From positions 1-64,000 of the forward strand of contig NZ_JANFDG010000024.1 in the NCBI RefSeq assembly GCF_024609765.1: a stretch of 64,000 nucleotides of DNA, in the 5' to 3' direction. Position 1 is the first letter of the stretch, and each line of letters starts with the position of its first letter. Below are positions 1 through 64,000 of the stretch, in pieces. Made by a program: the position numbers and the translations under genes. Under the pieces are notes generated by a model that did not search any database, had not been told where the DNA came from, and saw only the letters and a list, made by a program, of their open reading frames with translations. The DNA comes from Shinella pollutisoli (GTDB lineage Bacteria; Pseudomonadota; Alphaproteobacteria; Rhizobiales; Rhizobiaceae).

Positions 1-1
1 C

Positions 2-88
2 GGCGACGTGAACGGCGACGGCAAGGCCGACTTCGCCATCCACTTCGACGACGCGCTCTCCTTCTCCAAGGGATACTTCCTGCTATAG
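2..88 (+). CDS. C-terminal end of an FG-GAP/VCBS-like repeat protein (partial)
   Basis: Only the last 28 codons of a gene that begins before the window are present, reading from base 2 to a TAG stop at 86-88. The residues GDVNGDGKADFAIHFDD contain the DxNGDGxxD calcium-binding loop typical of FG-GAP/VCBS beta-propeller repeats and of the C-termini of some secreted serralysin or RTX-type proteins. The tail ends in aromatic and aliphatic residues (SKGYFLL), as many type I-secreted proteins do. The protein is probably extracellular or surface-associated, but its N-terminal domains are not visible, so no enzyme activity can be assigned. Confidence 0.6.
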   Translation, partial: GDVNGDGKADFAIHFDDALSFSKGYFLL

Positions 89-225
89 GACGGGGCCGGC
101 CCGGCGCCGGTCGTCCGGCTTTTCCGTCTCGTGCGACGGCACGGCGACCTGCGTCGGCATGCGGCCGCCGGCAAGAGTTGCGCGGGTCTCGTCCGCGGCC
201 GGAGGGCGCGCTCGATGCATGCCGC

Positions 226-765
226 CTATCGCGCCAACACGATGCTGCGATCGATCGCCGAGGCGAACCCCCTGAGGCCGACGCCGTAGGTGCGGGGCTG
301 GCCGTCGTTTCCGATCGCCTGGAAGGCGAGCACCTTGCCGTCCCGCAGCTTGCGAAGGGCGGGCTGCGCGAAGTTCAGGATCACGGCGCAGCCCCGCTTG
401 GTGCATTCCCCGACCGTAAGAGACTGCTCCGACGCCTTCCCATCGAGCGCGGCGCGCACGCCGGAGGCGGGCTTCAGGTCGGCGGGCAGCAGGATGCCGC
501 CACGCGCCTGACCGTCCGGCGTGGCCTGAAGCTCGATCATGACGAGCCGCTCGCCGGTTCCGGCCTCGAAGCGCGATTGCGTGACGGCGCAGATTTTCCG
601 GTTTTCGATGATGCGGCAATCGACCTGCCAATCGGCATGGGTCTCGACGATCCGCGACGCTCCGCCCTCGAACGTGAGGGAGGATGTCTGCGAGGCGGCA
701 GGCGTGGTAGGGGACGCGACCAAAAGGCATGCGGCCGCAACCATGCTGGTCAACGAACTGTGCAT
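226..765 (-). CDS. Invasion-associated locus B (IalB) family periplasmic protein
   Basis: A 179-residue protein with a clear Sec signal peptide: a short N-terminus, hydrophobic stretch MVAAACLLVASP, and a likely cleavage after PAASQ around residues 22-26. The mature part has the IalB pattern: an early DWQVDC motif, a second cysteine in RKICAVTQS, a central ILLPADL-GV segment resembling the family LPLG-L-GV signature, and a cysteine pair in GECTKRGCAV. IalB proteins are small periplasmic or envelope proteins widespread in Rhizobiales; in Bartonella they are linked to erythrocyte invasion, while in plant-associated relatives the role is unknown. It is a lone gene on the minus strand, with no operon partner in the window. 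The family call is fairly secure; the function is not. Confidence 0.75.
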   Translation of the reverse strand: MHSSLTSMVAAACLLVASPTTPAASQTSSLTFEGGASRIVETHADWQVDCRIIENRKICAVTQSRFEAGTGERLVMIELQATPDGQARGGILLPADLKPASGVRAALDGKASEQSLTVGECTKRGCAVILNFAQPALRKLRDGKVLAFQAIGNDGQPRTYGVGLRGFASAIDRSIVLAR

Positions 766-1906
766 AATTTGCTCCCGAAGCTCGACGGCATCATGACGCG
801 TCAGGAGGCGGCGATCCGTGCAGTGCCAACCGTGCGAACGGCGAACGGTTCGCGCGGCCCGATCGCGCCGGAAAGCCCCTCCAGACAGTGAGGACAGGCT
901 CCGCCGCTTGCGGTGTCGATCGCGAACCGGTTCAGAAAATCGAGCCGATGATGCCCGGCTCCGTGGAGAATGGCGGCAACGGTCCGGTGGCCGGCATCGT
1001 GCCCGCCTCCACCGGCGTGGCGCGCCCGCAGCATATCGCCCGGTCGAGACTCATCCGCATTCGCCGCAGACGTCAGGCCATCCCTTCGCCTTCGGCTGCC
1101 GACGTGGGCGGGTGTCGGTGCGCAGTTCCTAGCGAATTGTCCAAGCCGAAGCAGACGTCCGCGGGCGCAAGCCATCAGGAGCGCGGTCGACGGGAGCGTG
1201 GTGCGGTTGAGGCGCATGGAACCGTTCCATCCGGGCCGGGTGACGGGCATCGCCGGCGACCGTTTCTCGCAAAGGACGAATAAGGCGATCTGAGCATGCC
1301 CTTATAGCATGCCGCCGGACGCAGGCCACAGGACATAGCGGATTTGACGGGGTCTGCGTCCGGGCCGATTCGAGCCTCATCCAGACATAACGATGCGGCC
1401 TGCAGGAGTGGTGCCGCAGATGCTTCCTAAGATATTTTCGCCTCCATGGCGTTTGATTTCTAGTTTTTGATGTAGTCCTTCAGAGAAATTGCATTCGATA
1501 CATACATATTTAATTTGTAAAGATTTTTATAAATAAATTTGCATTGATAATTTTCAAACATTATTTGTATGAATATTAGAGATATTATCCTTTATCTCGA
1601 AAGGTTGTCAGTTTTATCGCCCTCGGCAAGGGCGACGTTTGGGGAATGTCTCGGCAGGCCGGCGAAAGAGGCGCTAGCGGCCAAGGGAAAATTTTTTTCA
1701 TATTAACTCCCGATATTATAGATTTAATTTTCATGTGAAAATTTATTTTCCTCCTTAATATAGATTATATATGTTACAAATTTATATTGTTTTAGAATAA
1801 TAAACTTTCTGAAAGTATACTTCAGATGATTAATATATCGTATATTTGACATGATATTATGCGATCGATAGCCTTAATGCGTATTAAATTTTGCATGGGG
1901 CTGAAT
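766..1906. other. Long intergenic region with an AT-rich half
   Basis: About 1.1 kb without a supportable gene. Bases 770-1400 are GC-rich and contain only arginine-rich open frames with no recognisable domain. Bases 1430-1860 are strikingly AT-rich compared with the flanking genes, with many A/T runs. A GC-rich patch near 1617-1685 interrupts them; it carries a perfect 7-bp hairpin (TCGCCCT, loop CGGCA, AGGGCGA) at 1617-1635. A TTGACA hexamer at 1846-1851, 55 bases before the next gene, is a possible -35 element, but no good -10 follows at standard spacing. The AT-rich part probably contains the promoter and control region of the downstream betaine/choline-type operon. Confidence 0.6.
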
Positions 1907-2947
1907 ATGCTTAGAAAATCGGGCGTTTTTGCCACCCTTGTGGGTGCTTCCTTTCTTTCCGCCGGTCTCGTTGCCGCATTGCCAGCGGCGGCGAATGCGC
2001 AAGATGCTGCCGCCTGCGGTACCGAGAGGAAGATCGACATAGCCGAAATGACCTGGCCGTCGGCGGCGGCGCTCGCGCATATCCACGCCATCATTCTCGA
2101 GCACGGCTACGGCTGCTCGGTCGAGATCGTGACCGGCGACACGGTGCCGACCTCCGCCTCGATGATTTCGCGCGGCACGCCCGCCGTCGCGCCGGAATTG
2201 TGGACCAGCACGGTCGAGGAAGCATGGGAGCGCGGCATCGCGGACGGCATCGTCGTCAAGCTCGGCGACGCCATCACCGACGGGACGGTCGAGGGCTGGT
2301 TCATCCCGCGCTACGTGCAGGAGAAAAATCCCGAATTGACGACCGCCGAGGCGGTGATCGCCCGGCCGGATCTTTTCCCGGACCCGGAGAACGGCGACAA
2401 GGGACGGCTGTATTCCTGCCCGCCCGGCTGGGCGTGCGAGCTGTCGACCTCGGCGCTCTATGAGGCGTTCGACATGTCCGGCAAGGGCTGGAACCTGTTC
2501 TCGCCCGGCTCCGGCGGCGCTCTCGACGCCTCGATCGCACGCGCCTTCACCCGCGAGGAACCGATCCTCTTCTATTATTGGGGGCCGACCTCGATCCTCG
2601 GCAAGTTCGATGCCGTCCAGCTCGATCTCGGACCGGTGAAGCCGGACATCTATGCCTGCAACACGGACACCGACTGCACCGACCCGCCGGGCATCACCGC
2701 CTATCCGTCGTCTCCGGCGATCATCGGCGCCGCGGCCTGGCTGTCGAAGGAGGCGCCGGCCATCGCCACCTACATGGCCAAGGCCGGGCTGAGCAATGCC
2801 CAGATCAGCTCGCTCCTCGTCTATGGCGACGAGAACAAGGCGGATGCGGCCGAAACGGCTCGCAATTTCCTCAAGACCGAGCAGGAACTGTGGACGAGCT
2901 GGGTTCCGGCCGAGGTCGCGGAGAAGGTGCGCGCATTCCTGAACTGA
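1907..2947 (+). CDS. Glycine betaine/choline/proline-type ABC substrate-binding protein (ProX/OpuAC family)
   Basis: Periplasmic binding protein, 346 residues from ATG 1907. This start is chosen because GGGG at 1897-1900 is a suitable ribosome site and the protein then opens directly with a signal peptide (LRKSGVFATLVGASF followed by AAANAQ). An in-frame ATG at 1859 would only add an unlikely leader. The mature protein resembles OpuAC/ProX: the early EMTWPSAAALAHI segment, the WTSTVEEAW region, and an aromatic FYYWGPTS segment of the kind that forms cation-pi cages for quaternary ammonium groups. Four cysteines (SCPPGWAC and ACNTDTDC) could form disulfides. It starts a ProX-ProW-ProV operon with the gene order of rhizobial choXWV. 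The exact ligand (choline, betaine or another osmolyte) cannot be decided from sequence. Confidence 0.85.
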   Translation: MLRKSGVFATLVGASFLSAGLVAALPAAANAQDAAACGTERKIDIAEMTWPSAAALAHIHAIILEHGYGCSVEIVTGDTVPTSASMISRGTPAVAPELWTSTVEEAWERGIADGIVVKLGDAITDGTVEGWFIPRYVQEKNPELTTAEAVIARPDLFPDPENGDKGRLYSCPPGWACELSTSALYEAFDMSGKGWNLFSPGSGGALDASIARAFTREEPILFYYWGPTSILGKFDAVQLDLGPVKPDIYACNTDTDCTDPPGITAYPSSPAIIGAAAWLSKEAPAIATYMAKAGLSNAQISSLLVYGDENKADAAETARNFLKTEQELWTSWVPAEVAEKVRAFLN

Positions 2948-2974
2948 CGGAGAGGGGGCCATTCCTGGCTGCAG

Positions 2975-3006
2975 GCGACCGGGCCGTCCGCCCGGTCGCA
3001 TTTTTT
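2975..3006 (+). terminator. Intra-operon rho-independent terminator or attenuator
   Basis: A perfect 10-bp stem (GCGACCGGGC, loop CGTCC, GCCCGGTCGC) at 2975-2999 is followed by A and six T residues (3001-3006). It sits between the binding-protein stop and the permease start, so it probably stops most transcripts after the binding-protein gene and lets a minority continue into the permease and ATPase genes. Confidence 0.85.
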
Positions 3007-3044
3007 CCCGACAGGTTTCCAATCCTGCATTGTGAGAGGGACGG

Positions 3045-3914
3045 ATGTTTCCGGAACTGATCGACACGAGGCCGCTCAGGCGTGCCGTGGACGACGGGTT
3101 AGGCTGGGTGGTGCGCAACTGGGGCGGCGAGCTCGAGGCCGCCGCCTATCCGCTGCTGATGCTGCTGAACTGGATCGAGCGGCTGCTCATCGCAACGCCG
3201 TGGTGGCTGTTCATCGCCTTCTTCGTCGGCCTCGCCTTCGTGGCGACGCGCAACTGGCGGCTGCCGCTGGTCGTTTTCCTCGGGCTGATCTTCCTCGGCC
3301 TGATGCAGCTGTGGCGCGACGCGATGATAACCACGGCGCTCATGGTCGCCGCCACGCTGACGGCGATCGTCGTCTCCATTCCCGTCGGCGTCTGGATGTC
3401 GCGCTCCGAGCGCGTGCGCCAGATGGTGACGCCCGTGCTCGACCTGATGCAGACCCTGCCGAGCTTCGTCTATCTCATCCCGACGGTGATGATCTTCGGG
3501 CCGGGCAAGATACCGGCGCTGCTCGCCACCATCGTCTACGCGTCGCCGCCGCTGATCCGGCTGACGGATCTGGGGCTTCGCAACGTGGATCCGGCGGTGA
3601 TGGAGGCGAGCCGGGCGTTCGGCACCTCGTCCACGCAACGCCTCTTCGGCGTGCAGATCCCGCTCGCGCTGCCGACGATCCTCGCCGGCATCAACCAGAC
3701 GACGATGATGGCGCTCGCCATGGTCGTCATCGCCTCGATGATCGGCGCGGGCGGGCTGGGCTACCAGGTGCTTCAGGGCATCGGCCGGCTCGAGGTCAGC
3801 CGCGGCCTGTTCGCCGGGCTCGGCATCGTCGCGCTTGCCATCGTCTTCGATCGCATCACCCAGGCATACGGCCGCCGCATCCAGGAGCGGATCGGCGTCG
3901 GGGAGGTTCGCTGA
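3045..3914 (+). CDS. Betaine/choline-type ABC transporter permease (ProW/OpuAB family)
   Basis: Inner-membrane permease of 289 residues. After an amphipathic N-terminus there are about six hydrophobic segments, for example PWWLFIAFFVGLAFVA near residue 50 and VVFLGLIFLGLMQLW near 75. The cytoplasmic loop MEASRAFGTSSTQRLFGVQI is the EAA-type motif that contacts the ATPase. The order SBP-permease-ATPase and the overlap of its TGA (3912-3914) with the next ATG (3914) show translational coupling to the ATPase gene. An upstream terminator-like hairpin should lower its expression relative to the binding protein. It would move the same compatible solute as the ProX-like protein. Confidence 0.88.
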   Translation: MFPELIDTRPLRRAVDDGLGWVVRNWGGELEAAAYPLLMLLNWIERLLIATPWWLFIAFFVGLAFVATRNWRLPLVVFLGLIFLGLMQLWRDAMITTALMVAATLTAIVVSIPVGVWMSRSERVRQMVTPVLDLMQTLPSFVYLIPTVMIFGPGKIPALLATIVYASPPLIRLTDLGLRNVDPAVMEASRAFGTSSTQRLFGVQIPLALPTILAGINQTTMMALAMVVIASMIGAGGLGYQVLQGIGRLEVSRGLFAGLGIVALAIVFDRITQAYGRRIQERIGVGEVR

Positions 3915-4993
3915 TGACGGAACATGGTCAGCTTCATGACGCTGCTCCCGCGGCCGTTCCGGACGATCCCGCTATCGTCATGCGGGGCGTCACCAAGATC
4001 TTCGGCCCCGATCCCGAGGCGGCGCTGGCGCTGCTGCGGGAAGGGAGATCCAAGGCCGATGTGCAGGCCGAGACCGGCCACGTCGTCGGCCTCGACAACG
4101 TCTCGCTCGATATCGCGCGGGGGCAGATCTACGTCGTCATGGGGCTTTCGGGCTCCGGCAAGTCGACGCTCATCCGTCACGTCAACCGGCTGATCGAGCC
4201 GACGGCGGGCGAGATCGTCGTCAACGGCGAGAAGGTGCTCGACATGACGATGGCGCAGCTCGGCGATTTCCGACGCAACCGCATCGCCATGGTGTTCCAG
4301 AAGTTCGGGCTGCTGCCGCACCGCTCCGTCATCGACAATGTCGCCTATGGCCTGGAGACGCGCGGAGTGGGCAGGGCCGAGCGGCTCGAAAAGGCCGCGC
4401 ACTGGATCGGGATCGTCGGCCTCTCCGGCTACGAGACGTCGCGGCCGCGCCAGCTCTCCGGCGGCCAGCAGCAGCGCGTCGGCCTTGCCCGGGCGCTGGC
4501 GATGGACACCGATATCCTGCTTATGGACGAGGCTTTCTCCGCGCTCGACCCGCTGATCCGCTCGGGCATGCAGGAGCAGCTTCTCGAGCTGCAATCCTCG
4601 CTGAACAAGACCATCCTGTTCATCACCCACGATTTCGACGAGGCGCTGAAAATCGGCAACCGTATCGCCGTGCTCAAGGACGGGGCCGTGCAGCAGGTGG
4701 GCAGGCCGGAGGAGATCGTGCTGAACCCGGCCAATGCCCATATCGAGGAATTCGTCCGTGACGTGAACAAGGCGCGGGCGATCCATATCCGCACCGTCAT
4801 GGAGGAAGGCGCTTTCGAGCCGTGCGAGATGGCGATGCCGGCCGATGCGCGCTGCGAGGACGTGCTGCCCTGTTTCGACCAGCATGAATGGGTGGGCGTT
4901 CTCGACGGCACGGGCAGGCAGATCGGGCGCGTCCGGGCACGCCAGGTCATCAAGGCGCTGGCACGCTATGCGCCTTCGAACGGGCAGGCGTAG
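3914..4993 (+). CDS. Betaine/choline-type ABC transporter ATPase (ProV/OpuAA family)
   Basis: ATP-binding subunit of 359 residues; the ATG at 3914 overlaps the permease stop. The N-terminus (AALALLREGRSKADVQAETG) is the extension typical of ProV/OpuAA/ChoV proteins before the nucleotide-binding domain. Walker A is GLSGSGKST, the Q-loop lies in MVFQKFGLLPH, the signature is LSGGQQQR, and Walker B is ILLMDEAFSALDP followed by the FITHDFDEAL switch region. The last 70 or so residues form a short, degenerate CBS-like tail; in OpuA-type transporters CBS domains sense ionic strength. It is the last clear gene of this operon. Confidence 0.9.
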   Translation: MTEHGQLHDAAPAAVPDDPAIVMRGVTKIFGPDPEAALALLREGRSKADVQAETGHVVGLDNVSLDIARGQIYVVMGLSGSGKSTLIRHVNRLIEPTAGEIVVNGEKVLDMTMAQLGDFRRNRIAMVFQKFGLLPHRSVIDNVAYGLETRGVGRAERLEKAAHWIGIVGLSGYETSRPRQLSGGQQQRVGLARALAMDTDILLMDEAFSALDPLIRSGMQEQLLELQSSLNKTILFITHDFDEALKIGNRIAVLKDGAVQQVGRPEEIVLNPANAHIEEFVRDVNKARAIHIRTVMEEGAFEPCEMAMPADARCEDVLPCFDQHEWVGVLDGTGRQIGRVRARQVIKALARYAPSNGQA

Positions 4994-5065
4994 GGCATGG
5001 CCTCACGACAATCGCGGCGATCCAGGCTTCTCCTGGTTAGGAGCGGCCACCTTCCCCGACGGACG

Positions 5066-5085
5066 TCCTCGTGTCGGCACGAGGA
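5066..5085. promoter_or_regulatory. Short perfect inverted repeat before the XRE gene
   Basis: An 8-bp inverted repeat TCCTCGTG-TCGG-CACGAGGA lies 43 bp before the XRE-family gene and 72 bp after the ATPase stop. It has no T-tract, so it may be an operator for the small regulator rather than a terminator of the transport operon. It could also be a simple hairpin at the operon end. Confidence 0.4.
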
Positions 5086-5128
5086 GTGCTCTTACCCTTT
5101 TCCCATCCGACAGACTGGAGAATGAACG

Positions 5129-5506
5129 ATGCTTTGCAATGACACCGCTCCCCACAGCGACGATACGCTCGGCGGGCGCATCTCGATCGCCCGCGAGGCG
5201 ATCGGCCTTTCCGCCGAACAGGCCGCCGAAAGGCTCGGCGTCCTTCCGTCAAGCTGGAATGCGTGGGAGCGGGACCGCGACGTTCCGCGCGCCAACCGGC
5301 TGGCGATGATGGCCGGCGTTCTCGGCGTCAGCCCGTCCTGGCTGCTGACGGGCCTCGGGCATGGTCCGCTGGCGCAAGGGCCCGATGACGATCCGGCCGA
5401 ATTGCGCCGCGCGCTGCGCCGGGCGGAAGAAGAGATCGAGGTGCTCAACCGGCGCATGCGCCAGATCGCATCACGCCTCGAAGGCGAGGCGGTCGCGCAG
5501 CCATAA
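5129..5506 (+). CDS. Small XRE-family helix-turn-helix regulator
   Basis: A 125-residue DNA-binding protein. Residues 15-75 form a Cro/CI-type helix-turn-helix domain (LGGRISIAREAIGLSAEQAA, ERLGVLPSSWNAWERDRDVP, MMAGVLGVSPSWLLTG), including the common WLLTG ending of rhizobial XRE proteins. After a short linker, residues 88-118 form an amphipathic, charged helix (ELRRALRRAEEEIEVLNRRM) likely to be a coiled coil for dimerisation. It follows the betaine/choline-type operon by 135 bp and has its own leader with an inverted repeat, so it may control itself or that operon. No ligand domain is present. The ribosome site is GGAGAA before ATG 5129. Confidence 0.8.
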   Translation: MLCNDTAPHSDDTLGGRISIAREAIGLSAEQAAERLGVLPSSWNAWERDRDVPRANRLAMMAGVLGVSPSWLLTGLGHGPLAQGPDDDPAELRRALRRAEEEIEVLNRRMRQIASRLEGEAVAQP

Positions 5507-5792
5507 GGCCTGCCGCAAGGTACGTCTTTCTCATCGCCGATCCCGCGAGAGCCGGGCGACGGAAGCGAAAGCGGGTGAAGAAGAATCCTCGCAGCCTTCC
5601 CGAGCACCGCTGAAATGCCCTGTCCCGCGTCGTGCTCGGACCTGCCGGCCCGCACGACCGAGGTCAGTGCCCCTGCGATCTGCGGGACTTGGACGGGTCG
5701 ATGGTGAAGGACTGGAACGTGCGTTCTTCTCCGTCGACGGCTCCCGCTGCATCTCCTTGCATTGCTTCTGCGGATCGCCTCCCGCGTCTGCA

Positions 5793-6509
5793 CTAGGTGC
5801 CGAATATGCGCTCCAGCTTGCCGGCCGGCGGCGGGGCGTAGCCGCCGAGACGGGATGTGCGCATGTCGAGGCCGGCCATGGCCTCCGCCATCTTCACGGC
5901 GCAGGAGACGCCGTCGAGGACCGGCAGGCCGTGTTCGGCCGCAAGCGCGGCGGCGAGGCCCGCCATGCCGGCGCAACCGAGCACGATGGCCTCGGCGCGA
6001 TCCTCGCGGATGGCGAGGCCGATCTCGGCGCTGATCCGCTGGCGCGCGTTGGAGCCGGGCTGCTCCAGCTCCAGCACGGCGACCTCGGAGGAGCGCACGC
6101 GCGCGCAGCGGGCATCGAGGCCGTAGCGGGCGAGATTATGCTCCAGCGCCGGCACGGAGCGGGCGAGCGTCGTCACCACGGAGAACTTGTTCGAGAGCAT
6201 CGACGCGAAATGATAGGCGGCCTCGCCGATGCCGATCACCGGCCTGTCGGTGAGGCAGCGGGCGGCGTCGAGGCCGGTGTCGTCGAAGCAGGCGATGACG
6301 ACGGCGTCGCAATCCGGATGGCGGTGGATCGTGTCGAGGAGGCCGGCGAGGCTCATCGCCTCGTCGAAGTAGCCCTCGATGGAGACGGGACCGCGGGCCG
6401 GGTTGACGGCCGCGATCTCCGTGCCGGGTGAGGTGGCGGCGCGCGCCGCCTTCGCGATGTGATCCGTCATCGATGCGGTCGTGTTGGGGTTGATGACGAG
6501 GATCTTCAT
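5793..6509 (-). CDS. Asp/Glu/hydantoin racemase family protein
   Basis: A 238-residue cytoplasmic enzyme of the Asp/Glu/hydantoin racemase superfamily. The N-terminus ILVINPNTTASMT is the family signature. The two catalytic cysteines are both present: C74 in VVIACFDDTGL and C179 in IVLGCAGMAGL. Members racemise hydantoins or allantoin or act as arylmalonate decarboxylases or maleate isomerases; the close match of the N-terminal motif favours hydantoin/allantoin racemase. It is the last gene of the Liv-type operon, only 1 base after the ATPase stop, so it probably acts on the imported compound. The exact substrate is not known; lone racemases in this setting are often annotated HyuA-like. Confidence 0.85.
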   Translation of the reverse strand: MKILVINPNTTASMTDHIAKAARAATSPGTEIAAVNPARGPVSIEGYFDEAMSLAGLLDTIHRHPDCDAVVIACFDDTGLDAARCLTDRPVIGIGEAAYHFASMLSNKFSVVTTLARSVPALEHNLARYGLDARCARVRSSEVAVLELEQPGSNARQRISAEIGLAIREDRAEAIVLGCAGMAGLAAALAAEHGLPVLDGVSCAVKMAEAMAGLDMRTSRLGGYAPPPAGKLERIFGT

Positions 6510-6510
6510 G

Positions 6511-7233
6511 TCAGAGTTCGCCTCCGAGATAGGCAGCCTTGATGCGGTCGTCGTTCATCAGGTCCCTCGAATTGCCCGACAGCGCGACCGAACCGGTGGA
6601 GAGCGCATAGGCGCGGTTGGAGATGGAAAGCGCCATGCGGCTGTTCTGCTCGACCAGCAGGATCGAGACCTTCTCGTCGCGGCTGATGGCGACGATGGCG
6701 CGGGCGATGTCCTGCACCAGCTTCGGCGCGATGCCGAGGGAGGGCTCGTCCAGCAGCAGGAGCCTGGGCCTTGCCATCAGCGCGCGGCCGATCACCATCA
6801 TCTGCTGCTCGCCGCCGGACATGGTGCTGGCCTGCTGGTGATAGCGTTCGCGCAGGCGCGGGAACCGCGTCAGCACGTTTTCCAGCGACTGCTCGATCTC
6901 CGCCTTGTCGGAGCGGGTGAAGGCACCCATCAGCAGGTTGTCCTTCACCGACATCAACGGGAAGGCGCGGCGCCCCTCCGGCACCATGGCGATGCCGCGG
7001 CGCACGATATCGGAGGCCGACGTGCCGTCGAGCCTCTGGCCCTGGTAGAGGATCTGGCCCGACCTGATCGGCCTCAGCCCCGTGATCGCGCGCAGGATCG
7101 AGGACTTGCCGGCACCGTTCGCGCCGATCAGCGCGACGGTCTCGCCTTCGTCCACATCGATCGAGACGCCCTTCAGCGCATAGATGTGATCGTAATAGAG
7201 TTCGATGTTCTCAACGCTCAATATCTTGGTCAT
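6511..7233 (-). CDS. Branched-chain-type ABC transporter ATPase (LivF family)
   Basis: Second ATPase of the HAAT (branched-chain amino acid type) importer, 240 residues. Walker A GANGAGKSS, Q-loop and VPEGRRAFPLMSVKDNLLMG (the LivF-specific EGR-F-MSV region), signature MSGGEQQM, and Walker B LLLLDEPSLGIAP are intact, with the LVEQNSRMAL switch histidine replaced by glutamine-asparagine as usual for LivF. It follows livG with a 3-base gap and precedes the racemase gene. Together with LivG it forms the nucleotide-binding pair of the transporter. Confidence 0.9.
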   Translation of the reverse strand: MTKILSVENIELYYDHIYALKGVSIDVDEGETVALIGANGAGKSSILRAITGLRPIRSGQILYQGQRLDGTSASDIVRRGIAMVPEGRRAFPLMSVKDNLLMGAFTRSDKAEIEQSLENVLTRFPRLRERYHQQASTMSGGEQQMMVIGRALMARPRLLLLDEPSLGIAPKLVQDIARAIVAISRDEKVSILLVEQNSRMALSISNRAYALSTGSVALSGNSRDLMNDDRIKAAYLGGEL

Positions 7234-7236
7234 GGC

Positions 7237-8019
7237 TTACATCCCGATCGCCGCGTCTTCGGAGCCGAGATAGGCTTCGATCACCTTCTCGTTCTCGCGG
7301 ATTTCCTTCGGCGTGCCCTCGGCGATCTTCTGGCCGAAGTTGATGCAGACGATCCGGTCGCTGATCTTCATCACCGCGGGCATGTCGTGCTCGACGAGAA
7401 GGACGGTGACGCCGCGCTCGTCGCGCAGGCGCCGCACGAGGCCGACCATCTTCATCGTCTCGTCGTGGTTCATGCCGGCGAAGGGTTCGTCCAGCAGGAT
7501 GACCTTCGGGTCGGTGGCGAGCCCGATCGCCATGCCGAGCGCGCGCAGATGGCCCTGCGGCAGGTTGGAGGCGAGCTCGTTGCGGATCGCCTGCAGGCCG
7601 AGGAAGTCGACGATGTCGTCGGCCGAGGCCGCGAAGGCCGCCTCGTCCTCCTTCGCCTGCTTCGTGCCGAGGAAGAAGCCGAGGAGGCTCGCCTTCGAGC
7701 GCAGGTGGTGGGAGACGATGATGTTCTCGCGCACCGTCATGGAGCGGAAGATCGTTGTTTCCTGGAAGGTGCGCACGACGCCCATGCGGGCGACCTTGTG
7801 CGGGGCGAGGCTGGAGATGCGCGTGCCGTTGAAGAGCACTTCCCCCGACGTCGCCGGCACGAAGGAGGAGATCAGCTTGAACAGCGTAGACTTGCCCGCG
7901 CCGTTCGGGCCGATCACCGAGAGGATCTCGCCGGCCTTCACGTCGAAGGACACGTCGTTGACCGCCGTCAGGCCGCCGTAGCGCTTGGTGATGTTCTTGA
8001 TCTGCAGAATGGGGGTCAT
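7237..8019 (-). CDS. Branched-chain-type ABC transporter ATPase (LivG family)
   Basis: First ATPase of the importer, 260 residues. Walker A is GPNGAGKST, the LivG-typical segment [20 protein letters not shown] follows, the signature region is [13 protein letters not shown], in which the usual SxGQQRRLEIA is altered to [11 protein letters not shown], and Walker B is [12 protein letters not shown], with switch [10 protein letters not shown]. The altered signature motif is a deviation from LivG consensus but keeps the glycine; activity is still likely. The start overlaps the end of livM by 4 bases. Confidence 0.87.
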
Positions 8020-8987
8020 TTGCCGCCCTCCTTCTTGTCGAGAAGGCTGAGGACGCCGTTCGGCAGGACCAGCATGAGCGCGATCATGACGCCGGAGTAG
8101 ATGAGGAGCTGGTACTCCTTGGCGATGGAGAGCAGGTCCCAGCCGAAATAGAGCAGGAACGTGCCGAGCATCGGCCCGAAGACATAGCCGAGCCCGCCGA
8201 GGAAGCAGTACAGCATGAAGTTCACGCTGTCGGCGACCACGAAGGAGGACGGATAGATCGACTGCGCGATGGAGGCGAACATGGCGCCGGCGATGCCGCC
8301 GAAGAACGAGGAGATCGCATAGGCGAGGATCCGGAGATAGGCGGTGTTGACGCCGATCGAGGCCGAGAGCTCCTCGTTCTGCTGCAGGCTGCGGCAGAGA
8401 TGGCCGAGCCGCGAGTTCACGATGCGCCAGAGCACGAGGTAGGTGACGACCATCAGCACCGACGCCATGATGTAGAAGCCGAAGCGCGGGTTGGAGAGCG
8501 ATCCGAAGGCCGGAATGATCGTCAGGCCGAAGAGCGAGAGCTCGCCCGGCAGCGGGATCGAGGTGATGCCCTTGGCGCCGCTGGTGATCGGCAGCGCGAG
8601 CGCGGTGAGGCGCGCGACCTCCGTCAGCACCAGCGTCACCATGGCGAAATAGACGCCGCGCAGCCGCAGGATCGGCAGGCCGATCACCACGGAGACGAAC
8701 GCGCAGAAGAGGCCGGCGATCGGCAGCGTCAGCCAGAAGGAGACGCCGGCCTGGGTGACGAGGATCGCCGAGACGTAGCCGCCGATGAGCGCATAGGCGC
8801 CCTGGCCGATATTGATGCGGCCGATGTAGAAGGTGAGCCAGACGCCGGCGGCCGCGACGGACAACAGCGCCACCGAGGTCAGGGTGTAGAAGAAGCCCCA
8901 GCGCCCGGTCGCGTTGATGATGAGCGGCACGAGCACAAAGACGACGAGGAGGAAGGCGGCGAAGCCGAGCAGTTTTTTCGCGTTCAT
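8016..8987 (-). CDS. Branched-chain-type ABC transporter permease (LivM family)
   Basis: Integral membrane permease of 323 residues with about eight to ten hydrophobic segments. The region GRINIGQGAYALIGGYVSAI corresponds to the LivM motif normally reading LNLGHGAFMGIGAYTAAL, and LRGVYFAMVTLVLTEVARL to the conserved RGPYFAIVTLAFAEI loop that contacts the ATPase. The asparagine-leucine to asparagine-isoleucine replacement and the polar Q instead of H suggest a specialised substrate. It lies 4 bases after livH and overlaps livG. Confidence 0.88.
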   Translation of the reverse strand: MNAKKLLGFAAFLLVVFVLVPLIINATGRWGFFYTLTSVALLSVAAAGVWLTFYIGRINIGQGAYALIGGYVSAILVTQAGVSFWLTLPIAGLFCAFVSVVIGLPILRLRGVYFAMVTLVLTEVARLTALALPITSGAKGITSIPLPGELSLFGLTIIPAFGSLSNPRFGFYIMASVLMVVTYLVLWRIVNSRLGHLCRSLQQNEELSASIGVNTAYLRILAYAISSFFGGIAGAMFASIAQSIYPSSFVVADSVNFMLYCFLGGLGYVFGPMLGTFLLYFGWDLLSIAKEYQLLIYSGVMIALMLVLPNGVLSLLDKKEGGK

Positions 8988-8991
8988 CGGC

Positions 8992-9861
8992 TCAACCCCA
9001 CGGCTTGCCCATCAGCCCCTGCGGGCGGACGGCCAGGAACACCATCAGCGAGGCGAAGATGGCGAGATAGGTGATGTCGCCATAGGCCGAGAGCACGGTC
9101 AGCCCGACGCTCTCCATCATGCCGAGGATGAAGCCGCCGGCGATCGCGCCCGAGATCACCCCGGCCCCGCCGATCATGATCATCAGGAAGGCCTTGATGG
9201 AGGTCGGGCCGCCCATGCCGAGGTTGACGCCGGTGATGGTGACGAGGAGGCCGCCGACGAGGCCGGCGAGCATGGCGCCGAGCGCGAAGCCCAGCATGGA
9301 ATAGCGCGAGACGTCGACGCCCATCAGTTGCGCGGCCGTGCGGTCCTGCGCCAGCGCCCGCATGGCGCGGCCGGAGCGCGAATAGTTCATGAAGACGATG
9401 AAGGCGACGATGAGCAGGACGGCGAGCACGCCGATCAGGATGCGGTCATAGGGCATGATGATGCGCATGTCCCAGTTGAAGACGCCGTTCACGACCTTGG
9501 GCACGCCGCGCTGCTTCTCGCCGAAGAACAGCAGGATGACGGCATCGAGGAAGAAGGCGACGCCCGCCGCCAGCAGCATGGTCGATTCGTCGCGCTTGGA
9601 GCGGCGCACGACCGGGGCGAAGAGGAATTTCTCGATGGCCGCGCCCATCACCGCAAGCGCCAGCGCCGAGGCGAAGAGGCCGACGACGAAGGGCAGGCCG
9701 AGCTGGACGACGACCGTGTAGGTGACGAAGCCGCCGAAGACGTACATCTGCCCGTGGGCGAAGTTCAGCACGTTCATCAGCGAGAAGATCAGCGTCAGCC
9801 CGAGGGCGATCAGCGCATATTGCGCGCCGAGGTAGAGACCGTTGGCGATTATCTGTTCCAT
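8992..9861 (-). CDS. Branched-chain-type ABC transporter permease (LivH family)
   Basis: Permease of 289 residues with the LivH opening GLYLGAQYALIALGLTLIFS and the NFAHGQMYVFGGF motif near residue 34. The segment SGRAMRALAQDRTAAQLMGV is the canonical cytoplasmic loop (normally RAMRACAEDLKMASLLGI) that docks on LivF/LivG. It is separated from the binding-protein gene by 95 bases that contain a strong stem-loop. The ribosome site GGAGGCTC lies just before its ATG. Confidence 0.9.
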   Translation of the reverse strand: MEQIIANGLYLGAQYALIALGLTLIFSLMNVLNFAHGQMYVFGGFVTYTVVVQLGLPFVVGLFASALALAVMGAAIEKFLFAPVVRRSKRDESTMLLAAGVAFFLDAVILLFFGEKQRGVPKVVNGVFNWDMRIIMPYDRILIGVLAVLLIVAFIVFMNYSRSGRAMRALAQDRTAAQLMGVDVSRYSMLGFALGAMLAGLVGGLLVTITGVNLGMGGPTSIKAFLMIMIGGAGVISGAIAGGFILGMMESVGLTVLSAYGDITYLAIFASLMVFLAVRPQGLMGKPWG

Positions 9862-9895
9862 CGTGAGCCTCCAATGGAAGGTTCAGGCAAAGGCG

Positions 9896-9927
9896 GACCC
9901 GGACGGACCGCATGCGCCGTCCGGGTC
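9896..9927 (-). terminator. Stem-loop between binding-protein and permease genes
   Basis: An 11-bp perfect stem (GACCCGGACGG and CCGTCCGGGTC) with a 10-base loop lies between the Liv-type binding-protein stop and livH on the minus strand. There is no real U-tract, so it may protect the upstream mRNA from 3' decay or partly terminate transcription. Confidence 0.6.
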
Positions 9928-9956
9928 GTATTTCCATGCGGATGCCTGGGCTCCGG

Positions 9957-11144
9957 TCAGTCGACCTGGCCGACGAACAGCGTCTCGAACTTGCCGCCCT
10001 TGTACTCGTTGACGACGAGCGGGACCGAAACCTGCCGCTTCTGGCCGAAGGAGGTCATGCCGACATAGGTCAGCTTGGCGTCGCCCTTCATGAAGGGGTT
10101 CGGGGCCTCGAACGTGTCCATGGTCTTCTTGTATTCCTCGACGTTGTCGATGGCCGCCGGGTTCGCCTTCAGCGTCTCGATGATGTATTCGAGCGCATAG
10201 ACCTTGGTGTTGGACTCGTCGTTGTATTCGCCGAACATCTTCGTGTAGCGCTCGACGAACTCGTTCATCGTGTCGCTGGCAAGTTCCGGCGTGGAGGCGC
10301 CGCCGACCGAGATGAAGCCATCGGCGAGGTCGCCCGCGCCTTCCTGCAGCACGGCCGCATCCTGCGCCGTCTCGGTCGAGATGAGGCCGGTATAGCCGAG
10401 CTCGCGCGCCGAGCGGATGAGCTGCGGGGCATTCGCCGGCGAGACGCCGGAGAGCACGAGAAGATCGGGCGCGGCCTGGATGACGGGCAGCAGCACGGGG
10501 GTGAAGTCGGTCGTGTCCACCTGGTAGGTGACGTTGCCCGAGACCACCTCGAGGCCGAGCGCCTGGGCCGCCTCGATGCCGGATTCGCGCTGGCTGAGCG
10601 GGTCGGACTCATTGGCGGCGACGAACGCCACCTTCTTCACGCCCTTGTTCTCCATCAGGTATTTGTAGATGGCCGGGCCGGACTGGTAGTTCGCCACCAT
10701 GCCGAGGATCGCGTTCGATGCGGGCGGCGTGAACAGCGCTTTCGGGAAGGAATAGGGGAAATACATGATGCCGTTCTGCTCGGCGACCGGGCGGACGGCG
10801 GCCGCGCCGTCGTCGACGTTCGGGCCGACGACGTAGTGGATGCCGTCTTGCGCCATCTTCTCCATGCCGGCGATGGCGCGCTTGGGGTCCTTCTGGTCGT
10901 CGAAGGCGACGATCTCGATATTGTAGGTCTTGTCGCCGATCTTGACGCCGCCGAGCTCGTTCAGCCAGGCGGCGCGCGCCTCCATCGATCGCTGGTTGGA
11001 AATGCCCCAGGCCGCCGCCGGGCCGGAGGTGACGCCGACGAAGCCGATCTTCAGCGTGGCGTTCTGAGCATATGCCATGAGCGGTATCGACAGGACGGTC
11101 GCTGCTGCGAGGGCGGAAAACTTCAGGAATGTGCGCTTGTGCAT
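9957..11144 (-). CDS. Branched-chain-type ABC substrate-binding protein (LivK/HAAT family)
   Basis: Periplasmic binding protein of 395 residues. The start at 11144 is chosen because AGAGGAAG lies at the right distance and the protein then starts with a signal peptide (HKRTFLKFSALAAATVLSI, cleaved after AYAQ); an ATG 111 bases upstream has no such support. The mature protein shows the Periplasmic_binding_6 pattern: KIGFVGVTSGPAAAWG, a central VVGPNVDDGAAAVRPV, AFVAANESDPLSQ and DLLVLSGVSPANAP. Families close to this transport branched-chain amino acids, urea, amides or aromatic acids. The linked racemase points to an amide or hydantoin-like ligand, which is inference. It is the first gene of the Liv-racemase operon. 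Confidence 0.88.
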   Translation of the reverse strand: MHKRTFLKFSALAAATVLSIPLMAYAQNATLKIGFVGVTSGPAAAWGISNQRSMEARAAWLNELGGVKIGDKTYNIEIVAFDDQKDPKRAIAGMEKMAQDGIHYVVGPNVDDGAAAVRPVAEQNGIMYFPYSFPKALFTPPASNAILGMVANYQSGPAIYKYLMENKGVKKVAFVAANESDPLSQRESGIEAAQALGLEVVSGNVTYQVDTTDFTPVLLPVIQAAPDLLVLSGVSPANAPQLIRSARELGYTGLISTETAQDAAVLQEGAGDLADGFISVGGASTPELASDTMNEFVERYTKMFGEYNDESNTKVYALEYIIETLKANPAAIDNVEEYKKTMDTFEAPNPFMKGDAKLTYVGMTSFGQKRQVSVPLVVNEYKGGKFETLFVGQVD

Positions 11145-11258
11145 GATGTTCTTCCTCTGGGCCATTGGTCTGTTTTCTATGGGCGAGCGGGCCGCGAGGG
11201 CGGCCACGAACGGCCTTGGCCAGAGCATTGAGCGTATTGTTAACGATCCTGTCAAGAT

Positions 11259-11315
11259 GTTGTAACAACTGACGTCAAATCATGTCGACGAAATCGGCCC
11301 TTGTTGGTCAACCAA
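11259..11315. promoter_or_regulatory. Two candidate GntR/FadR-type operators between the Liv operon and its regulator
   Basis: Two short palindromes lie in the divergent intergenic region: GTTGTAACAAC at 11259-11269 and TTGGTCAACCAA at 11304-11315 (arms TTGGT/ACCAA with a 2-base spacer). Both contain the GT-N(1-2)-AC core typical of FadR/FCD-subfamily GntR regulators, and their centres are about 45 bp apart. The nearby GntR protein is the obvious candidate to bind them and control both directions. Confidence 0.5.
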
Positions 11316-11366
11316 ATCCGACATATCTAAGGGCCTTGCAGCAGATATGCATGTCGAGGGAATGCG

Positions 11367-12080
11367 GTGGTCGATCTGGATCGGGGGAACATTGTGGAGG
11401 CGGACGAGGTCGACGAGGCCGACATCGTCGAGCGCATTTTCGATGCCGTCATCGAACAGAGGCTGCCGCCGGGAACGAAGCTTTCCGAATCCGCGCTGTG
11501 CGAGGCCTTCGGGGTCGGGCGCATGCGCATCCGCCGGGCGCTGCTGCTTCTGGCGAGTCGCGAGGTCGTCGAGCTTCACGCCAATCGCGGCGCCTTCGTC
11601 GCCTCACCCACGCCCGAGCAGGCGCGGCAGGTCTTCGAGGCGCGGCTCGCGCTGGAGCCGAACATCACGCGCCTGGCCGTCCAGCGTGCCAGCGAAGAGG
11701 ACATCGCCGAACTGAACCGTCTCCTCGAACTGGAATACGTCGCGCACAGGGAACGCCGCCGGCACGATGCGATCCGCCTGTCCGGCCAGTTCCACACCAT
11801 CCTGGCGCAGATCGCAGGCAACGCCATCCTGATCCGGACGATGAAGGAGCTCGTGACGCGCACCTCGCTCATCATCGGCCTTTTCGGCGCGCCGGGCCTG
11901 AGCGACTGTCGGGACGACGACCACGCGGCGATCGTCCGCGCCTTCCACACGCGGGATGCGGAGAAGGCGGCCTGGATGATGACGCTCCACCTGAAGCATA
12001 TCGAGAGCCATCTCCAGCTGAATGCGAAACCGCGCGAGGCGGTCGATCTGGTGGAGCTTTTTGCGCAGAGGACGGTCTAG
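11367..12080 (+). CDS. GntR-family transcriptional regulator with FCD domain
   Basis: A 237-residue FadR-subfamily GntR repressor. Residues 20-80 form the winged helix-turn-helix (IVERIFDAVIEQRLPPGTKL, SESALCEAFGVGRMRIRRAL, VVELHANRGAFVASPTPEQA). Residues 90-220 form the all-helical FCD ligand domain; the usual metal-binding histidines are represented by H143 (GQFHTIL), by H186 in DDDHAAIV and by H208 or H211 in MTLHLKHIESHL. GTG at 11367 is used as start after GAGGG. It is divergent from the Liv/racemase operon, with candidate operators between them, so it is probably the local repressor responding to the imported compound or its product. Confidence 0.87.
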   Translation: MVDLDRGNIVEADEVDEADIVERIFDAVIEQRLPPGTKLSESALCEAFGVGRMRIRRALLLLASREVVELHANRGAFVASPTPEQARQVFEARLALEPNITRLAVQRASEEDIAELNRLLELEYVAHRERRRHDAIRLSGQFHTILAQIAGNAILIRTMKELVTRTSLIIGLFGAPGLSDCRDDDHAAIVRAFHTRDAEKAAWMMTLHLKHIESHLQLNAKPREAVDLVELFAQRTV

Positions 12081-12143
12081 GCCCGCGCGTCGCCCGCCTG
12101 CCGGCGCGATCCTCGTCCTGAAGATCCGGCACGGATAGCCCGC

Positions 12144-13376
12144 TCAGGCCTGCCCCAGGGAAACCAGGTCCCGCGGCAGTTCGTTCATGCTCTCCGCGCC
12201 CTGCGGCGTGACGAGGAACTGCTCCTCGATCATCAACGCGCCGATGCCGTTCGCGTAGAAGGGCGCTTCCAGCGCGAGGACCATGTCCGGCTCGATGACG
12301 ATGTCGTTTCCGCTGGACAGGAAGGGCCATTCCTCGATGCCCGCGGCGGCGCCGACGGAGTGGCCGAAATGGCCGCGGTGATATTCGCGGAAGCCGTTCC
12401 GCCGCATCGTCGAAAGCATGGTTTCGTGAACCTCGCCGAAGCGCCGTCCGGGCTTCAGGATCTCGGCGCCGGCGAGGAAGGCCTCCAGCAGGGCCTTGTA
12501 GATGTCCGCGGCAAGCGGAGACGCCTTGCCCCAGACGAAGGTCCTCGCGCCGTCGGACGAATAGCCGTCGACCAGCGTGCCGACATCCGCCTTGACGAGG
12601 TCGCCCTCGCCGAGCGGTGCTGCGGCGTTGTGGAGGTCCGGGCCGATCGAGATGTAGTCCCAGTGGCCGGAAAGCCCGTGGCCGCCCAGCCGGGCCGCCT
12701 CCGTCGCGCCGGAAAGCCACGCGGCGGAAAGCTCCGCGACGCGCACGCCGGGCCTTGCCGCCCGCGCCATGCTGCGCAGCCCCGCCTCGGCACATGCGGC
12801 GGCCGTGCGCAGCCGGTCGATCTCGCGGCCGTTCTTGATGAGGCGCAGGCGCCGGAGGATGTCGGAGGCATCGCGCCACGCGACGCCGGGGACCGCCGCC
12901 TTCAGCGCGGCGAAATCGGCGGCGGGCATGAAATCGAGGTCGATGCCGAGCACGCCGCGGGAAAGGCCCCGCTCGGCGAGGAGATCGGCGAGGAGGCGGA
13001 AGCAGGCCTGCCGGTCGAAGGTCTCCGGGCGCGGCCCGACATTGCCGCTCGCCCGATAGGCGACATCGATGTCCGCGATCGTCCGGGGGCTGTCGACGGT
13101 GACGGCATCGATCCAGATCCGGTGCGTGCGGATATCGAGCACCCCGGCAAGCTGCCCCGCGCCGGCGGCGGCATGATCGCTCATGACCGCGGCAAGCTGC
13201 GCCGCCGGATCGGCCGGCACGAGGGCGATGGCCGATCCGGCCTGTCCCCACATGGTCGCGACGCCTGCGGCCAGACCGGTCGCGTAACGGAAGGCCTCCG
13301 GCCGGAAGAGGACCATTCCGTCCAGCCCTTCCGCCGCAAGCAGCGCCCCGGCTCTCCTGCGGTCCATGTCACCCAT
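12144..13376 (-). CDS. M24-family metallopeptidase (Xaa-Pro dipeptidase/creatinase-like)
   Basis: A 410-residue pita-bread-fold enzyme. The start at 13376 follows AGGCAGG. Residues 1-170 are the creatinase N-terminal domain, and 180-400 the catalytic domain. All five metal ligands of M24 peptidases are seen: D264 and D275 in VKADVGTLVDGYSSDGARTF, H339 in HFGHSVG, E370 in VLALEAPFY, and E384/E385 in MIEEQFLVT. The NGREIDRLRTAAACAE segment is the usual helix before the metal site. It is transcribed divergently from a complete dipeptide-type ABC operon, so it likely cleaves an imported Xaa-Pro dipeptide or similar amide. It could alternatively be a creatinase-like amidinohydrolase; metal ligands favour a peptidase. 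Confidence 0.88.
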   Translation of the reverse strand: MGDMDRRRAGALLAAEGLDGMVLFRPEAFRYATGLAAGVATMWGQAGSAIALVPADPAAQLAAVMSDHAAAGAGQLAGVLDIRTHRIWIDAVTVDSPRTIADIDVAYRASGNVGPRPETFDRQACFRLLADLLAERGLSRGVLGIDLDFMPAADFAALKAAVPGVAWRDASDILRRLRLIKNGREIDRLRTAAACAEAGLRSMARAARPGVRVAELSAAWLSGATEAARLGGHGLSGHWDYISIGPDLHNAAAPLGEGDLVKADVGTLVDGYSSDGARTFVWGKASPLAADIYKALLEAFLAGAEILKPGRRFGEVHETMLSTMRRNGFREYHRGHFGHSVGAAAGIEEWPFLSSGNDIVIEPDMVLALEAPFYANGIGALMIEEQFLVTPQGAESMNELPRDLVSLGQA

Positions 13377-13569
13377 CGCCTGCCTCGCCTCCTTCGTCGT
13401 GCCGCCTGCTTCGCAAGCGCGAAAACTATCCACGGATTTGGCCGCCGCCGGAAGACGGTTCCCCTTGATTTCCGCATTTTGGAGTGGAAGCGCATACCGT
13501 CGGCGGGTTAGGTTCGATAGAATTCGGAAGCGGCCGCCGATGGCGGCAGCCGCGAGACAGGAGAACGAG

Positions 13570-15093
13570 ATGAGCGGTTTCAACACCCATGGCCGGATGA
13601 AGGGCAGCCGCGGCCGGGCGCTTTCGGCAACCTTCGCGGCCGTGCTTGCGGCGGGCGCCTTCGGCCAGGCGCTGGCCGCCGATATCGACCCGGACGCCAC
13701 GATCAACGTCGGTTCGCTCTACGAGCCGCAGAACCTCGACAACACCGCCGGTGCCGGGCAGGGCATCAACGAGGCCTTCAACGGCAATGTCTACGAATCG
13801 CTGTTCCGCCTGACGGATGCGGGCACGGTGGAGCCGGTGCTGGCGAAGGACACGGCGGTGAGCGAGGACGGCCTCACCTATACGTTCACGCTGCAGCCGG
13901 GCGTCACCTTCCATTCCGGCGCGCCGCTCACGGCCGCGGACGTGAAGTTCTCCATCGAGCGCGTCACCGCCGAAGCCTCGAAGAGCTCGCGCAAGAACAG
14001 CCTCGCCTCCGTCGCCGGCATCGAGACGCCGGACGACGCGACGGTGGTCGTGAAGCTCTCCTCGCGCTCCATCTCGCTGCCCTACAACCTGACCTATGTC
14101 TGGATCGTCAACGACGAGGCGACGGACCTCCAGTCGAAGGAGGACGGCACCGGCCCCTATGCGCTGCAGGAATGGCGCCGCGGCTCGTCGCTGGCGATCG
14201 CCCGCTTCGACGGCTACTGGGGCGAGAAGCCGAAGAACGGCGAGGTCGTCTTCCAGTATTTCACCGAGGCGACCGCGCTCAACAACGCGCTGCTCACCGG
14301 CTCGGTCGACGTCATCACCTCCGTGCAGAGCCCGGATTCGCTGGCGCAGTTCAAGGACAACCCGGAATTCACGGTCAGCGAAGGCCAGTCCACGACGAAG
14401 CTGCTGCTCGCCTACAACGACCGCGTGACGCCCTTCGACAATGTGACGGTGCGCAAGGCGCTCGCCCGCGCCATCGACGACGAGAAGCTGCTGAAGGCCG
14501 TCTGGGGCGACTACGGCACGCTGATCGGCTCCTTCGTGCCGCCGACCGACCCGTGGTATGTCGATCTCACCAAGGTCGATGCCTACGATCCGGAAAGCGC
14601 GAAGCAGCTTCTGGCGGAGGCCGGCTATCCCGACGGCTTCACCTTCACCATCGACACGCCGAACTACGATCCGCATCCGATCGCCGCGCAGTTCATCCAG
14701 AGCGAGCTGGCCAAGATCGGCGTGAAGGTCGAGATCAACGTCATCACCGCCAACGAGTGGTACACGAAGATCTACAAGGCGCACGATTTCCAGGCGACGC
14801 TGCAGGAGCACGTCAACCATCGCGACATCGTCTTCTATGGCAATCCGGACTTCTACTGGGGCTACAACAACCCGAAGGTCGTGGAGCTCATCAAGCAGGC
14901 CGAGGCCAGCGCGAGCGAGGCCGAGCAGGCCGGGAAGCTGAAGGAGGCCAACACGATCATCGCGGAGGACGCGGCCAGCAACTGGTTCTACCTCTATCCG
15001 CAGATCGTGGTGTCGAAGAACACCATCGCCGGCTATCCGGTCAACGGCCTGAACTCGCAGTTCTTCGCCGCCGGCATCACCAAGTCCGAGTGA
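13570..15093 (+). CDS. Dipeptide/oligopeptide-type ABC substrate-binding protein (SBP_bac_5 family)
   Basis: Periplasmic binding protein of 507 residues; ATG 13570 follows AGGAGA and an in-frame upstream extension is ignored. A Sec or Tat-neutral signal peptide (LSATFAAVLAAGAFGQALAA) is followed by the mature start ADIDPDATINVGSLYEPQNL. Family-5 landmarks include FRLTDAGTVEPVLAKDTAVS, TYTFTLQPGVTFHSGAPLTA, GTGPYALQEWRRGSSL and VRKALARAIDDEKL. Size and motifs fit DppA/OppA/NikA-like proteins. It starts a dppABCDF-like operon. The tyrosine- and asparagine-rich tail suggests a peptide or peptide-like ligand, consistent with the divergent M24 peptidase. Confidence 0.9.
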   Translation: MSGFNTHGRMKGSRGRALSATFAAVLAAGAFGQALAADIDPDATINVGSLYEPQNLDNTAGAGQGINEAFNGNVYESLFRLTDAGTVEPVLAKDTAVSEDGLTYTFTLQPGVTFHSGAPLTAADVKFSIERVTAEASKSSRKNSLASVAGIETPDDATVVVKLSSRSISLPYNLTYVWIVNDEATDLQSKEDGTGPYALQEWRRGSSLAIARFDGYWGEKPKNGEVVFQYFTEATALNNALLTGSVDVITSVQSPDSLAQFKDNPEFTVSEGQSTTKLLLAYNDRVTPFDNVTVRKALARAIDDEKLLKAVWGDYGTLIGSFVPPTDPWYVDLTKVDAYDPESAKQLLAEAGYPDGFTFTIDTPNYDPHPIAAQFIQSELAKIGVKVEINVITANEWYTKIYKAHDFQATLQEHVNHRDIVFYGNPDFYWGYNNPKVVELIKQAEASASEAEQAGKLKEANTIIAEDAASNWFYLYPQIVVSKNTIAGYPVNGLNSQFFAAGITKSE

Positions 15094-15123
15094 TCCTGTC
15101 CCGGCAGGGACGCTCGACTCGAA

Positions 15124-15152
15124 ACGCCGCCTGAATTATGTTCGGGCGGCGT
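15124..15152 (+). terminator. Stem-loop between the dipeptide binding-protein and permease genes
   Basis: Arms ACGCCGCCTGAA and TTCGGGCGGCGT pair over 12 bp with one G-U wobble and a 5-base loop (TTATG). No T-tract follows. It occupies most of the 79-base gap before the permease gene and probably reduces readthrough or protects the binding-protein mRNA. Confidence 0.6.
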
Positions 15153-15172
15153 CTCCACGAGAGGTAGATACC

Positions 15173-16138
15173 ATCCTTTCCTACATTCTCCGCCGCTCCG
15201 CCATCCTGGTGCTGTCGGTCGCCATCGCCGCCGTCATCCTGTTCCTGCTGCTGCGCCTCCTGCCGGGCGATCCCGCCAATGCGCTCGTCTCCGTCGGGGC
15301 CGATGCCGCGCAGATCGAGGCCGCCCGCAGGCAGGTGGGCTCCGACCTGCCGCTCCACGAGCAGTTCCTGCGCTTCGCCGTCGACCTCGCCCGCTTCGAC
15401 CTCGGCAATTCCTTCGTCAGCGGCGCGCCGGTGCTCACCGAGATCGGCCGGCGCCTCGTCGTCACCGTGCCGCTGACGCTGATGGCCTTCCTGCTGGCCG
15501 TCGCCATCGCCGTGCCGCTCGGCATCCTCTCGGTGGTGCGCCAGAACCGCTGGTACGGCGGGCTGATCTCCGTCGTCTCCCAGCTCGGCATCGCCGTGCC
15601 CGTGTTCTGGATCGGCATCCTGCTGGTCACGGTCTTCGCGGTGAACCTCAGGCTCTTTCCCTCCGGCGGGTTTCCCTCGCGCGGCTGGCAGGCGCCGGGC
15701 GCCGCCGTCCAGGCCCTCGTGCTGCCGGTCGCCACCATCGCCATCGTCATGTCGGCCTCGCTGATCCGCTACGTGCGCTCGGCCACGCAGGACGTGCTGG
15801 GCAGCGACTACCTGCGCACGGCGCGTGCGCTGGGCGCCAGCTTCTCCGAGGCGCTGCTGCGCCACGGCATCCGCAACGGCGCGGTGCCGGTCATCTCCAT
15901 CCTCGGCATCGAGCTCGCCTCCACGCTGCTCGGCGCCGTGGTGGTGGAGCGGGTGTTCGCCCTGCCGGGCCTCGGCTCGATGCTGCTGCTCGGCATCGAG
16001 CAGCGCGACTATCCCAACGTGCAGGGCGTGCTCTTCGTCTCCACGCTGCTGGTGCTGCTGGTCGGCTTCGCCGCCGATCTCCTGCAAAGGCTGATCGATC
16101 CGCGCCTGCGCGGCCGGGTGGCGGGAGGCGGCGCATGA
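15173..16138 (+). CDS. Dipeptide-type ABC transporter permease (DppB family), with unusual start codon
   Basis: Inner-membrane permease of about 321 residues. The conserved DppB N-terminus (LSYILRRSAILVLSVAIAAV followed by LRLLPGDP) begins at 15173, where the codon is ATC, 8 bases after GAGAGG; no ATG, GTG or TTG is available there. The first conventional codon, GTG 15209, would delete half of the first membrane helix and has no ribosome site. So either ATC is used, or the base is an error or mutation of ATG. The rest is normal: the EAA loop YLRTARALGASFSEALLRHG and the final FAADLLQRLIDPRLR tail. It overlaps the next permease by 4 bases. Confidence 0.85.
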   Translation: MLSYILRRSAILVLSVAIAAVILFLLLRLLPGDPANALVSVGADAAQIEAARRQVGSDLPLHEQFLRFAVDLARFDLGNSFVSGAPVLTEIGRRLVVTVPLTLMAFLLAVAIAVPLGILSVVRQNRWYGGLISVVSQLGIAVPVFWIGILLVTVFAVNLRLFPSGGFPSRGWQAPGAAVQALVLPVATIAIVMSASLIRYVRSATQDVLGSDYLRTARALGASFSEALLRHGIRNGAVPVISILGIELASTLLGAVVVERVFALPGLGSMLLLGIEQRDYPNVQGVLFVSTLLVLLVGFAADLLQRLIDPRLRGRVAGGGA

Positions 16139-16998
16139 GCGGGCACGACGCCATGGTTTCCGGAAACGGGAGAGCCCGCAAAGCCGCGCTCCCCTGGCCG
16201 CTGGCAGTGGGCGGCCTTCTGGTCGGCCTGCACATCGTCGTCGCGCTCCTCACCCTCGTCTGGACGCCCTACGGGGTGGGCGACATGGCCGGCGGCCGTC
16301 TCGAAGCGCCGTCGCTCGCCCATTGGGCGGGCACGGACCGGCTCGGCCGCGACCTCATGACCCAGATCATGATCGGCTCGCGCATCGCCCTTCTGGTCGG
16401 CTGCGGCGCGGTCGCGCTCGGCGCGCTGATCGGCGTCACCATCGGCATCCTCGCCGCCTTCGCCACGCGCACGCTCGACGACGTGCTGGCCGCAGCACTC
16501 GACATCCTCATCGCCTTCCCGACGCTGCTGCTCGCCATGCTGATCGTCGCCTCCAGCGACGGTGCGAGCCTCGGGACGGCGATCCTCGCCATCGGCATCG
16601 CCGGCTCGGCCATCGTCGCGCGGCTGACGCGCATCCTGGCGAAGCGGGTCCTGGCGATGGACTACATCACGGCGGCGCGGGTCGCCGGCACCGGCTGGCC
16701 GGGCATCGCGCGCATCCACGTGCTGCCGAACATCTGGCCGACGCTGATCGTCAATTTCGCCCTGCAATTCGGGCTCGCGGTGATCGCCGAGGCGTCGCTC
16801 TCCTATCTCGGCCTCGGCGCGCCGCCGCCGAACGCCTCCTGGGGCCGGCTCCTGCAGGAGGCGCAGGCCTCCGTCTACACCGCGCCCTTCGGCGCCATCG
16901 CGCCGGGCATCGCGCTGGTGTCGCTGGTCATCGGCCTCAACCTCTTCGCCGACGGCCTGCGCGACGCCGCCGACCCCACCCGCAGGAGGAGCCGGTGA
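16135..16998 (+). CDS. Dipeptide-type ABC transporter permease (DppC family)
   Basis: Permease of 287 residues. After an N-terminal hydrophobic helix (PLAVGGLLVGLHIVVALLTL) comes the DppC hallmark HWAGTDRLGRDLMTQIMIGS, then several membrane segments, the EAA loop YITAARVAGTGWPGIARIHV and the LSYLGLGAPPPNASWGRLLQ motif found in nearly all OppC/DppC proteins. It overlaps dppB by ATGA and the following ATPase gene by GTGA, so the genes are translationally coupled. It forms the translocation channel with the DppB-like subunit. Confidence 0.92.
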   Translation: MSGHDAMVSGNGRARKAALPWPLAVGGLLVGLHIVVALLTLVWTPYGVGDMAGGRLEAPSLAHWAGTDRLGRDLMTQIMIGSRIALLVGCGAVALGALIGVTIGILAAFATRTLDDVLAAALDILIAFPTLLLAMLIVASSDGASLGTAILAIGIAGSAIVARLTRILAKRVLAMDYITAARVAGTGWPGIARIHVLPNIWPTLIVNFALQFGLAVIAEASLSYLGLGAPPPNASWGRLLQEAQASVYTAPFGAIAPGIALVSLVIGLNLFADGLRDAADPTRRRSR

Positions 16999-17804
16999 GC
17001 ACGCTGCTGTCGGTCGAGAACCTCGAGATCCGCACCGCCGGGCGGGTGCTGGTGTCCGGCGTCTCCTTCTCCATCACCGCCGGCGAAAGGGTGGGGCTGA
17101 TCGGCGAATCCGGTTCCGGCAAGTCGCTGACGGCGCTCGCCGTCCTCGGCCTTCTGCCGGACTCCATGCGCGCGTCCGGCTCCGTCCTCATGGACGGCCG
17201 CCAGATCGTCGGCGCGCGGGACCGCGATCTGGTCCCGCTTCGCGGCCGCAGCGTTGCCGCGGTGTTCCAGGAGCCCATGACGGCGCTCGACCCGCTGATG
17301 CGCATCGGCGGCCAGGTGGGCGAGGTGGTGCGCCGCCGTGCCGCGCGCGACGGCAGGAAGCCGGGAAGGGCGGAGGTGGACGCGCAGGTGACGGCGCTCC
17401 TCGAGCGTGTCGCCCTGCCGGAGCCGGGACGCGTCGCCCGCGCCTTCCCGCACGAGATTTCCGGCGGCCAGCGCCAGCGCGCGGCCATCGCCATGGCGCT
17501 CGCCTGCCGGCCGAAACTCCTGATCGCCGACGAGCCGACGACGGCGCTCGACGTGACGACGCAGGCCGAGATCCTGAAGCTCATGGAAGGGCTGGTGCGC
17601 GACGAGGGCATGGGTCTTCTCTTCATCAGCCACGACCTGCCGGTCGTCGCTACGGTGGCCGAGCGGGCGCTGGTGATGCGCCGGGGCGAATTGATCGAGG
17701 AAGGGGCGGTGGAGCCGCTCTTCGACCGGCCGGCCCATCCCTACACGGAAGGCCTGGTCGCCGCCGCGCGCGCCTTCGATGCGGCACTGGAGACGGCGCC
17801 ATGA
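16995..17804 (+). CDS. Dipeptide-type ABC transporter ATPase (DppD/OppD family)
   Basis: ATPase of 269 residues starting with GTG 16995, which overlaps the permease stop and follows AGGAGG. Walker A is GESGSGKS, the Q-loop is VFQEPMTALDPLMRIGGQ, the signature is ISGGQRQR, Walker B is LLIADEPTTALDVT, and the switch is FISHDLPVV. The C-terminus (RPAHPYTEGLVAA) is the start of the oligopeptide-transporter C-terminal domain, but the usual cysteine-rich Fe-S or extended tail of DppD is cut short, as is common in rhizobial operons. Confidence 0.9.
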   Translation: MSTLLSVENLEIRTAGRVLVSGVSFSITAGERVGLIGESGSGKSLTALAVLGLLPDSMRASGSVLMDGRQIVGARDRDLVPLRGRSVAAVFQEPMTALDPLMRIGGQVGEVVRRRAARDGRKPGRAEVDAQVTALLERVALPEPGRVARAFPHEISGGQRQRAAIAMALACRPKLLIADEPTTALDVTTQAEILKLMEGLVRDEGMGLLFISHDLPVVATVAERALVMRRGELIEEGAVEPLFDRPAHPYTEGLVAAARAFDAALETAP

Positions 17805-18553
17805 CGCTCCTTTCCCTTTCCGGCGTCTCCTTCGCCTATGCGGCGGGAAAGACTGTGCTGCACGGCATCGACCTTGCCGTGCGCGACGGCGGCAATCTTG
17901 GCATCGTCGGGGAATCCGGCTCCGGCAAGACGACGCTGCTGAAGCTGCTTCTCGGCCTCGAGCGCGCCTCGGCCGGCACGGTCTCCTTCCGCGGTGCGCC
18001 TCTCGACGCCCGCGACCGCGGCTTCATGCTCGGCTTCCGCCGCAGCGTGCAGGCGGTGTTCCAGGACCCCTATTCCTCGCTCGATCCGCGCCAGCGGGTG
18101 TCCGACATCGTCGCCGAGCCGCTGCGCTCGCTGAAGATCGGGACGGACATCGCCGAAGCGGTGGCACAGGCCCTGCGCGACGTCGATCTTCCGCCGGATG
18201 CGGCGGGGCGCTATCCGCACGAGTTTTCGGGCGGCCAGCGCCAGAGGATCGCGATCGCCCGGGCGATCGTCGCCCGGCCCGCGCTCATCGTCGCCGACGA
18301 GGTGGTGAGCGCGCTCGACCTCACCACCCGCACCCGCATCATCGACCTCATGCGCGCCCTTTCGACCCGGACGACCTTCGTCGTCGTGTCGCACGACATC
18401 GCGCTGGTGGCGCTGCTCTGCGAGCGGCTGGTGGTGCTGGAAAAGGGCCGGATCGTGGAGGAGGGCGCCACGCGCGAGATCCTTGCCCGCCCGTCGCATC
18501 CCTATACGCAGAGGCTGCTCGCCAGCACGCCGAGAATGCCCGCGCGCGGGTGA
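17801..18553 (+). CDS. Dipeptide-type ABC transporter ATPase (DppF/OppF family)
   Basis: Second ATPase, 250 residues; the ATGA overlap couples it to the first ATPase gene. Walker A GESGSGKTT, Q-loop VFQDPYSSLDPRQRVSDI (the DPYSSLDPR motif is diagnostic for DppF/OppF), signature FSGGQRQR, Walker B LIVADEVVSALDLTT (valine-valine in place of the usual PTSALD) and switch VVSHDIALV are seen. Replacement of the Walker B-adjacent proline is mild and activity is expected. It closes the five-gene dipeptide-type operon; a HAD gene on the other strand follows. Confidence 0.9.
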   Translation: MTLLSLSGVSFAYAAGKTVLHGIDLAVRDGGNLGIVGESGSGKTTLLKLLLGLERASAGTVSFRGAPLDARDRGFMLGFRRSVQAVFQDPYSSLDPRQRVSDIVAEPLRSLKIGTDIAEAVAQALRDVDLPPDAAGRYPHEFSGGQRQRIAIARAIVARPALIVADEVVSALDLTTRTRIIDLMRALSTRTTFVVVSHDIALVALLCERLVVLEKGRIVEEGATREILARPSHPYTQRLLASTPRMPARG

Positions 18554-18586
18554 GCGGGAAAGCCGTGCCGTCGCGCCCGCTCGCCG

Positions 18587-19234
18587 TCACAGGCCGAGGA
18601 TGGCGCGGGCGATGTCGAGCGATTCGGCCTGGTGATGGGCGCGCAGATCCCGGCTCGGGGCCATGTCCGGCACCTGGATGATGATCTTCACGTCCGCGGC
18701 GAGGGCGGCGCGCACGCCAAGGTCGCTGTCGTCGAGCGCCACGCATTCCGAAGGGCGGAGATCGAGAAGCCGCGCGGCTTCGAGGTAGACATCGGGCGCC
18801 GGCTTTCCACGCTCGACCTGATCGATACCGACGATGGCGTCGATCCGTTCCAGGAGGCCCGTCTGCTCGAGCTTCCATGCCGCGCGGGCGGTGACGCCGT
18901 TGGTCGCGACGGCGCGCGGCAACTTGTGCCTGTCGAGCGCATCGAGGAAATCGTGAACGCCCGGCCTGAGCGGGATGCCTTCCCGCATCCGCGCATGGAG
19001 CGATTCATTCCACGCCGCGTCGAGAGCCGCCGCATCGATCTCCATTCCCAGCTCCAGGCCGATGAGACGGGCGTTCTCGGCTTGCGGAACGCCGACCAGC
19101 CGATTGAAGAAGGACGGCTCCAGCTCGTGGCCGAGGCTGCGGAGCACGGCGGGCGCGATCTCCAGCTGAAGCCGCTCGGTGTCCAGCAGGAGCCCGTCCA
19201 GGTCGAGAATGACGCCGGAGAAATCTATCGACAT
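18587..19234 (-). CDS. HAD-superfamily phosphatase/beta-phosphoglucomutase-like hydrolase
   Basis: A 215-residue cytoplasmic HAD enzyme of subfamily I. Motif I is FSGVILDLDGLLLDTE (nucleophile D10, acid/base D12), a helical cap covers residues 15-85, motif II is RAVATNG, motif III lysine lies in VERGKPAPDVYLEA, and motif IV is VALDDSDLGVRAA. The arrangement matches beta-phosphoglucomutase and 2-deoxyglucose-6-phosphatase-type proteins. It is monocistronic and convergent with the dipeptide-type ABC operon, 33 bases from its end, so no function can be read from context. A broad sugar-phosphate phosphatase role is likely but unproven. Confidence 0.82.
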   Translation of the reverse strand: MSIDFSGVILDLDGLLLDTERLQLEIAPAVLRSLGHELEPSFFNRLVGVPQAENARLIGLELGMEIDAAALDAAWNESLHARMREGIPLRPGVHDFLDALDRHKLPRAVATNGVTARAAWKLEQTGLLERIDAIVGIDQVERGKPAPDVYLEAARLLDLRPSECVALDDSDLGVRAALAADVKIIIQVPDMAPSRDLRAHHQAESLDIARAILGL

Positions 19235-19417
19235 GTCGAAATTCCATCAGATTGCGATGCGGCTAGACAAGAGAATGCACGGGCACTCTCCTTTTGCGTC
19301 ATTCGCCCGCAACACGGGCGTGCGGCGGATCGAAAACGCATTAAAAACTTGAACGTTCTTTAACCCGATAAATCTAGTCCTTGAATAATAACAATACATC
19401 CTGGTGCGGCAACCGAC

Positions 19418-20644
19418 ATGACGACACTGAAATCCTTCACCGCCACCGGCGACACCACGGTGCAGGCGCTCGCCGGTCTGGCCGGAGCGATCGGCGAAAC
19501 GTCTCTCGATGCAAGTCTCGTCTGCGTCTTCTACGACGCCGCGCATGACGACGGTGCGATCTTCGATTTCCTGCGGGCCCGCTTCGATCGTGCCGCGATC
19601 CTCGGTGGAACCTCCTGCAACGGCGTCATGAACCAGAGCGGGCTTGGCGGGCCGCGCTCCATCGGCCTCCTCGTGCTGGAGGACCCGGAAGGAAACTACG
19701 GCGCGGCATCGACGCGGCTTCAGGGCGATGCGGCCGATTGTGCCGAGCGAACCCTGCATGCCGCCCTCGAACAGGCCGATTGCGCCGGCGAGCTGCCGGA
19801 GCTGATCTGGATCTATCAGGCACCCGGGCAGGAGGAGTCCGTCATCGAAGGGCTTCGCCGCGTCGTCGGCGATCGATGCCCGATCATCGGCGGCAGCTCG
19901 GCCGACAACGACGTGAGCGGACAATGGCGGCAGATGGGACCGGACGGCGCGTTCGGCGACGGGCTCGTGGTCGCCGTCCTCTTTTCCTCCGGCGGCATCG
20001 GCTATGCGTTCCAGGGGGGCTACGAGCCGAGCGGCGAAAGCGGCATCGTCACGCGGATCGGCTACGATCCGGTCGGCGAGAGCGGCGTGGTCACCCAGTC
20101 CGCCGGCCGGCAGATCATCTCCATTGACGGAGAGCCGGCCGCCGAGGTTTACAACCGATGGATCGGCGGCGTGCTCGGCGACAAGCTTCAGAACGGCGGA
20201 AACATCCTGATCGACACCACCCTGCATCCGGTCGGCGTCGACGTGGGCAAGATCGAGGGGATCACCAATTATCTGCTGATCCATCCGGACAAGATCCTGA
20301 CCGGCGGCGTGCTTTCGACATTCGCCTCCATCGAGGAAGGCACGCGGCTTTACAGCATGAAGGGCGAGCGCACGCGCCTCATCACCCGCGCCGGCAAGGT
20401 CGCGTCGGCCGCCGCCGCCATGCTGCCCGGCGGGGAGGAAAGCCTCGCCGGCGGCCTCGTCGTCTACTGCGGCGGCTGCATGCTCGCGGTCGGCGATGAA
20501 ATGCCCCGGGTCGCCAGCGCCGTGACCGGGAGCTTCCGGGGCAGGCCGTTCCTCGGCTGCTTCACCTTCGGCGAACAGGGCGCGATCCTCGGCAAGAACG
20601 CCCACGGCAACCTGATGATCTCGGCGATCGCCTTCGGAGAGTGA
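19418..20644 (+). CDS. FIST-domain sensory protein
   Basis: A cytoplasmic 408-residue protein with FIST N (about residues 30-230) and FIST C (about 245-385) domains. FIST features include the GGTSCNGVMNQSG turn, IIGGSSADND, and the C-terminal part ending LGCFTFGEQGAI. FIST domains are proposed small-molecule (possibly amino acid) sensors attached to signalling enzymes. The next gene, a GAF-GGDEF-EAL enzyme, starts 7 bases downstream, so this is a two-gene sensor-effector unit. The protein contains a tandem 14-residue duplication at DNA positions 20018-20101 (GYEPSGESGIVTRI followed by GYDPVGESGVVTQS) beside the FIST C boundary; other FIST proteins known to me have one such segment. Confidence 0.85.
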   Translation: MTTLKSFTATGDTTVQALAGLAGAIGETSLDASLVCVFYDAAHDDGAIFDFLRARFDRAAILGGTSCNGVMNQSGLGGPRSIGLLVLEDPEGNYGAASTRLQGDAADCAERTLHAALEQADCAGELPELIWIYQAPGQEESVIEGLRRVVGDRCPIIGGSSADNDVSGQWRQMGPDGAFGDGLVVAVLFSSGGIGYAFQGGYEPSGESGIVTRIGYDPVGESGVVTQSAGRQIISIDGEPAAEVYNRWIGGVLGDKLQNGGNILIDTTLHPVGVDVGKIEGITNYLLIHPDKILTGGVLSTFASIEEGTRLYSMKGERTRLITRAGKVASAAAAMLPGGEESLAGGLVVYCGGCMLAVGDEMPRVASAVTGSFRGRPFLGCFTFGEQGAILGKNAHGNLMISAIAFGE

Positions 20645-20651
20645 GAGCACG

Positions 20652-22688
20652 GTGGTGGAAGGTTCCGAGGAACTTCGCGAGGCACTGATGACGCTGCGCA
20701 GGGAAAACGATCTCCTGCGCATCGAGACCACGCATGCCAATCTTCTGCTGAAGGCGCTGGATGCGGTCCTGTGCGTGGACGGTGACGACGATCCCTTCGC
20801 CGGCGTGTTCTCCGCCCTGATACCGGTCTTCGAATGTTCCCTTGCGATCGTGCTGATCGAACAGGAGGGCGGCGGCGACGCGTTGGAATGCGTGGCGGCG
20901 AGCGCGGCGCCGGCCGTCGGCTCCCTGTGGGCACGGGACAAGCTGCTCGGCAAGGCCCTCTCCGGCCGGATCGTCACGACGGTCGCGGAGGCAGGGGCCG
21001 TGGCATGGCCGGAAATACCCGGGCTCGGTCTTGCGGGCAGGGAGCCGGCCCTCTACCTGCCGCTCGGTGTGCGCGGGCGGCGTGGCCTCATGCTGCTCCT
21101 GCGCGAGTGCGGCCGGCCGGGCTTCGACCGGGCGCATGTCGCCCTGGCGAAGAAGTTCTCCCTGCTCGCCTCCCATGCCTTCGCCGCCAAGCGCGCAAGC
21201 CAGACCGAAGCGGAAAGCCACCGCCTGAAGCACCTGACGGACCAGCTCGCGGCAAGCCAGCGGGCCTTGCAGCACCGCGCCAACCACGACCAGCTCACCG
21301 GATTGCCGAACCGCGCCTATATCCAGGAGCTGATCGGCGAGGCGATCGCGCGCCGCGGCCCCGACGAGAAGCTCGCCCTCGCCTTTATCGACCTCGACGA
21401 TTTCAAGCGGGTCAACGACATCTACGGCCATGCCGCGGGCGATGCGCTGCTCAAGACCGTCTCCGAGCGGGTCTGTTCCTCGATAAGGCATACGGACATC
21501 TTCGGCCGCATCAGCGGCGACGAGTTCGTGATCGTGCTCAACCCGGTCACGCGGCGGTCGGACATCTCGGCGCTCGTCAACCGGATGCGCGCCCGGCTGC
21601 GGGAGCCCTTCAGCTTCGAGGGCGCGGAAATACGCCCCTCGGCGTCGATCGGCGTGGCGATCCATCCGATGCACGGCAACGACTACGAGACGTTGCGGCG
21701 GCATGCCGACATGGCCATGTATCGCGCCAAGACCATTTCCAAGGGGGGCGTCGCCTTCTTCAATCGCCAGCTCGGGAAGAAGGCGATGGAGAAGCATGTC
21801 CTGGAGCACGAGCTGCGCGATGCTCTCGACAGCCATGCCTTCCACTGCGCGCTTCAGAAAAAGGTCGATATCCGCACGGGTGCGATCGTCGGTTTCGAGG
21901 CGCTGCTGCGCTGGGTCGACCGGCACGGCGCCGTTCGCCTGCCGGGAACGTTCCTGCCGCTGGCGAACGAACTCGGCCTCCTCAACGATATCAGCAACCT
22001 CGTCGTGAGCGATCTGGCGCGCGCGCTCCCGCGTCTCGACGAGGTCTTCGGGACCTCCGTCCACTACAGTGTGAACGTTTCGCCGATCCAGGCCGTGAAC
22101 ATGCAGTTCATGCAGGGCCTCGTCCGCAGGCTTCGCGATACCGGCCGGGCAGGCTCCTTCATGCTGGAACTGACGGAGGAGTCGCTTGCCGCCACCGGAC
22201 CGTTCCAGTCCCAGGTGCTGCCGCTTCTGCGGGACGCCGGCCTCCGGCTCTCCATCGATGATTTCGGCACGGGCTATTCCTCGCTCTCCACCATCGCGGA
22301 TCTGACCGTCGACGAGCTCAAGATCGACCGGTCCCTGATCTCGGCCATCCACACGCGGCCCCGCAACCAGAGCATCCTGCGCGCAATCGAGTCCCTCGGC
22401 ATGGCGCTCGGGATCTCCGTCGTGGCCGAAGGCATCGAGACGAACGAGGAGAAGCTCTACCTCATGGCCCAGTCAGAATTGCGGATCGGCCAGGGATATC
22501 TGTTCCACAAGCCCCAGCTGCTGGGCGACCTGTTGAAGGAGGCGTCCCCGGTGACACCGGATTCCTCGATCATCGACGGAGGATCGATGCCGCATGAAGC
22601 CGGGCGCCTCGCCATTGCCGCGGCAGCCGGGGGGTTGGGGTCGATAGTTCTGCGACGGGATTGCGGATGTAATCCGCCGAAGGTTTGA
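20652..22688 (+). CDS. GAF-like/GGDEF/EAL cyclic-di-GMP enzyme
   Basis: A soluble protein of 678 residues starting GTG 20652. Order: short coiled coil (residues 1-40), GAF-like domain (45-185), helical linker, GGDEF domain (about 205-370) and EAL domain (about 385-630). The active-site motif is SGDEF at 288-292, still compatible with diguanylate cyclase activity, with an RHTD inhibitory-site motif five residues upstream (279-282). EAL has FEALLRW (E416), VNVSP, LTEES, DDFGTGYSSL, ELKIDRS and GQGYLFHKP, so all usual phosphodiesterase residues are present. It follows the FIST gene by 7 bases and probably receives its signal. The last 45 residues are a disordered or low-complexity tail. Confidence 0.92.
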   Translation: MVEGSEELREALMTLRRENDLLRIETTHANLLLKALDAVLCVDGDDDPFAGVFSALIPVFECSLAIVLIEQEGGGDALECVAASAAPAVGSLWARDKLLGKALSGRIVTTVAEAGAVAWPEIPGLGLAGREPALYLPLGVRGRRGLMLLLRECGRPGFDRAHVALAKKFSLLASHAFAAKRASQTEAESHRLKHLTDQLAASQRALQHRANHDQLTGLPNRAYIQELIGEAIARRGPDEKLALAFIDLDDFKRVNDIYGHAAGDALLKTVSERVCSSIRHTDIFGRISGDEFVIVLNPVTRRSDISALVNRMRARLREPFSFEGAEIRPSASIGVAIHPMHGNDYETLRRHADMAMYRAKTISKGGVAFFNRQLGKKAMEKHVLEHELRDALDSHAFHCALQKKVDIRTGAIVGFEALLRWVDRHGAVRLPGTFLPLANELGLLNDISNLVVSDLARALPRLDEVFGTSVHYSVNVSPIQAVNMQFMQGLVRRLRDTGRAGSFMLELTEESLAATGPFQSQVLPLLRDAGLRLSIDDFGTGYSSLSTIADLTVDELKIDRSLISAIHTRPRNQSILRAIESLGMALGISVVAEGIETNEEKLYLMAQSELRIGQGYLFHKPQLLGDLLKEASPVTPDSSIIDGGSMPHEAGRLAIAAAAGGLGSIVLRRDCGCNPPKV

Positions 22689-22867
22689 AGTTCCTCGCGC
22701 TGCAGACACGTGCGTCGATGCGTCCGCTTCTTGACGACCGCTGATGAACTTCTTTCGCCGGGCGCGGATTTGACGTCACTGTGCTCCCCGTTCGGTAAAA
22801 CCCTTTCTTGCGCTTTAGCAATTGTTTCAGGGGTGTGTGCTTTCTTCCCTGTAGAAGGAGATCAGGC

Positions 22868-23911
22868 ATGAAGAGCATGTTCTTACTGGGAATGCTGGTC
22901 GCAGCGGTGGCGGCCCCGACAAGCCTTCGGGCCGAGACGCTCAATCTTCTCATCTGGGAAAAATACATTTCCGACAACGTGCTCAAGCGCTGGACCGAAG
23001 AAACGGGCATCACGGTCCGGCAGATATTCTTCGACAACGGCGACGACCGGGACCGGCTGCTCGCCGACCCCAACTCCGACATCGACCTTGCCATCCTGAA
23101 CGAGAACATCACGGGCCTCTATTCGCGCCAGGGCATGCTGGTGGAGGTCTCGGAAAGGACCGTGCCGTCGGCAAGGCATTCGGTCGCGCGGTGGCGCGAG
23201 CGGTGCTTCGGATACGGCATCCCCTATTTCTGGGGCACGCTCGGCATCGTCTACCGCGCGGACAAAGTGGAGACGGCGCCGGTTTCCTGGGCCGACCTGC
23301 TCGCGCCCCCGAAATCCCTCGCCGGCCACGTGGCCATGGTCAGCACCTATGACGACCTGCTCACCCCGCCGCTGATCATGGCCGGGAAATCGGCGAGCAC
23401 GGAAAACGAGGAGGAGCTGAAGGCTGCATTCGAGATGCTCAAGGCGCAGGCGCCGTCCGTCGGCACCTACACCTATATCGTGACCTCCTCCCAGGACGCC
23501 GCCATCGGCGACGACCTCCACATGGCTCTCGCCTATAGCGGCGACCAGTTCACCCTGAGCGACGTCACGTCCCATCCCTGGAAGTACGTCCTTCCGAAGG
23601 AGGGCAGCGTCCTGTGGGTGGATTGCCTGGGGGCGAACGCCAATTCCCCGCGCCGCGATCTCGCCGTGAAGTTCCTGGACTTTATCAACCAGCCGGACGT
23701 GGCCGCGCAGAACGCCCTCGACCTGTCGATGCCGACGGCCAATGCATCCGCCATCCCGCTCCTGCCGGCGGAGATGCGCGACGATCGCGAGATCTTCCCG
23801 GCGGAAGAGACGGTCGCCGCGAGCCAGTTCTACAAGGAGTATCCGGCGTCCGTCATCCAGTTGCGAAAGCGTATCGTCAGCGCGGTCATGAGCATCCATG
23901 ACACTCAGTAG
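22868..23911 (+). CDS. Polyamine-binding-protein-like periplasmic sensor (PotD/NspS-like)
   Basis: Periplasmic protein of 347 residues; ATG 22868 follows GAAGGAG and opens with a signal peptide (MFLLGMLVAAVAAP, cleaved before ETLNLLIW). The mature N-terminus LNLLIWEKYISDNVLKRWTE and the IPYFWGTLGIVYR segment are the marks of PotD/PotF-family spermidine/putrescine proteins. There is no permease or ATPase beside it; instead its 3' end overlaps a membrane GGDEF-EAL gene by 14 bases. This is the arrangement of V. cholerae nspS-mbaA, in which NspS loaded with norspermidine changes the activity of MbaA. A polyamine-sensing role is therefore inferred, not shown. Confidence 0.85.
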   Translation: MKSMFLLGMLVAAVAAPTSLRAETLNLLIWEKYISDNVLKRWTEETGITVRQIFFDNGDDRDRLLADPNSDIDLAILNENITGLYSRQGMLVEVSERTVPSARHSVARWRERCFGYGIPYFWGTLGIVYRADKVETAPVSWADLLAPPKSLAGHVAMVSTYDDLLTPPLIMAGKSASTENEEELKAAFEMLKAQAPSVGTYTYIVTSSQDAAIGDDLHMALAYSGDQFTLSDVTSHPWKYVLPKEGSVLWVDCLGANANSPRRDLAVKFLDFINQPDVAAQNALDLSMPTANASAIPLLPAEMRDDREIFPAEETVAASQFYKEYPASVIQLRKRIVSAVMSIHDTQ

Positions 23912-26249
23912 ACGCGCATTCCGGGTCATCCTGCCGGTCGTCATCCTGGGCAATATCCTGGTCGCCCTGACGATCTACTGGATCGAGCGCGACAATATAG
24001 AGCAGGCCGAGATCGCGCAGCTTTCGCGGCAGATGGAGCGTCTGAAGACGCTGTTCGACGAGGATGTCGAGTTCACCCGCAACCTCGTCTTCCTGCTGCG
24101 CGTGGGCGATGCGGTACGGTCCTTCGTGCGCGAGGCGGACGACAGTTTCCGTGCCACGGCCATCGGGGTGAAGGTACAGGACGGCATCGAATTCTTCTCG
24201 GCCGGCGCCAAGCGCTTCGTCTCGTTCGCCATACTCGAAAACGACCTTTCGGTGACCTACTATTTCGAGAGGAGCGACGATCCCTTCGCCAGCATTCCGC
24301 TGGCACAGCTCGACGCGGCGAGAGCCCTGGTGAAGGGATCGGGCCCGTCGTCCAACGAGTTCGCCGCGGACGAAGGGCAGCCGCTGCTGATCCATACCGA
24401 GCTGATCGACCGCACCACCTTTTCGACGGCCTTCGCCACGCAACGGCAATCGGCCATCGTTCTTCAGTCGGCTGTCCGGCCGCATGCGTTCCTGAAGATG
24501 AAGGCCGACCTCGAAGCCCACTACGGCGAAGCGGTGACCATCGCGCGCAACCTCGCGCGGACGGGGGACGGGTTCGTCGCGACCGCGACGCTTCTTCCGC
24601 ACCTGGAGGCGGGATTGCGGCTGAGCGAAGCCTATCTCTCAGAGCGCTTCAGGCCCCTGCTGCTGACGCTCGGCGCCGGTTGCCTGGCACTCAGCTTCGC
24701 GTCGATCGGGCTTCTCCTGTTCCTGATCCGCCGGACGATCACCGGGCCGATCGCGGCCCTGGACAGCCGCGTCACGGACGTCCTGGCCGGCCGCCGGCAA
24801 AGCCTCGACCGGATGACGGGCGCGGGCGAGATCGAGCGCCTGTCGACCAATATCAAGACCCTTCACGACCAGGCCCTCGATACGCTCGCGAAGGTACAGG
24901 AGGCGTCCTGGACGGACAGCCTGACGGGGGTGAGCAACCGGCTGCGTTTCTCGCTCCTCGGCGGAAGCATGCTCGAACGGGCCGAACGAGCCCGGGAGAA
25001 GCTCAGTCTCCTCTTCATCGACCTCGACAACTTCAAGTTCGTCAACGACACGTTCGGCCATGCGGCGGGCGATGCCGTGCTTCGGCGCTTCACCGACGCG
25101 GTGAAGGATATCCTCGCCGAGACCGTAGCGGACGGCCGTTCCGCCGAGCCGCCGCTTCTGGCGCGGCTGTCGGGCGACGAGTTCGCGATCCTCCTTCCCG
25201 AGACGGCGGACGTGCAACAGGGACAGAGCGTCGCCGCGAAGATCGTTGCGAGGTTCCAGGACGGCCTCGCCGTCGGCGCCGACAATTTCTCGGTGAGCGC
25301 GAGTATCGGCATTGCGTGCTTCCCGGACGACGCACTCTCCTTTACCGAGCTGATCTCCTGCGCCGACCGGGCGATGTACCGCGCCAAGGCGGTGGGCAAG
25401 AGCGGCATCGCGCGCTATTCGCGCGAATTCGCGGAGAGCGAGCAGCGGCTGGAGCAGATCAAGGGCGAGCTGCGAAGGCTCGATCCGGACGAGGAATTCT
25501 CCCTCGTCTACATGCCCATCGTCTCCCGGCAGGGCGTCGTGACGAAGTGCGAGGCCCTCCTGCGCTGGTCCTCTCCGCGCCTGGGCGCCGTTTCCCCGGG
25601 CGAGTTCATTCCGGTGGCGGAGGCGAATGCGCTCTTCTCCAAGGTCGACCGGTGGGTGCTGGACAAGGCCGTCGGGGACCTGCGGGCGTTGCAGGCGGTG
25701 TTCGGCCGCGACCTCGTTCTCAACATCAATATCTCGGCGGCGGAGCTCAGCTCGCGCGCGATTGTCGATCACGCCGTCGAGGCGATCCGCAGGCACGGCG
25801 TCCATGCGTCCTCCATCGAGCTGGAGGTGACGGAGACCTTCGCGATGAAGGCGCCGGCGCGGGCGAAGACAGTGGTGCAGAGCCTGAAGGAGGCCGGATT
25901 CAGGCTCTCGCTCGACGATTTCGGCTCGGGATACACCTCGCTGAAGCAGATCCTCGAGTTTCCCCTCGACACGGTGAAGCTGGACGGGGAACTGGTCGCG
26001 AGAATCCACGATGCGCAGGGGAAGCTCGCGTTGAGCTCCATCATCGACTTGTGCCATTCGCAGAACTGTCAGGTCGTCGCGGAAGGCGTCGAGGACCGCT
26101 TCACGCAGGCGGCCCTCATGCTGGTCGGCTGCGATCTGTTCCAGGGGTTCGGCATCCACAGGCCGGTTCCCGTCGCCGATCTCGTTTCAACGGGCGCGAC
26201 CGCCGGGCGGCCGACATGTCTCGAGATGCGGGGCGTCATCGGGCACTGA
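23898..26249 (+). CDS. Membrane GGDEF-EAL protein with periplasmic sensor (MbaA-like)
   Basis: Inner-membrane protein of 783 residues. Membrane helix 1 (residues about 9-28), a periplasmic domain of about 220 residues (30-250), membrane helix 2 (about 254-277), HAMP (278-335), GGDEF (about 335-505) and EAL (about 515-765). The cyclase motif is SGDEF (425-429) without an RxxD inhibitory site; the EAL domain keeps CEALLRW (E552), NINIS, EVTETF, LDDFGSGYTSL, VKLDGEL and LFQGFGIHRP, so phosphodiesterase activity is likely. The periplasmic domain would contact the overlapping binding-protein product, in the MbaA fashion. Control of biofilm or motility is the expected output. Confidence 0.9.
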   Translation: MTLSRRAFRVILPVVILGNILVALTIYWIERDNIEQAEIAQLSRQMERLKTLFDEDVEFTRNLVFLLRVGDAVRSFVREADDSFRATAIGVKVQDGIEFFSAGAKRFVSFAILENDLSVTYYFERSDDPFASIPLAQLDAARALVKGSGPSSNEFAADEGQPLLIHTELIDRTTFSTAFATQRQSAIVLQSAVRPHAFLKMKADLEAHYGEAVTIARNLARTGDGFVATATLLPHLEAGLRLSEAYLSERFRPLLLTLGAGCLALSFASIGLLLFLIRRTITGPIAALDSRVTDVLAGRRQSLDRMTGAGEIERLSTNIKTLHDQALDTLAKVQEASWTDSLTGVSNRLRFSLLGGSMLERAERAREKLSLLFIDLDNFKFVNDTFGHAAGDAVLRRFTDAVKDILAETVADGRSAEPPLLARLSGDEFAILLPETADVQQGQSVAAKIVARFQDGLAVGADNFSVSASIGIACFPDDALSFTELISCADRAMYRAKAVGKSGIARYSREFAESEQRLEQIKGELRRLDPDEEFSLVYMPIVSRQGVVTKCEALLRWSSPRLGAVSPGEFIPVAEANALFSKVDRWVLDKAVGDLRALQAVFGRDLVLNINISAAELSSRAIVDHAVEAIRRHGVHASSIELEVTETFAMKAPARAKTVVQSLKEAGFRLSLDDFGSGYTSLKQILEFPLDTVKLDGELVARIHDAQGKLALSSIIDLCHSQNCQVVAEGVEDRFTQAALMLVGCDLFQGFGIHRPVPVADLVSTGATAGRPTCLEMRGVIGH

Positions 26250-26679
26250 CGTCCGGTCCGGGGCGGCCGAGCTCGTAAGCTGACGGTTACCGGCACATCA
26301 GGCGATGCTTCTCGTTTCCGAAGGCGCCTCCTCGTCCGCAAAGCGCCTGAAATGAAAGAACCCCCATCTCGGCGCGGTTTGAGAGACCGGGTGTCGGGCC
26401 GCGGGATCACGGAGCCCGGCGCGCGTCCGCTTCCCATCGGGCCGATGGTCGACCGGGTCGGACATCCTGACGATCCCACCGACCTTTTCAGCCCGTGCCC
26501 GCCGCTGCCGGCATTGCTCAACGGGCTATGCCGCGGGCATCTCCGCCCGCGACAGGGACATGATCTGCTTCCTCGATCTGGAAGCCATCTTCGCAAGCGC
26601 AGTGGAACTCGCCGCCGCCCAGGCTTCCGTTCCTGCACCGGCGCGCCCGACGGCGCGCCGGCACCCGCTCTTCCTGTGC
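26250..26679. other. Intergenic region between convergent signalling genes
   Basis: About 430 bases separate the MbaA-like gene from the convergent chemoreceptor gene. No protein with recognisable features is encoded. A 6-bp hairpin (GCGGGC, loop ATCTCC, GCCCGC) lies at 26533-26550, about 130 bases after the chemoreceptor stop, and is a weak terminator candidate without a U-tract. Nothing else is evident. Confidence 0.5.
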
Positions 26680-28611
26680 TCAGAACTCCTCCCATGTATC
26701 CTGCTTGACGGCGGCATTGCCGGCGAAGGCGGCGGCAACCTTGCGGCCGAGCGCGCGGACCGGCGAGGCGGACGGGGACTCCGCACCCGTCGCAGCGCGA
26801 ACGGACGCCGGTGCCTGCCTTGCCCCGGAGAGCTTGAACAGCCTCAGGAGCTCGTTGAGCGACACCACTTCCCGCGAGAGGCTGTGCGTCGCGGCCGTCG
26901 TTTCCTCCACCATGGCGGCGTTCTTCTGCGTGTCCTGGTCCATCTGGTTGACGGCCGTGTTGATCTGCTGGAGACCGGAGGACTGTTCCTGCGCCGCGTC
27001 GACGATGGCGTTGACGTGGCGGTTGATCTCCTGCACCTCGGCGACGATGGTTTCGAGGGCGCGGCCCGTGTCGCCGACGAGCTGCACGCCTTCGCGCACC
27101 TGGCCGTTCGAGGCGGTGATCAGCGTCTTGATCTCCTTGGCGGCATTGGCCGAGCGCTGCGCGAGCTCCCGGACCTCCTGCGCCACGACGGCGAAGCCCT
27201 TGCCGGCCTCGCCGGCGCGGGCCGCTTCCACCCCGGCATTCAGCGCCAGAAGGTTGGTCTGGAAGGCGATCTCGTCGATCACGCCGATGATGCTGTTGAT
27301 CTCGTTGGACGACCTCTCGATCTGCTCCATCGCGGAGACGGCGCGGCGCACGACCTCGCCGGACTGCTCCGCCCCGGTGCGGGTGCGGGCCACGAGCTGG
27401 CCCGCCTCCTGCGCGCGCCTGGTCGAATCCGTGACGGCGGTGGTGATCTGCTCCAGGGCGGCGGCGGTCTCCTCGACGGCAGCGGCCTGCTGCTCGGTGC
27501 GCTTGGCAAGGTCGTCGGCGGCGGAGCGGATTTCGTTGGAGCCGGCCTCGATGCCGCGGGCATTCTCGGCCACCTGCGTCAGCGCCGTCTCCAGCTTCTC
27601 GGCGGAGTTGTTGAAGTCCCTGCGCACCGTATCGAGCGCCTCGGTGAAGGACTGGCTGATGCGGTAGGACACGTCCCCTTCCGACAGCTTCGCAAGGCCG
27701 GCCGCGAGATTGTCGACGGCGAACCTGACCGCTTCCGCTTCCCTCGCCTTCTGCGCCTCGCGCTCGATCCGCTCCTTCTCGCTCAGCGAACGGTTGGCCT
27801 CGGCCTCCTGCTCCAGGCGGATGCGCTCGAGCGCGTTGTCGCGGAACACGGCCACCGCATCGGCCATCTGGCCGACTTCGTCCTTGCGGCCGAGGCCGGC
27901 GATCGCGGCCTGCGTCTCGCCGTCGGCAAGCGTCAGCATGCGCGCACGCAGGCTGTCGATGGGGCGGGTAACGCCGCGCGCGACGATGAACAGCGATGCG
28001 ACGATGCCGGCGATGAAGAGGCCGCCCAGAGCGACGAGCGTCGTCAGGATCGTGCCGTCCGTCCGGAGGGTCATTTCCGCGCTGTGGTCCTTCATGGCCT
28101 GAATGGCCGCCTTGTTCCACTCCCCGACGTCGGTCTTCCATTGCATGACGAGGGCATTGGCCTTGTCGAGCGATGCAAGTCCCTCGTCGTGCCGGCCCTG
28201 CCTTTCGAGGGCGATGGCGTTATCCGTATGCGTGAAGATCGCGTTCGCCTGTTCCTCGGCCTTGCGGATGAACGCGGCGTTCTCCGGCATGAGGGACAAG
28301 GCCTCGTCGAGTTCCTCCCTCAGATCGGACTTCGCCGTCTCGTATGCCTTCAAAGCCTCCTCGGCCTTGGGATTGCCGTTCCCGTAGGTCAGGACCTCGT
28401 AGGCCGTATAGGCGACGGCAACCAGGTCGGCCGGTGCGCGTTCGATCGCGATCGCCGCCATGCTGTCGTGGTTGATGAACTCCCGATAGGTCGTGTCGGT
28501 ATGCTTGTACTCGCTCGCCACGAGGGCCACGCCGCCGATGCCGATCACACAGATCGGGATGAGGACGGACAGGATCTTGGTGCGGATTTTCGTATCTTGC
28601 AGAAAGGACAT
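26680..28611 (-). CDS. Methyl-accepting chemotaxis protein
   Basis: Chemoreceptor of 643 residues. Start at 28611 gives the typical FLQDTKIRTKILSVLIPICV leader with the first membrane helix; GGGGG precedes it. A helical periplasmic domain (about residues 35-185, four-helix-bundle type) is followed by membrane helix 2 (LTTLVALGGLFIAGIVASLF), a HAMP domain and a second HAMP-like linker, then the signalling domain. The conserved tip EIAFQTNLLALNAGVEAARA is followed by GEAGKGFAVVAQEVRELAQR. The protein ends DTWEEF, matching the xWxxF tether for CheR/CheB binding of alphaproteobacterial receptors. The ligand is unknown. It follows the GGDEF-EAL gene by 137 bases on the same strand. Confidence 0.93.
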   Translation of the reverse strand: MSFLQDTKIRTKILSVLIPICVIGIGGVALVASEYKHTDTTYREFINHDSMAAIAIERAPADLVAVAYTAYEVLTYGNGNPKAEEALKAYETAKSDLREELDEALSLMPENAAFIRKAEEQANAIFTHTDNAIALERQGRHDEGLASLDKANALVMQWKTDVGEWNKAAIQAMKDHSAEMTLRTDGTILTTLVALGGLFIAGIVASLFIVARGVTRPIDSLRARMLTLADGETQAAIAGLGRKDEVGQMADAVAVFRDNALERIRLEQEAEANRSLSEKERIEREAQKAREAEAVRFAVDNLAAGLAKLSEGDVSYRISQSFTEALDTVRRDFNNSAEKLETALTQVAENARGIEAGSNEIRSAADDLAKRTEQQAAAVEETAAALEQITTAVTDSTRRAQEAGQLVARTRTGAEQSGEVVRRAVSAMEQIERSSNEINSIIGVIDEIAFQTNLLALNAGVEAARAGEAGKGFAVVAQEVRELAQRSANAAKEIKTLITASNGQVREGVQLVGDTGRALETIVAEVQEINRHVNAIVDAAQEQSSGLQQINTAVNQMDQDTQKNAAMVEETTAATHSLSREVVSLNELLRLFKLSGARQAPASVRAATGAESPSASPVRALGRKVAAAFAGNAAVKQDTWEEF

Positions 28612-28748
28612 GAAGCCCCCTTTCATGAGTGAGCGGTCCCTGCCTTCCCCGTGCCGGAAGGGATCTGAACCTGGAAAACGAAGACATTCACGATGCGAGC
28701 CCACTCATTGGGCATCGTTGGAGGGGACCGTCCCGCTCCCGGCATTCG

Positions 28749-31061
28749 TCAGACGGCCGCGAGCCTCGCCGCGGCCCTGTTCAGTTCCATGACGGTCGCG
28801 GCATCCCTGTCGCTGGGCGCCGGCCGGCCGTAGAAATAGCCCTGGACCTCGCTGCACCCTTCCTCCAGGACCCGGTTCAGATGCGCCTCGGTCTCGACGC
28901 CTTCGGCGACCGTGGTGACGCCAAGCCGCTTGCCGAGGTCGGCAATGGCGCGAACGACGGCCGCCGATTCCGGGCGCTCGACGGCATCCCTCACGAAGGA
29001 ACCGTCGATCTTGATCTTGTCGAAGGGGAAGGCACGCAGATGCGTGAGCGAGGAATAGCCGGTGCCGAAGTCGTCCAGCGCCACCCGCACGCCCATGTCG
29101 CGGATGCGGCGCAGGTCGCCGATGCCGCCGTTTTCGTCGTCGAGCATGGCGGTCTCCGTAACCTCGATCTCCAGCCGGCCGGGCGAAAGGCCGGACCGGG
29201 AGAGCGCCTCCAGCACCGCCGGCGCAATCGTGCCCTTGCCGAGCTGCGCGGCCGAGACGTTGACGGCCACGCGCGCGCCGTCCTCCCAGCCCGCGGCATC
29301 GTTGCAGGCGGTGTTCAGCACGAACTCCCCGAGCTGGTCGATCAGGCCGCTCTGCTCGGCGATCGGGACGAATTCGGCCGGCGAGATCCAGCCGCGTTGC
29401 GGATGATGCCAGCGCACCAGCGCCTCGCGGCTCGTGATCGTCTTGCTGCCGGCGTCGATGATCGGCTGGTAGAAGACGAAGAGGCCGTCCCGCGCCTTCA
29501 GCGCGGCGCGCAGGTCGGCCTGCAGCCGGGCACGCTCCTGGATCCGGATCTCCATGTCGTCGGAGAAGACGCGCCAGGTCCCCTTGCCGGCGGCCTTGGC
29601 CGCGTAAAGAGCGATATCCGCCCGCATCAGCAGGGATTCGCCGCTGTCGCCGTGCATCGGGGCGATCGCGATCCCGATCGACGCGCCGATCTGGACCTGC
29701 CGGTTGTGCTCGAACGCGTAGGGCGCCGACAGCGCATCGATGATCCGTGCCGCAAGCCGCTCCAGCGCCGGCCCGTCGTCACTGGGGACGAGGACGGCAA
29801 ATTCGTCGCCGCCGAGCCGTCCGATCGTTATCGTCGGATCGTCGCAGACGATCCGCAGCCGTTCGGCGACCTGGCGCAGCAGCTCGTCGCCGATGCGGTG
29901 GCCCCGCGTGTCGTTGACCAGCTTGAAGCCGTCAAGATCGATGAACAGCAGGCCGGGCCCGGCGCCCGGCTCGGTAAGGCGCGCGTCCATCCGTTCGCGG
30001 AAGGTGAGGCGGTTGGCGAGGCCCGTCAGCGTGTCGTAGTGGGCGAGCTGCCGGATGCGCCGCTCGGCCTCCACCTCCTTCGTGACGATCGCCCAGGTCA
30101 GCATCGGGCCGAGATAGGCGCCGTCGTCGGCGATGATGGCCGATACCTTCAGGTCCAGCACTTCGGAGCCGAGGTTGATCCTGGCGTTGTGCGGCAGGTT
30201 GCGGGGGTCGGACAGAATGCCGCGCTGATGCTCCGGACGGCGGTGGAAGACGTCGATGGAGGAGCCGATCAGGTCGTCGGCCTTGATCGTCAGCAGATGC
30301 TCGATGCTGCGGATCAGGCTTCTGGAGGTCTCGTTGACGTATGTGATGTCGAAGCTCTCGGGATCGACGGTCATGACCGCCACCGGCATGTCGTCGATCA
30401 TGCGCAGCAGGCGGCTCTGGGCCTCCTGCTTGCGGCGTGCCTCGGTCCGCGCGTTCACCATGCGCGCGAAGATGCCGTAGTTGATGTTGAGGATCACCAG
30501 CATGCCGACGGATACCAGCGCGATGTTGACTGCGGTCGCGACGAAGGTCGGCTGCCCGCTCGCCGCGAAAAAGGCGATGAAGGCGCCGTTGACGATCACC
30601 GCGACGATCACGGCGGCCGCCCGCAGATGCATCAGGCTGAAGATGCAGGAGATCACGGTGATGGCCGTGTAGAAGGCCAGATGCGACTGGGTATAGGCGT
30701 CGCCGTAGGGAAAGAGCAGAAGGGACCAGGCCGTGAAGGCGCAGGCGATGCCGCAGGCGAGATAGGTGATCCGCCCGAGAACGCGCACGGCCCGCTCCGG
30801 CGTGAGGTCGACATGGCGCGACCTGTGCCAGTGCAGCACGCGCCCGGCGCAGACGGCGGTTAGCAGAACCGGTACCCCGGTCGTCAGCCACCAGGGTGCG
30901 ACCCTCATGTGCGTCATGGCGACGGCCCAGGTGCTGGACAGGAGGATGAAATACATCATCGGCATCTGCCGCACGAAGGCGTGGTGCTGCGCCTTCAGCA
31001 ATTCCGGGTTGTCGGCCGCGACCGACATGAAACGCTGTATCCGCTCTTTGACTTGCTTCAT
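28749..31061 (-). CDS. Membrane GGDEF-EAL protein with PAS domain
   Basis: Protein of 770 residues. Six hydrophobic segments between residues about 34 and 197 form an N-terminal membrane sensor of the MASE kind. A PAS domain (220-330) resembles chemoreceptor PAS domains (DMPVAVMTVDPESFDITYVN). The GGDEF motif is fully canonical (417-421) within GRLGGDEFAVL, without an RxxD site. EAL keeps REALVRW, VNVSAAQL, EVTETAML, LDDFGTGYSSL, IKIDGSF and EVQGYFYGRP, so both activities are possible. It lies upstream of the chemoreceptor gene on the same strand and downstream of a possible 73-residue frame. Confidence 0.92.
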   Translation of the reverse strand: MKQVKERIQRFMSVAADNPELLKAQHHAFVRQMPMMYFILLSSTWAVAMTHMRVAPWWLTTGVPVLLTAVCAGRVLHWHRSRHVDLTPERAVRVLGRITYLACGIACAFTAWSLLLFPYGDAYTQSHLAFYTAITVISCIFSLMHLRAAAVIVAVIVNGAFIAFFAASGQPTFVATAVNIALVSVGMLVILNINYGIFARMVNARTEARRKQEAQSRLLRMIDDMPVAVMTVDPESFDITYVNETSRSLIRSIEHLLTIKADDLIGSSIDVFHRRPEHQRGILSDPRNLPHNARINLGSEVLDLKVSAIIADDGAYLGPMLTWAIVTKEVEAERRIRQLAHYDTLTGLANRLTFRERMDARLTEPGAGPGLLFIDLDGFKLVNDTRGHRIGDELLRQVAERLRIVCDDPTITIGRLGGDEFAVLVPSDDGPALERLAARIIDALSAPYAFEHNRQVQIGASIGIAIAPMHGDSGESLLMRADIALYAAKAAGKGTWRVFSDDMEIRIQERARLQADLRAALKARDGLFVFYQPIIDAGSKTITSREALVRWHHPQRGWISPAEFVPIAEQSGLIDQLGEFVLNTACNDAAGWEDGARVAVNVSAAQLGKGTIAPAVLEALSRSGLSPGRLEIEVTETAMLDDENGGIGDLRRIRDMGVRVALDDFGTGYSSLTHLRAFPFDKIKIDGSFVRDAVERPESAAVVRAIADLGKRLGVTTVAEGVETEAHLNRVLEEGCSEVQGYFYGRPAPSDRDAATVMELNRAAARLAAV

Positions 31062-31095
31062 GGATCTCTTGCCGGATGGAGGATCGGACGGATGG

Positions 31096-31317
31096 CTACC
31101 GCTCGGATCGCGGTGCCGTCGTCTCGTTCATGGCAGCCAGCAGGGCGGCGAGGTCCGTCGTGAAGGCTGCGAGCAGCGCCTTCGCCTCCGTCATGCGTTC
31201 GAGCAGATGCCCCGCCGGCATGCCGTCGTTCTCCGGCGTCGTCGTACGGGCCTGCGAAGGCTCGACGGGAAACGCGGAATTCCTGTCACATAAACGCAGG
31301 TGCGGGTGGGCTGGCAT
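31096..31317 (-). CDS. Possible small protein upstream of the GGDEF-EAL gene
   Basis: A 73-codon frame on the same strand as, and 34 bases before, the membrane GGDEF-EAL gene. Its C-terminal half is a helical, alanine/leucine-rich segment (MTEAKALLAAFTTDLAALLA) that could pack against another protein; the N-terminal half is histidine- and proline-rich. GGGG about ten bases before ATG is a weak ribosome site. There is no recognised family. It may be real, perhaps starting only at the internal ATG of MTEAKALL, or chance; the candidate palindromes upstream would also fit a promoter here. Confidence 0.3.
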   Translation of the reverse strand: MPAHPHLRLCDRNSAFPVEPSQARTTTPENDGMPAGHLLERMTEAKALLAAFTTDLAALLAAMNETTAPRSER

Positions 31318-31376
31318 CCGATGACCCCGATGGTTGCGGCGTTGGCGATTGCCGAACCCGCTGTCATGTCGGAGTC

Positions 31377-31411
31377 GATACGATCGTATCTATTCGGTCA
31401 TACTAAAGTAT
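31377..31411. promoter_or_regulatory. Two perfect palindromes upstream of the GGDEF-EAL gene
   Basis: GATACGATCGTATC at 31377-31390 is a perfect 14-bp palindrome. Ten bases later, at 31400-31411, lies ATACTAAAGTAT (arms ATACT/AGTAT). They sit between the PAS-PAS-XRE gene end and the GGDEF-EAL unit, in the promoter region of the latter. Either could be an operator for the PAS-PAS-XRE regulator or another local factor. A third inverted repeat, CGCGCAT-GCAT-ATGCGCG, lies at 31507-31524, 42 bases beyond the regulator's stop, and may be part of its end. Confidence 0.45.
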
Positions 31412-31565
31412 AGGATGCGTCTCTTGCCAATCCTCAAATCCGGACGCGGCGACCGCGAGAAAATGCCGGGGGAAATTGTTGAAGTTCCGTGCAAAATGCC
31501 GGACGTCGCGCATGCATATGCGCGTATATGAATAAAATTCCACAAATCCGTGCGGAGAGGAAGCG

Positions 31566-32591
31566 TCAGGAACAGGCGGCTTTCTGCCGGATCCCGATCC
31601 CGTCCGCGCAATGCGTCAGGACGATCCCGTGGCGTTCGAGCGCCGCGATGATCGCCGTGACCGTCGCATCCTTCATGTGCTCGTCCGTCGCCTCGTAGCG
31701 GCTGATCGTCGCCGCCGAGATGCCGGCCTCCGCCGCAAGCCTTGTCGCCGGCCAGCCGAGCATGGCACGGGCGGCGCGCAGCTGCTGGGGTTTCAGGATG
31801 GAGGTCCGGGTCCGGTCGGTGTCCGTTTCGGTCGTCGCAAGGCGCCAGATCTCCTGGAGCCCGCCAAGCCATTCGATCACGGTTCCGTCCTCGTGGAAGA
31901 CCGGCAGGCAGCGGGCCAGCACCTGCCGGTAGACGCCGTCGGCGTAGCGTAGGCGATAGCGGCTCTCGAAGGGGATGTGGTCGCGCAGGCAGGCCGCCCA
32001 TTTTTCCGCGAGGCCCGCCTGCTCGTCGGGATGGATCATCGCGATCCACCCGGCGGCGTGGCACTCGTCGATCGCCTGGCCGGTCATGGCTTCCCATCCG
32101 GTCAGATCGACGATGGTTCCGGCGGGATCCACGGTCCAGAAGACGCCGGAGGTTGCGTCGGCGAAGGTCGCAAGCCTTGCCCGCGCCTGATAGATGGCGG
32201 CCTTCGCCTCCCGTTCGGCGGACAGGTCCTGGACGAGGCCGGCGAGACGGCCCGTCGAGACCGATCGCTCGGCCGCGACCCTGATCCATCGGGGAGGGCG
32301 ATCGTCCTGGACGACCCTGACGTCGCGCGACACGGAGACGCCCATTCCCGACAGGGAGAAGATGGAGCGCAGGTCCTCGCTGTCTTCGGGATGCATCATG
32401 GAAACCCATCGCTGGACCGTGAGGGCCTCGCCCGTCGAAAGGTTCAGCAGGCGCAGGAAACCGTCGGTGCCGCGGATTTCCCCGGACGCCATGTCGGCAT
32501 TCCAGAATCCGATGCTGATGAACTGCTCGGCCAGCTGCACGTAATGTCGGGACGATATGAAGTTCGGCTGTCTGTTCTGCATCTCATCCAT
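31566..32591 (-). CDS. PAS-PAS-XRE one-component regulator
   Basis: A soluble 341-residue protein with two PAS domains (about 20-125 and 135-250; FISIGFWNADMASGEIRGTD and WTVDPAGTIVDLTGWEAMTG) joined to a C-terminal XRE helix-turn-helix (about 266-326; LKPQQLRAARAMLGWPATRL, AAEAGISAATISRYE). HTH ending ALERHGIVLTHC resembles rhizobial XRE regulators. No kinase or nucleotidyl-cyclase domain is present, so the PAS signal would act directly on DNA binding. Two ATGs (32591 and 32582) are possible; the second follows GGATGAG. Its own promoter carries the same inverted repeat as the kinase promoter, so it probably belongs to the two-component regulon. Confidence 0.85.
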   Translation of the reverse strand: MDEMQNRQPNFISSRHYVQLAEQFISIGFWNADMASGEIRGTDGFLRLLNLSTGEALTVQRWVSMMHPEDSEDLRSIFSLSGMGVSVSRDVRVVQDDRPPRWIRVAAERSVSTGRLAGLVQDLSAEREAKAAIYQARARLATFADATSGVFWTVDPAGTIVDLTGWEAMTGQAIDECHAAGWIAMIHPDEQAGLAEKWAACLRDHIPFESRYRLRYADGVYRQVLARCLPVFHEDGTVIEWLGGLQEIWRLATTETDTDRTRTSILKPQQLRAARAMLGWPATRLAAEAGISAATISRYEATDEHMKDATVTAIIAALERHGIVLTHCADGIGIRQKAACS

Positions 32592-32685
32592 TCGGCCAGC
32601 GGAATGCGACCGACGGTGAACACGATTGGATGCTTTCGCCTGGACGCGCCGCGTTTCTCCATCTGGTCGGTCATGACATCCGGTT

Positions 32686-32731
32686 CGCCTAGCACGGGAG
32701 CCGCGAGGGTGGATATCAGGTGATTACCTGA
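32686..32731 (-). promoter_or_regulatory. Candidate activator-dependent promoter of the PAS-PAS-XRE gene
   Basis: Reading on the minus strand: inverted repeat at 32731-32716 (plus-strand form TCAGGTGATTACCTGA; arms TCAGGT/ACCTGA), 21 bases, then TGCTAGGCG at 32694-32686. If TGCTAG is the -10 hexamer, the repeat is centred near -41, the position of class II activators. The same layout occurs at 35523-35567. The gene's start codon is about 95 bases downstream. Confidence 0.6.
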
Positions 32732-32787
32732 CAGAACGCAAAATACCGATGCGGCCGGCGGGCAAGGGAGATCGTCGGTCCGCCGCG

Positions 32788-33453
32788 CTACGGTTGGATC
32801 AACTGCTCTCTGATCGCATAGCGGACGATCTCCGCCACGGTATGGACGTCGAGCTTTCGCATCGCCGCCATCCGGTGGGAGTCGACGGTCTTGATGCTGA
32901 CATTCAGCCGCGTCGCGATGCTTCTGTTCGTCGCGCCTTCCGCCACCAGCTTCACCACCTCGCGTTCCCTCGGGGTGAGGAGCGGCTGCATGGAAGCGTT
33001 GGGGGCGGGCGCAGGCGCGCTGGAAAAACCGGCCCCCGTCGCGCGTCCGACGAAGGTCCGCCCCTCGGCGACGGCGGAGATGGCCTCCAGAAGGACGACG
33101 TCGTCCTCGTTTTTCGACACCCACCCGCGGGCGCCCGCCTTCAGAAGGTCCATGAGGAGCTGCTGCTCCTCGTGCATCGTGTATATCACGACGCCGAGGC
33201 CGGGAAACTGCCGGCAGAGGCTCCGGGTCACCTCCAGGCCGTTGCACAGGGGAAGGGAGACGTCGAGAACGACGACATCCGGCCGGTGCGCGTGGGCGAG
33301 CTGGAGCGCGGCCTCTCCGTTGTCCGCCTCCGCGCAGACGTGCCAATCGGGATGCGCGGCGAGGCAGGTCCGCATGCCCGCGCGGATCAGCGGATGATCG
33401 TCGGCGATCAGGATACGGATCCCCTTGGCTCCCGGTTCGATATCGTCAGTCAT
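32788..33453 (-). CDS. NarL/FixJ-type response regulator
   Basis: A 221-residue response regulator. The receiver domain (12-130) has acidic pair DD18-19, phospho-acceptor D64 in VVVLDVSLPL, T92 in VIYTMHEE and K115 in GWVSKNED. The LuxR-type helix-turn-helix is at 157-215 (LTPREREVVKLVAEGATNRS, IATRLNVSIKTVDSHRMAAM). Its ATG overlaps the kinase end by 8 bases, so it is the cognate partner. It is a likely binder of the TCAGGTGAyyACCTGA repeats at 32716 and 35552; binding is an inference. Confidence 0.92.
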   Translation of the reverse strand: MTDDIEPGAKGIRILIADDHPLIRAGMRTCLAAHPDWHVCAEADNGEAALQLAHAHRPDVVVLDVSLPLCNGLEVTRSLCRQFPGLGVVIYTMHEEQQLLMDLLKAGARGWVSKNEDDVVLLEAISAVAEGRTFVGRATGAGFSSAPAPAPNASMQPLLTPREREVVKLVAEGATNRSIATRLNVSIKTVDSHRMAAMRKLDVHTVAEIVRYAIREQLIQP

Positions 33454-35173
33454 CCTGGTCTTCTTTCCTGTCGGAGCGCCGGGCGGCTGTGGTTGCGACC
33501 TCTATCGGCAGCCGAAGCCTGACCGTGGTGCCGCGATCCTTCCGGCTGAGGATTTCCACCCGGCCGCCGCTCCGGCGGACGAAATCTACGACCTGGCTCA
33601 ACCCCACGCCGCTGCCCGAGCCCGGGGCCTTGGTCGTGAAGAAGGGGTCGAAGGCCTGATGCCGGACATCGTCCGTCATGCCGACGCCCTCGTCGCCGAT
33701 GCAGATGTCCACCCAGCGCGATACAGCATCGCCGTTTCTCTCTTCGACGACAAGGGTGCCGATCGTGATGGTACCGCCCGACGGCATGGCGTCGCGCGCA
33801 TTTAGGACGAGATTGACGATCGCGGACCGGAACTGTGCCCGATCGGCGAGGCAGGGCGCCTCCTCGTCGGACAATGCCGTGGCGATCCCGGTGCGCGGCC
33901 CCGCCGCCTGCGCGAGGATCGGCAGGGCATCGGAGAGGAGCCGGTTGACGTCGGCCACCTCCGGCCGGGTTTCGGCATTGCGCGATTGCGACAGCAGCTG
34001 GCTGACCATGTCCCGCCCTGCCGAAAGGGTCCGGTCGATCTCGCCGAGCACGGCGAGGGCCTCCTGCCTGCCCTCCATCATCGGCCGCAGCACCGTCACC
34101 CCGGAGCGGATGATCCGCATGAGGTTGCCGATGTCGTGGGCCACCCCGGCGGCGAAGCGCCCTATCGCCTCCAGCCTCTGTGCGTGCTCCAGGCGGATAC
34201 GCGCCCTTTCCTCCCGTTCCCGGCTGCGGTACGACAGCCATTCGAGCGCGAGAAGAAGCAGTTGCAGGATGACGGCGCCGACGATGCCGGCCCGGGCGTG
34301 CGATCGCCATTCCTTCATGGCGTCGGCCTCGTCGAGCGTCATGAGGACGACGACGGGTATGGAGTTCAGGCGCTGGTACCCGATCACGCGGCTGACGCCG
34401 TCGATCGGGCTCCTGCCCCAGTAGACGCCGCTCCTCTGCGCGTGGAGGTAGCTCCGGAACGGCTCGTCGTCCGCGAAGGACACGCCCATGGCCTGCTCGT
34501 TGTGGGGCGAGCGGGCCAGCAACGTCCCGTCCGCGAGCGCAAGCAGGATCGTCCCGCCGCTCATCCAGAGCTGCGTGTAGAAATGCTCGAAATAGAGCGG
34601 CTCCACCGCCGCGACGACGATGCCGCCGAAGGTGCCGCTTTCCGCATTGATCCGCCGGCTGAGGCTGATGAACCAGACGTTGCGCGACCGGCTCTTCAAC
34701 GGGCCGTCGATATGCATCTGAACGGAAGGGTCCGTTTCATGCGCCCTGAAATAGCCGCGGTCGGCGAGGCTGACGCGCGGCGTGCCGGGAAAGTCCGTAT
34801 CGTGGGAGATGAAGCCGTCGGGCCCGATGACAAAGAGGGCGCGGACATAGGGCAGGGTGGTGAGGCGCTTGTGAAGCGCGCCGCGAAACGCCGGATCGTT
34901 GTCGGCAAGCTCCGGTCTCTTGACGATTTCAGCCGCGATGTCCTGCAGGTTGAGGTCGATGGACTGAACCGTCCTGACCAATTGCTCCGACATCACGTGG
35001 ACGAGGTTGGAGACGGTCTTCTCCGCCTCTTCGCGCGCGGCGGCATGGCTCCGCCAGAGCTCGTACGCCAGCAACATGGCGATGCACAAGCTGAGCGCGA
35101 TCGAACGTCTCGACCGGTAGATCTGGCGACCTACGTCCATCCAATTGATCATGAGAAACAATAGCCAAAGCAC
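33446..35173 (-). CDS. Membrane sensor histidine kinase
   Basis: A 575-residue kinase (or 568 from ATG 35152). Membrane helix about 23-38, periplasmic dCache-like double-PAS sensor about 45-280 (VRALFVIGPDGFISHDTDFP), membrane helix about 294-311, then a dimerisation and phospho-acceptor helix with H346 in AAGVAHDIGNLMR, and an ATPase domain with N-box LVLNARDAM, G1 GDEGVGM, F-box FDPFFTTK and G2 GSGVGLSQV. This resembles the HWE-unrelated, DctB/FixL-type HATPase kinases. It is translationally coupled to the response regulator. Start choice is uncertain: GTG 35173 and ATG 35152 lack clear ribosome sites. The stimulus is unknown. Confidence 0.9.
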   Translation of the reverse strand: MLWLLFLMINWMDVGRQIYRSRRSIALSLCIAMLLAYELWRSHAAAREEAEKTVSNLVHVMSEQLVRTVQSIDLNLQDIAAEIVKRPELADNDPAFRGALHKRLTTLPYVRALFVIGPDGFISHDTDFPGTPRVSLADRGYFRAHETDPSVQMHIDGPLKSRSRNVWFISLSRRINAESGTFGGIVVAAVEPLYFEHFYTQLWMSGGTILLALADGTLLARSPHNEQAMGVSFADDEPFRSYLHAQRSGVYWGRSPIDGVSRVIGYQRLNSIPVVVLMTLDEADAMKEWRSHARAGIVGAVILQLLLLALEWLSYRSREREERARIRLEHAQRLEAIGRFAAGVAHDIGNLMRIIRSGVTVLRPMMEGRQEALAVLGEIDRTLSAGRDMVSQLLSQSRNAETRPEVADVNRLLSDALPILAQAAGPRTGIATALSDEEAPCLADRAQFRSAIVNLVLNARDAMPSGGTITIGTLVVEERNGDAVSRWVDICIGDEGVGMTDDVRHQAFDPFFTTKAPGSGSGVGLSQVVDFVRRSGGRVEILSRKDRGTTVRLRLPIEVATTAARRSDRKEDQDD

Positions 35174-35295
35174 ATGGAGATTGCGGCTGTGCTTTAGACG
35201 GTTTTCCGTGCCGCGAGCACCGTCATGTTTGCAAGGCAGGTGTGTGGGGCACCCGCTTGGAGCCTCCCCGGTGATCGCGGTTCACGGCGGATTCC

Positions 35296-35403
35296 TCAAT
35301 TGGCCAGGCGCAACAGGCCGAACGCCAATGCGATCTGGAAGATTATGGACAGGATCACCAGAAAGAGCCAGAAAAGAAGAAAGAACATATATTTGTTTTT
35401 CAT
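35296..35403 (-). CDS. Possible 35-residue single-pass membrane peptide
   Basis: An ORF too short for routine gene calling. It starts at ATG 35403 (MKNKYMFFLLFWLFLVILSI followed by IFQIALAFGLLRLAN), with GGAG about ten bases before. Nearly the whole chain is one hydrophobic helix with a positive N-terminus, so a membrane peptide is plausible. It lies about 120 bases downstream of the shared inverted-repeat promoter at 35523-35567 and before the kinase gene, so it would be the first gene of that operon. A longer frame from 35538 would overlap the predicted promoter and is not preferred. Function unknown; a small modulator of the kinase is a guess. Confidence 0.45.
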   Translation of the reverse strand: MKNKYMFFLLFWLFLVILSIIFQIALAFGLLRLAN

Positions 35404-35522
35404 CGGGCGAGGTCTCCGCCATTGAGTGACATCCGTGGTCGTTGCTGCGCGTTTCGACCGCGATATTCGGATGCCGGCAAAATGAACTTCATGAATTGCG
35501 TCGATCTCCTCCCTCCGTGCGC

Positions 35523-35567
35523 CGCCTAGCATAGGCATCCGGCCGGGAACATCAGGTGACCACCTGA
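35523..35567 (-). promoter_or_regulatory. Candidate activator-dependent promoter of the kinase/regulator operon
   Basis: On the minus strand: inverted repeat at 35567-35552 (plus-strand form TCAGGTGACCACCTGA), 20 bases, then TGCTAGGCG at 35531-35523. It repeats the design at 32686-32731 with only two changed bases in the repeat core and the spacer one shorter. It would drive the small membrane peptide and the kinase/response-regulator genes. Confidence 0.62.
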
Positions 35568-35688
35568 TAGGGGGCGGACGCGTGCGGATTAATCGGCGAT
35601 CGATGCCGCCGATGCCAACCTCGGCGCGCAGGACGCCGGCAGCGCCCGGAACCGGCGTGCGACGCGGGCCTTCCTTTCACTGCTTTTG

Positions 35689-35712
35689 TGATCGTTTTTG
35701 ATCGATCTTTGC
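35689..35712 (+). promoter_or_regulatory. Direct-repeat motif before the DeoR-type gene
   Basis: GATCGTTTTT at 35690-35699 is followed by GATCGATC at 35700-35707, a 10-bp-spaced direct repeat about 95 bases before the DeoR-type gene. DeoR-family proteins often bind repeated sites of this kind, so it may be an operator of that regulator. Evidence is the motif and position only. Confidence 0.3.
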
Positions 35713-35800
35713 TGAATGATCTCGATTGCCGGCCGGATCGGCCCGCGATCCCGTTGATATGCCGCAACGCCTTCGTGATTGTGCCCGCAAAGGAGATCAA

Positions 35801-37561
35801 ATGATCAAAGAGCAGCGACATGCGAGGATTCTTTCCCTGCTGCGCCAGCAGGGCGTGGTGAGCATGGAGGAATTGCGGCGCTTCATGCCCGGCGTCGCCG
35901 CCGTGACGATCCGGCGCGACCTCGTCCAGCTCGACGAAGCCGGGGCGCTCCGGCGCCGTCATGGCGGCGCGGTGCTGCCGGACGATACGCTCGTACGCTC
36001 CAAGGGTGCGCTGCCGGGGGCGGAAGCGAACTCGCTCGCCTCCGACCTCGATTCGCTCAATGCGGTCGTCCTGCCGCCGATCTCCGGCCGGGGAAGCGAG
36101 GTGCTCCGGCGGGAGATCGTGCGCCGCGGCATCCCCTTCATCGCCGAAAGCGCGTCCCAGCCGGGCGGGGCCTATCTCGGCCCGGACAACTTCGCCGCAG
36201 GCGTGGAGCTCGGCCGTCTCGCGGCCCGCGAGGCCGGCGACGGGCCGCTCTCGATGCTGGTGATCGGCCTTGCCGAATTGCCCAACACCCGCGAGCGCGT
36301 GGCGGGTTTCGAGGCGGGCCTGGCCGAGGCGGGCGTCAAGCCGGCCGCGGTGCACCGCGTCAACGGCCAGGGCAGCTACCGGGTCAGCCTGCGCGTCGCC
36401 CACGACGCCTTCGCGGCCGACGAGACGATCAACCTGGTCTTCGCGGTGAACGATCATGCAGCCATAGCGGGGATCGAGGCGGCGGAGCGCCTGGACAGGC
36501 GGGTCGCGGTCTATTCGATGGGGGGCGAGAGCCCCGCCTTCATGGCGCGGCTCGCCGAGGCCGGCCCGTTGCGCGCGGTCGGCGCGCTGTTTCCCGAAGT
36601 GGTCGGGCGCCTCGGCATCGACATGGCCGTGCTCGGCGTGCTCGGCCAGCCGCTCGCCGACACGATCACGCCGCACGCCATCGTCACGCCCGGGACGCTG
36701 GCGGACTACTTCGAGGACACGGCCGATGGCTGGCGCCTCAGGGAGGATGTGCTGGAACGGCTGAGCAACGTCCGCCCCGGCTTCCAGACGAAGCTGCTGC
36801 GGTCGCGCCGGATCGGCTTCCTGCCGCACTATCCCGCGCATGACTGGTATCGCAGCATCGCCAGCGCCATGCAGGTGCGCTGCCAGGCCTATGGTGCGAC
36901 GCTCGTCATCTCGCCGCCGCATCACGGCATCTCGGCGGAGATCGCCCGCCTGCGGCGCGAGCTGGCCCAGAGTGCCGCACAGCTCGTGCAGCCCGGCACG
37001 GTGGTGGCGCTCAACGAGGGACAGGCGAACGTCTTCCTCGCGGAGGAGCTGCGAAGCCTCGCGGCGACCCGGCCGGAGCGGCTGCAGGGCGTGACCGTGC
37101 TGACCAATTCCTTCGACGTCCTGCACGCGCTGGAGGACGTGTCCGCGCTCAAGGTGATCCTGACGGCCGGGGAATACCAGAAGGCCGACCGGTGCCTCGT
37201 CGGCCCGAGCCTGGGGGCGATCTTCGAGCGGGTCCGCCCGCATCTCGCCTTCATCGCGGTCGACGGCGTGACCCCCGGCTTCGGCCTGTCGTCGCTCGAC
37301 GAGCGGCGCGCGCTGGCCGCCCGGCGCTTCATCAACGCGGCGCAGACCGGCATCGTGCTCGCCGACAGCGTCGCGCTCGGCTCCGACGCCAACCACCACA
37401 TCGCCGGCGTCTCGCAGATCCGCGCCGTGCTCACGGACGACGGCGCATTGCCCGAGGAACGGCAGCGTTTCCGCTCGGTCGGCGTCGATGTGCTGATCGC
37501 GGGCGAAGTGCTTCCCGAACAGGCCTTCGAGCCGGGCGGGAACTATCGAAGTCAAACCTGA
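35801..37561 (+). CDS. DeoR-type regulator fused to a periplasmic-binding-protein-like domain
   Basis: A 586-residue protein with three parts: a DeoR winged helix-turn-helix (residues 1-58; QRHARILSLLRQQGVVSMEE, AVTIRRDLVQLDEAGALRRR), a sugar-binding-protein-like domain (about 85-335; ESASQPGGAYLGPDNFAAGV and LVFAVNDHAAIAGIEAAERL) and a DeoR C-terminal sensor domain (about 345-575; VTVLTNSFDVLHALEDV, FIAVDGVTPGFGLSSLDERR, TGIVLADSVALGSDAN). Ordinary DeoR proteins are about 250 residues and lack the middle domain, so two ligand pockets are possible. ATG 35801 follows AAGGAGA. It is 27 bases from the binding-protein gene and heads the catabolic operon, so it is likely its regulator. Confidence 0.85.
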   Translation: MIKEQRHARILSLLRQQGVVSMEELRRFMPGVAAVTIRRDLVQLDEAGALRRRHGGAVLPDDTLVRSKGALPGAEANSLASDLDSLNAVVLPPISGRGSEVLRREIVRRGIPFIAESASQPGGAYLGPDNFAAGVELGRLAAREAGDGPLSMLVIGLAELPNTRERVAGFEAGLAEAGVKPAAVHRVNGQGSYRVSLRVAHDAFAADETINLVFAVNDHAAIAGIEAAERLDRRVAVYSMGGESPAFMARLAEAGPLRAVGALFPEVVGRLGIDMAVLGVLGQPLADTITPHAIVTPGTLADYFEDTADGWRLREDVLERLSNVRPGFQTKLLRSRRIGFLPHYPAHDWYRSIASAMQVRCQAYGATLVISPPHHGISAEIARLRRELAQSAAQLVQPGTVVALNEGQANVFLAEELRSLAATRPERLQGVTVLTNSFDVLHALEDVSALKVILTAGEYQKADRCLVGPSLGAIFERVRPHLAFIAVDGVTPGFGLSSLDERRALAARRFINAAQTGIVLADSVALGSDANHHIAGVSQIRAVLTDDGALPEERQRFRSVGVDVLIAGEVLPEQAFEPGGNYRSQT

Positions 37562-37588
37562 AACAATCACATCGCGAGGGAGGAAACC

Positions 37589-38806
37589 ATGAAGCGATCA
37601 TTTCTGACGACCGTCGCCCTGGGAACGGCACTGCTGGCCGCCGGGCCGGCGCTGGCTGAGGAGGTCACGCTGCAGTTCTGGGACAACCAGCAGACCGAAA
37701 GCGGCCTTTCGGACGTGCAGAAGGCCGCCGTCGAGCGGTTCATGAAGGAAAACCCCGACATCAAGATCGAGGTGACGACCGTTCCCTATCCGGAATACCA
37801 GCAGCGGCTGCTGACCGCCGTCCAGGGCGGCAATGCGCCGGACGTCGCGACGCTCGACCAGATCTGGGGCGGCGCCTTCGCCAAGGCCGGCGCGGTCGCC
37901 GACCTGACGGAACGGGCGGGCGCGGCCGGCCTCACCCGCGACGGCTTCTTCGGCGGCGCCTGGGATTCGACGGTGGTGGACGGCAAGCTGTACGGCATCC
38001 CGTTCAACGTCGACGTCTGGCAGTTCAGCTACTACAACAAGGCGCTGCTCGATGCCGCCGGGATCGATCCGGCGAGCCTCGGCACCTTCGACGGCCTGAA
38101 GGCCGCGGCCGGGAAGCTCACGGCGGACGGCAAGTTCGGCGTCGGCCTGTTCGGTCACAAGGGCGAGGACACGGTGGTCGTCGGCGACTCCTTCATCTTC
38201 TCGAACGGCGGCAGGATCCTCGACGACGACGGCAACTGCGCACTGACGGAGGCACCCGCGGTCGAGGCGCTCACCTATCTCCAAGAGCTCGCGAAGTTCG
38301 CGCCCGCCGGCATCCTCAACGCCTCGTCGGGCGACATGCGTGAACTGTTCCTCAACGGCTCGCTCGCCATCGAGTTCTGGCCGGCGCTGGAACAGCCGAC
38401 CCTGCAGAAGAGCAGCCTCGACTGGGGCTTCGTCAATGGCACCGCGCCGGAGGGCAAGACGCCGGTCGGCACCTTCGGCGGCTGGAACCTCGCCGTCTTC
38501 GAGACGTCCCAGCACAAGGATGCGGCCTGGAAGTTCATCCAGTTCATGGTGCGCGAGGACGTGAACGGCGACGTGGTCGACCTCATCCCCGCCAACAAGA
38601 AGGCCGCGGAGGCCTTCCTCGCGAAGAACCGTCAGGACCCGCAGACGATCATGGCGCATCTCGACAACGCCAAGGCCCGTCCGCTCTCGCCGCGTTATCT
38701 CGAAGTGGCGGACGCGCAGATCGCCATGTTCCAGGACATCTACGCGGGCAATGATCCGGCCGCGGCCGCGGCGAAGGCCTGCGACGTCATCAACACCCTC
38801 AAGTAA
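37589..38806 (+). CDS. Sugar ABC transporter substrate-binding protein (SBP family 1)
   Basis: Periplasmic binding protein of 405 residues. Signal peptide RSFLTTVALGTALLAAGPAL is cleaved before EEVTLQFWDN. The pattern of family-1 sugar proteins is evident: QKAAVERFMKENPDIKIEVT, QRLLTAVQGGNAPDVATLDQ, YGIPFNVDVWQFSYYNKALL and EVADAQIAMFQDIYAG. Tryptophans such as WDNQQTES and DVWQF are typical of sugar stacking. It is the second gene of the operon; a strong stem-loop follows its stop. The sugar is unknown; the downstream CoA enzymes suggest it is not a plain hexose. Confidence 0.9.
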   Translation: MKRSFLTTVALGTALLAAGPALAEEVTLQFWDNQQTESGLSDVQKAAVERFMKENPDIKIEVTTVPYPEYQQRLLTAVQGGNAPDVATLDQIWGGAFAKAGAVADLTERAGAAGLTRDGFFGGAWDSTVVDGKLYGIPFNVDVWQFSYYNKALLDAAGIDPASLGTFDGLKAAAGKLTADGKFGVGLFGHKGEDTVVVGDSFIFSNGGRILDDDGNCALTEAPAVEALTYLQELAKFAPAGILNASSGDMRELFLNGSLAIEFWPALEQPTLQKSSLDWGFVNGTAPEGKTPVGTFGGWNLAVFETSQHKDAAWKFIQFMVREDVNGDVVDLIPANKKAAEAFLAKNRQDPQTIMAHLDNAKARPLSPRYLEVADAQIAMFQDIYAGNDPAAAAAKACDVINTLK

Positions 38807-38816
38807 CTCCAGCGTC

Positions 38817-38844
38817 TGCCGCATCCCGGAAACGGGATGCGGCA
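38817..38844 (+). terminator. Perfect 12-bp stem-loop with GNRA loop between SBP and permease
   Basis: TGCCGCATCCCG, loop GAAA, CGGGATGCGGCA. The stem is perfect over 12 bp and the loop is a GNRA tetraloop, one of the most stable hairpins possible; there is no T-tract. It probably stabilises the binding-protein end of the mRNA, like the malE-malF REP elements, so that binding protein is made in excess. Confidence 0.7.
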
Positions 38845-38862
38845 AGGGACAAGGCTTTTCCG

Positions 38863-39747
38863 ATGCGCCAAGATCGCCGGCTCCACTGGCTGCTTCTTGC
38901 ACCCGCTCTCGTCCTGATGGCGGTCATGCTGTACTATCCGATGCTGGGCACGGTCTATGAGAGCCTCCATGAGACGAGCTTCCTGAACCCGGACCCGAAA
39001 TTCGCGGGCCTGGCGCTCTATCGCCGCGTGCTGGCGGACGGCACCTTCGCCCAGGTGCTGGCGAATTCCGTCGTCTGGACGCTCGGCGTCGTGCTGCTGC
39101 AGAACGTCCTCGGCTTCCTGACCGCGCTCCTGCTCAACCAGAACCTGCCCATGCAGGGCGCCTTGCGCGCCGTCGTGCTGCTGCCCTTCATCCTGCCGGG
39201 CGTCGTTGCCGCCATCCTCTGGCGCTTCATGTACGACCCGCAATTGGGCCTCGTGAATTCGCTGCTGCTCCAGGCCGGCCTGATCGAGAACAGCGTCGCC
39301 TGGCTTGCCGACAGCCGCATGGCCATGGCCTCCGTCGTCGTCGCCGCGGTCTGGAAGGGCTTTCCCTTCTCCATGCTGATCTACCTGGCAGCCCTGCAGA
39401 ACGTCGACCGCAGCCAGATCGAGGCGGCGATGCTCGACGGCGCGGGCCCCGTCCGCCGGCTGATCGACGTCACCCTGCCCGCCATCCGCGACGTCGTGGT
39501 CGTCAACATCGTGCTGACCCTGATCCTCACCTTCAACTATTTCGACATCATCTGGGTGCTCACCAAGGGCGGCCCGCAATCGGCGACCCACATCTTCCCG
39601 ACCAAGATCTACGAGACCGGCTTCGGCCAGTTCCGCTTCGGCGAGGCGGCGACCTACGGCGTGTTCTCCATCCTCGTGCTCGCGGTGCTGGTGGCGCTCT
39701 ATGCCATCGTGCAGGGCGGCGCCAACCGCCGGAGGGCCGCGGCATGA
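38863..39747 (+). CDS. Sugar ABC transporter permease (MalF/UgpA-like)
   Basis: Permease of 294 residues with six hydrophobic segments, starting RLHWLLLAPALVLMAVMLYY. The EAA-type loop is SQIEAAMLDGAGPVRRLIDV near residue 185, followed by DIIWVLTKGGPQSATHIFPT, the characteristic MalF/UgpA-family periplasmic loop. The gene follows the binding-protein gene by 56 bases and overlaps the second permease by ATGA. It would form half of the sugar channel. Confidence 0.92.
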   Translation: MRQDRRLHWLLLAPALVLMAVMLYYPMLGTVYESLHETSFLNPDPKFAGLALYRRVLADGTFAQVLANSVVWTLGVVLLQNVLGFLTALLLNQNLPMQGALRAVVLLPFILPGVVAAILWRFMYDPQLGLVNSLLLQAGLIENSVAWLADSRMAMASVVVAAVWKGFPFSMLIYLAALQNVDRSQIEAAMLDGAGPVRRLIDVTLPAIRDVVVVNIVLTLILTFNYFDIIWVLTKGGPQSATHIFPTKIYETGFGQFRFGEAATYGVFSILVLAVLVALYAIVQGGANRRRAAA

Positions 39748-40571
39748 GACAGTCCCGCGCGGCCCGGCTCGGACTGATGCTGCTCCAGCTTCTGCTGGCC
39801 CTCATCGTCCTCCTGCCGTTCTTCTGGATGGTCTCCGTCAGCCTGAAGCCGCCGACGGAACCCTTCGCGATCCCGGCCCGGCTCTGGCCGGACGATCCGA
39901 CGATCGACAACTACGTCACGGCCTTCCGGCCGGAATTCCGCACGTATTTCCTCAATTCGCTGGTGGTGTCGCTGTCGACGGTCGTCATCACCGTCACCCT
40001 CGGCCTGCTCGCCGCCTATTCCTTCACCCGGGCGCAGCTCGCCGCGATCTCGGCGCTGGTGGGGCTGGTGGTCCTGGCGCAGATGTTCCCGCATTCCGCG
40101 ATCATCATCCCGATCTACAAGATGATGCGCGGCGCGAACCTGCTCAACACCTACTGGTCGCTGATCCTCGCCTATGTGTCGGTGACGCTGCCGGTGGCGA
40201 TCTGGATGCTCAGGGGCTTCCTGCTGAAGCTTCCGGCGGCGCTGGAGGAATCCGCGGCCATCGACGGCGCGGGCCCGCTGCGCGTGTTCTGGGACATCGT
40301 CGTGCCGCTGTCGCGCCCCGGCCTCATCGCCACCGCCGTCTACGTGCTGATCGTCACCTGGCAGGAGTTCCTCTTCGCGCTCTCCTTCACCTCGACGAAG
40401 GAGATGCGGACCCTGCCGGTCGGGCTCAACGACTTCATCGGCCAGTACGGCATCCGCTACGGCGAACTGATGGCCTCCTCGGTCATGGTCTCGCTGCCGG
40501 TCATGGCTGTCTTCTTCTTCCTGCAACGCTATTTCGTCGCCGGCATCACCGCCGGTGCCGTGAAAGGTTAG
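39744..40571 (+). CDS. Sugar ABC transporter permease (MalG/UgpE-like)
   Basis: Second channel subunit, 275 residues. The start overlaps the previous stop by 4 bases. PFFWMVSVSLKPPTEPFAIP is the MalG-type opening of an N-terminal periplasmic segment, and ALEESAAIDGAGPLRVFWDI is the EAA loop. The C-terminal FFFLQRYFVAGITAGAVKG is the usual ending of this family and includes the ATPase-contacting end. It is followed after 3 bases by the enoyl-CoA hydratase gene, so import and catabolism are one transcription unit. Confidence 0.92.
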   Translation: MRQSRAARLGLMLLQLLLALIVLLPFFWMVSVSLKPPTEPFAIPARLWPDDPTIDNYVTAFRPEFRTYFLNSLVVSLSTVVITVTLGLLAAYSFTRAQLAAISALVGLVVLAQMFPHSAIIIPIYKMMRGANLLNTYWSLILAYVSVTLPVAIWMLRGFLLKLPAALEESAAIDGAGPLRVFWDIVVPLSRPGLIATAVYVLIVTWQEFLFALSFTSTKEMRTLPVGLNDFIGQYGIRYGELMASSVMVSLPVMAVFFFLQRYFVAGITAGAVKG

Positions 40572-40574
40572 GCC

Positions 40575-41354
40575 ATGGCGCTGATCGAGCCCACCGATCT
40601 CCTCCCCGGCATCCGCCAGATCCTCTTCAACCGGCCGGAGAAGCTGAACGCGCTCTCCACGCCGCTGATGCGTGAATTCGAGGCCGCGCTCGACGATGCG
40701 GCGGCGGATCCGGACGTGCGCGTCGTCGTGCTGCGCGGCGCCGGCGGCAGGGCCTTCGTCGCCGGCGCCGACATCGCCGAATACCAGGGGAACAAGCGGG
40801 CGGAATTCATCGCCTACCAGCTCAATTCCCGCCGCGTCTTCGACAAGCTCGAACGCATTGGCAAGCCGATGATCTGCGCGGTCGACGGCTTCGCGCTCGG
40901 CGGCGGCTTCGAGATCGCGCTCTGCTGCGACATCCTCATCCTGTCCGAGAGCGCGCAGCTCGGCCTGCCGGAAGGCCGGCTCGGGCTCTGCCCCGGCGGC
41001 GGCGGCACGCAGAGGCTGCTGAGGGCCGTCGGCAGACATGCGGCGTCCGACCTGCTTCTCGCCGGCTGGCGGATGTCGGCCGAGCGCGCGCTCGCGCTCG
41101 GGATCGCCGCCGAGGTCGTCCCGGCGGACGGCATGGACGAGGCGATCCTGCGCCGCGCACGCGCCTGCCTGAAGATCGCGCCGCTCGCCGCGGCCGAGAT
41201 GAAGCGGCTGCTGCGCGAAGGCCAGGACGCCGGCATCGAGACGGCGAAGAGCCTGGAGCAGGAGGTGCTGTTCCGTCTCTATTCGACGGCCGACGGCCAG
41301 GAGGGCATCGATGCCTTCCTGGAAAAGCGCGATCCCCGGTTCAGGATGGAATGA
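40575..41354 (+). CDS. Enoyl-CoA hydratase/isomerase family protein (crotonase)
   Basis: Cytoplasmic enzyme of 259 residues. Both catalytic glutamates of hydratases are found: E113 in FALGGGFEIALCCD and E133 in GLPEGRLGLCPGG; the oxyanion-hole segment is FVAGADIAEY. This suggests true hydratase rather than only isomerase activity. It is encoded between sugar permeases and an SDR, 3 bases after the permease stop, and it overlaps the SDR gene by ATGA. The same operon has a class III CoA-transferase, so an acyl-CoA derived from the imported compound is the likely substrate. Carnitine-type CaiD activity is another possibility. Confidence 0.88.
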   Translation: MALIEPTDLLPGIRQILFNRPEKLNALSTPLMREFEAALDDAAADPDVRVVVLRGAGGRAFVAGADIAEYQGNKRAEFIAYQLNSRRVFDKLERIGKPMICAVDGFALGGGFEIALCCDILILSESAQLGLPEGRLGLCPGGGGTQRLLRAVGRHAASDLLLAGWRMSAERALALGIAAEVVPADGMDEAILRRARACLKIAPLAAAEMKRLLREGQDAGIETAKSLEQEVLFRLYSTADGQEGIDAFLEKRDPRFRME

Positions 41355-42115
41355 TCATGGAATTCAACGGCAAAGTCATCGTCGTGACCGGCGGAGCCAA
41401 GGGCATCGGCCGCTCCTGCGTGGAGCTGTTTGCGGCGCGCGGCGGCCAGGTCGTCTTCTCGGACATCGACACGGCAAGCGGCGAGGCGCTCGCCGGCGCG
41501 CTCGGGCCGTCGGTCGCCTTCCTGCGCGGCGACGTGCGCAGCCTTGCCGACATGCAGGCCATGGCCGCACTTGCCGAGACGCGCTTCGGCGGCCTGGACA
41601 TCATCGTCAACAATGCCGCCGTCGCCCTCAACGGCGCGATCGACGAGATCGACGAGGAGCGCTGGACCACCGTGATCGACACCAACCTCACCGGCTTCTG
41701 GCGAACCATGAAGGCCTGCGTGCCGCTGCTGCGCAAGCGCGGCGGCGGGGCGGTGGTCAACCTCTCCTCGGTCCAGGGCCTGATCGGCTTCCAGGGCTGG
41801 CCGGCCTATGCGGCGGCGAAGGGCGCGATCATATCGCTCACGCGGCAATGCGCCATCGACCTCGCCAAGGCGGGCATCCGCGTCAACGCGGTCGCGCCCG
41901 GCACGATCATGACCCCGATGAACGAGAAGATCTTCGAGGAGACCGACGACGCGGCGGCGCTGATCGACAGCTGGAACCGGGCGCATCCGATCGGCCGCTT
42001 CGGCCAGCCGGCGGAGGTCGCCGAACTCGTCGCCTTCCTCGCATCGGATCGGGCGAGCTTCATCACCGGCGAGATCGTACGCTGCGATGGCGGCCTCGCG
42101 ATCCGGGGCGAGTGA
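41351..42115 (+). CDS. Short-chain dehydrogenase/reductase (SDR)
   Basis: NAD(P)-dependent oxidoreductase of 254 residues. The Rossmann motif is TGGAKGIGRS, the structural motif NNAAV, and the catalytic serine, tyrosine and lysine lie in NLSSVQGLIGFQGWPAYAAA followed by K. The C-terminal ITGEIVRCDGGLAIRGE follows the classical SDR pattern. An aspartate after beta-strand 2 (FSDIDTASG) favours NAD. ATG 41351 overlaps the hydratase stop; an ATG at 41357 is possible too. It probably oxidises a hydroxyl in the pathway of the imported carbohydrate or acyl-CoA. Confidence 0.9.
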   Translation: MIMEFNGKVIVVTGGAKGIGRSCVELFAARGGQVVFSDIDTASGEALAGALGPSVAFLRGDVRSLADMQAMAALAETRFGGLDIIVNNAAVALNGAIDEIDEERWTTVIDTNLTGFWRTMKACVPLLRKRGGGAVVNLSSVQGLIGFQGWPAYAAAKGAIISLTRQCAIDLAKAGIRVNAVAPGTIMTPMNEKIFEETDDAAALIDSWNRAHPIGRFGQPAEVAELVAFLASDRASFITGEIVRCDGGLAIRGE

Positions 42116-43197
42116 TGCAGGACCTCATTTCCATGGAGACGGCCTGCGGCCTGTTGCGGTTCGACCCCGCGGTCGGCAACATCGCCCGGCTGCGCTTCCG
42201 CTGGGCGGGCCGCGCGATCGAGCCGCTCTATGCCGCGCCGTGGCGCGACGAGGCCGAGGCGCAGCACGACCCGGACCTTTCCCCCGCCGAGCGGCGGCTG
42301 GCGGGCGACTTCTTCTGCGCGCCCTTCGGCGCCGCCGTCGATCCCGGCGTGCCGGCCCATGGCTGGACCGCCAACAGCCCCTGGCGCCTCCGGGAGCATC
42401 GGCCCGGCCATATGCGTCTCGCCCTCGAACGTGCGGTCTCCGGCGCGCGGATCACGAAGAGCCTCGCCCTCGCCGGGGATGCGCCGCTGCTCTACCAGGA
42501 GCACCGGATCGACGGCGGGGACGGCATTCTGCCCGTCTCCCATCATCCGATGCTGCACCTTTCGGGCCGGGGGCGCTTCTTCACCTCGAAGAAGCGCGCC
42601 GTCCTCACGCCGGACGAGGTGTTCCAGCCGGGGCGCTCCCGTCTCGCCTATCCGGCGCGCGCGAGCGAACTTACGCGCGTGCCCGGCGCGGACGGCGCGC
42701 CGGTGGACCTGACGCATTGGCCGATCGGCACGCGCAACGAGGATTTCGTCACCCTGGTGGAGGCGCCCGGAGCGGCGCTCGGCTGGTCGGCGGTGATCCG
42801 CGAGGAGGAGGACGACATCGTCTTCTTCCTCAAGGACCCGGGCGTCCTGCCGGTCACCATGCTGTGGTTCTCGAACGGCGGGCGCGACCATGCGCCCTGG
42901 AGCGGGCGCGTTCTCGGCGTCACCGGCGTCGAGGATGGCTGCTGCGCCGGACCGGCCGGCGAGGCTGCGGCCCGGCGGGAAAACCCGGTCTCGGCCGAAG
43001 GCGTGGCGACGGGCCTGCCGCTTGCCGAAGGGCGCAGCCACGTCGTCCGCCACGTGACGGGCGCCGTGCCGCGCCCCGCGGGCTGGACGACGATCGCCGA
43101 CATAGCCGTCGCCGGGGACCGGCTGACGATCCTGGACGGGGCCGGGCGGCAAATGCTGCTGCCATGGCGCCGCGACTTCCTGAAAGGACATCCTTGA
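42115..43197 (+). CDS. Galactose-mutarotase-like fold protein of unknown function
   Basis: A 360-residue protein with no close textbook family. The sequence has beta-rich features of the galactose-mutarotase superfamily: repeated short segments, with SHHPMLHLSGRGRFFTS and TRNEDFVTLVEAPGAALGWS corresponding to the usual mid-protein strands. Histidines typical of aldose-epimerase sites are plausible (H143-H144 in ILPVSHHPM), but the family assignment is tentative. It sits inside the operon: TGATG overlap with the SDR gene and 1 base before the ATPase gene. A sugar-anomer or acid conversion role is likely but unproven. Confidence 0.6.
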   Translation: MQDLISMETACGLLRFDPAVGNIARLRFRWAGRAIEPLYAAPWRDEAEAQHDPDLSPAERRLAGDFFCAPFGAAVDPGVPAHGWTANSPWRLREHRPGHMRLALERAVSGARITKSLALAGDAPLLYQEHRIDGGDGILPVSHHPMLHLSGRGRFFTSKKRAVLTPDEVFQPGRSRLAYPARASELTRVPGADGAPVDLTHWPIGTRNEDFVTLVEAPGAALGWSAVIREEEDDIVFFLKDPGVLPVTMLWFSNGGRDHAPWSGRVLGVTGVEDGCCAGPAGEAAARRENPVSAEGVATGLPLAEGRSHVVRHVTGAVPRPAGWTTIADIAVAGDRLTILDGAGRQMLLPWRRDFLKGHP

Positions 43198-43198
43198 C

Positions 43199-44251
43199 AT
43201 GGCGACAATCGAGTTGCGCGGACTGACCAAGAGCTTCGGCGCCTATACCGCGCTCGGCGGTCTGGACCTCTCCATCGGCGACGGCGAATTTCTCGTCCTG
43301 CTCGGCCCCTCCGGCTGCGGCAAGTCGACCACCATGCGCATCGTCGCCGGTCTCGATGAACCGACGGCAGGCGAGATCCTGATCGGCGGGCGGCGCGTCA
43401 ACGACATCCCGGCGCGCGACCGCGATCTCGCCATGGTCTTCCAGAACTATGCGCTCTATCCGCACATGACCGTCGGCGAGAACATCGCCTATCCGCTGAA
43501 GATCCGCAAAGTCGCGCGGCCCGAGCGGGAGGCGCTGGTCCGCGCCGCGGCCGAGCGGGTGGACATGCTGCTTCTCCTGACCCGCCGCCCGGCCGAGCTT
43601 TCCGGCGGGCAGCGGCAGCGCGTGGCGCTCGCCCGCGCCATCGTCCGCCGCCCGCAGATCTTCCTGATGGACGAGCCGCTCTCTAACCTGGATGCGAAGC
43701 TGCGCACGGTGATGCGCGGCGAGCTGAAGAACCTGCAGCGCGACCTCGGCGTCACCACCATCTACGTGACCCACGACCAGGTCGAGGCGATGACGCTCGC
43801 CGACCGCATTGTCGTGCTGAACAAGGCGGTGATCCAGCAGATCGGCACGCCCGCGGAAATCTACGCGCGTCCCGCCAACACCTTCGTCGCCGGCTTCATC
43901 GGCTCGCCGCCGATGAACCTCCTGCCCGGCCGGCTGCAGGACGGCTGGTTCAGGAGCGCCGGCGGACGTTTCCCGCTGGCGCAGGCGGCGGGCGACGTGA
44001 CGCTCGGCGTGCGCCCGGAGCATGTCCGGCTGGCACCGGAAGGCGACGGCCATTTCTCGGGCACGGTCTTCTCGTGCGAGCTGCTCGGCGACTGCACGAT
44101 CCTGATGGTCAAGGCGGAGGATGCGCTGGTCGCCGCCAAGCTGCCGCCCGAGGCGGCGTTCGAGAGGGGCGCGCCCGTCAGCCTGCGCTTCGAGGAGGGG
44201 CGCATGCACCTTTTCGATGCGGCGAGCGGCGAGCGCCGGGGGGAAGCATGA
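43199..44251 (+). CDS. Sugar ABC transporter ATPase (MalK/UgpC family)
   Basis: ATPase of 350 residues with Walker A GPSGCGKST, Q-loop MVFQNYALYPHMTVGENIAY, signature LSGGQRQR, Walker B IFLMDEPLSNLDAKLR and switch YVTHDQVEAM. A C-terminal MalK-type regulatory TOBE/OB domain covers about residues 235-340 (TLGVRPEHVRLAP). The ATPase is placed after the enzymes rather than beside the permeases, as in many rhizobial CUT1 operons. It overlaps the next gene by 4 bases and presumably powers the importer encoded earlier in the operon. Confidence 0.92.
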   Translation: MATIELRGLTKSFGAYTALGGLDLSIGDGEFLVLLGPSGCGKSTTMRIVAGLDEPTAGEILIGGRRVNDIPARDRDLAMVFQNYALYPHMTVGENIAYPLKIRKVARPEREALVRAAAERVDMLLLLTRRPAELSGGQRQRVALARAIVRRPQIFLMDEPLSNLDAKLRTVMRGELKNLQRDLGVTTIYVTHDQVEAMTLADRIVVLNKAVIQQIGTPAEIYARPANTFVAGFIGSPPMNLLPGRLQDGWFRSAGGRFPLAQAAGDVTLGVRPEHVRLAPEGDGHFSGTVFSCELLGDCTILMVKAEDALVAAKLPPEAAFERGAPVSLRFEEGRMHLFDAASGERRGEA

Positions 44252-45111
44252 TGCCGGACCCCATTCTTTCGCCGGATCGCCTGCGCGTCTTCTTCGACGG
44301 GATCTGGAGCGAACCGCGGCTCAGCCATCCGGAAGGCGTCGCCGTCGGGCCGGACGGATGGATCTGGTGCGGCAACCAGGACGGCGAGATCTGCCGCATC
44401 GCGCCGGACGGCAGCCGCATCGAGCGCGTCGCCGGGACCGGCGGCTTCCTCCTCGGCCTCGCCTTCGACGGCGACCGGGCGCTCTATGCCTGCGACCTCA
44501 GGCACGCCGCCGTGTTCCGGCTGGACCTCGCCGCCGGCACGCTTGCACGGCTCCAGGCACCGGGCCTGCGCATCCCCAACTATCCCGTCGTCGACCGGCA
44601 ACGGGGCCGGCTTCTCGTCTCGGACAGCCACGATTCCGCGCGGCCCGGCCCGGGCATCTGGTCCTTCGACCTGTCGGGCGGGCAAGGGCGGCTCTGGTGC
44701 GGCGCCGACTTCGCCTTCGCCAACGGTCTCGCCATGCGGCCCGGCGAGGCGGCGCTCTATGTCTGCGAGACGTTCGCGCAGCGGGTATCGCGCATCGGGG
44801 TCGCCGACGACGGCAGCGCCGGCGCCATCACCCCGTTCGTCACCGGCCTGCCCGGCTATCCGGACGGCATTGCCTTCGACGCGGCGGGCAACCTGCTGGT
44901 CTCCCTCTACGAGCCCTCGCGCATCCTGCGCGTCGACGGCGCGGGGAGCGTGCGCGTGCTCGCCGAGGACCCGACGGCGCACGTGCTCTGCCATCCGACC
45001 AACGTCGCCTTCGACGGCACGCGGCTTTTCGCGGCCAATCTCGGCCGGTGGCATATCACCGTCATCGACTGCGACGTCGGGGCCCCGCCTCTCTGGAGGG
45101 CGACGGCATGA
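44248..45111 (+). CDS. SMP-30/gluconolactonase-like beta-propeller protein
   Basis: A 287-residue six-bladed-propeller enzyme of the SMP-30/gluconolaconase/LRE group. Segments such as HPEGVAVGPDGWIWCG and YPDGIAFDAAGNLLVSLYE are propeller repeats, and likely metal residues are E in HPEG, N in FANGLAM and D in YPDGIAFD. It starts ATGATG at 44248, overlapping the ATPase stop, and its TGA overlaps the next ATG. Such proteins hydrolyse sugar lactones; here it may open a lactone formed by the SDR. The first motif is less canonical than classic gluconolactonase. Confidence 0.8.
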   Translation: MMPDPILSPDRLRVFFDGIWSEPRLSHPEGVAVGPDGWIWCGNQDGEICRIAPDGSRIERVAGTGGFLLGLAFDGDRALYACDLRHAAVFRLDLAAGTLARLQAPGLRIPNYPVVDRQRGRLLVSDSHDSARPGPGIWSFDLSGGQGRLWCGADFAFANGLAMRPGEAALYVCETFAQRVSRIGVADDGSAGAITPFVTGLPGYPDGIAFDAAGNLLVSLYEPSRILRVDGAGSVRVLAEDPTAHVLCHPTNVAFDGTRLFAANLGRWHITVIDCDVGAPPLWRATA

Positions 45112-46244
45112 CCTTCGTCGGCCTGACCTGGGATCATCCCCGCGGCTACGATGCGCTCGCCGAGACGGCGCGGCGCGCGAACGCGGAGCGTGCGGAACCG
45201 CTGATCCACTGGAACAAGCAACCCCTCGAAGGCTTCGAGAGCGCGCCGATCCGCACGCTTGCGGAAGAAAACGACCTTCTGGTGATGGATCATCCGCATA
45301 TCGGCGAGGCCGTCGCGGAAGGCTGCTTCCTGCCGCTCGAGGACCTCTATTCCGCCGAACAGATCGAGGCCTGGCGGCGCGGCAGCGTCGGCCCCTCGGC
45401 CGAAAGCTATCGCTGGGACGGCCGGACCTGGGCCCTGCCGCTGGACGTCGCGACGCAGGTCATGGCGCGCCGTGCCGACCGCGTTCCCGCACCGCCCTCG
45501 AACTGGGACGAGGTGGTGGCGATCGCCAGGCGCCTGCCGGTGGCGCAATCGCTCGCCGGACCCCATGCCGTGCTGACGCTGATGTCGATGGTGGCGGGCG
45601 CCGGCGGCCGTGTCGGCGGGGCGGAATTCCTGTCCGATGCGAAGGGTGCGGCCGCGCTCGACATCATGCAGCGCCTCTACGCCCGCCGCCCGTCCGGCAG
45701 CGAGACGCTCAATCCCATCGGCCTGCTGGAGGCCATGGCGCGGGGCGGGGACGTCGCGCTCGTGCCGCTGGTCTTCGGCTATGTCACCTATGCCGCTGCG
45801 GGTCATGCGCCCCATGTGCTCGCATTCTCGGACACGATCCGCGCGGCGGAGGGCAGGGGCGGCGTGATCGGCGGCACCGGCATCGCCTTTTCCCGCCGCT
45901 GCCGGCCGACGGCGGAGCTGCTCGCCCATATCGCCTCGCTGCTGTCGGTGCCGACGCAGGTCGAAACGTTCCCCGCCTTCGGCGGCCAGCCGTCCGCGCG
46001 CGCCGCCTGGCAGGATGCGGCCGTCAACGATGCCTGGGGCGGCTTCTACCGCAACACGCTTACCACCGCGGAGACGGCGCTGCTGCGCCCGCGCTTCGAC
46101 GGCTACATCGCCTTCCAGACGGCCGCGGCGGAACGCATCCGCGCGGCGCTGGAGCGGCGGGAAGAACCGGAAACCACCCTTGCGATCCTCCGCACCCTCT
46201 GGCTGCGCGCGCGCCACGGGACGCGAGGACATCTCGATGACTGA
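45108..46244 (+). CDS. Extracellular-solute-binding-like protein without signal peptide
   Basis: A 378-residue protein that resembles family-1 sugar binding proteins: an early RGYDALAETARRANAE segment, LLVMDHPHIGEAVAEGCFLP, SNWDEVVAIARRLPVAQS, and the end IRAALERREEPETTLAI. However, it begins directly with MTFVGLTWDHPRGYDA and has no signal peptide, so it is predicted to be cytoplasmic. ATG 45108 overlaps the SMP-30 stop. It is a second binding-protein-like gene in one operon but cannot serve the transporter in the usual way. It might bind an intermediate, or might be a protein of new function. Confidence 0.75.
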   Translation: MTFVGLTWDHPRGYDALAETARRANAERAEPLIHWNKQPLEGFESAPIRTLAEENDLLVMDHPHIGEAVAEGCFLPLEDLYSAEQIEAWRRGSVGPSAESYRWDGRTWALPLDVATQVMARRADRVPAPPSNWDEVVAIARRLPVAQSLAGPHAVLTLMSMVAGAGGRVGGAEFLSDAKGAAALDIMQRLYARRPSGSETLNPIGLLEAMARGGDVALVPLVFGYVTYAAAGHAPHVLAFSDTIRAAEGRGGVIGGTGIAFSRRCRPTAELLAHIASLLSVPTQVETFPAFGGQPSARAAWQDAAVNDAWGGFYRNTLTTAETALLRPRFDGYIAFQTAAAERIRAALERREEPETTLAILRTLWLRARHGTRGHLDD

Positions 46245-46256
46245 AAGGCAGATCCC

Positions 46257-47486
46257 ATGACCGAGACCCAGACCTCCACCCCGGCCGCGCTGGAAGGCAT
46301 CCGCATCCTCGACTTCTCCCATCTCCTGCAGGGACCCTTCGCCACGCAGCTGCTGGCGGACATGGGGGCGGACGTCATCAAGATCGAGCGCCCCGGCAAG
46401 GGCGATCTTTTCCGCTCCCTCACCTTCCGCAACAAATGGGTGGGCGGCAGCGAGAGCCCGAATTTCCTCGCCTGGAACCGCAACAAGCGGTCGATCGCGC
46501 TGAACCTCAAGTCGCCGGAGGTGAAGGCCATCGTGATGGAGATGGCGAAGAGCGCCGACATCGTCGTCCAGAACTTCCGGCCCGGCGTGATGAAGGCCCT
46601 GGGCTACGGCTATGAGGATTTCCGCGCGGTCAATCCGCGCATCATCTACTGCTCCGGTTCCGGCTACGGCGAGGACGGCCCCTATGTCGACCGGCCCGGA
46701 CAGGACATGCTGGTGCAGGGCCTGACGGGGATCATGGCGGCGACGGGCCAGGCCGATGCGCCGCCGACGCCGGTCGGCGCGGGCTTCTCGGACCAGGTCG
46801 GCGCGATGAACATGGTCTACGGCATCCTCTCGGCGCTCTACTGGCGGGAGAAGTCGGGGCTCGGGCAGGAGGTCAGGGTGAACCTCCTTGCCGGCATGCT
46901 CGCCCACCAGAACCAGGAAATGGTCATGGCGCTGAACTTCAACGAGGATTTCCAGCGCCCCCGGTCGGGCATCGGCCATCCCGGCATGGATGCGCCGTTC
47001 GGGACCTACCCGACCAGGGACGGTTGGGTGACGATCGCCATGAGCCCCTACCGCACGCTCGTCGGCGTGCTCGGCAACGACGAGCTGCTCGTCTACGACG
47101 ATCCGGGGAAGCTTTTCGCGCAACGCGACGAGATCTGGCGCAGGCTGGCGGCGGAGACCGGAAAGTGGACGACGGCGGCGCTGCTGGAGGCCCTGCTCGC
47201 CGCCGACATCTGGTGCGGCGAGGTGAAGTCCCATCTCCAGGCGGCGGAGGACCCGCAGGTGCGCCACATGGAGCTGGTGACGAGCTACGAGCATCCGCGC
47301 GCCGGCACGGTCAAGGTGGTGGCGCCGGCCGTGCGCCACTCCGAGACACCCGCGACGATCCGCCGGCCCGCACCGCTGGTCGGCCAGCACACGCGCGAGA
47401 TCCTGCGCGAATTCGGCTATCCGGAAGACCAGGTCGACGCCTGGCTCGCCTCCGGGATCGCCTATGCGGAGGTGGTTCCCGAATAA
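46257..47486 (+). CDS. Class III (CaiB/BaiF-type) CoA-transferase
   Basis: A 409-residue family III CoA-transferase. GIRILDFSHLLQGPFATQLL and ADMGADVIKIERPGKGDLFR are the N-terminal landmarks, and catalytic D150 lies in RPGQDMLVQGLTG. The central SGIGHPGMDAPFGTYPTRDG region is family-typical. ATG 46257 follows AAGGCAGATCC. Members move CoA between carboxylic acids (formyl-CoA, carnitine, succinyl-CoA and others). Combined with the enoyl-CoA hydratase, this would activate and hydrate a sugar-derived or hydroxylated carboxylic acid. It is the final gene of the operon. Confidence 0.92.
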   Translation: MTETQTSTPAALEGIRILDFSHLLQGPFATQLLADMGADVIKIERPGKGDLFRSLTFRNKWVGGSESPNFLAWNRNKRSIALNLKSPEVKAIVMEMAKSADIVVQNFRPGVMKALGYGYEDFRAVNPRIIYCSGSGYGEDGPYVDRPGQDMLVQGLTGIMAATGQADAPPTPVGAGFSDQVGAMNMVYGILSALYWREKSGLGQEVRVNLLAGMLAHQNQEMVMALNFNEDFQRPRSGIGHPGMDAPFGTYPTRDGWVTIAMSPYRTLVGVLGNDELLVYDDPGKLFAQRDEIWRRLAAETGKWTTAALLEALLAADIWCGEVKSHLQAAEDPQVRHMELVTSYEHPRAGTVKVVAPAVRHSETPATIRRPAPLVGQHTREILREFGYPEDQVDAWLASGIAYAEVVPE

Positions 47487-47532
47487 CCCGGCCTCGATCG
47501 GAACTGGCCGGACGGCCTCATCCGGTAGATGC

Positions 47533-47548
47533 CCGGCCATGCGGCCGG
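47533..47548. terminator. Weak hairpin in convergent gap
   Basis: CCGGCC-ATGC-GGCCGG, a perfect 6-bp stem in the 81-base space between the CoA-transferase and LysR genes. It has no T-run and could be a weak bidirectional terminator. Confidence 0.35.
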
Positions 47549-47567
47549 TACCTCACTGAAGCTGCGG

Positions 47568-48479
47568 CTATCGGAACGATGCCTCGCCTTCCCGATGGCG
47601 CAGCGCCTCGATCAGCGCGGCAAGGGCCGGCGGATGCTGCCGCCGGTTGGGGTAGTAGAGGTGGTAGCCCTCGAAGGTCTTGCGCCGGTCGGAGAGCACC
47701 TCGACAAGGTCTCCGCCGGCGATGTGACCGGCCACGAAATCGAGCGGCAGGTAGGCGAGGCCGAAGCCGGCGAGGCAGGCCTGCCGCACCTGCAGGACGC
47801 TGGTGAAGACGAGCCTGCCTCCCGTCGTGACGCGCATGTCCTTCCCGCCCTTGCTGAAGGTCCAGGCGAAGAACTCGCCGTGAGTGGGCAGGCGCAGATT
47901 GATGCAGACGTGGTCCGACAGGTCTTGCGGCCGTCGCGGCGGCTTGCGTCCCGCAAAGCAGGATCGCGCGCCGACGACGACCATGGGTATGTCCGGCCCG
48001 ATGCGCAGCGCGATCATGTCCTTCGACACGAGCTTTCCGCGCCGCACGCCCGCATCGAAGCGCTCGCGGACAACGTCGGTGCGGCCGTAGTCCGTCACCA
48101 GCTCGACGTTGACCTCCGGATAGAGCGCCAGGAAGCGCTCCAGCGCCGGCCACAGCAGGCTGAGGATCGCATATTCGTCGGCCGACAGGCGGATCGTGCC
48201 GGACGGCCGCTCGCGCAGCGATCCGAGCCGGGCGAAGCCGCGGCCGATCTGTTCCAGAGCGGGCGCCACCTCCGACAGCAGCCGCTCGCCCGCCTCCGTC
48301 GGCGAGACGTTCCGCGTCGTGCGGTTGAGAAGGCGGATGCCCACCCGGTCTTCCAGATTGCGCACGGTCTGGCTCAGCGCGGACTGCGAAACGCCGAGCC
48401 GTGCGGCGGCGCGCGTGAAACTGCCCTCTTCCGCGACGGCGACGAATGCATTCAGGTCACGCAGATTCTCGTTCGGCAT
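47568..48479 (-). CDS. LysR-family transcriptional regulator
   Basis: A 303-residue LysR regulator: winged helix-turn-helix at residues 3-62 (LRDLNAFVAVAEEGSFTRAA, ARLGVSQSALSQTVRNLEDR), linker helix to about 85, and the effector domain at about 90-295. It is divergent from the alpha/beta hydrolase gene with a 99-base intergenic region containing TTGAACTGTCTAATCGAAAA-like half sites, the normal place for T-N11-A boxes. So it likely controls the hydrolase; the effector is unknown. Confidence 0.9.
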   Translation of the reverse strand: MPNENLRDLNAFVAVAEEGSFTRAAARLGVSQSALSQTVRNLEDRVGIRLLNRTTRNVSPTEAGERLLSEVAPALEQIGRGFARLGSLRERPSGTIRLSADEYAILSLLWPALERFLALYPEVNVELVTDYGRTDVVRERFDAGVRRGKLVSKDMIALRIGPDIPMVVVGARSCFAGRKPPRRPQDLSDHVCINLRLPTHGEFFAWTFSKGGKDMRVTTGGRLVFTSVLQVRQACLAGFGLAYLPLDFVAGHIAGGDLVEVLSDRRKTFEGYHLYYPNRRQHPPALAALIEALRHREGEASFR

Positions 48480-48578
48480 CCATAAGCCCTGCTAATCATG
48501 GCATCCCGATTGAACTGTCTAATCGAAAACCGGAGCGGGCGCTATCTTCGGGTTCACCGAATGGAAAGGAGACAGAAC

Positions 48579-49502
48579 ATGAAATCCGTGACCTTCAGGA
48601 ACAAGAGCTGGGACGTGGCCGCCGACCTGCACCTGCCCGCCGCCTTCGACGAGGCGAAAAAGTATCCGGCCATCGTGGTCGCGCATCCGATCAGCTCCTG
48701 CAAGGAGCAGACGGCCGCGATCTACGCGTCGAGGCTCGCCGCGCTCGGCTATGTCTGCCTCGCCTTCGACGCCTCCACGCAGGGGGCAAGCGGCGGTCCC
48801 GGCCGCTATCTGGAAGACCCGGCGGCGCGCATCGAGGATTTCCGCTGCGCGGCCGATTACCTCGTGACGCTGCCCTATGTCGACGAGAACCGCATCGGCG
48901 TGCTCGGCATCTGCGGGGGCGGCGGCTATGCGGTCAACGCGGCCATGACGGAGCGCCGCTTCAAGGCGGTCGGCACCATCGTCGGGGCGAATTACGGCCG
49001 GCTGTGCCGCGAGGGCGATCTCTCCGCCGGCGCGGCGATCAGGGCGCTCGAAGGCATCGGCGCGCAGCGCACGGCCGAGGCGCGCGGGGCGGAGACCGCC
49101 GTCACAACCTATATCCCGCAATCGAAGGAGCAGCTCGAATCCTACGGCATCGAGGATGTCGACGTGGTCGAGGCGGTGGACTACTACACGACGCCGCGCG
49201 GCCGGCAGCCGGGCTCGCCCAACAGGCTGAACGTCGTCAGCACCGGCGCGGCCTTCACCTTCGATGCCTTCCATCTGGCGGAGAAGCTGCTGACCCAGCC
49301 GCTGCAGATCGTCGTCGGCGGCGGGCAGGCGGGTGCCTTCGGCTCCTATCGCGACGGGTTCGAGCTGTTCAACAAGGCGGCCTCGAAGGTGAAGGACATC
49401 CTCGTCGTTCCCGGCGCCACGCACTACGACCTCTACGACAAGCCCGATTGCGTCGATCAGGCCGTCGACAGGCTCAGGGCGTTCTACGGCGAGAACCTGT
49501 GA
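48579..49502 (+). CDS. Alpha/beta hydrolase (YcjY/dienelactone-hydrolase-like) with cysteine nucleophile
   Basis: A 307-residue alpha/beta hydrolase; ATG 48579 follows AAAGGAGA. The nucleophile elbow GICGGGGYA has cysteine where serine is usual; dienelactone hydrolases also use cysteine. The catalytic histidine is in GATHYDLYD, and the acid is probably in the VVGGGQAGAF loop region or nearby. Residues 1-80 form the beta core (YPAIVVAHPISSCKEQ). It is divergent from a LysR regulator and ends in a good terminator, so it is a single-gene unit. A xenobiotic ester or lactone substrate is possible. Confidence 0.82.
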   Translation: MKSVTFRNKSWDVAADLHLPAAFDEAKKYPAIVVAHPISSCKEQTAAIYASRLAALGYVCLAFDASTQGASGGPGRYLEDPAARIEDFRCAADYLVTLPYVDENRIGVLGICGGGGYAVNAAMTERRFKAVGTIVGANYGRLCREGDLSAGAAIRALEGIGAQRTAEARGAETAVTTYIPQSKEQLESYGIEDVDVVEAVDYYTTPRGRQPGSPNRLNVVSTGAAFTFDAFHLAEKLLTQPLQIVVGGGQAGAFGSYRDGFELFNKAASKVKDILVVPGATHYDLYDKPDCVDQAVDRLRAFYGENL

Positions 49503-49539
49503 CCTGATCGACGTTCGTCTCCAAGTCTTAAGTCTTCCG

Positions 49540-49569
49540 GAACCCCTGCGCAGCAGCCCGCAGGGGTTC
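49540..49569 (+). terminator. Rho-independent terminator after the alpha/beta hydrolase
   Basis: GAACCCCTGCG, loop CAGCAGCC, CGCAGGGGTTC: a perfect 11-bp stem, then TTGGTGTTC. The U-run is interrupted, but stem strength and position 38 bases after the stop support termination. Confidence 0.8.
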
Positions 49570-49769
49570 TTGGTGTTCAATGCAAATAATGAACGCCGCA
49601 AGGCAGATGGCAGAAATCCATTTGCCACTTCGTTCGCATGCCGGCCTCGGTCGTTCGATCCCGATTGGCCTGGAGGGTCGGGGTCTTCTCAGGCAGCGGC
49701 CGGTATCGCTCGCTCACCTCTCCCTCGCTTCGCAGGCATGCCGGTCGGAAACGCGTGATGATCGGCCAC

Positions 49770-50765
49770 CTAGTAGGTCACCGGGACCATCGTGCCGCTT
49801 TCGATCGATCGTTTCGCGGCGAGGGCGACCGCCAGCGAGCGGAGGCCGTCGGCACCCGTTGCGATCAGCGCGCCGCGGCCATGAACGGCGTCATGAAATG
49901 CCCCGATGTTCGGTTCATAGAGGTTTGTCGGCCGGATCGGCACATCCTGCGCGCCGTCGTCGTTCCGGAGAACCAGCCTGCCGCCCGGGGTCTGCTGGAG
50001 GTTCTCGGTGGCGATCAGGGTCCCCTTCGTTCCATGTATCTCCAGCCGGTGTTGCGCGAAGGGCGTGGTGAAGGCGTCGAAGAAGGACGCCTTCACGCCG
50101 TTCCTGAACCGTATCGCGCCAATGACGCTGTCCTCGATCCCGGAACGGGCCAGGCCGCTGTTGCCGCCGACGGCGAACACGCTCTCGGGCTCGGAGTCGA
50201 GAAGGAAATGGAGGAGGTCGGCATCGTGGACAGTAAGATCGAGGACCACCCCCGAGCCGGCCGAGGTATCGTTGATCCTCCAACCCTGCAGATGCGGGGG
50301 AAGATAGCTGGCATGCGTGAGCGCGACCGAGACGATGTCGCCGATGCAGGCTTGGCGGAGCATGTCCTTGACCGCCGCGTGCGGGGCGGCGTTGCGGAGA
50401 TGATGGTTGACGGCAAGGACCACCGAGGCGTTCGTGCACGCGTCGATCATGTCCCTCGCCGCACCGAGCGTGAGAGCCAGCGGCTTTTCGCAGAGAACGT
50501 GCTTTCCGGCGGCCGCGGCGGCGAGGACGTGCTCGTGGTGGAAGGCGTTGATCGTGCCCACGTAAACCGCGTCGATGCCGGAGCGCAGGAAGTCCTCGGA
50601 AGATGTGAAATATTGCGGGATGCCGTTCCTGGCGGCATAGGCGGCCGCCCTCTCCCGATCGCGGCCGCATAGCGAGACGATCTCGCCGCCGCGCGCGCGG
50701 ATGGCGTCGATCATCCATTCCTGTGCGATCGTCGTCGCGCCCCAGATTCCCCAGCGGACTGCCAT
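49770..50765 (-). CDS. Gfo/Idh/MocA-family oxidoreductase
   Basis: An NAD(P)-dependent oxidoreductase of 331 residues. The start at 50765 follows GAGGGAA. Rossmann motif WGIWGATTIAQEWM (lacking the classic GxGxxG glycine pattern, with GATTIA), nucleotide-binding NAFHHEHVLAA, catalytic CEKPLALTLG lysine region, and YEPNIGAFHDAVH in the C-terminal domain. It follows the ribose-type binding-protein gene by 84 bases on the same strand, with a stem-loop between them, so it belongs to the cyclitol-like regulon. It probably oxidises a cyclitol, rhizopine or sugar hydroxyl. Confidence 0.88.
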   Translation of the reverse strand: MAVRWGIWGATTIAQEWMIDAIRARGGEIVSLCGRDRERAAAYAARNGIPQYFTSSEDFLRSGIDAVYVGTINAFHHEHVLAAAAAGKHVLCEKPLALTLGAARDMIDACTNASVVLAVNHHLRNAAPHAAVKDMLRQACIGDIVSVALTHASYLPPHLQGWRINDTSAGSGVVLDLTVHDADLLHFLLDSEPESVFAVGGNSGLARSGIEDSVIGAIRFRNGVKASFFDAFTTPFAQHRLEIHGTKGTLIATENLQQTPGGRLVLRNDDGAQDVPIRPTNLYEPNIGAFHDAVHGRGALIATGADGLRSLAVALAAKRSIESGTMVPVTY

Positions 50766-50792
50766 AACCAATTCCCTCTGATCCAAAGCAGT

Positions 50793-50818
50793 TCGGCGCA
50801 GCGATCCTGCTGCGCCGA
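50793..50818 (-). terminator. Stem-loop between binding protein and oxidoreductase genes
   Basis: TCGGCGCAGC, 6-base loop, GCTGCGCCGA: a perfect 10-bp stem on the minus strand, between the ribose-type binding-protein stop and the oxidoreductase start. It lacks a strong U-tract. The same position relative to a binding-protein gene is seen at four other places in the window. Confidence 0.62.
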
Positions 50819-50849
50819 GTGTTTTCACCGTTGCGAATGGACGCGTCGG

Positions 50850-51791
50850 CTAGCGGATGCCCTTGGTCGAGAGGTCGATCACTTCCGCCGCCATGTCTTT
50901 CGTCACGAAGCGCGGACCGGTCAGGACGTCATTCGCCGGCACGATCTTGGAGTGCTTGTAGAGCTGGAGGAGCGCGACCGGCAGGTAGCCGTACATGTAC
51001 TGCTGCTGATCGATGCAGAAGATGGCATTGCCGTCGCGGACGGCCTCGAGCATCGCGGGGGAGAGGTCGAAGGACCCCAGGTTGATCTTGCCGAGCTGGC
51101 CCGTGGCCTTCAGCGCCTTCAGCGCCGGCTCGCCGGCCACCATCGCGGCCGTGGAAAGGATCGTGTCGATCTCAGGGTCGGCCTGCAGCGCGGCGCGCAC
51201 CTTGGCTTCGATGTCCGCCGGGTCCATTGAGGTCTGGAGGACGTTCACCGCCCCGCCGAACCCTTCGGTGAAGCTGTTGCAGCGGATGTCGATCGTCACG
51301 TTGCCGGGCTCGACGTTGATGCAGATCGCCTTCTTGCCTCCGGCCTCCTTCAGGCGCTCGCCCGCCATTCTCGCGGCGAGGGCCTCGTCCTGGCCCACGA
51401 ATGCCAGCGCGCCGAGCGTCTTGTAGGCGTCCTGTCCCGAGTTCACGGCGATCACGGGGATACCGGATTCGACGGCGCGCTTCACGGCCGGGCCGAGCGC
51501 ATCCGTGTCGGGAAGGGTGACGACGATGCCGTCGGGACGCTGGTTGACCGCCGCGTCGATCAGTTGCCCCATCGCGACCATGTCGAAGGTCTCCGGCGCG
51601 CGGTAGTCGACGCTGACGCCCAGGTCCTTCCCGGCCTGGAAGAAGCCGTTCTTGACGATGCCGTGGAAGGCGTCGGCCGCCTGCCCGTGGCTCACCATGA
51701 TCACACGCATGTCTTCCGCTCCGGCCAGGCCCGGTGCGAGCAGGAAGCCGAGGCCGACTGCCAGTGCGAATTTCCTCAATGCCTGTTTCAT
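50850..51791 (-). CDS. Ribose/cyclitol-type ABC substrate-binding protein (Peripla_BP_4 family)
   Basis: Periplasmic binding protein of 313 residues with a signal peptide (FALAVGLGFLLAPGLAGA, cleaved before EDMRVIMVSH). The mature protein shows RbsB-type landmarks: QAADAFHGIVKNGFFQAGKD, RPDGIVVTLPDTDALGPAVK, IPVIAVNSGQD, and IDQQQYMYGYLPVALLQLYK. GGAGG precedes ATG 51791. Two LacI-type operators lie upstream. Cognate permease and ATPase genes are upstream on the same strand but separately transcribed. A cyclitol or rhizopine-like ligand is likely from the linked IolD/IolE genes; the sugar itself cannot be named. Confidence 0.9.
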   Translation of the reverse strand: MKQALRKFALAVGLGFLLAPGLAGAEDMRVIMVSHGQAADAFHGIVKNGFFQAGKDLGVSVDYRAPETFDMVAMGQLIDAAVNQRPDGIVVTLPDTDALGPAVKRAVESGIPVIAVNSGQDAYKTLGALAFVGQDEALAARMAGERLKEAGGKKAICINVEPGNVTIDIRCNSFTEGFGGAVNVLQTSMDPADIEAKVRAALQADPEIDTILSTAAMVAGEPALKALKATGQLGKINLGSFDLSPAMLEAVRDGNAIFCIDQQQYMYGYLPVALLQLYKHSKIVPANDVLTGPRFVTKDMAAEVIDLSTKGIR

Positions 51792-51859
51792 TCCATCCTC
51801 CCGATATTAGGTGCGGGATACGATCATCCACACCGGTAACGCCTCAAGCATGCCAGTAA

Positions 51860-51875
51860 ATGCATTGCTATGCAA
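51860..51875. promoter_or_regulatory. LacI-type operator near the binding-protein gene (15 of 16)
   Basis: ATGCATTGCTATGCAA, 69 bases before the ribose-type binding-protein start codon. It matches the perfect copies at 54229 and 55497 in 15 of 16 bases. This placement suits repression of the binding protein/oxidoreductase unit. Confidence 0.75.
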
Positions 51876-52006
51876 ATTATAGAGAACTGAAATTTTTTCA
51901 AATCGCTATCTTATTGTCATAATGATGATTCTAATAATCAATGTTTATCAAATAGTTATATGAAGAGCCTGTATGGCGTGAAATGAAAAATCCAGTGCGT
52001 CGCCAT

Positions 52007-52022
52007 ATGGATAGCATTGCAA
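52007..52022 (-). promoter_or_regulatory. Weaker copy of the LacI-type operator
   Basis: On the minus strand TTGCAATGCTATCCAT, 13 of 16 bases of the regulon consensus. It lies between the ATPase stop and the binding-protein gene, about 130 bases upstream of the copy at 51860. A second, auxiliary operator would allow DNA looping; the match may also be accidental. Confidence 0.45.
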
Positions 52023-52030
52023 GCGCATCG

Positions 52031-52810
52031 CTAGACCGTACCGGCGAGCGATCCCTCGAGAGCCTCGAGTTCCTGGCCCCCGGCCATGAGATTCTGGAGC
52101 TCCTCCGCCGTGATCTCGCCGCGCTTCGCGGTTCCGTGGGTCCGGCCGCGGTTGAGAACGGTGAAGCGGTCTCCCACGGCCATGGCATGGCGTACGTTGT
52201 GCGTGATGAACACCACGCCGACGCCGCGTTTCCGGACCTTGTCGATGGTCGCCAGCACCTTCGCCGTCTGCCGGACGCCGAGCGCGGAGGTCGGCTCGTC
52301 CAGGATGAGCACCTTGGCGCCGAAGTGCACGGCGCGGGCGATGGCGATGGTCTGCCTCTCGCCGCCGGACAGCGTGCCGACGGCCTGGTCGGCCTCGCGG
52401 AGATTGATGCCCATGGAACGCATCGATTCGATGGTGATGCGTTCGGCGTTCTTGACGTCGAGCCGCCTGAAAGGCCCCCAGCCCTTCGTCGGCTCGCGGC
52501 CCATCCAGAAGTTGCGGGTGACGCTCATGAGCGTGATCATCGCCAGGTCCTGATAGACCGTCGCGATCCCCGCATTCATCGCCTCGCGCGGGTTCCTGAA
52601 GGTCGTCGGCTGCCCCTCGACGAAAATCTGGCCCGCTGACGGCCTTTGAACACCGGACATGATCTTGATGAACGTCGACTTGCCGGCCCCGTTGTCGCCG
52701 AGCAGGCAGTGGCATTCCCCCGGCACGACGTCGAAGGAGACGCCCGCCAGTGCAATGATGTTGCCGAAGTGCTTCTCGATCGCTTCCATGCGGACGATGG
52801 GTGCGGTCAT
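52031..52810 (-). CDS. Ribose/cyclitol-type ABC transporter ATPase (single-domain, FrcA-like)
   Basis: ATPase of 259 residues: one nucleotide-binding domain, unlike the tandem-domain RbsA/XylG proteins. Walker [11 protein letters not shown]-loop [20 protein letters not shown], signature LSGGERQ, Walker [17 protein letters not shown] and switch [10 protein letters not shown] are intact. Half-size ATPases of this kind (FrcA type) work as homodimers. The gene follows the permease by 10 bases. It would energise uptake for the ribose-type binding protein encoded downstream. Confidence 0.92.
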
Positions 52811-52820
52811 GTCGGATCTC

Positions 52821-53933
52821 CTATCGTTCGCCCGTTACGCGCCGGCGGATGGCATTGTTGAAGAGCACGGCGATGAGAAGCATTCCTCCGAGGAAGACCT
52901 GGTACCAGTCCTGGTCGATGCGGGTGTATGTCAGGCCGATCATGACCATTCCGAAAATGATGGAACCGAGGAAGGCGCCGATCGCGGAGCCGTAGCCGCC
53001 CGTCAGGAGGCATCCGCCGATGACGGCGGCGATGATCGCCTCGAATTCCTTCTGGAAGCCGCGGCGGGGGTCCGTGGAGCCGGCATCGAGGACGGTTATG
53101 ACCGCGACCAGGGCGGCGCAGCAGGCGGTGATGATGAACAGGTAGGTCTTGACGCGCCGGACCGGGACGCCGGAATTGGTCGCGGCCGCGGCGTCTCCGC
53201 CGGACGCGAAGATCCAGTTGCCGAAGCGCGTGCGCAGCAGCACCCAGGTGGCGATGGCCGTCAGGGCGAGGAACCACACGAGCTCGATCGGAACGCCCGG
53301 CGCCATGGGGGCTCCGTTCGGAAATTTCGCGATGACGTCATGGTCGGCGAGCCATTGGAAGAAGCCGGAGAATGCGTCGCCGGCGAGGAAGGGCAGAAGG
53401 GGGTCTTCGGAGACGCGGTCGGCGATGCCGCGCAGCTGCGTCGAGCCGCCCGTTGCCCACTTCACGCCGACGAGCGCCAGTCCGCGCAGGATGAACAGCA
53501 GGGCGAGGGTGACGATGAAGCTGGGCAGGCCGGTCCGCAGGACGATCTGGGCATTCGTCGCGCCGATCGCGATTGCCGTCAGCATGGTCACGAGAACCGC
53601 GACGAACAGCGGCATATCGAGAACCGTCACCGTCGCGCCGAACACGAGGCCGGCGAAAGCCACCATCGATCCGACGGAGAGGTCGAACTCCCCGCCGACC
53701 ATCAGCAGGCTGGCGCCGATGGCAAGGATGCCCACCTGCGCCGCCGGGCTGAGGAAGTTGAGGATGCCCGACAGGCTGAACATGACGGGATCCGCCGTCA
53801 GGGCGAAGAATACGGTGACGAACGCCAATCCGGACAGGGCGCCGAGCTCCGGACGCTTCATGAGCTGCGCGATCCAGGAAGTATGCCTCAACCGCTCGTC
53901 CTGGGCGGTTGGCTTTGCGGTCGTCTCGTTCAT
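52821..53933 (-). CDS. Ribose/cyclitol-type ABC transporter permease (RbsC/FrcC-like)
   Basis: Inner-membrane permease of 370 residues with eight or more hydrophobic segments. The segment [20 protein letters not shown] is the family signature (usually GGIDLSVGS; the isoleucine is a glutamate-phenylalanine pair here), and [20 protein letters not shown] with [10 protein letters not shown] at the end is typical of RbsC/FrcC. Its ATG overlaps the TGA of a possible 91-residue frame. AAAAGG precedes it. It forms the channel for the half-size ATPase encoded 10 bases downstream. Confidence 0.92.
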
Positions 53934-54205
53934 TCCGAAGCCTTTTCGTCATCCGAGGTTTGAACTGCGGCGCCCGAAGCCTGCGGGCCCGGGCGCGTGT
54001 GTGTCTTGAACCGGCAGCGCATCACGACGGGCGATGGCCGCGGGCGGGTGAGCGGATCGCTCCCATGGCGATCCCGTTGCAAGGTTGCATTCCGGGTTCT
54101 GGGCTGGTGCCGGGGACGCGTCCGGCGGTCTTCGGGTTGCCGAAAGCCCGCGCAGGAAGCATTTTCCGCAGACGCATGGCCTCTACCGTGTTCGGCAGCG
54201 TCCAT
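53930..54205 (-). CDS. Possible small protein or leader translationally coupled to the permease
   Basis: A 91-codon frame (MDAAEHGRGHASAENASCAG and onwards) with an excellent ribosome site GGAGG six bases before ATG 54205, and a TGA that overlaps the permease ATG (ATGA). It lies directly downstream of the perfect LacI-type operator, so it would be the first translated frame of the importer operon. But the composition is arginine- and proline-rich with no domain. It may be a real small protein, a leader peptide that coats the permease start, or a remnant of a broken gene. The frame overlaps only intergenic DNA. Confidence 0.35.
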   Translation of the reverse strand: MDAAEHGRGHASAENASCAGFRQPEDRRTRPRHQPRTRNATLQRDRHGSDPLTRPRPSPVVMRCRFKTHTRPGPQASGAAVQTSDDEKASE

Positions 54206-54228
54206 CTCTCTCCTCCGTTCTCCTTATA

Positions 54229-54244
54229 TTGCATTGCTATGCAA
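54229..54244. promoter_or_regulatory. LacI-type operator upstream of the importer operon (perfect copy)
   Basis: TTGCATTGCTATGCAA: half-sites TTGCAT and ATGCAA separated by 4 bases. It lies 24 bases before the ribosome site of the first frame of the permease/ATPase operon and 89 bases after the LacI gene end. Identical sequence occurs at 55497. Confidence 0.85.
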
Positions 54245-54332
54245 TTTTCCGTACGGCACATTCCGGGTGTTGTCAACGATCCCGTCGCCGTATGCGGGCC
54301 GGCCGGCAATGACGGTGTTCAGGATTTCCGGG

Positions 54333-55388
54333 TCAGCCGGCAGGGACGGCGCGCGCCGTGGAGCCGCGCTCCACGAGCGGAGCCGCAATCAGGTGCAGGG
54401 AGTTGCCCGCAAGCTGTTCGCCATCGATCATCTTCGAAAGCAGGTCCATCGCCCGGCGTATCATGGCGTCGCCGTCCTGCCTGATGGTGGTCAGGTCGAA
54501 GCTCGGCCACGATGCGGCGGGAATGTCGTCGAAGCCGGCGATCAGCACGTCCTCGGGGATGCGCAGCCCTGCCGCCTTCGCCGCCTCCATCGCGCCCAAG
54601 GCCATCAGGTCGTTCGCGCAGAAGATCGCGTCGGGCGGCCTCTTGGCGGCAAGAAGCTTCCTCGCGGCCTCGTAACCCTCATCATGCCGGAAGTCGCCGT
54701 ATGTCACGGCCACATCCGTCACGCCCTCGCGCATCAGGCCGGCGAGATAGCCGGCGAAGCGGTCCTCGCTCGCGAGGTTCCCCTTCTTGCCGCCGATATA
54801 GGCGAAGCGCTTGCCGCCGCGCTTGAGGAATAGCGATGCAATCTGCCTGCCGCCTTCGACGTTGTCGCTGCAGATCGAGGCGACCCATTCGTTCGACAGC
54901 TTGTTGTTGAAGAGGACAACCGGCGTATGCATCTTCGCGCATCGCTCGGCGGCCTCGGGAGATACGATCGACAGCGCGGAAATGATGCCGTCCACCCGAT
55001 AGCCCAGGATGTCCGGGATGATCTCGTCGATGTATTCGCCGTGGTTCACCGAGAAGAACATGACGTTCGACCCGGACTTCTGGATGGCCTGCGCAAGCGC
55101 CTCCACCACGCTGGCATAGAACGGATTGTAGAGCCCGCCGCTGACGATCGCGATCAGGGAGGAGCGATGTGTCAGCATAATCCGTGGGATAATGCTTGGA
55201 CCGTAGCCGAGCTCGTCGGCCGCCTTCATGACCTTCGCGCGCGTCTTGGGCGAAACGCTGGCCCCTTCGGTGAAGGTGCGGGACACCGCGGATTGGGACA
55301 CGCCGGCCAGTCGCGCGACATCCATGGACGATGCATATTTCTTGCGAAGCTGCCCGCCGCTCGGGTCACTGGGATTGTTCTTTTTCAA
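54333..55388 (-). CDS. LacI-family transcriptional regulator
   Basis: A 351-residue LacI repressor: helix-turn-helix at residues 19-45 ([20 protein letters not shown]), hinge about 55-65 and sugar-binding domain about 70-335 ([80 protein letters not shown]). It lies centrally among genes carrying the TTGCATTGCTATGCAA operator, including the site at 55497-55512 near its own start. So it is the likely repressor of this regulon and of itself; the inducer is probably a pathway cyclitol or keto-cyclitol. Strong family call. Confidence 0.93.
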
Positions 55389-55496
55389 ATCGAAGGTCCC
55401 ATCCAGCCCGTCGAGGCGTCAGATCCATCACCATGCGCGGAAAATATCACAGGCCGGCGAAATTCCTAGTGCGCATCCATTTGCGGCCCGGCAATA

Positions 55497-55512
55497 TTGC
55501 ATTGCTATGCAA
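55497..55512. promoter_or_regulatory. LacI-type operator between the LacI gene and the IolE-like gene (perfect copy)
   Basis: TTGCATTGCTATGCAA, identical to 54229-54244. It is 58 bases upstream of the IolE-like start and 108 bases upstream of the LacI start, so it can regulate both divergent genes. Confidence 0.87.
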
Positions 55513-55570
55513 AAAAGGTTAGTGCTTCGGACAGCCGGCCGCATCGCGGGCGGGCAAAGGGAGATTTTCA

Positions 55571-56458
55571 ATGCATGTGAAACTGGCGAACGCTCCGGTG
55601 TCCTGGGGCGTGGACTATGCTGACGACCCCAAGAATCCGCTGTGGCGGAAGGTGATGGACGAGATCGCCGAGGCCGGTTACCGCCACACGGAGCTCGGGC
55701 CCTACGGGTTCTATCCGACGGATCCGGCCGTCCTGTCGACGGAATTCGCGAAACGGGGGCTCGCCGTCGAAGCCGGGTTTGTTTTCCAGATCCTGCACGA
55801 CCCGTCCAAGACCGAGGCGGTTCTCGAGAATGCGCGGCGGACGGTCGAGCTCCTCGCGGCGGTCGGCGGGCGTCACCTGGTGACGATCGACCATATCTCG
55901 GAGGAACGGATGGCGACCGCGGGCCGGCGGGATCTTGCAGGGAAGCTGGACGCGCCCCGCTTCGACCACATGATCGGGCTCATCGATCAGATCGCCGACA
56001 TCGCGCTTGCGAAGGGCGTGAAGCCGGTGATCCACCAGCACGCCGGCTGCTACATCGAGTACGAGGACGAGCTCGAAGCCGTTCTCGATCGTCTCGATGC
56101 CGAGCGGGTGGGCATCTGCGTCGATACCGGGCACATGGCCTATGCCGGCATCGATCCCGTCGCGTTCTACGAACGTCATGCGGATCGCGTGCTCTACTTC
56201 CACTTCAAGGACATCGATCGCGGCGTCCACGAGCGGGTCCTGGCCGAGAAGGTTCCCTTCCTGGCGGCAATCGAGCAGAAGATCTTCTGCCCGATGGGAA
56301 GCGGCGTCGTCGATTGGCCGACGCTGGCCAAGGTGCTCAGGTCGCACGGTTACGACGGTGCTGCGAACATCGAGCAGGACATCGACCCGACGATTTCGTT
56401 CGATCCCCTTGGCGACGCCCGCAAGAGCCTCGCCTATCTGAAATCGGTCGGGTTCTGA
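55571..56458 (+). CDS. Inosose dehydratase-like protein (IolE/MocC family)
   Basis: A 295-residue TIM-barrel protein of the AP-endonuclease/xylose-isomerase superfamily. VKLANAPVSWGV matches the IolE/MocC N-terminus, GYRHTELGPYGFYPTDP the IolE signature, and metal-site residues are suggested by E71-region, H-rich VIHQHAGCYIEYEDELEAVL, D/H in CVDTGHMAYAGIDP, and FHFKDIDRGVHERVL. AGGGAG precedes ATG 55571. In inositol catabolism IolE dehydrates keto-inositol. MocC, in rhizopine catabolism, is related. Which of the two reactions applies here is open; the IolD gene nearby favours dehydratase. It is convergent with the SMP-30 gene, with a hairpin between. Confidence 0.88.
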   Translation: MHVKLANAPVSWGVDYADDPKNPLWRKVMDEIAEAGYRHTELGPYGFYPTDPAVLSTEFAKRGLAVEAGFVFQILHDPSKTEAVLENARRTVELLAAVGGRHLVTIDHISEERMATAGRRDLAGKLDAPRFDHMIGLIDQIADIALAKGVKPVIHQHAGCYIEYEDELEAVLDRLDAERVGICVDTGHMAYAGIDPVAFYERHADRVLYFHFKDIDRGVHERVLAEKVPFLAAIEQKIFCPMGSGVVDWPTLAKVLRSHGYDGAANIEQDIDPTISFDPLGDARKSLAYLKSVGF

Positions 56459-56475
56459 ACGAGGGCGGGCACGGC

Positions 56476-56494
56476 CGGGCGGAACAGCCGCCCG
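56476..56494. terminator. Hairpin in the convergent gap after the IolE-like gene
   Basis: CGGGCGG, loop AACAG, CCGCCCG: a 7-bp perfect stem in the 47-base gap between two converging genes. It can serve both directions, though there is no T-tract. Confidence 0.55.
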
Positions 56495-56505
56495 ACCGCG
56501 CCGCA

Positions 56506-57381
56506 TCATCCGAAAAGGTGAGGCGGCAGCCCGCGCACCCCCGGCTCGACAACGAAGATGTCGCCGGAATGCGGCTGGGATTTTCGCGCTTCCTCGTCGA
56601 GAAGCCGCTTCGTCGTGATGATCACGAGCCTGTCCAGGTCCGGCCCCGCGAAGGCGCAGGACGTGACCTGGGTGGCGGGGAGGCGAACGCTCCCGATGAG
56701 CTTCCCGTCGGCGGAATAGTGATGCACGGCGCCGCCGCCGAATTCGGCGATCCACAAGCCGCCTTCCGCGTCGACCGCGATGCCGTCGGGAATCCCCCTG
56801 TAGCCGCCGACGTCGATGAACACCTCGCGATCGGATATCCCTCCCGTTTCCCCGTCGTAGCGGAAGCGCCACACCTGTTTCCTCACGCTGTCGGCAAAGA
56901 GCATATGCTCGCCGTCCGGCTGCCAGGCGAGCGTGTTCGGGACGCTGATCTCGTCGAGGACCCGTGTCACCCTGCCGTCTTTCTCCAACCGGTAGAGGCA
57001 ACCCGTCGGAAAACGGCCGAGGGTGGAGATCGACCCCACCCAGAACCGGCCCTGCGGATCGCATTTTCCCTCGTTGAGCCGATGGTCGGGCTTGTCCGGT
57101 TCCGGGTCGACGACCAGTTCGAAGGCGCCGGAATCGGGATCGACCATGTGAATGCCGCTTTGAAGGCCGGCGATCAGGCGGCCGTCCCCGGCAAGGGCGA
57201 GCGCGCCTCCGAGGGCCGGGAGCGGCAGGGCGCGATCCTTGCCCGACGCCCATTCGTAGGCATGCAGCTTCCGGCCGATGATATCCATGAAGAACAGCGT
57301 GTTCCGACCGCCGTCCCAGACGGGGCATTCGCCGAGCTCCGTCTGGGCGGCGAGCAGCAATTCGGGTTCCAGCCTCGTCAT
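56506..57381 (-). CDS. SMP-30/gluconolactonase-family lactonase
   Basis: A 291-residue propeller enzyme. The start at 57381 is used since GAGG lies at the end of iolD and the upstream frame is arginine-rich. Metal ligands of SMP-30 lactonases are present: E in LGECPVWD, N in RLNEGKCDPQGRFWVGS, N in VPNTLAWQPDG, and D in IPDGIAVDAEGG. It follows the IolD gene by 8 bases on the minus strand and is probably co-transcribed. A lactonase beside IolD is not part of the standard inositol route, so it may open a lactone formed by oxidation of the substrate. Other SMP-30 activities are possible. Confidence 0.88.
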   Translation of the reverse strand: MTRLEPELLLAAQTELGECPVWDGGRNTLFFMDIIGRKLHAYEWASGKDRALPLPALGGALALAGDGRLIAGLQSGIHMVDPDSGAFELVVDPEPDKPDHRLNEGKCDPQGRFWVGSISTLGRFPTGCLYRLEKDGRVTRVLDEISVPNTLAWQPDGEHMLFADSVRKQVWRFRYDGETGGISDREVFIDVGGYRGIPDGIAVDAEGGLWIAEFGGGAVHHYSADGKLIGSVRLPATQVTSCAFAGPDLDRLVIITTKRLLDEEARKSQPHSGDIFVVEPGVRGLPPHLFG

Positions 57382-57389
57382 GGCGCGCC

Positions 57390-59267
57390 TCAACCGAGAT
57401 AGCGCTGATGACGCACGCCGGAGCGGAACCGGGCGGTCGCGGCACTCACGGATTGCGTGCCGGTGACCTCCGCGGCGCCGACATCCCACCAGACGCCCGA
57501 GCCGATCGACCGCCCGCGCTTCTCGGCCTTGACGACGATGACGCTCGGGCCCGCGGTGCGTCGCGCGGCGGCAAGCGCCGCCTTGAGCTCAGCCTCGTCC
57601 GCCGCGGAGAAGACGGTCGCGCCCATGGACCTCGCATTGGCCGCGTAATCGACCTCGAGATAGGCTCCGTTCGGCTGGAGCGCGTCGTTGTCGCGCGCGC
57701 GGAACTCGTTTCCGAGGTTGTCGATGCCGGTCGAATTCTCCTGCAGGTCGCGGATGCACTGATAGCCGTAGTTCTCGATGACGACGACGGTGATCTTCGC
57801 GTTCTCCTGCACGGCCGTCACGATTTCCGTTGGGCCCATCAGGTAGGTGCCGTCGCCGATGATGGCGAAGACCTCGCCGGCGCCGCTGTCGCCAAGTCTG
57901 GCGCCGATGGCGGCGGGAATCTCGTGGCCCATGGTGGAAAAGCCGAACTCGATGAACGTCTTCGATCCGTTCGAATTGTCCCAGGCCTTGTGGATCTCGC
58001 CGGGCGGCGTGCCCGCTGCCGCGATCACGATATCTCCCGGCGACGTCGCCTCGTTGACGGCCCGGACGATCGTGCCCTGGCTGAGGGGTGCGCCGGGCTC
58101 GACGGCGATATCCGCGCGATAGGCGTCCTTCCACTCCGCCTGCCTTAGGGCGATCTCGGCACGATAGCCGCCCGCGGTCGCGTATTTTCTTGCTTCGAGG
58201 CCGCGGCCGATGCGCTCGAGCGCAAGCCGTGCGTCGGCAACCACCGGCAGCCCGCGCAGCTTGTGGGCGTCGTAGCTGTTCGTGTTGATCGAGATGAAGG
58301 TGGCGTCCGGATTGTGGAAGGCGGAGCGGGAGCCGGTCTGGAAGTCCTGAAGCCGTGTGCCGATGGCGACGACGACGTCGGCCTTCTCCGCGATCCTGCC
58401 CGCAGCCCCCGTGCCCGTGACGCCCATGCCGCCAAGGCAATAGCCGGTGTCCAGGCTGACCCCTTTGCCGGCATGCGTCTCCGCGACGGGGATGCCGAAC
58501 GTGTCGGCGAAGTCGCGCAGCGTGCCCTCGGCCGCCGAATAGCGCACCCCGCCGCCGGCGATGATCAGCGGCGCCCGGGCGTTGGCGAGAATAGCGATCG
58601 CCTCGTCGATGTCGTCCGGCGAAGGCTCGCGCCGGCGGATGACCCAGTTGCGCTCGCGGAAGAACGCGACGGGATAGTCGAAGGCCTCGCCCTCCACGTC
58701 CTGCGGGAACGCGATGGTGACGGCGCCCGTCTCCGCCGGGTCCGTGAGAACGCGCATCGCTTCCGGAAGGGCGGTCAGGAGCTGCTCGGGCCGGGAAATC
58801 CGGTCGAAGAAGCGGCTGACCGGGCGGAGGCAGTCGTTGACCGTCAGGTCGGCCTCGATCGGATGCTCCAGCTGCTGAAGGACGTTGCCGGTCCGGCGGT
58901 GGGCAAACGTGTCGGAGGCGAACAGCAGGACGGGGATCCGGTTGACCGTCGCCGCCGCGGCGCCGGTGATCATGTTGGTCGAACCCGGGCCGATGGAGGC
59001 GGTGCAGGCAAGCGTCGCGCGGCGGTTCTTCGCCTTCGCGTAGCCGATCGCCGAATGGACCATCGCCTGCTCGTTCTTCGGTTGGTAGTAGGGCAGTTCC
59101 TGGCCGTATTCCTCGATCGCCTGGCTGATGGAGGCGACATTGCCGTGGCCGAAGATTCCGAAGATGCCGCCGATCAGGCGTTCCCGCTCCCCGTCCAGGA
59201 TCGAGAATTGCTTCTGCAGGTAGATGATAGCCGCCTGTGCGGCGGTCAGTCTCATGGTGCTCGACAT
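57390..59267 (-). CDS. iolD: 3D-(3,5/4)-trihydroxycyclohexane-1,2-dione hydrolase (IolD family)
   Basis: A thiamine-diphosphate enzyme of 625 residues, close in length to IolD. Start 59267 follows GGGAGGA. IolD marks: MRLTAAQAAIIYLQKQFSIL, GIFGIFGHGNVASISQAIEE, activating glutamate E66 in KNEQAMVHSAIGYAKA, and the cofactor site GDGTYLMGPTEIVTAVQENA followed by IENYGYQCI. In the inositol pathway this enzyme hydrolytically opens the cyclohexane ring to 5-deoxy-glucuronate. It would act after the IolE-like dehydratase. It has an operator-like site upstream and is followed by the SMP-30 gene. Other members of the acetolactate-synthase family are less similar, so this call is strong. Confidence 0.92.
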   Translation of the reverse strand: MSSTMRLTAAQAAIIYLQKQFSILDGERERLIGGIFGIFGHGNVASISQAIEEYGQELPYYQPKNEQAMVHSAIGYAKAKNRRATLACTASIGPGSTNMITGAAAATVNRIPVLLFASDTFAHRRTGNVLQQLEHPIEADLTVNDCLRPVSRFFDRISRPEQLLTALPEAMRVLTDPAETGAVTIAFPQDVEGEAFDYPVAFFRERNWVIRRREPSPDDIDEAIAILANARAPLIIAGGGVRYSAAEGTLRDFADTFGIPVAETHAGKGVSLDTGYCLGGMGVTGTGAAGRIAEKADVVVAIGTRLQDFQTGSRSAFHNPDATFISINTNSYDAHKLRGLPVVADARLALERIGRGLEARKYATAGGYRAEIALRQAEWKDAYRADIAVEPGAPLSQGTIVRAVNEATSPGDIVIAAAGTPPGEIHKAWDNSNGSKTFIEFGFSTMGHEIPAAIGARLGDSGAGEVFAIIGDGTYLMGPTEIVTAVQENAKITVVVIENYGYQCIRDLQENSTGIDNLGNEFRARDNDALQPNGAYLEVDYAANARSMGATVFSAADEAELKAALAAARRTAGPSVIVVKAEKRGRSIGSGVWWDVGAAEVTGTQSVSAATARFRSGVRHQRYLG

Positions 59268-59316
59268 GGGTCCTCCCTGGGCGCCTTCGCGTTGATATTT
59301 TTTCAAATAGACAAAA

Positions 59317-59332
59317 TTGCAAAGCTATGCAA
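59317..59332. promoter_or_regulatory. LacI-type operator between IolD and SDR genes (14 of 16)
   Basis: TTGCAAAGCTATGCAA, with the same half-sites as the perfect copies but AA in the core. It is 50 bases before the IolD start on the minus strand and 90 bases before the SDR start on the plus strand. A further inverted repeat, TGCG-GTATA-CGCA, lies at 59344-59356. Confidence 0.75.
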
Positions 59333-59421
59333 ACTAGATCTTATGCGGTATACGCAAAAATCATCATTTATAACAGGGTGCTTAAGTGCTCTGTCGCGTT
59401 CCAGTCCTGCGAGAGCAAGCT

Positions 59422-60156
59422 ATGCAAAGATTCCTAGGAAAAGTCGCGCTGGTCACCGGCGCATCGACGGGTATTGGATTCGAAACGGTCAGGCGCATGC
59501 GGGACGAGGGTGGAACCGTATACGCCGCCCACCGGCGCGGCGAGCTTGAGCTCGAAGGCGCAAGATCGGTTCGCCTGGATGTCACCGACGAAGGCAACTG
59601 GGAGCGCGTCGTCGCGGACATCCTCGCCGAAGCCGGGCGCCTGGACATCCTGGTGAACAATGCCGGCGTGCGCGAGAGCGGCCTGGTGGAGGAGACGAGC
59701 CTGGAGCAATGGCATCGCCTCATCGATACCAACCTCACGAGCATCTTCCTCGGCTGCCGTGCCGCCGTTCCTGCGATTCGCCGGTCGGGCGGCGGCGCGA
59801 TCGTCAATGTCGGCTCCATCACCGGCATTCGCGGCACCGAGAACATGGCCGCCTACAGCGCTTCGAAAAGCGGCGTCACGTCCTTCACCTCCTCGATGGC
59901 GCTCGATCTCGCCCCCGGCAACATCCGCGTCAATGCCGTATGCCCGGCCGCCATCCGCACGCGCATGGTGACCGGCTGGCTGGATTCGACACCCGACAGC
60001 GAAGCCCTCGAGGCCGCCGTCGTCGCGAAGCACCCCATCGGCCGGATCGGCAGGCCGGAGGAGGTCGCAAGCGTCATCGCCTTCCTGGCGAGCGACGACG
60101 CATCCTTCATGACCGGTCTGTCGATCCCGGTCGATGGCGGCCGAAGCATTCGCTAA
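59422..60156 (+). CDS. Short-chain dehydrogenase/reductase (SDR)
   Basis: An NAD(P)-dependent enzyme of 244 residues. ATG 59422 starts MQRFLGKVALVTGASTGIGF, which is the Rossmann entry; a GTG 36 bases upstream is not needed. NNAGV, NVGSITGIRG with serine, and YSASKSG with tyrosine and lysine are the catalytic motifs, and FMTGLSIPVDGGRSIR closes it. Basic residues after strand 2 (AAHRRGELELE) favour NADP. It heads the plus-strand cyclitol-like operon, ahead of a Gfo/Idh oxidoreductase. It may oxidise a hydroxyl of the ring or of a cleavage product. Confidence 0.9.
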   Translation: MQRFLGKVALVTGASTGIGFETVRRMRDEGGTVYAAHRRGELELEGARSVRLDVTDEGNWERVVADILAEAGRLDILVNNAGVRESGLVEETSLEQWHRLIDTNLTSIFLGCRAAVPAIRRSGGGAIVNVGSITGIRGTENMAAYSASKSGVTSFTSSMALDLAPGNIRVNAVCPAAIRTRMVTGWLDSTPDSEALEAAVVAKHPIGRIGRPEEVASVIAFLASDDASFMTGLSIPVDGGRSIR

Positions 60157-60179
60157 AAGAAGAACCCCGGGAGAACTTC

Positions 60180-61322
60180 ATGGACAGAATTCGGTTCGGC
60201 ATCGTCGGATCCGGCTACATGGCCAAGCTGCACAGCCTGGCCCTGCGCAACATCGGCTGCTATCTCTGGCCGACGCTGCCGCGCATCGAAATGGTCCGCA
60301 TGGCGGACATCGTGGCGGACGCTGCGCGCGAGGGCGCGGCGCGCTGGGGCTGGCAGGATCACACCGCCGACTGGAAAGAGGTGACCCGCGCTCCGGACAT
60401 CGACGTCGTTATCGTGATCACGCCGAACGACAGCCATGCGGAGATCGCGATCGACGCATTCGACCACGGGAAGCACGTGTTCTGCGAAAAGCCGCTCTCG
60501 AACACGGTCGCCGCCGCCGAGCGGATGGCCGAGACGGCGCGGAAATCGGGCAAGGTCAATATCGTCAACTTCTCCTATCGCACCTGGCCGGGCGTCGAGC
60601 TTGCAAGACAGCTCATCCGCGATGGCGAGCTGGGTGATCTGCTTCATTTCGAGGGGCATTTCTTCCAGGATTATGCCGCCGATCCGGGCCTGCCGTTTTC
60701 CTGGCGGTTCGACAGGTCCGTTGCCGGCGGGGGGGCGTTCGGCGATATCGGCTCGCACATCATGGATATCGCATGCGCGCTGATGGGTCCGGTCGAGGCG
60801 ATCGCCGCGCGCTCGACACGGCTCTACGACAGGCGGCCCGCCGAGGCGCCGGATGGACGGGAGGTGACGGTCGACGATCTGACCGCCTCGCTCGTCCAGT
60901 TCTCGAACGGGGCGCTGGGCTCGGTGCATGCTTCCTGGGCCGCGACCGGACACAAGTCCGACCTCAGCTTTTCGGTGACCGGAACGAAAGGCTCGCTGTC
61001 GTTCAGCTGGGAGCGCAATAACGAGCTGCACTTCTTCAGCGCCGCCGACCCCCAGCGAACGGGAGGCTTCCGCCGCATCATGCTGGGAGGCATCCATCCG
61101 GAGGCCGATCCCTTCTGGTATGCGCAGGGGCAGGGGCTCGGCTACGGCGAAGCCTTCGTCGTCACCGCCCGGCGCGCCATCGAGGCCGTGATGCGCAACG
61201 ATCTCAACGCCACCCCCAATTTTCAGCAGGCCTTGCACATCAACCGGGTGATCGCCGGAGCGTACCAGTCCGCCGAAGAGGACCGTTGGGTCAGGATTCC
61301 CGAAACCGCGGCCTTCGGCTGA
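60180..61322 (+). CDS. Gfo/Idh/MocA-family oxidoreductase
   Basis: A 380-residue oxidoreductase. ATG 60180 is used, with GGGAGAA before it. Rossmann motif IRFGIVGSGYMAKLHSLALR, DVVIVITPNDSHAEIAIDAF, then catalytic HVFCEKPLSNTVAAAERM, and the GGGAFGDIGSHIMDIACALM segment with the conserved aspartate and histidine of the family. A C-terminal sheet has WERNNELHF. It follows the SDR gene by 23 bases. It is one of three Gfo/Idh-type genes in this regulon, so different positions of a cyclitol could be oxidised or isomerised by oxidation-reduction. Confidence 0.92.
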   Translation: MDRIRFGIVGSGYMAKLHSLALRNIGCYLWPTLPRIEMVRMADIVADAAREGAARWGWQDHTADWKEVTRAPDIDVVIVITPNDSHAEIAIDAFDHGKHVFCEKPLSNTVAAAERMAETARKSGKVNIVNFSYRTWPGVELARQLIRDGELGDLLHFEGHFFQDYAADPGLPFSWRFDRSVAGGGAFGDIGSHIMDIACALMGPVEAIAARSTRLYDRRPAEAPDGREVTVDDLTASLVQFSNGALGSVHASWAATGHKSDLSFSVTGTKGSLSFSWERNNELHFFSAADPQRTGGFRRIMLGGIHPEADPFWYAQGQGLGYGEAFVVTARRAIEAVMRNDLNATPNFQQALHINRVIAGAYQSAEEDRWVRIPETAAFG

Positions 61323-61364
61323 ACCTGGTGTCGGGGTCGGCAGCGGGCGAAACCGCGGAGCTTA

Positions 61365-61380
61365 ATGCATAGCTATTCAT
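61365..61380. promoter_or_regulatory. Weak operator-like sequence before the hydroxyacid dehydrogenase
   Basis: ATGCATAGCTATTCAT, 12 of 16 bases of the regulon consensus, between the oxidoreductase stop and the small frame at 61392. Placement is right for an internal operator, but the match is the poorest of the set. Confidence 0.35.
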
Positions 61381-61391
61381 CGGAGGGAGAG

Positions 61392-61550
61392 ATGACGCGT
61401 TACGAATTGATAGGGGGCTTGCCGGCGGGTGCCGGGCCGCTGCCCGCCACGAAGATCGAGGGCCCGCCGGTCTCGCTTTGCGCGCCGTCGCCGGCGGCCG
61501 GTCATGGATCAAGGGCCGGATTCCGGGCCTTGGAAAGCGCGAGGTCTTAG
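61392..61550 (+). CDS. Possible 52-residue protein inside the cyclitol-like operon
   Basis: A small frame (MTRYELIGGLPAGAGPLPAT and onwards) with strong GGAGGGAGAG directly before ATG 61392. Its TAG ends 2 bases before the next ATG, so it is placed like a real operon member. It has no homology I can name; the first 30 residues look protein-like, the rest is Ala/Pro/Arg-rich. It may be a small protein, the start of a gene broken by a deletion, or a leader controlling the dehydrogenase gene. Confidence 0.4.
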   Translation: MTRYELIGGLPAGAGPLPATKIEGPPVSLCAPSPAAGHGSRAGFRALESARS

Positions 61551-61552
61551 CC

Positions 61553-62536
61553 ATGGGACGCATCTTCGTAAGCTGGCCGGGCTATAGTGCCCTCGATCCG
61601 GAAACGGGAGCCAGGCTCGCCGCCGCGGGGCACGAGCTCGTCCTGCAGCCGAAAACCGGAAACCGCTCGCCCGAGGAGCTCGCTCTCCTTCTTGAAGATT
61701 GCGATGCGGCGATCGTCTCCACGGACCCCTTCACCCGGGAGGTCCTTGCCGGCAACCGGAACCTGAAGGTGATCGCGCGCGTCGGCGTCGGAACGGATTC
61801 GATCGACCACGAGGCGGCGCGGGAATTCGGCGTGGGCATCTCGATCACCCCCGGGATGAATGCCGAGACCGTGGCCGATCAGGCGCTCGCCATGATCCTC
61901 GGCCTCATCCGGCGGGTCGTCAGCCAGGACCAGGCAGTCAAGGCGGGCCGTTGGGACAGGGTGGGCGAAGCGATGCCGGCGGAGCTCTACAAGAAGACGG
62001 TCGGCCTCGTCGGTGCCGGAAACATCGGCCGGGCGGTCATCCGCAGGCTTCTCGGTTTCGGCACGCGCGTCGTCTATTTCGATGCCCTGGTCGAGCATGT
62101 GGAGGGGGCGACGCGCTGCGTCAGCCTGGACGAACTGCTGGAGACGTCGGACATCGTTTCGCTTCATGCGCCGCTTCTGGCCGAGACGCGCAATCTGATG
62201 AATACGGCGCGCATCGCGCAGATGCGCAAGGGCGCGTACCTCGTGAACACCTCGCGCGGCGGGCTGGTCGACCAGCCCGCACTGTTTTCCGCGCTGCGGT
62301 CGGGCCATCTCGCGGGTGCCGCGCTCGACGTCTTCGAGGTCGAGCCTCCGGGGGCCGAGGCCCTGGCCGGCGTGCCGAACCTGCTGACATCCGCCCATAT
62401 GGGCGGCATCAGCCACGAGTCGGTCGCGAGGATGACGCGATCGGCGACGACCTCCGTGCTGGCGGTGCTGGCAGGCGAGATCCCGGACACCGTCATCAAT
62501 CCTGACGCGCTGCGGGCGCGTTTTGCGGGGGGCTGA
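61553..62536 (+). CDS. D-2-hydroxyacid dehydrogenase (phosphoglycerate dehydrogenase-like)
   Basis: A 327-residue NAD-dependent enzyme. Rossmann GLVGAGNIGRAV at about 151-162, catalytic R235 in VNTSRGGLVD, E264 in DVFEVEPP, and H282 in TSAHMGGISHES, the last replacing the usual TPHxGG. Its substrate is a D-2-hydroxyacid, perhaps formed by aldol cleavage. It is followed 3 bases later by the HpaI-type aldolase gene, suggesting it acts on a related acid. It is unlikely to be a housekeeping serine-biosynthesis enzyme because it lacks the ACT domain. Confidence 0.88.
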   Translation: MGRIFVSWPGYSALDPETGARLAAAGHELVLQPKTGNRSPEELALLLEDCDAAIVSTDPFTREVLAGNRNLKVIARVGVGTDSIDHEAAREFGVGISITPGMNAETVADQALAMILGLIRRVVSQDQAVKAGRWDRVGEAMPAELYKKTVGLVGAGNIGRAVIRRLLGFGTRVVYFDALVEHVEGATRCVSLDELLETSDIVSLHAPLLAETRNLMNTARIAQMRKGAYLVNTSRGGLVDQPALFSALRSGHLAGAALDVFEVEPPGAEALAGVPNLLTSAHMGGISHESVARMTRSATTSVLAVLAGEIPDTVINPDALRARFAGG

Positions 62537-62539
62537 GCC

Positions 62540-63313
62540 ATGCAGAGAACGCTGGCATTCAAGGAGCGCATGCGCGCTCGCGCGCTGACGGTCGGGACGT
62601 GGGTCAAGACGCCCTCCCGCATCGTCACCGAGGTCCTTTCCGGCTCCGTGCTGGACGTGCTTTGCCTCGACGCCGAGCATGCGCCGTTCGACCGCATGGA
62701 CCTCGACGGGGCCGTCCTGTCGGCGCGATCCCTGGACATGCCGGTCCTGGTACGCATCCAGGCGCCGGAGCCGACGCAGATCCTCAATGCGCTCGACCTG
62801 GGCGCCACCGGCATCGTGATCCCCCATGTCCACGACGTCGGCAGGACCCGTGCGCTCGTCTCCTCCTGCCTCTACGGACCGGGAGGGCGCGGCTATGCGG
62901 GCTCGACCCGCGCGGCCGGATATACCAAGGCGAAGATGGCCGACCACATACCGGCGTCGAACCGGCTGACGACGATCGTCGCGCAGATCGAGGATGCCGA
63001 GGCGCTCGCCGTGCTCGACGACCTGATGGCCATCGACGAGATCGACTGCTTCTTCATAGGGCGGGCAGACCTTGCGGTGGCGCTCGGTGCGCCATCGGCG
63101 GCGGCTCCCGAGGTGATCGAGGCGTCCGTCAGGATTTGCGAAGCCGCGTCACGCTTCGGCAAGGCCGTCGGAATGTTCGTTCCCGACCTGAGCGAGATTC
63201 CGAAGTGGAGCGGCCTCGGCGTCAGCCTCTACCTCCTGGAATCCGACCAGGTCTTCCTGCTGAACGGCGCGTCGCGCCTCAGGCAGGCCGTCTACGACGC
63301 CAGCGGTCTGTAA
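62540..63313 (+). CDS. HpcH/HpaI-family class II aldolase
   Basis: A 257-residue metal-dependent aldolase of the HpaI/RhmA group. Active-site residues fit the family: H47 in CLDAEHAPFD, R72 in VLVRIQAPEP, metal ligands E151 in VAQIEDAEA and D177 in FIGRADLAVALG. Members cleave 2-keto-3-deoxy or 4-hydroxy-2-oxo acids to pyruvate and an aldehyde. It closes the plus-strand operon before a strong terminator. Here it would cleave a keto-acid from the ring-opened cyclitol or sugar; the substrate is not known. IolJ, the usual inositol aldolase, is not in the window. Confidence 0.9.
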   Translation: MQRTLAFKERMRARALTVGTWVKTPSRIVTEVLSGSVLDVLCLDAEHAPFDRMDLDGAVLSARSLDMPVLVRIQAPEPTQILNALDLGATGIVIPHVHDVGRTRALVSSCLYGPGGRGYAGSTRAAGYTKAKMADHIPASNRLTTIVAQIEDAEALAVLDDLMAIDEIDCFFIGRADLAVALGAPSAAAPEVIEASVRICEAASRFGKAVGMFVPDLSEIPKWSGLGVSLYLLESDQVFLLNGASRLRQAVYDASGL

Positions 63314-63353
63314 AGGGCAGCGACGATCGCTTCCCGATGGAAGCGGCATGTAT

Positions 63354-63380
63354 GAGGCGCGGCCGGCAATGCCGCGCCTC
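63354..63380 (+). terminator. Rho-independent terminator after the aldolase gene
   Basis: GAGGCGCGGC, loop CGGCAAT, GCCGCGCCTC: a perfect 10-bp stem followed by TTATTGTG. It ends the SDR-to-aldolase operon, so the next gene needs its own promoter. Confidence 0.82.
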
Positions 63381-63547
63381 TTATTGTGTGAGATTCCGAC
63401 GTCGTCCCGATGATTGGCGTGACCTGTGCCTGCCTGACGCAAAACGGAAGCCTCGGCGGAACGCGTATCCAGCCGTCAAATGACGTTCCGGTGTCGGTGA
63501 GTGACCGTTGGAAGTGGCTACGGCAGCTTTATCAATTGCCACGCATC

Positions 63548-63699
63548 ATGCATAATATGCAATAGAGGCAAAGCAGCGCTTAACCTGAACGCTGTGTGCA
63601 TTCGAAAATCACCCGATTTTATGCGGTTTCCTCGATGAATCGGAATAATATCCAAAAACATAATCGTCGCTTCAGTTTTCCTATTTACATAATATGCAA
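63548..63699. promoter_or_regulatory. Pair of operator-like sites before the IolG-like gene
   Basis: ATGCATAATATGCAA at 63548-63562 and TTACATAATATGCAA at 63685-63699 match each other in 13 of 15 bases. They share the nTGCAT/ATGCAA half-sites with the regulon operator, but the spacer is 3 bases, not 4. The first contains the perfect repeat TGCATA-A-TATGCA. The second lies 38 bases before the gene. The 123-base gap between the two would allow looping. Confidence 0.6.
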
Positions 63700-63736
63700 A
63701 TTGATGTTGGCTGTAATCACTCGGTGGGAGGAAACT

Positions 63737-64000
63737 GTGATCAAGATCGCTCTGATGGGGGCCGGCCGGATCGGCGCCCTGCACGCCCGAAATATCGCTG
63801 CAAGCGATGAGGCCCGGATCCATGTCGTCTACGACACCAGCGCCGCTGCCGCGCAGGCGCTGGCCGACCGTTACGGCGCGACGGCCGTCGACAGCGCCGA
63901 CAGGGTGTTCGAGGACGCGCAGGTCGATGCCGTGTTCATCTGCTCGCCCACGGACACGCACGTGCCGTTCTCCGAACGCGCGGTGCGCAGCGGCAAGGCG
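63737..64000 (+). CDS. Inositol 2-dehydrogenase-like Gfo/Idh/MocA oxidoreductase (partial)
   Basis: First 88 codons of a gene that continues past the window. GTG 63737 follows GGGAGG. The Rossmann motif IALMGAGRIGALHARNIAA and the segment DAVFICSPTDTHVPF are close to IolG (inositol 2-dehydrogenase), in particular the CSPTDTH/CTPTDTH signature. The catalytic EKP motif should follow at once but is cut off. With IolE- and IolD-like genes next to it, an inositol or related cyclitol dehydrogenase is the best call. It has its own operator-like control region. Confidence 0.82.
   Translation, partial: MIKIALMGAGRIGALHARNIAASDEARIHVVYDTSAAAAQALADRYGATAVDSADRVFEDAQVDAVFICSPTDTHVPFSERAVRSGKA

Follow-up and report, generated by a model that had tools for sequence, protein, structure and literature searches.

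A candidate palindromic operator for a NarL-family regulator beside a PAS-PAS-XRE gene in Shinella pollutisoli

Genes and paired sequence elements of the locus

The window analysed here is a stretch of 64,000 nucleotides of Shinella pollutisoli DNA, whose minus strand carries, in this order, a 35-aa open reading frame (ORF; 35296..35403), a sensor histidine kinase gene (33446..35173), the gene of a NarL/FixJ-type response regulator (32788..33453), that of a PAS-PAS-HTH regulator (PAS-PAS-XRE; 31566..32591) and, further downstream, genes for a GGDEF-EAL protein (28749..31061) and a HAMP-type methyl-accepting chemotaxis protein (26680..28704). The kinase comprises dCache and HATPase_c domains and a GVAHDIGN box with His346, whose role in the kinase we presume from this motif. 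The response regulator joins a receiver (PF00072, 94 bits; cut-off 30.2) to a GerE (LuxR) helix-turn-helix domain (PF00196, 60.8 bits; cut-off 23.5), the combination expected of the NarL/FixJ family, and its Asp64 in VVVLDV, the phospho-acceptor position, aligns with an Asp of NarL. It scored below the NCBIfam equivalog cut-offs of PRK15369, the SsrB model (187 of 242 bits), MctR (152 of 300), MadR (139 of 300) and UvrY/SirA/GacA (124 of 280). These assignments bear out the PAS-PAS-XRE, kinase and response-regulator genes named in a preliminary description of the locus. The small membrane peptide of that description found no such support: the ORF could encode a 35-aa single-TM peptide (MKNKYMFF...), with a longer 80-aa reading at 35296-35538, and the 80-aa form matched nothing in Pfam or NCBIfam and nothing by tblastn of 14 loci, nor was the 35-aa form matched in the locus of the paralogous system on contig C3 (L054). 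At the DNA level the GGDEF-EAL gene matches the EAL gene at the Shinella HZN7 locus by 77%, a synteny suggesting that it belongs to the same circuit, as the chemoreceptor gene may.

Two copies of the palindrome TCAGGTNNNNACCTGA, an inverted repeat of 6-4-6 architecture, lie at this locus. Palindrome A (35552..35567; TCAGGTGGTCACCTGA on the minus strand) is located upstream of the small ORF and the kinase and regulator genes, and palindrome B (32716..32731; TCAGGTAATCACCTGA on the minus strand) between the regulator and PAS-PAS-XRE genes. Each is followed on the minus strand by a TGCTAGGCG box, a putative -10 region, 20 bp past palindrome A (35523..35531) and 21 bp past palindrome B (32686..32694), in agreement to the base with the preliminary description. 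All four half-sites have A at position 3. Under a first-order Markov model of the window, about 0.001 exact copies of TCAGGTNNNNACCTGA would be expected per 64 kb and 0.08 per genome, and the probability of finding two or more in 64 kb is ~5e-7. A genome-wide search, as the preliminary description had advised, recovered TCAGGTNNNNACCTGA twice in 5.22 Mb, both times at the window locus, and the reversed-pattern control not at all. With one mismatch allowed there were four genome sites versus one for the control, and the bipartite pattern GCCTAGCA-N19-24-GGTNNNNACC returned the same two sites, with one control match. Up to three mismatches gave 10 matches in the window versus 13.9 expected, which is background, and therefore only the perfect palindromes stand out. 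The sequence TGCTA follows a random window position at +20/+21 with a chance of 2e-4; both palindromes have it there. No Rfam family matched in the window, L033 or L054.

Recurrence of the palindrome and box beside related regulators

Close relatives of the regulator are rare. Counting the present genome in each case, they occur in at least 2 of 151 family genomes (E<=1e-55; at most 19 candidates scored per genome), in at least 4 of 394 genomes (E<=1e-48; at most 7 per genome) and in 2 of 21 genus genomes (E<=1e-45). At this last threshold the genome itself has one paralogue, on contig C3 (59%). Named relatives lie on plasmids of Shinella HZN7, WSC3-e and WSD5-1, in Microvirga VF16 and in the Rhizobiaceae metagenome-assembled genome (MAG) record JAJFMR010000043.1, which was taken as contig C236 of genome G457, identity and palindrome agreeing. 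Kinase, regulator and PAS-PAS-XRE genes are consecutive at HZN7, WSC3-e, WSD5-1, C3 and G015, and at HZN7, WSC3-e and WSD5-1 the PAS-PAS-XRE gene is followed by one with a PAS chemoreceptor annotation.

Loosening the palindrome to its R/Y form, TCRGGTNNNNACCYGA, gave three copies in the genome, all of them beside the two paralogous systems, and none for the control; since ~0.9 copies would be expected genome-wide by chance, it is their location that is informative and not their number. The third copy, TCGGGTATGCACCCGA, lies between the regulator and PAS-PAS-XRE genes of the C3 paralogue, with TGCTA 20 bp on. The same gap contains TCAGGTATATACCCGA at HZN7 and TCGGGTGTATACCCGA at WSC3-e, WSD5-1 and G015, again with TGCTA at 20 bp. 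The MAG has a degenerate TAGGGTGAACACCGGA downstream of the regulator, 20 bp before TGCTAGGCAG, and TCGGGTAAACACCCGA upstream of the kinase, without TGCTA; the downstream copy does not conform to the R/Y form, is one of five loose matches at that locus (2.2 expected) and was retained partly on account of its location and its box. Past this downstream site the MAG sequence has a strong predicted fold (-36.9 kcal/mol, z -2.45), which could be a terminator or a short RNA.

Overall, 8 of the 10 palindromes beside regulators (window A and B, C3, HZN7, WSC3-e, WSD5-1, G015 and MAG downstream) have TGCTA at +20/+21, each at the chance of 2e-4 given above, and 7 of 8 when only R/Y copies are considered. 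The two without the box are the MAG upstream copy and that of G764. WSC3-e and WSD5-1 are identical in the intergenic stretch and G015 is nearly so, which brings the independent loci to about five. Flanking sequence is also shared by C3, HZN7 and WSC3-e, so that it is their contrast with window and MAG that carries the weight. No comparable site was found at the distant regulators of G553 (42%) and Microvirga (45%); a G553 palindrome lies ~1.36 kb past the regulator and was not counted. The G764 palindrome (TCGGGG..CCCCGA), 31 nt after the regulator, is suggestive but was not taken to be the same element; neither a kinase nor an XRE relative was found in the 14-kb stretch around it.

The bare palindrome is not diagnostic of genomes with the system. 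Its exact form occurs in 52 of 397 genomes of the order, mostly once per genome (reversed control, 8 genomes), and 12 copies of the R/Y form turned up in 7 of the 19 genomes of the genus that have no close regulator; G015, G457 and G764 each carry a single R/Y copy that is not beside the regulator, that of G457 being an exact TCAGGTCGTAACCTGA. TGCTA at +20/21, on either strand, accompanied none of 30 exact palindromes at inspected order loci and none of 4 R/Y palindromes in 21 other loci, and no regulator relative at E<=1e-10 was detected in the 30 order loci, usually over ~1.5 kb per side. Among the inspected copies, palindrome and box together are diagnostic of these regulators. The broad pattern TCRGGKNNNNMCCYGA was dropped as evidence, as it matched in 23 of 24 genomes with counts mostly near the reversed control; outliers were G457 (7 versus 0) and G000 (5 versus 0).

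Proposed circuit and alternative readings

Based on domain content and these comparisons, we propose that the dCache kinase senses a signal and phosphorylates the NarL-family regulator, a dimer of which would bind TCAGGTNNNNACCTGA just upstream of a weak promoter with TGCTAGG as its -10 region, at approximately the class II position. At the conserved site B it would activate the PAS-PAS-XRE gene, and at the less conserved site A, in the window and perhaps also the MAG, its own small-ORF/kinase/regulator operon. We give this reading a probability of about 0.7. The PAS-PAS-XRE gene is the strongest conserved predicted target, and its product probably relays the signal, more speculatively, to the downstream GGDEF-EAL and chemoreceptor genes, an arrangement also present at HZN7 with a different type of chemoreceptor. 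The plasmid-type paralogue on the other contig would use a sister site with G for A at position 3. The preliminary description had the regulator bind both repeats and control its own operon. Its first half gains comparative support: the unit recurs at the paralogue and relatives and not at inspected palindromes elsewhere, it accompanies the regulator in an assembly that yielded no XRE gene, and XRE relatives that lack the regulator have no such palindrome nearby. The predicted control of the regulator's own operon is less conserved.

Class II activators bind a site centred near -41 that overlaps the -35 region. With TGCTAGG as -10, the palindrome centre falls at about -42 to -44 by hand count, so the activator position assumed in the preliminary description fits as far as spacing goes. 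The promoter itself is less convincing: relative to the rhizobial sigma-70 consensus CTTGAC-N17-CTATAT given in an excerpt of PMC2873474, the CTAGGC of TGCTAGGCG agrees at 3 of 6 positions of CTATAT, a poor -10, and a scan of 31000-36100 returned no sigma-70-like promoter. A weak -10 suits an activator-dependent promoter, without proving one. These same features would also suit a regulator that binds but represses, or TGCTAGG as the site of a second factor with the promoter elsewhere; we judge this unlikely though credible, as the constant spacing of 20-21 bp over diverged loci is the position of a class II activator. A sigma-54 reading of the TGC was rejected, the GG-N10-GC spacing being not fitted at site A by eye. 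A terminator-like site at 32759-32745, between the regulator gene and palindrome B (6 such sites versus 2.7 expected, a weak excess), would weakly suggest separate regulator and PAS-PAS-XRE transcripts, in agreement with a separate promoter for the latter.

Palindromes are common binding sites of XRE-type proteins, and one lies upstream of the PAS-PAS-XRE gene at the window, C3, HZN7, WSC3-e, WSD5-1 and G015. The PAS-PAS-XRE protein could accordingly bind the palindromes itself and repress or activate its own gene and the two-component operon, a reading that we hold to be distinctly improbable. In the MAG (G457), the locus has the regulator and two palindromes, but no PAS-PAS-XRE match at E<=1e-10 was found in the genome; at 76% completeness, the missing gene is weak evidence. 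Conversely, we sampled PAS-PAS-XRE relatives from 5 of 9 non-Shinella plasmid records with a relative and from both other genomes with one. These seven loci (L049-L053, L055 and L056; 11-12 kb each), with PAS-PAS-XRE proteins 30-35% identical and no regulator match, all lacked the R/Y palindrome, although at such distance the protein's own operator may have changed. L049 has a partial kinase match, to the kinase core only, and L055 a loose non-R/Y palindrome, TCCGGCTCGACCCGGA, at 8490. Taken together, these correlations, and they are correlations only, suggest that the palindrome tracks the regulator and not the PAS-PAS-XRE gene.

A role of the palindromes as RNA hairpins or terminators instead of DNA sites is highly unlikely. 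Their perfect 6-bp inverted repeats could fold, and the G764 copy is GC-rich, but no copy has a run of four or more T directly after it, none of the six terminator-like sites in 31000-36100 coincides with a palindrome (one stem ends ~13 bases before palindrome B), site A precedes the whole operon, and the asymmetric HZN7 copy (TCAGGT..ACCCGA) still keeps position and box. Chance repeats without function, to which the background level of the three-mismatch pattern (10 versus 13.9) and the 52 of 397 order genomes with a bare exact palindrome might point, are refuted in practice by the ~5e-7 probability, by recurrence at C3, HZN7, WSC3-e/G015 and the MAG, and by a TGCTA unit that among inspected copies occurs only beside these regulators.

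Returning to activation by the NarL-family regulator, we asked which genes palindrome A serves. In the product of the divergent plus-strand gene, a periplasmic-binding-like domain sits between DeoR-type HTH and sensor domains. This gene is the first of a cluster whose relative in HZN7 carries a sugar-transporter annotation and lies on a different plasmid from the two-component genes. Because the HZN7 match starts at window position 35683, past palindrome A, and no R/Y palindrome occurs in 14.3 kb of the HZN7 sugar-operon relative, palindrome A probably goes with the two-component genes and not with the sugar operon. A site before the kinase gene was found in the window (palindrome A, with box) and the MAG (without TGCTA), and no counterpart of site A at C3, HZN7, WSC3-e or G015. 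These loci and WSD5-1 carry another palindrome before the kinase, AGTCA-N6-TGACT, which adjoins a small annotated HTH gene at HZN7 and WSC3-e. Predicted self-control is thus less conserved than predicted control of the PAS-PAS-XRE gene and absent in the plasmid-type relatives. A nine-row regulator tree, midpoint-rooted only, grouped the window with C3, HZN7, WSC3-e and G015 (100/99) and put the MAG across that split, so that the plasmid-type group may have lost an ancestral upstream site; alternatively, window and MAG may each have gained theirs separately.

Predicted paralogue operators and known systems

The recognition-helix residue aligned with NarL Lys192, a base-contacting residue in NarL, is Met195 in the window regulator and Thr in those of C3, HZN7, WSC3-e, G015 and the MAG. 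Operator position 3, A in the window, is G in C3, WSC3-e and the MAG upstream copy, whereas HZN7 has one A and one G though its regulator has Thr. With a single Met-bearing regulator and this mixed case, the correlation of Met with A therefore serves only as a working hypothesis. It is possible, though rather unlikely, that a symmetrical exchange of A for G at half-site position 3 (TCAGGT versus TCGGGT), matched by Met195 versus Thr, keeps the two paralogous systems insulated at the level of DNA, with regulons as small as one or two promoters each.

These analyses provide a concrete candidate operator, predicted from sequence, for an uncharacterised NarL-family regulator. The predicted regulon is unusually small: each system has one or two sites at which palindrome and box occur together. 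The natural paralogue pair, whose predicted operators are one base apart per half-site, offers a compact natural test of paralogue insulation. A literature search yielded no publication on the present system among the matches listed.

The closest solved regulator is NarL of Escherichia coli (1a04), which likewise consists of a receiver and a GerE/LuxR HTH and can be aligned through the recognition helix, with Lys192 in place of Met195. NarL binds inverted repeats as a dimer, as proposed here, its site being a 7-2-7 repeat versus 6-4-6 in the window. GacA is another NarL-family regulator. In the excerpted part of PMC4950607, GacA uses an upstream palindrome, TGTAAG-N6-CTTACA, at rsmY and rsmZ; the window's site is similarly palindromic and upstream but differs in sequence, and the GacA sites lie further upstream (-75, -196) and serve sRNA genes, whereas the main predicted target here is a protein regulator gene. 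RpuS/RpuR of Sinorhizobium fredii, as described in an excerpt of PMC9100948, is a two-component system from rhizobia in which activation requires a conserved promoter motif; unlike ours, that motif is an imperfect direct repeat, and the kinase is of the SLC5/STAC type. MctR, below whose cut-off the window's regulator scored (152 of 300 bits), is named 18 times in that paper. Set beside these systems, the proposed circuit, in which a NarL-type regulator would act through a palindrome close to its own genes, is of an ordinary kind; what is rare about it is the very small predicted regulon and the existence of a paralogue pair.

A second palindrome upstream of the kinase

The plasmid-type relatives carry a second palindrome, AGTCA-N6-TGACT, 5' of the kinase gene (fetched loci L045, 4049-4064; L046, 4102-4117; L047, 4102-4117; and L065, 9829-9844; L054, the paralogous locus of the same genome, 9361-9376), and no exact copy was found in the window. 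At HZN7 and WSC3-e, this palindrome adjoins a small HTH gene and is probably the operator of the encoded protein.

Elements in the MAG and G764 loci

In the Rhizobiaceae MAG locus (L033), the sequence 3' of the downstream palindrome and TGCTAGG folds into a strong hairpin that leads into a T-rich tail (2803-2880; -36.9 kcal/mol). No plus-strand gene was evident in the stretch past these two elements; the hairpin may be a short RNA or the operon terminator. In G764, TCGGGGTAGACCCCGA (L063, 6652-6667) lies 31 nt 3' of a regulator gene with 44% identity and lacks TGCTA; it may be an operator of the same regulator family with one more base change.

The divergent DeoR-type gene

Beside palindrome A, the divergent gene at 35801-37561 of the window encodes DeoR-type HTH and DeoRC domains in a single protein, with a periplasmic-binding-protein-like domain in the middle. 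It is the first gene of a cluster whose HZN7 relative is annotated as a sugar ABC transporter, and a search of the plasmid collection also placed this cluster on Sinorhizobium replicons.
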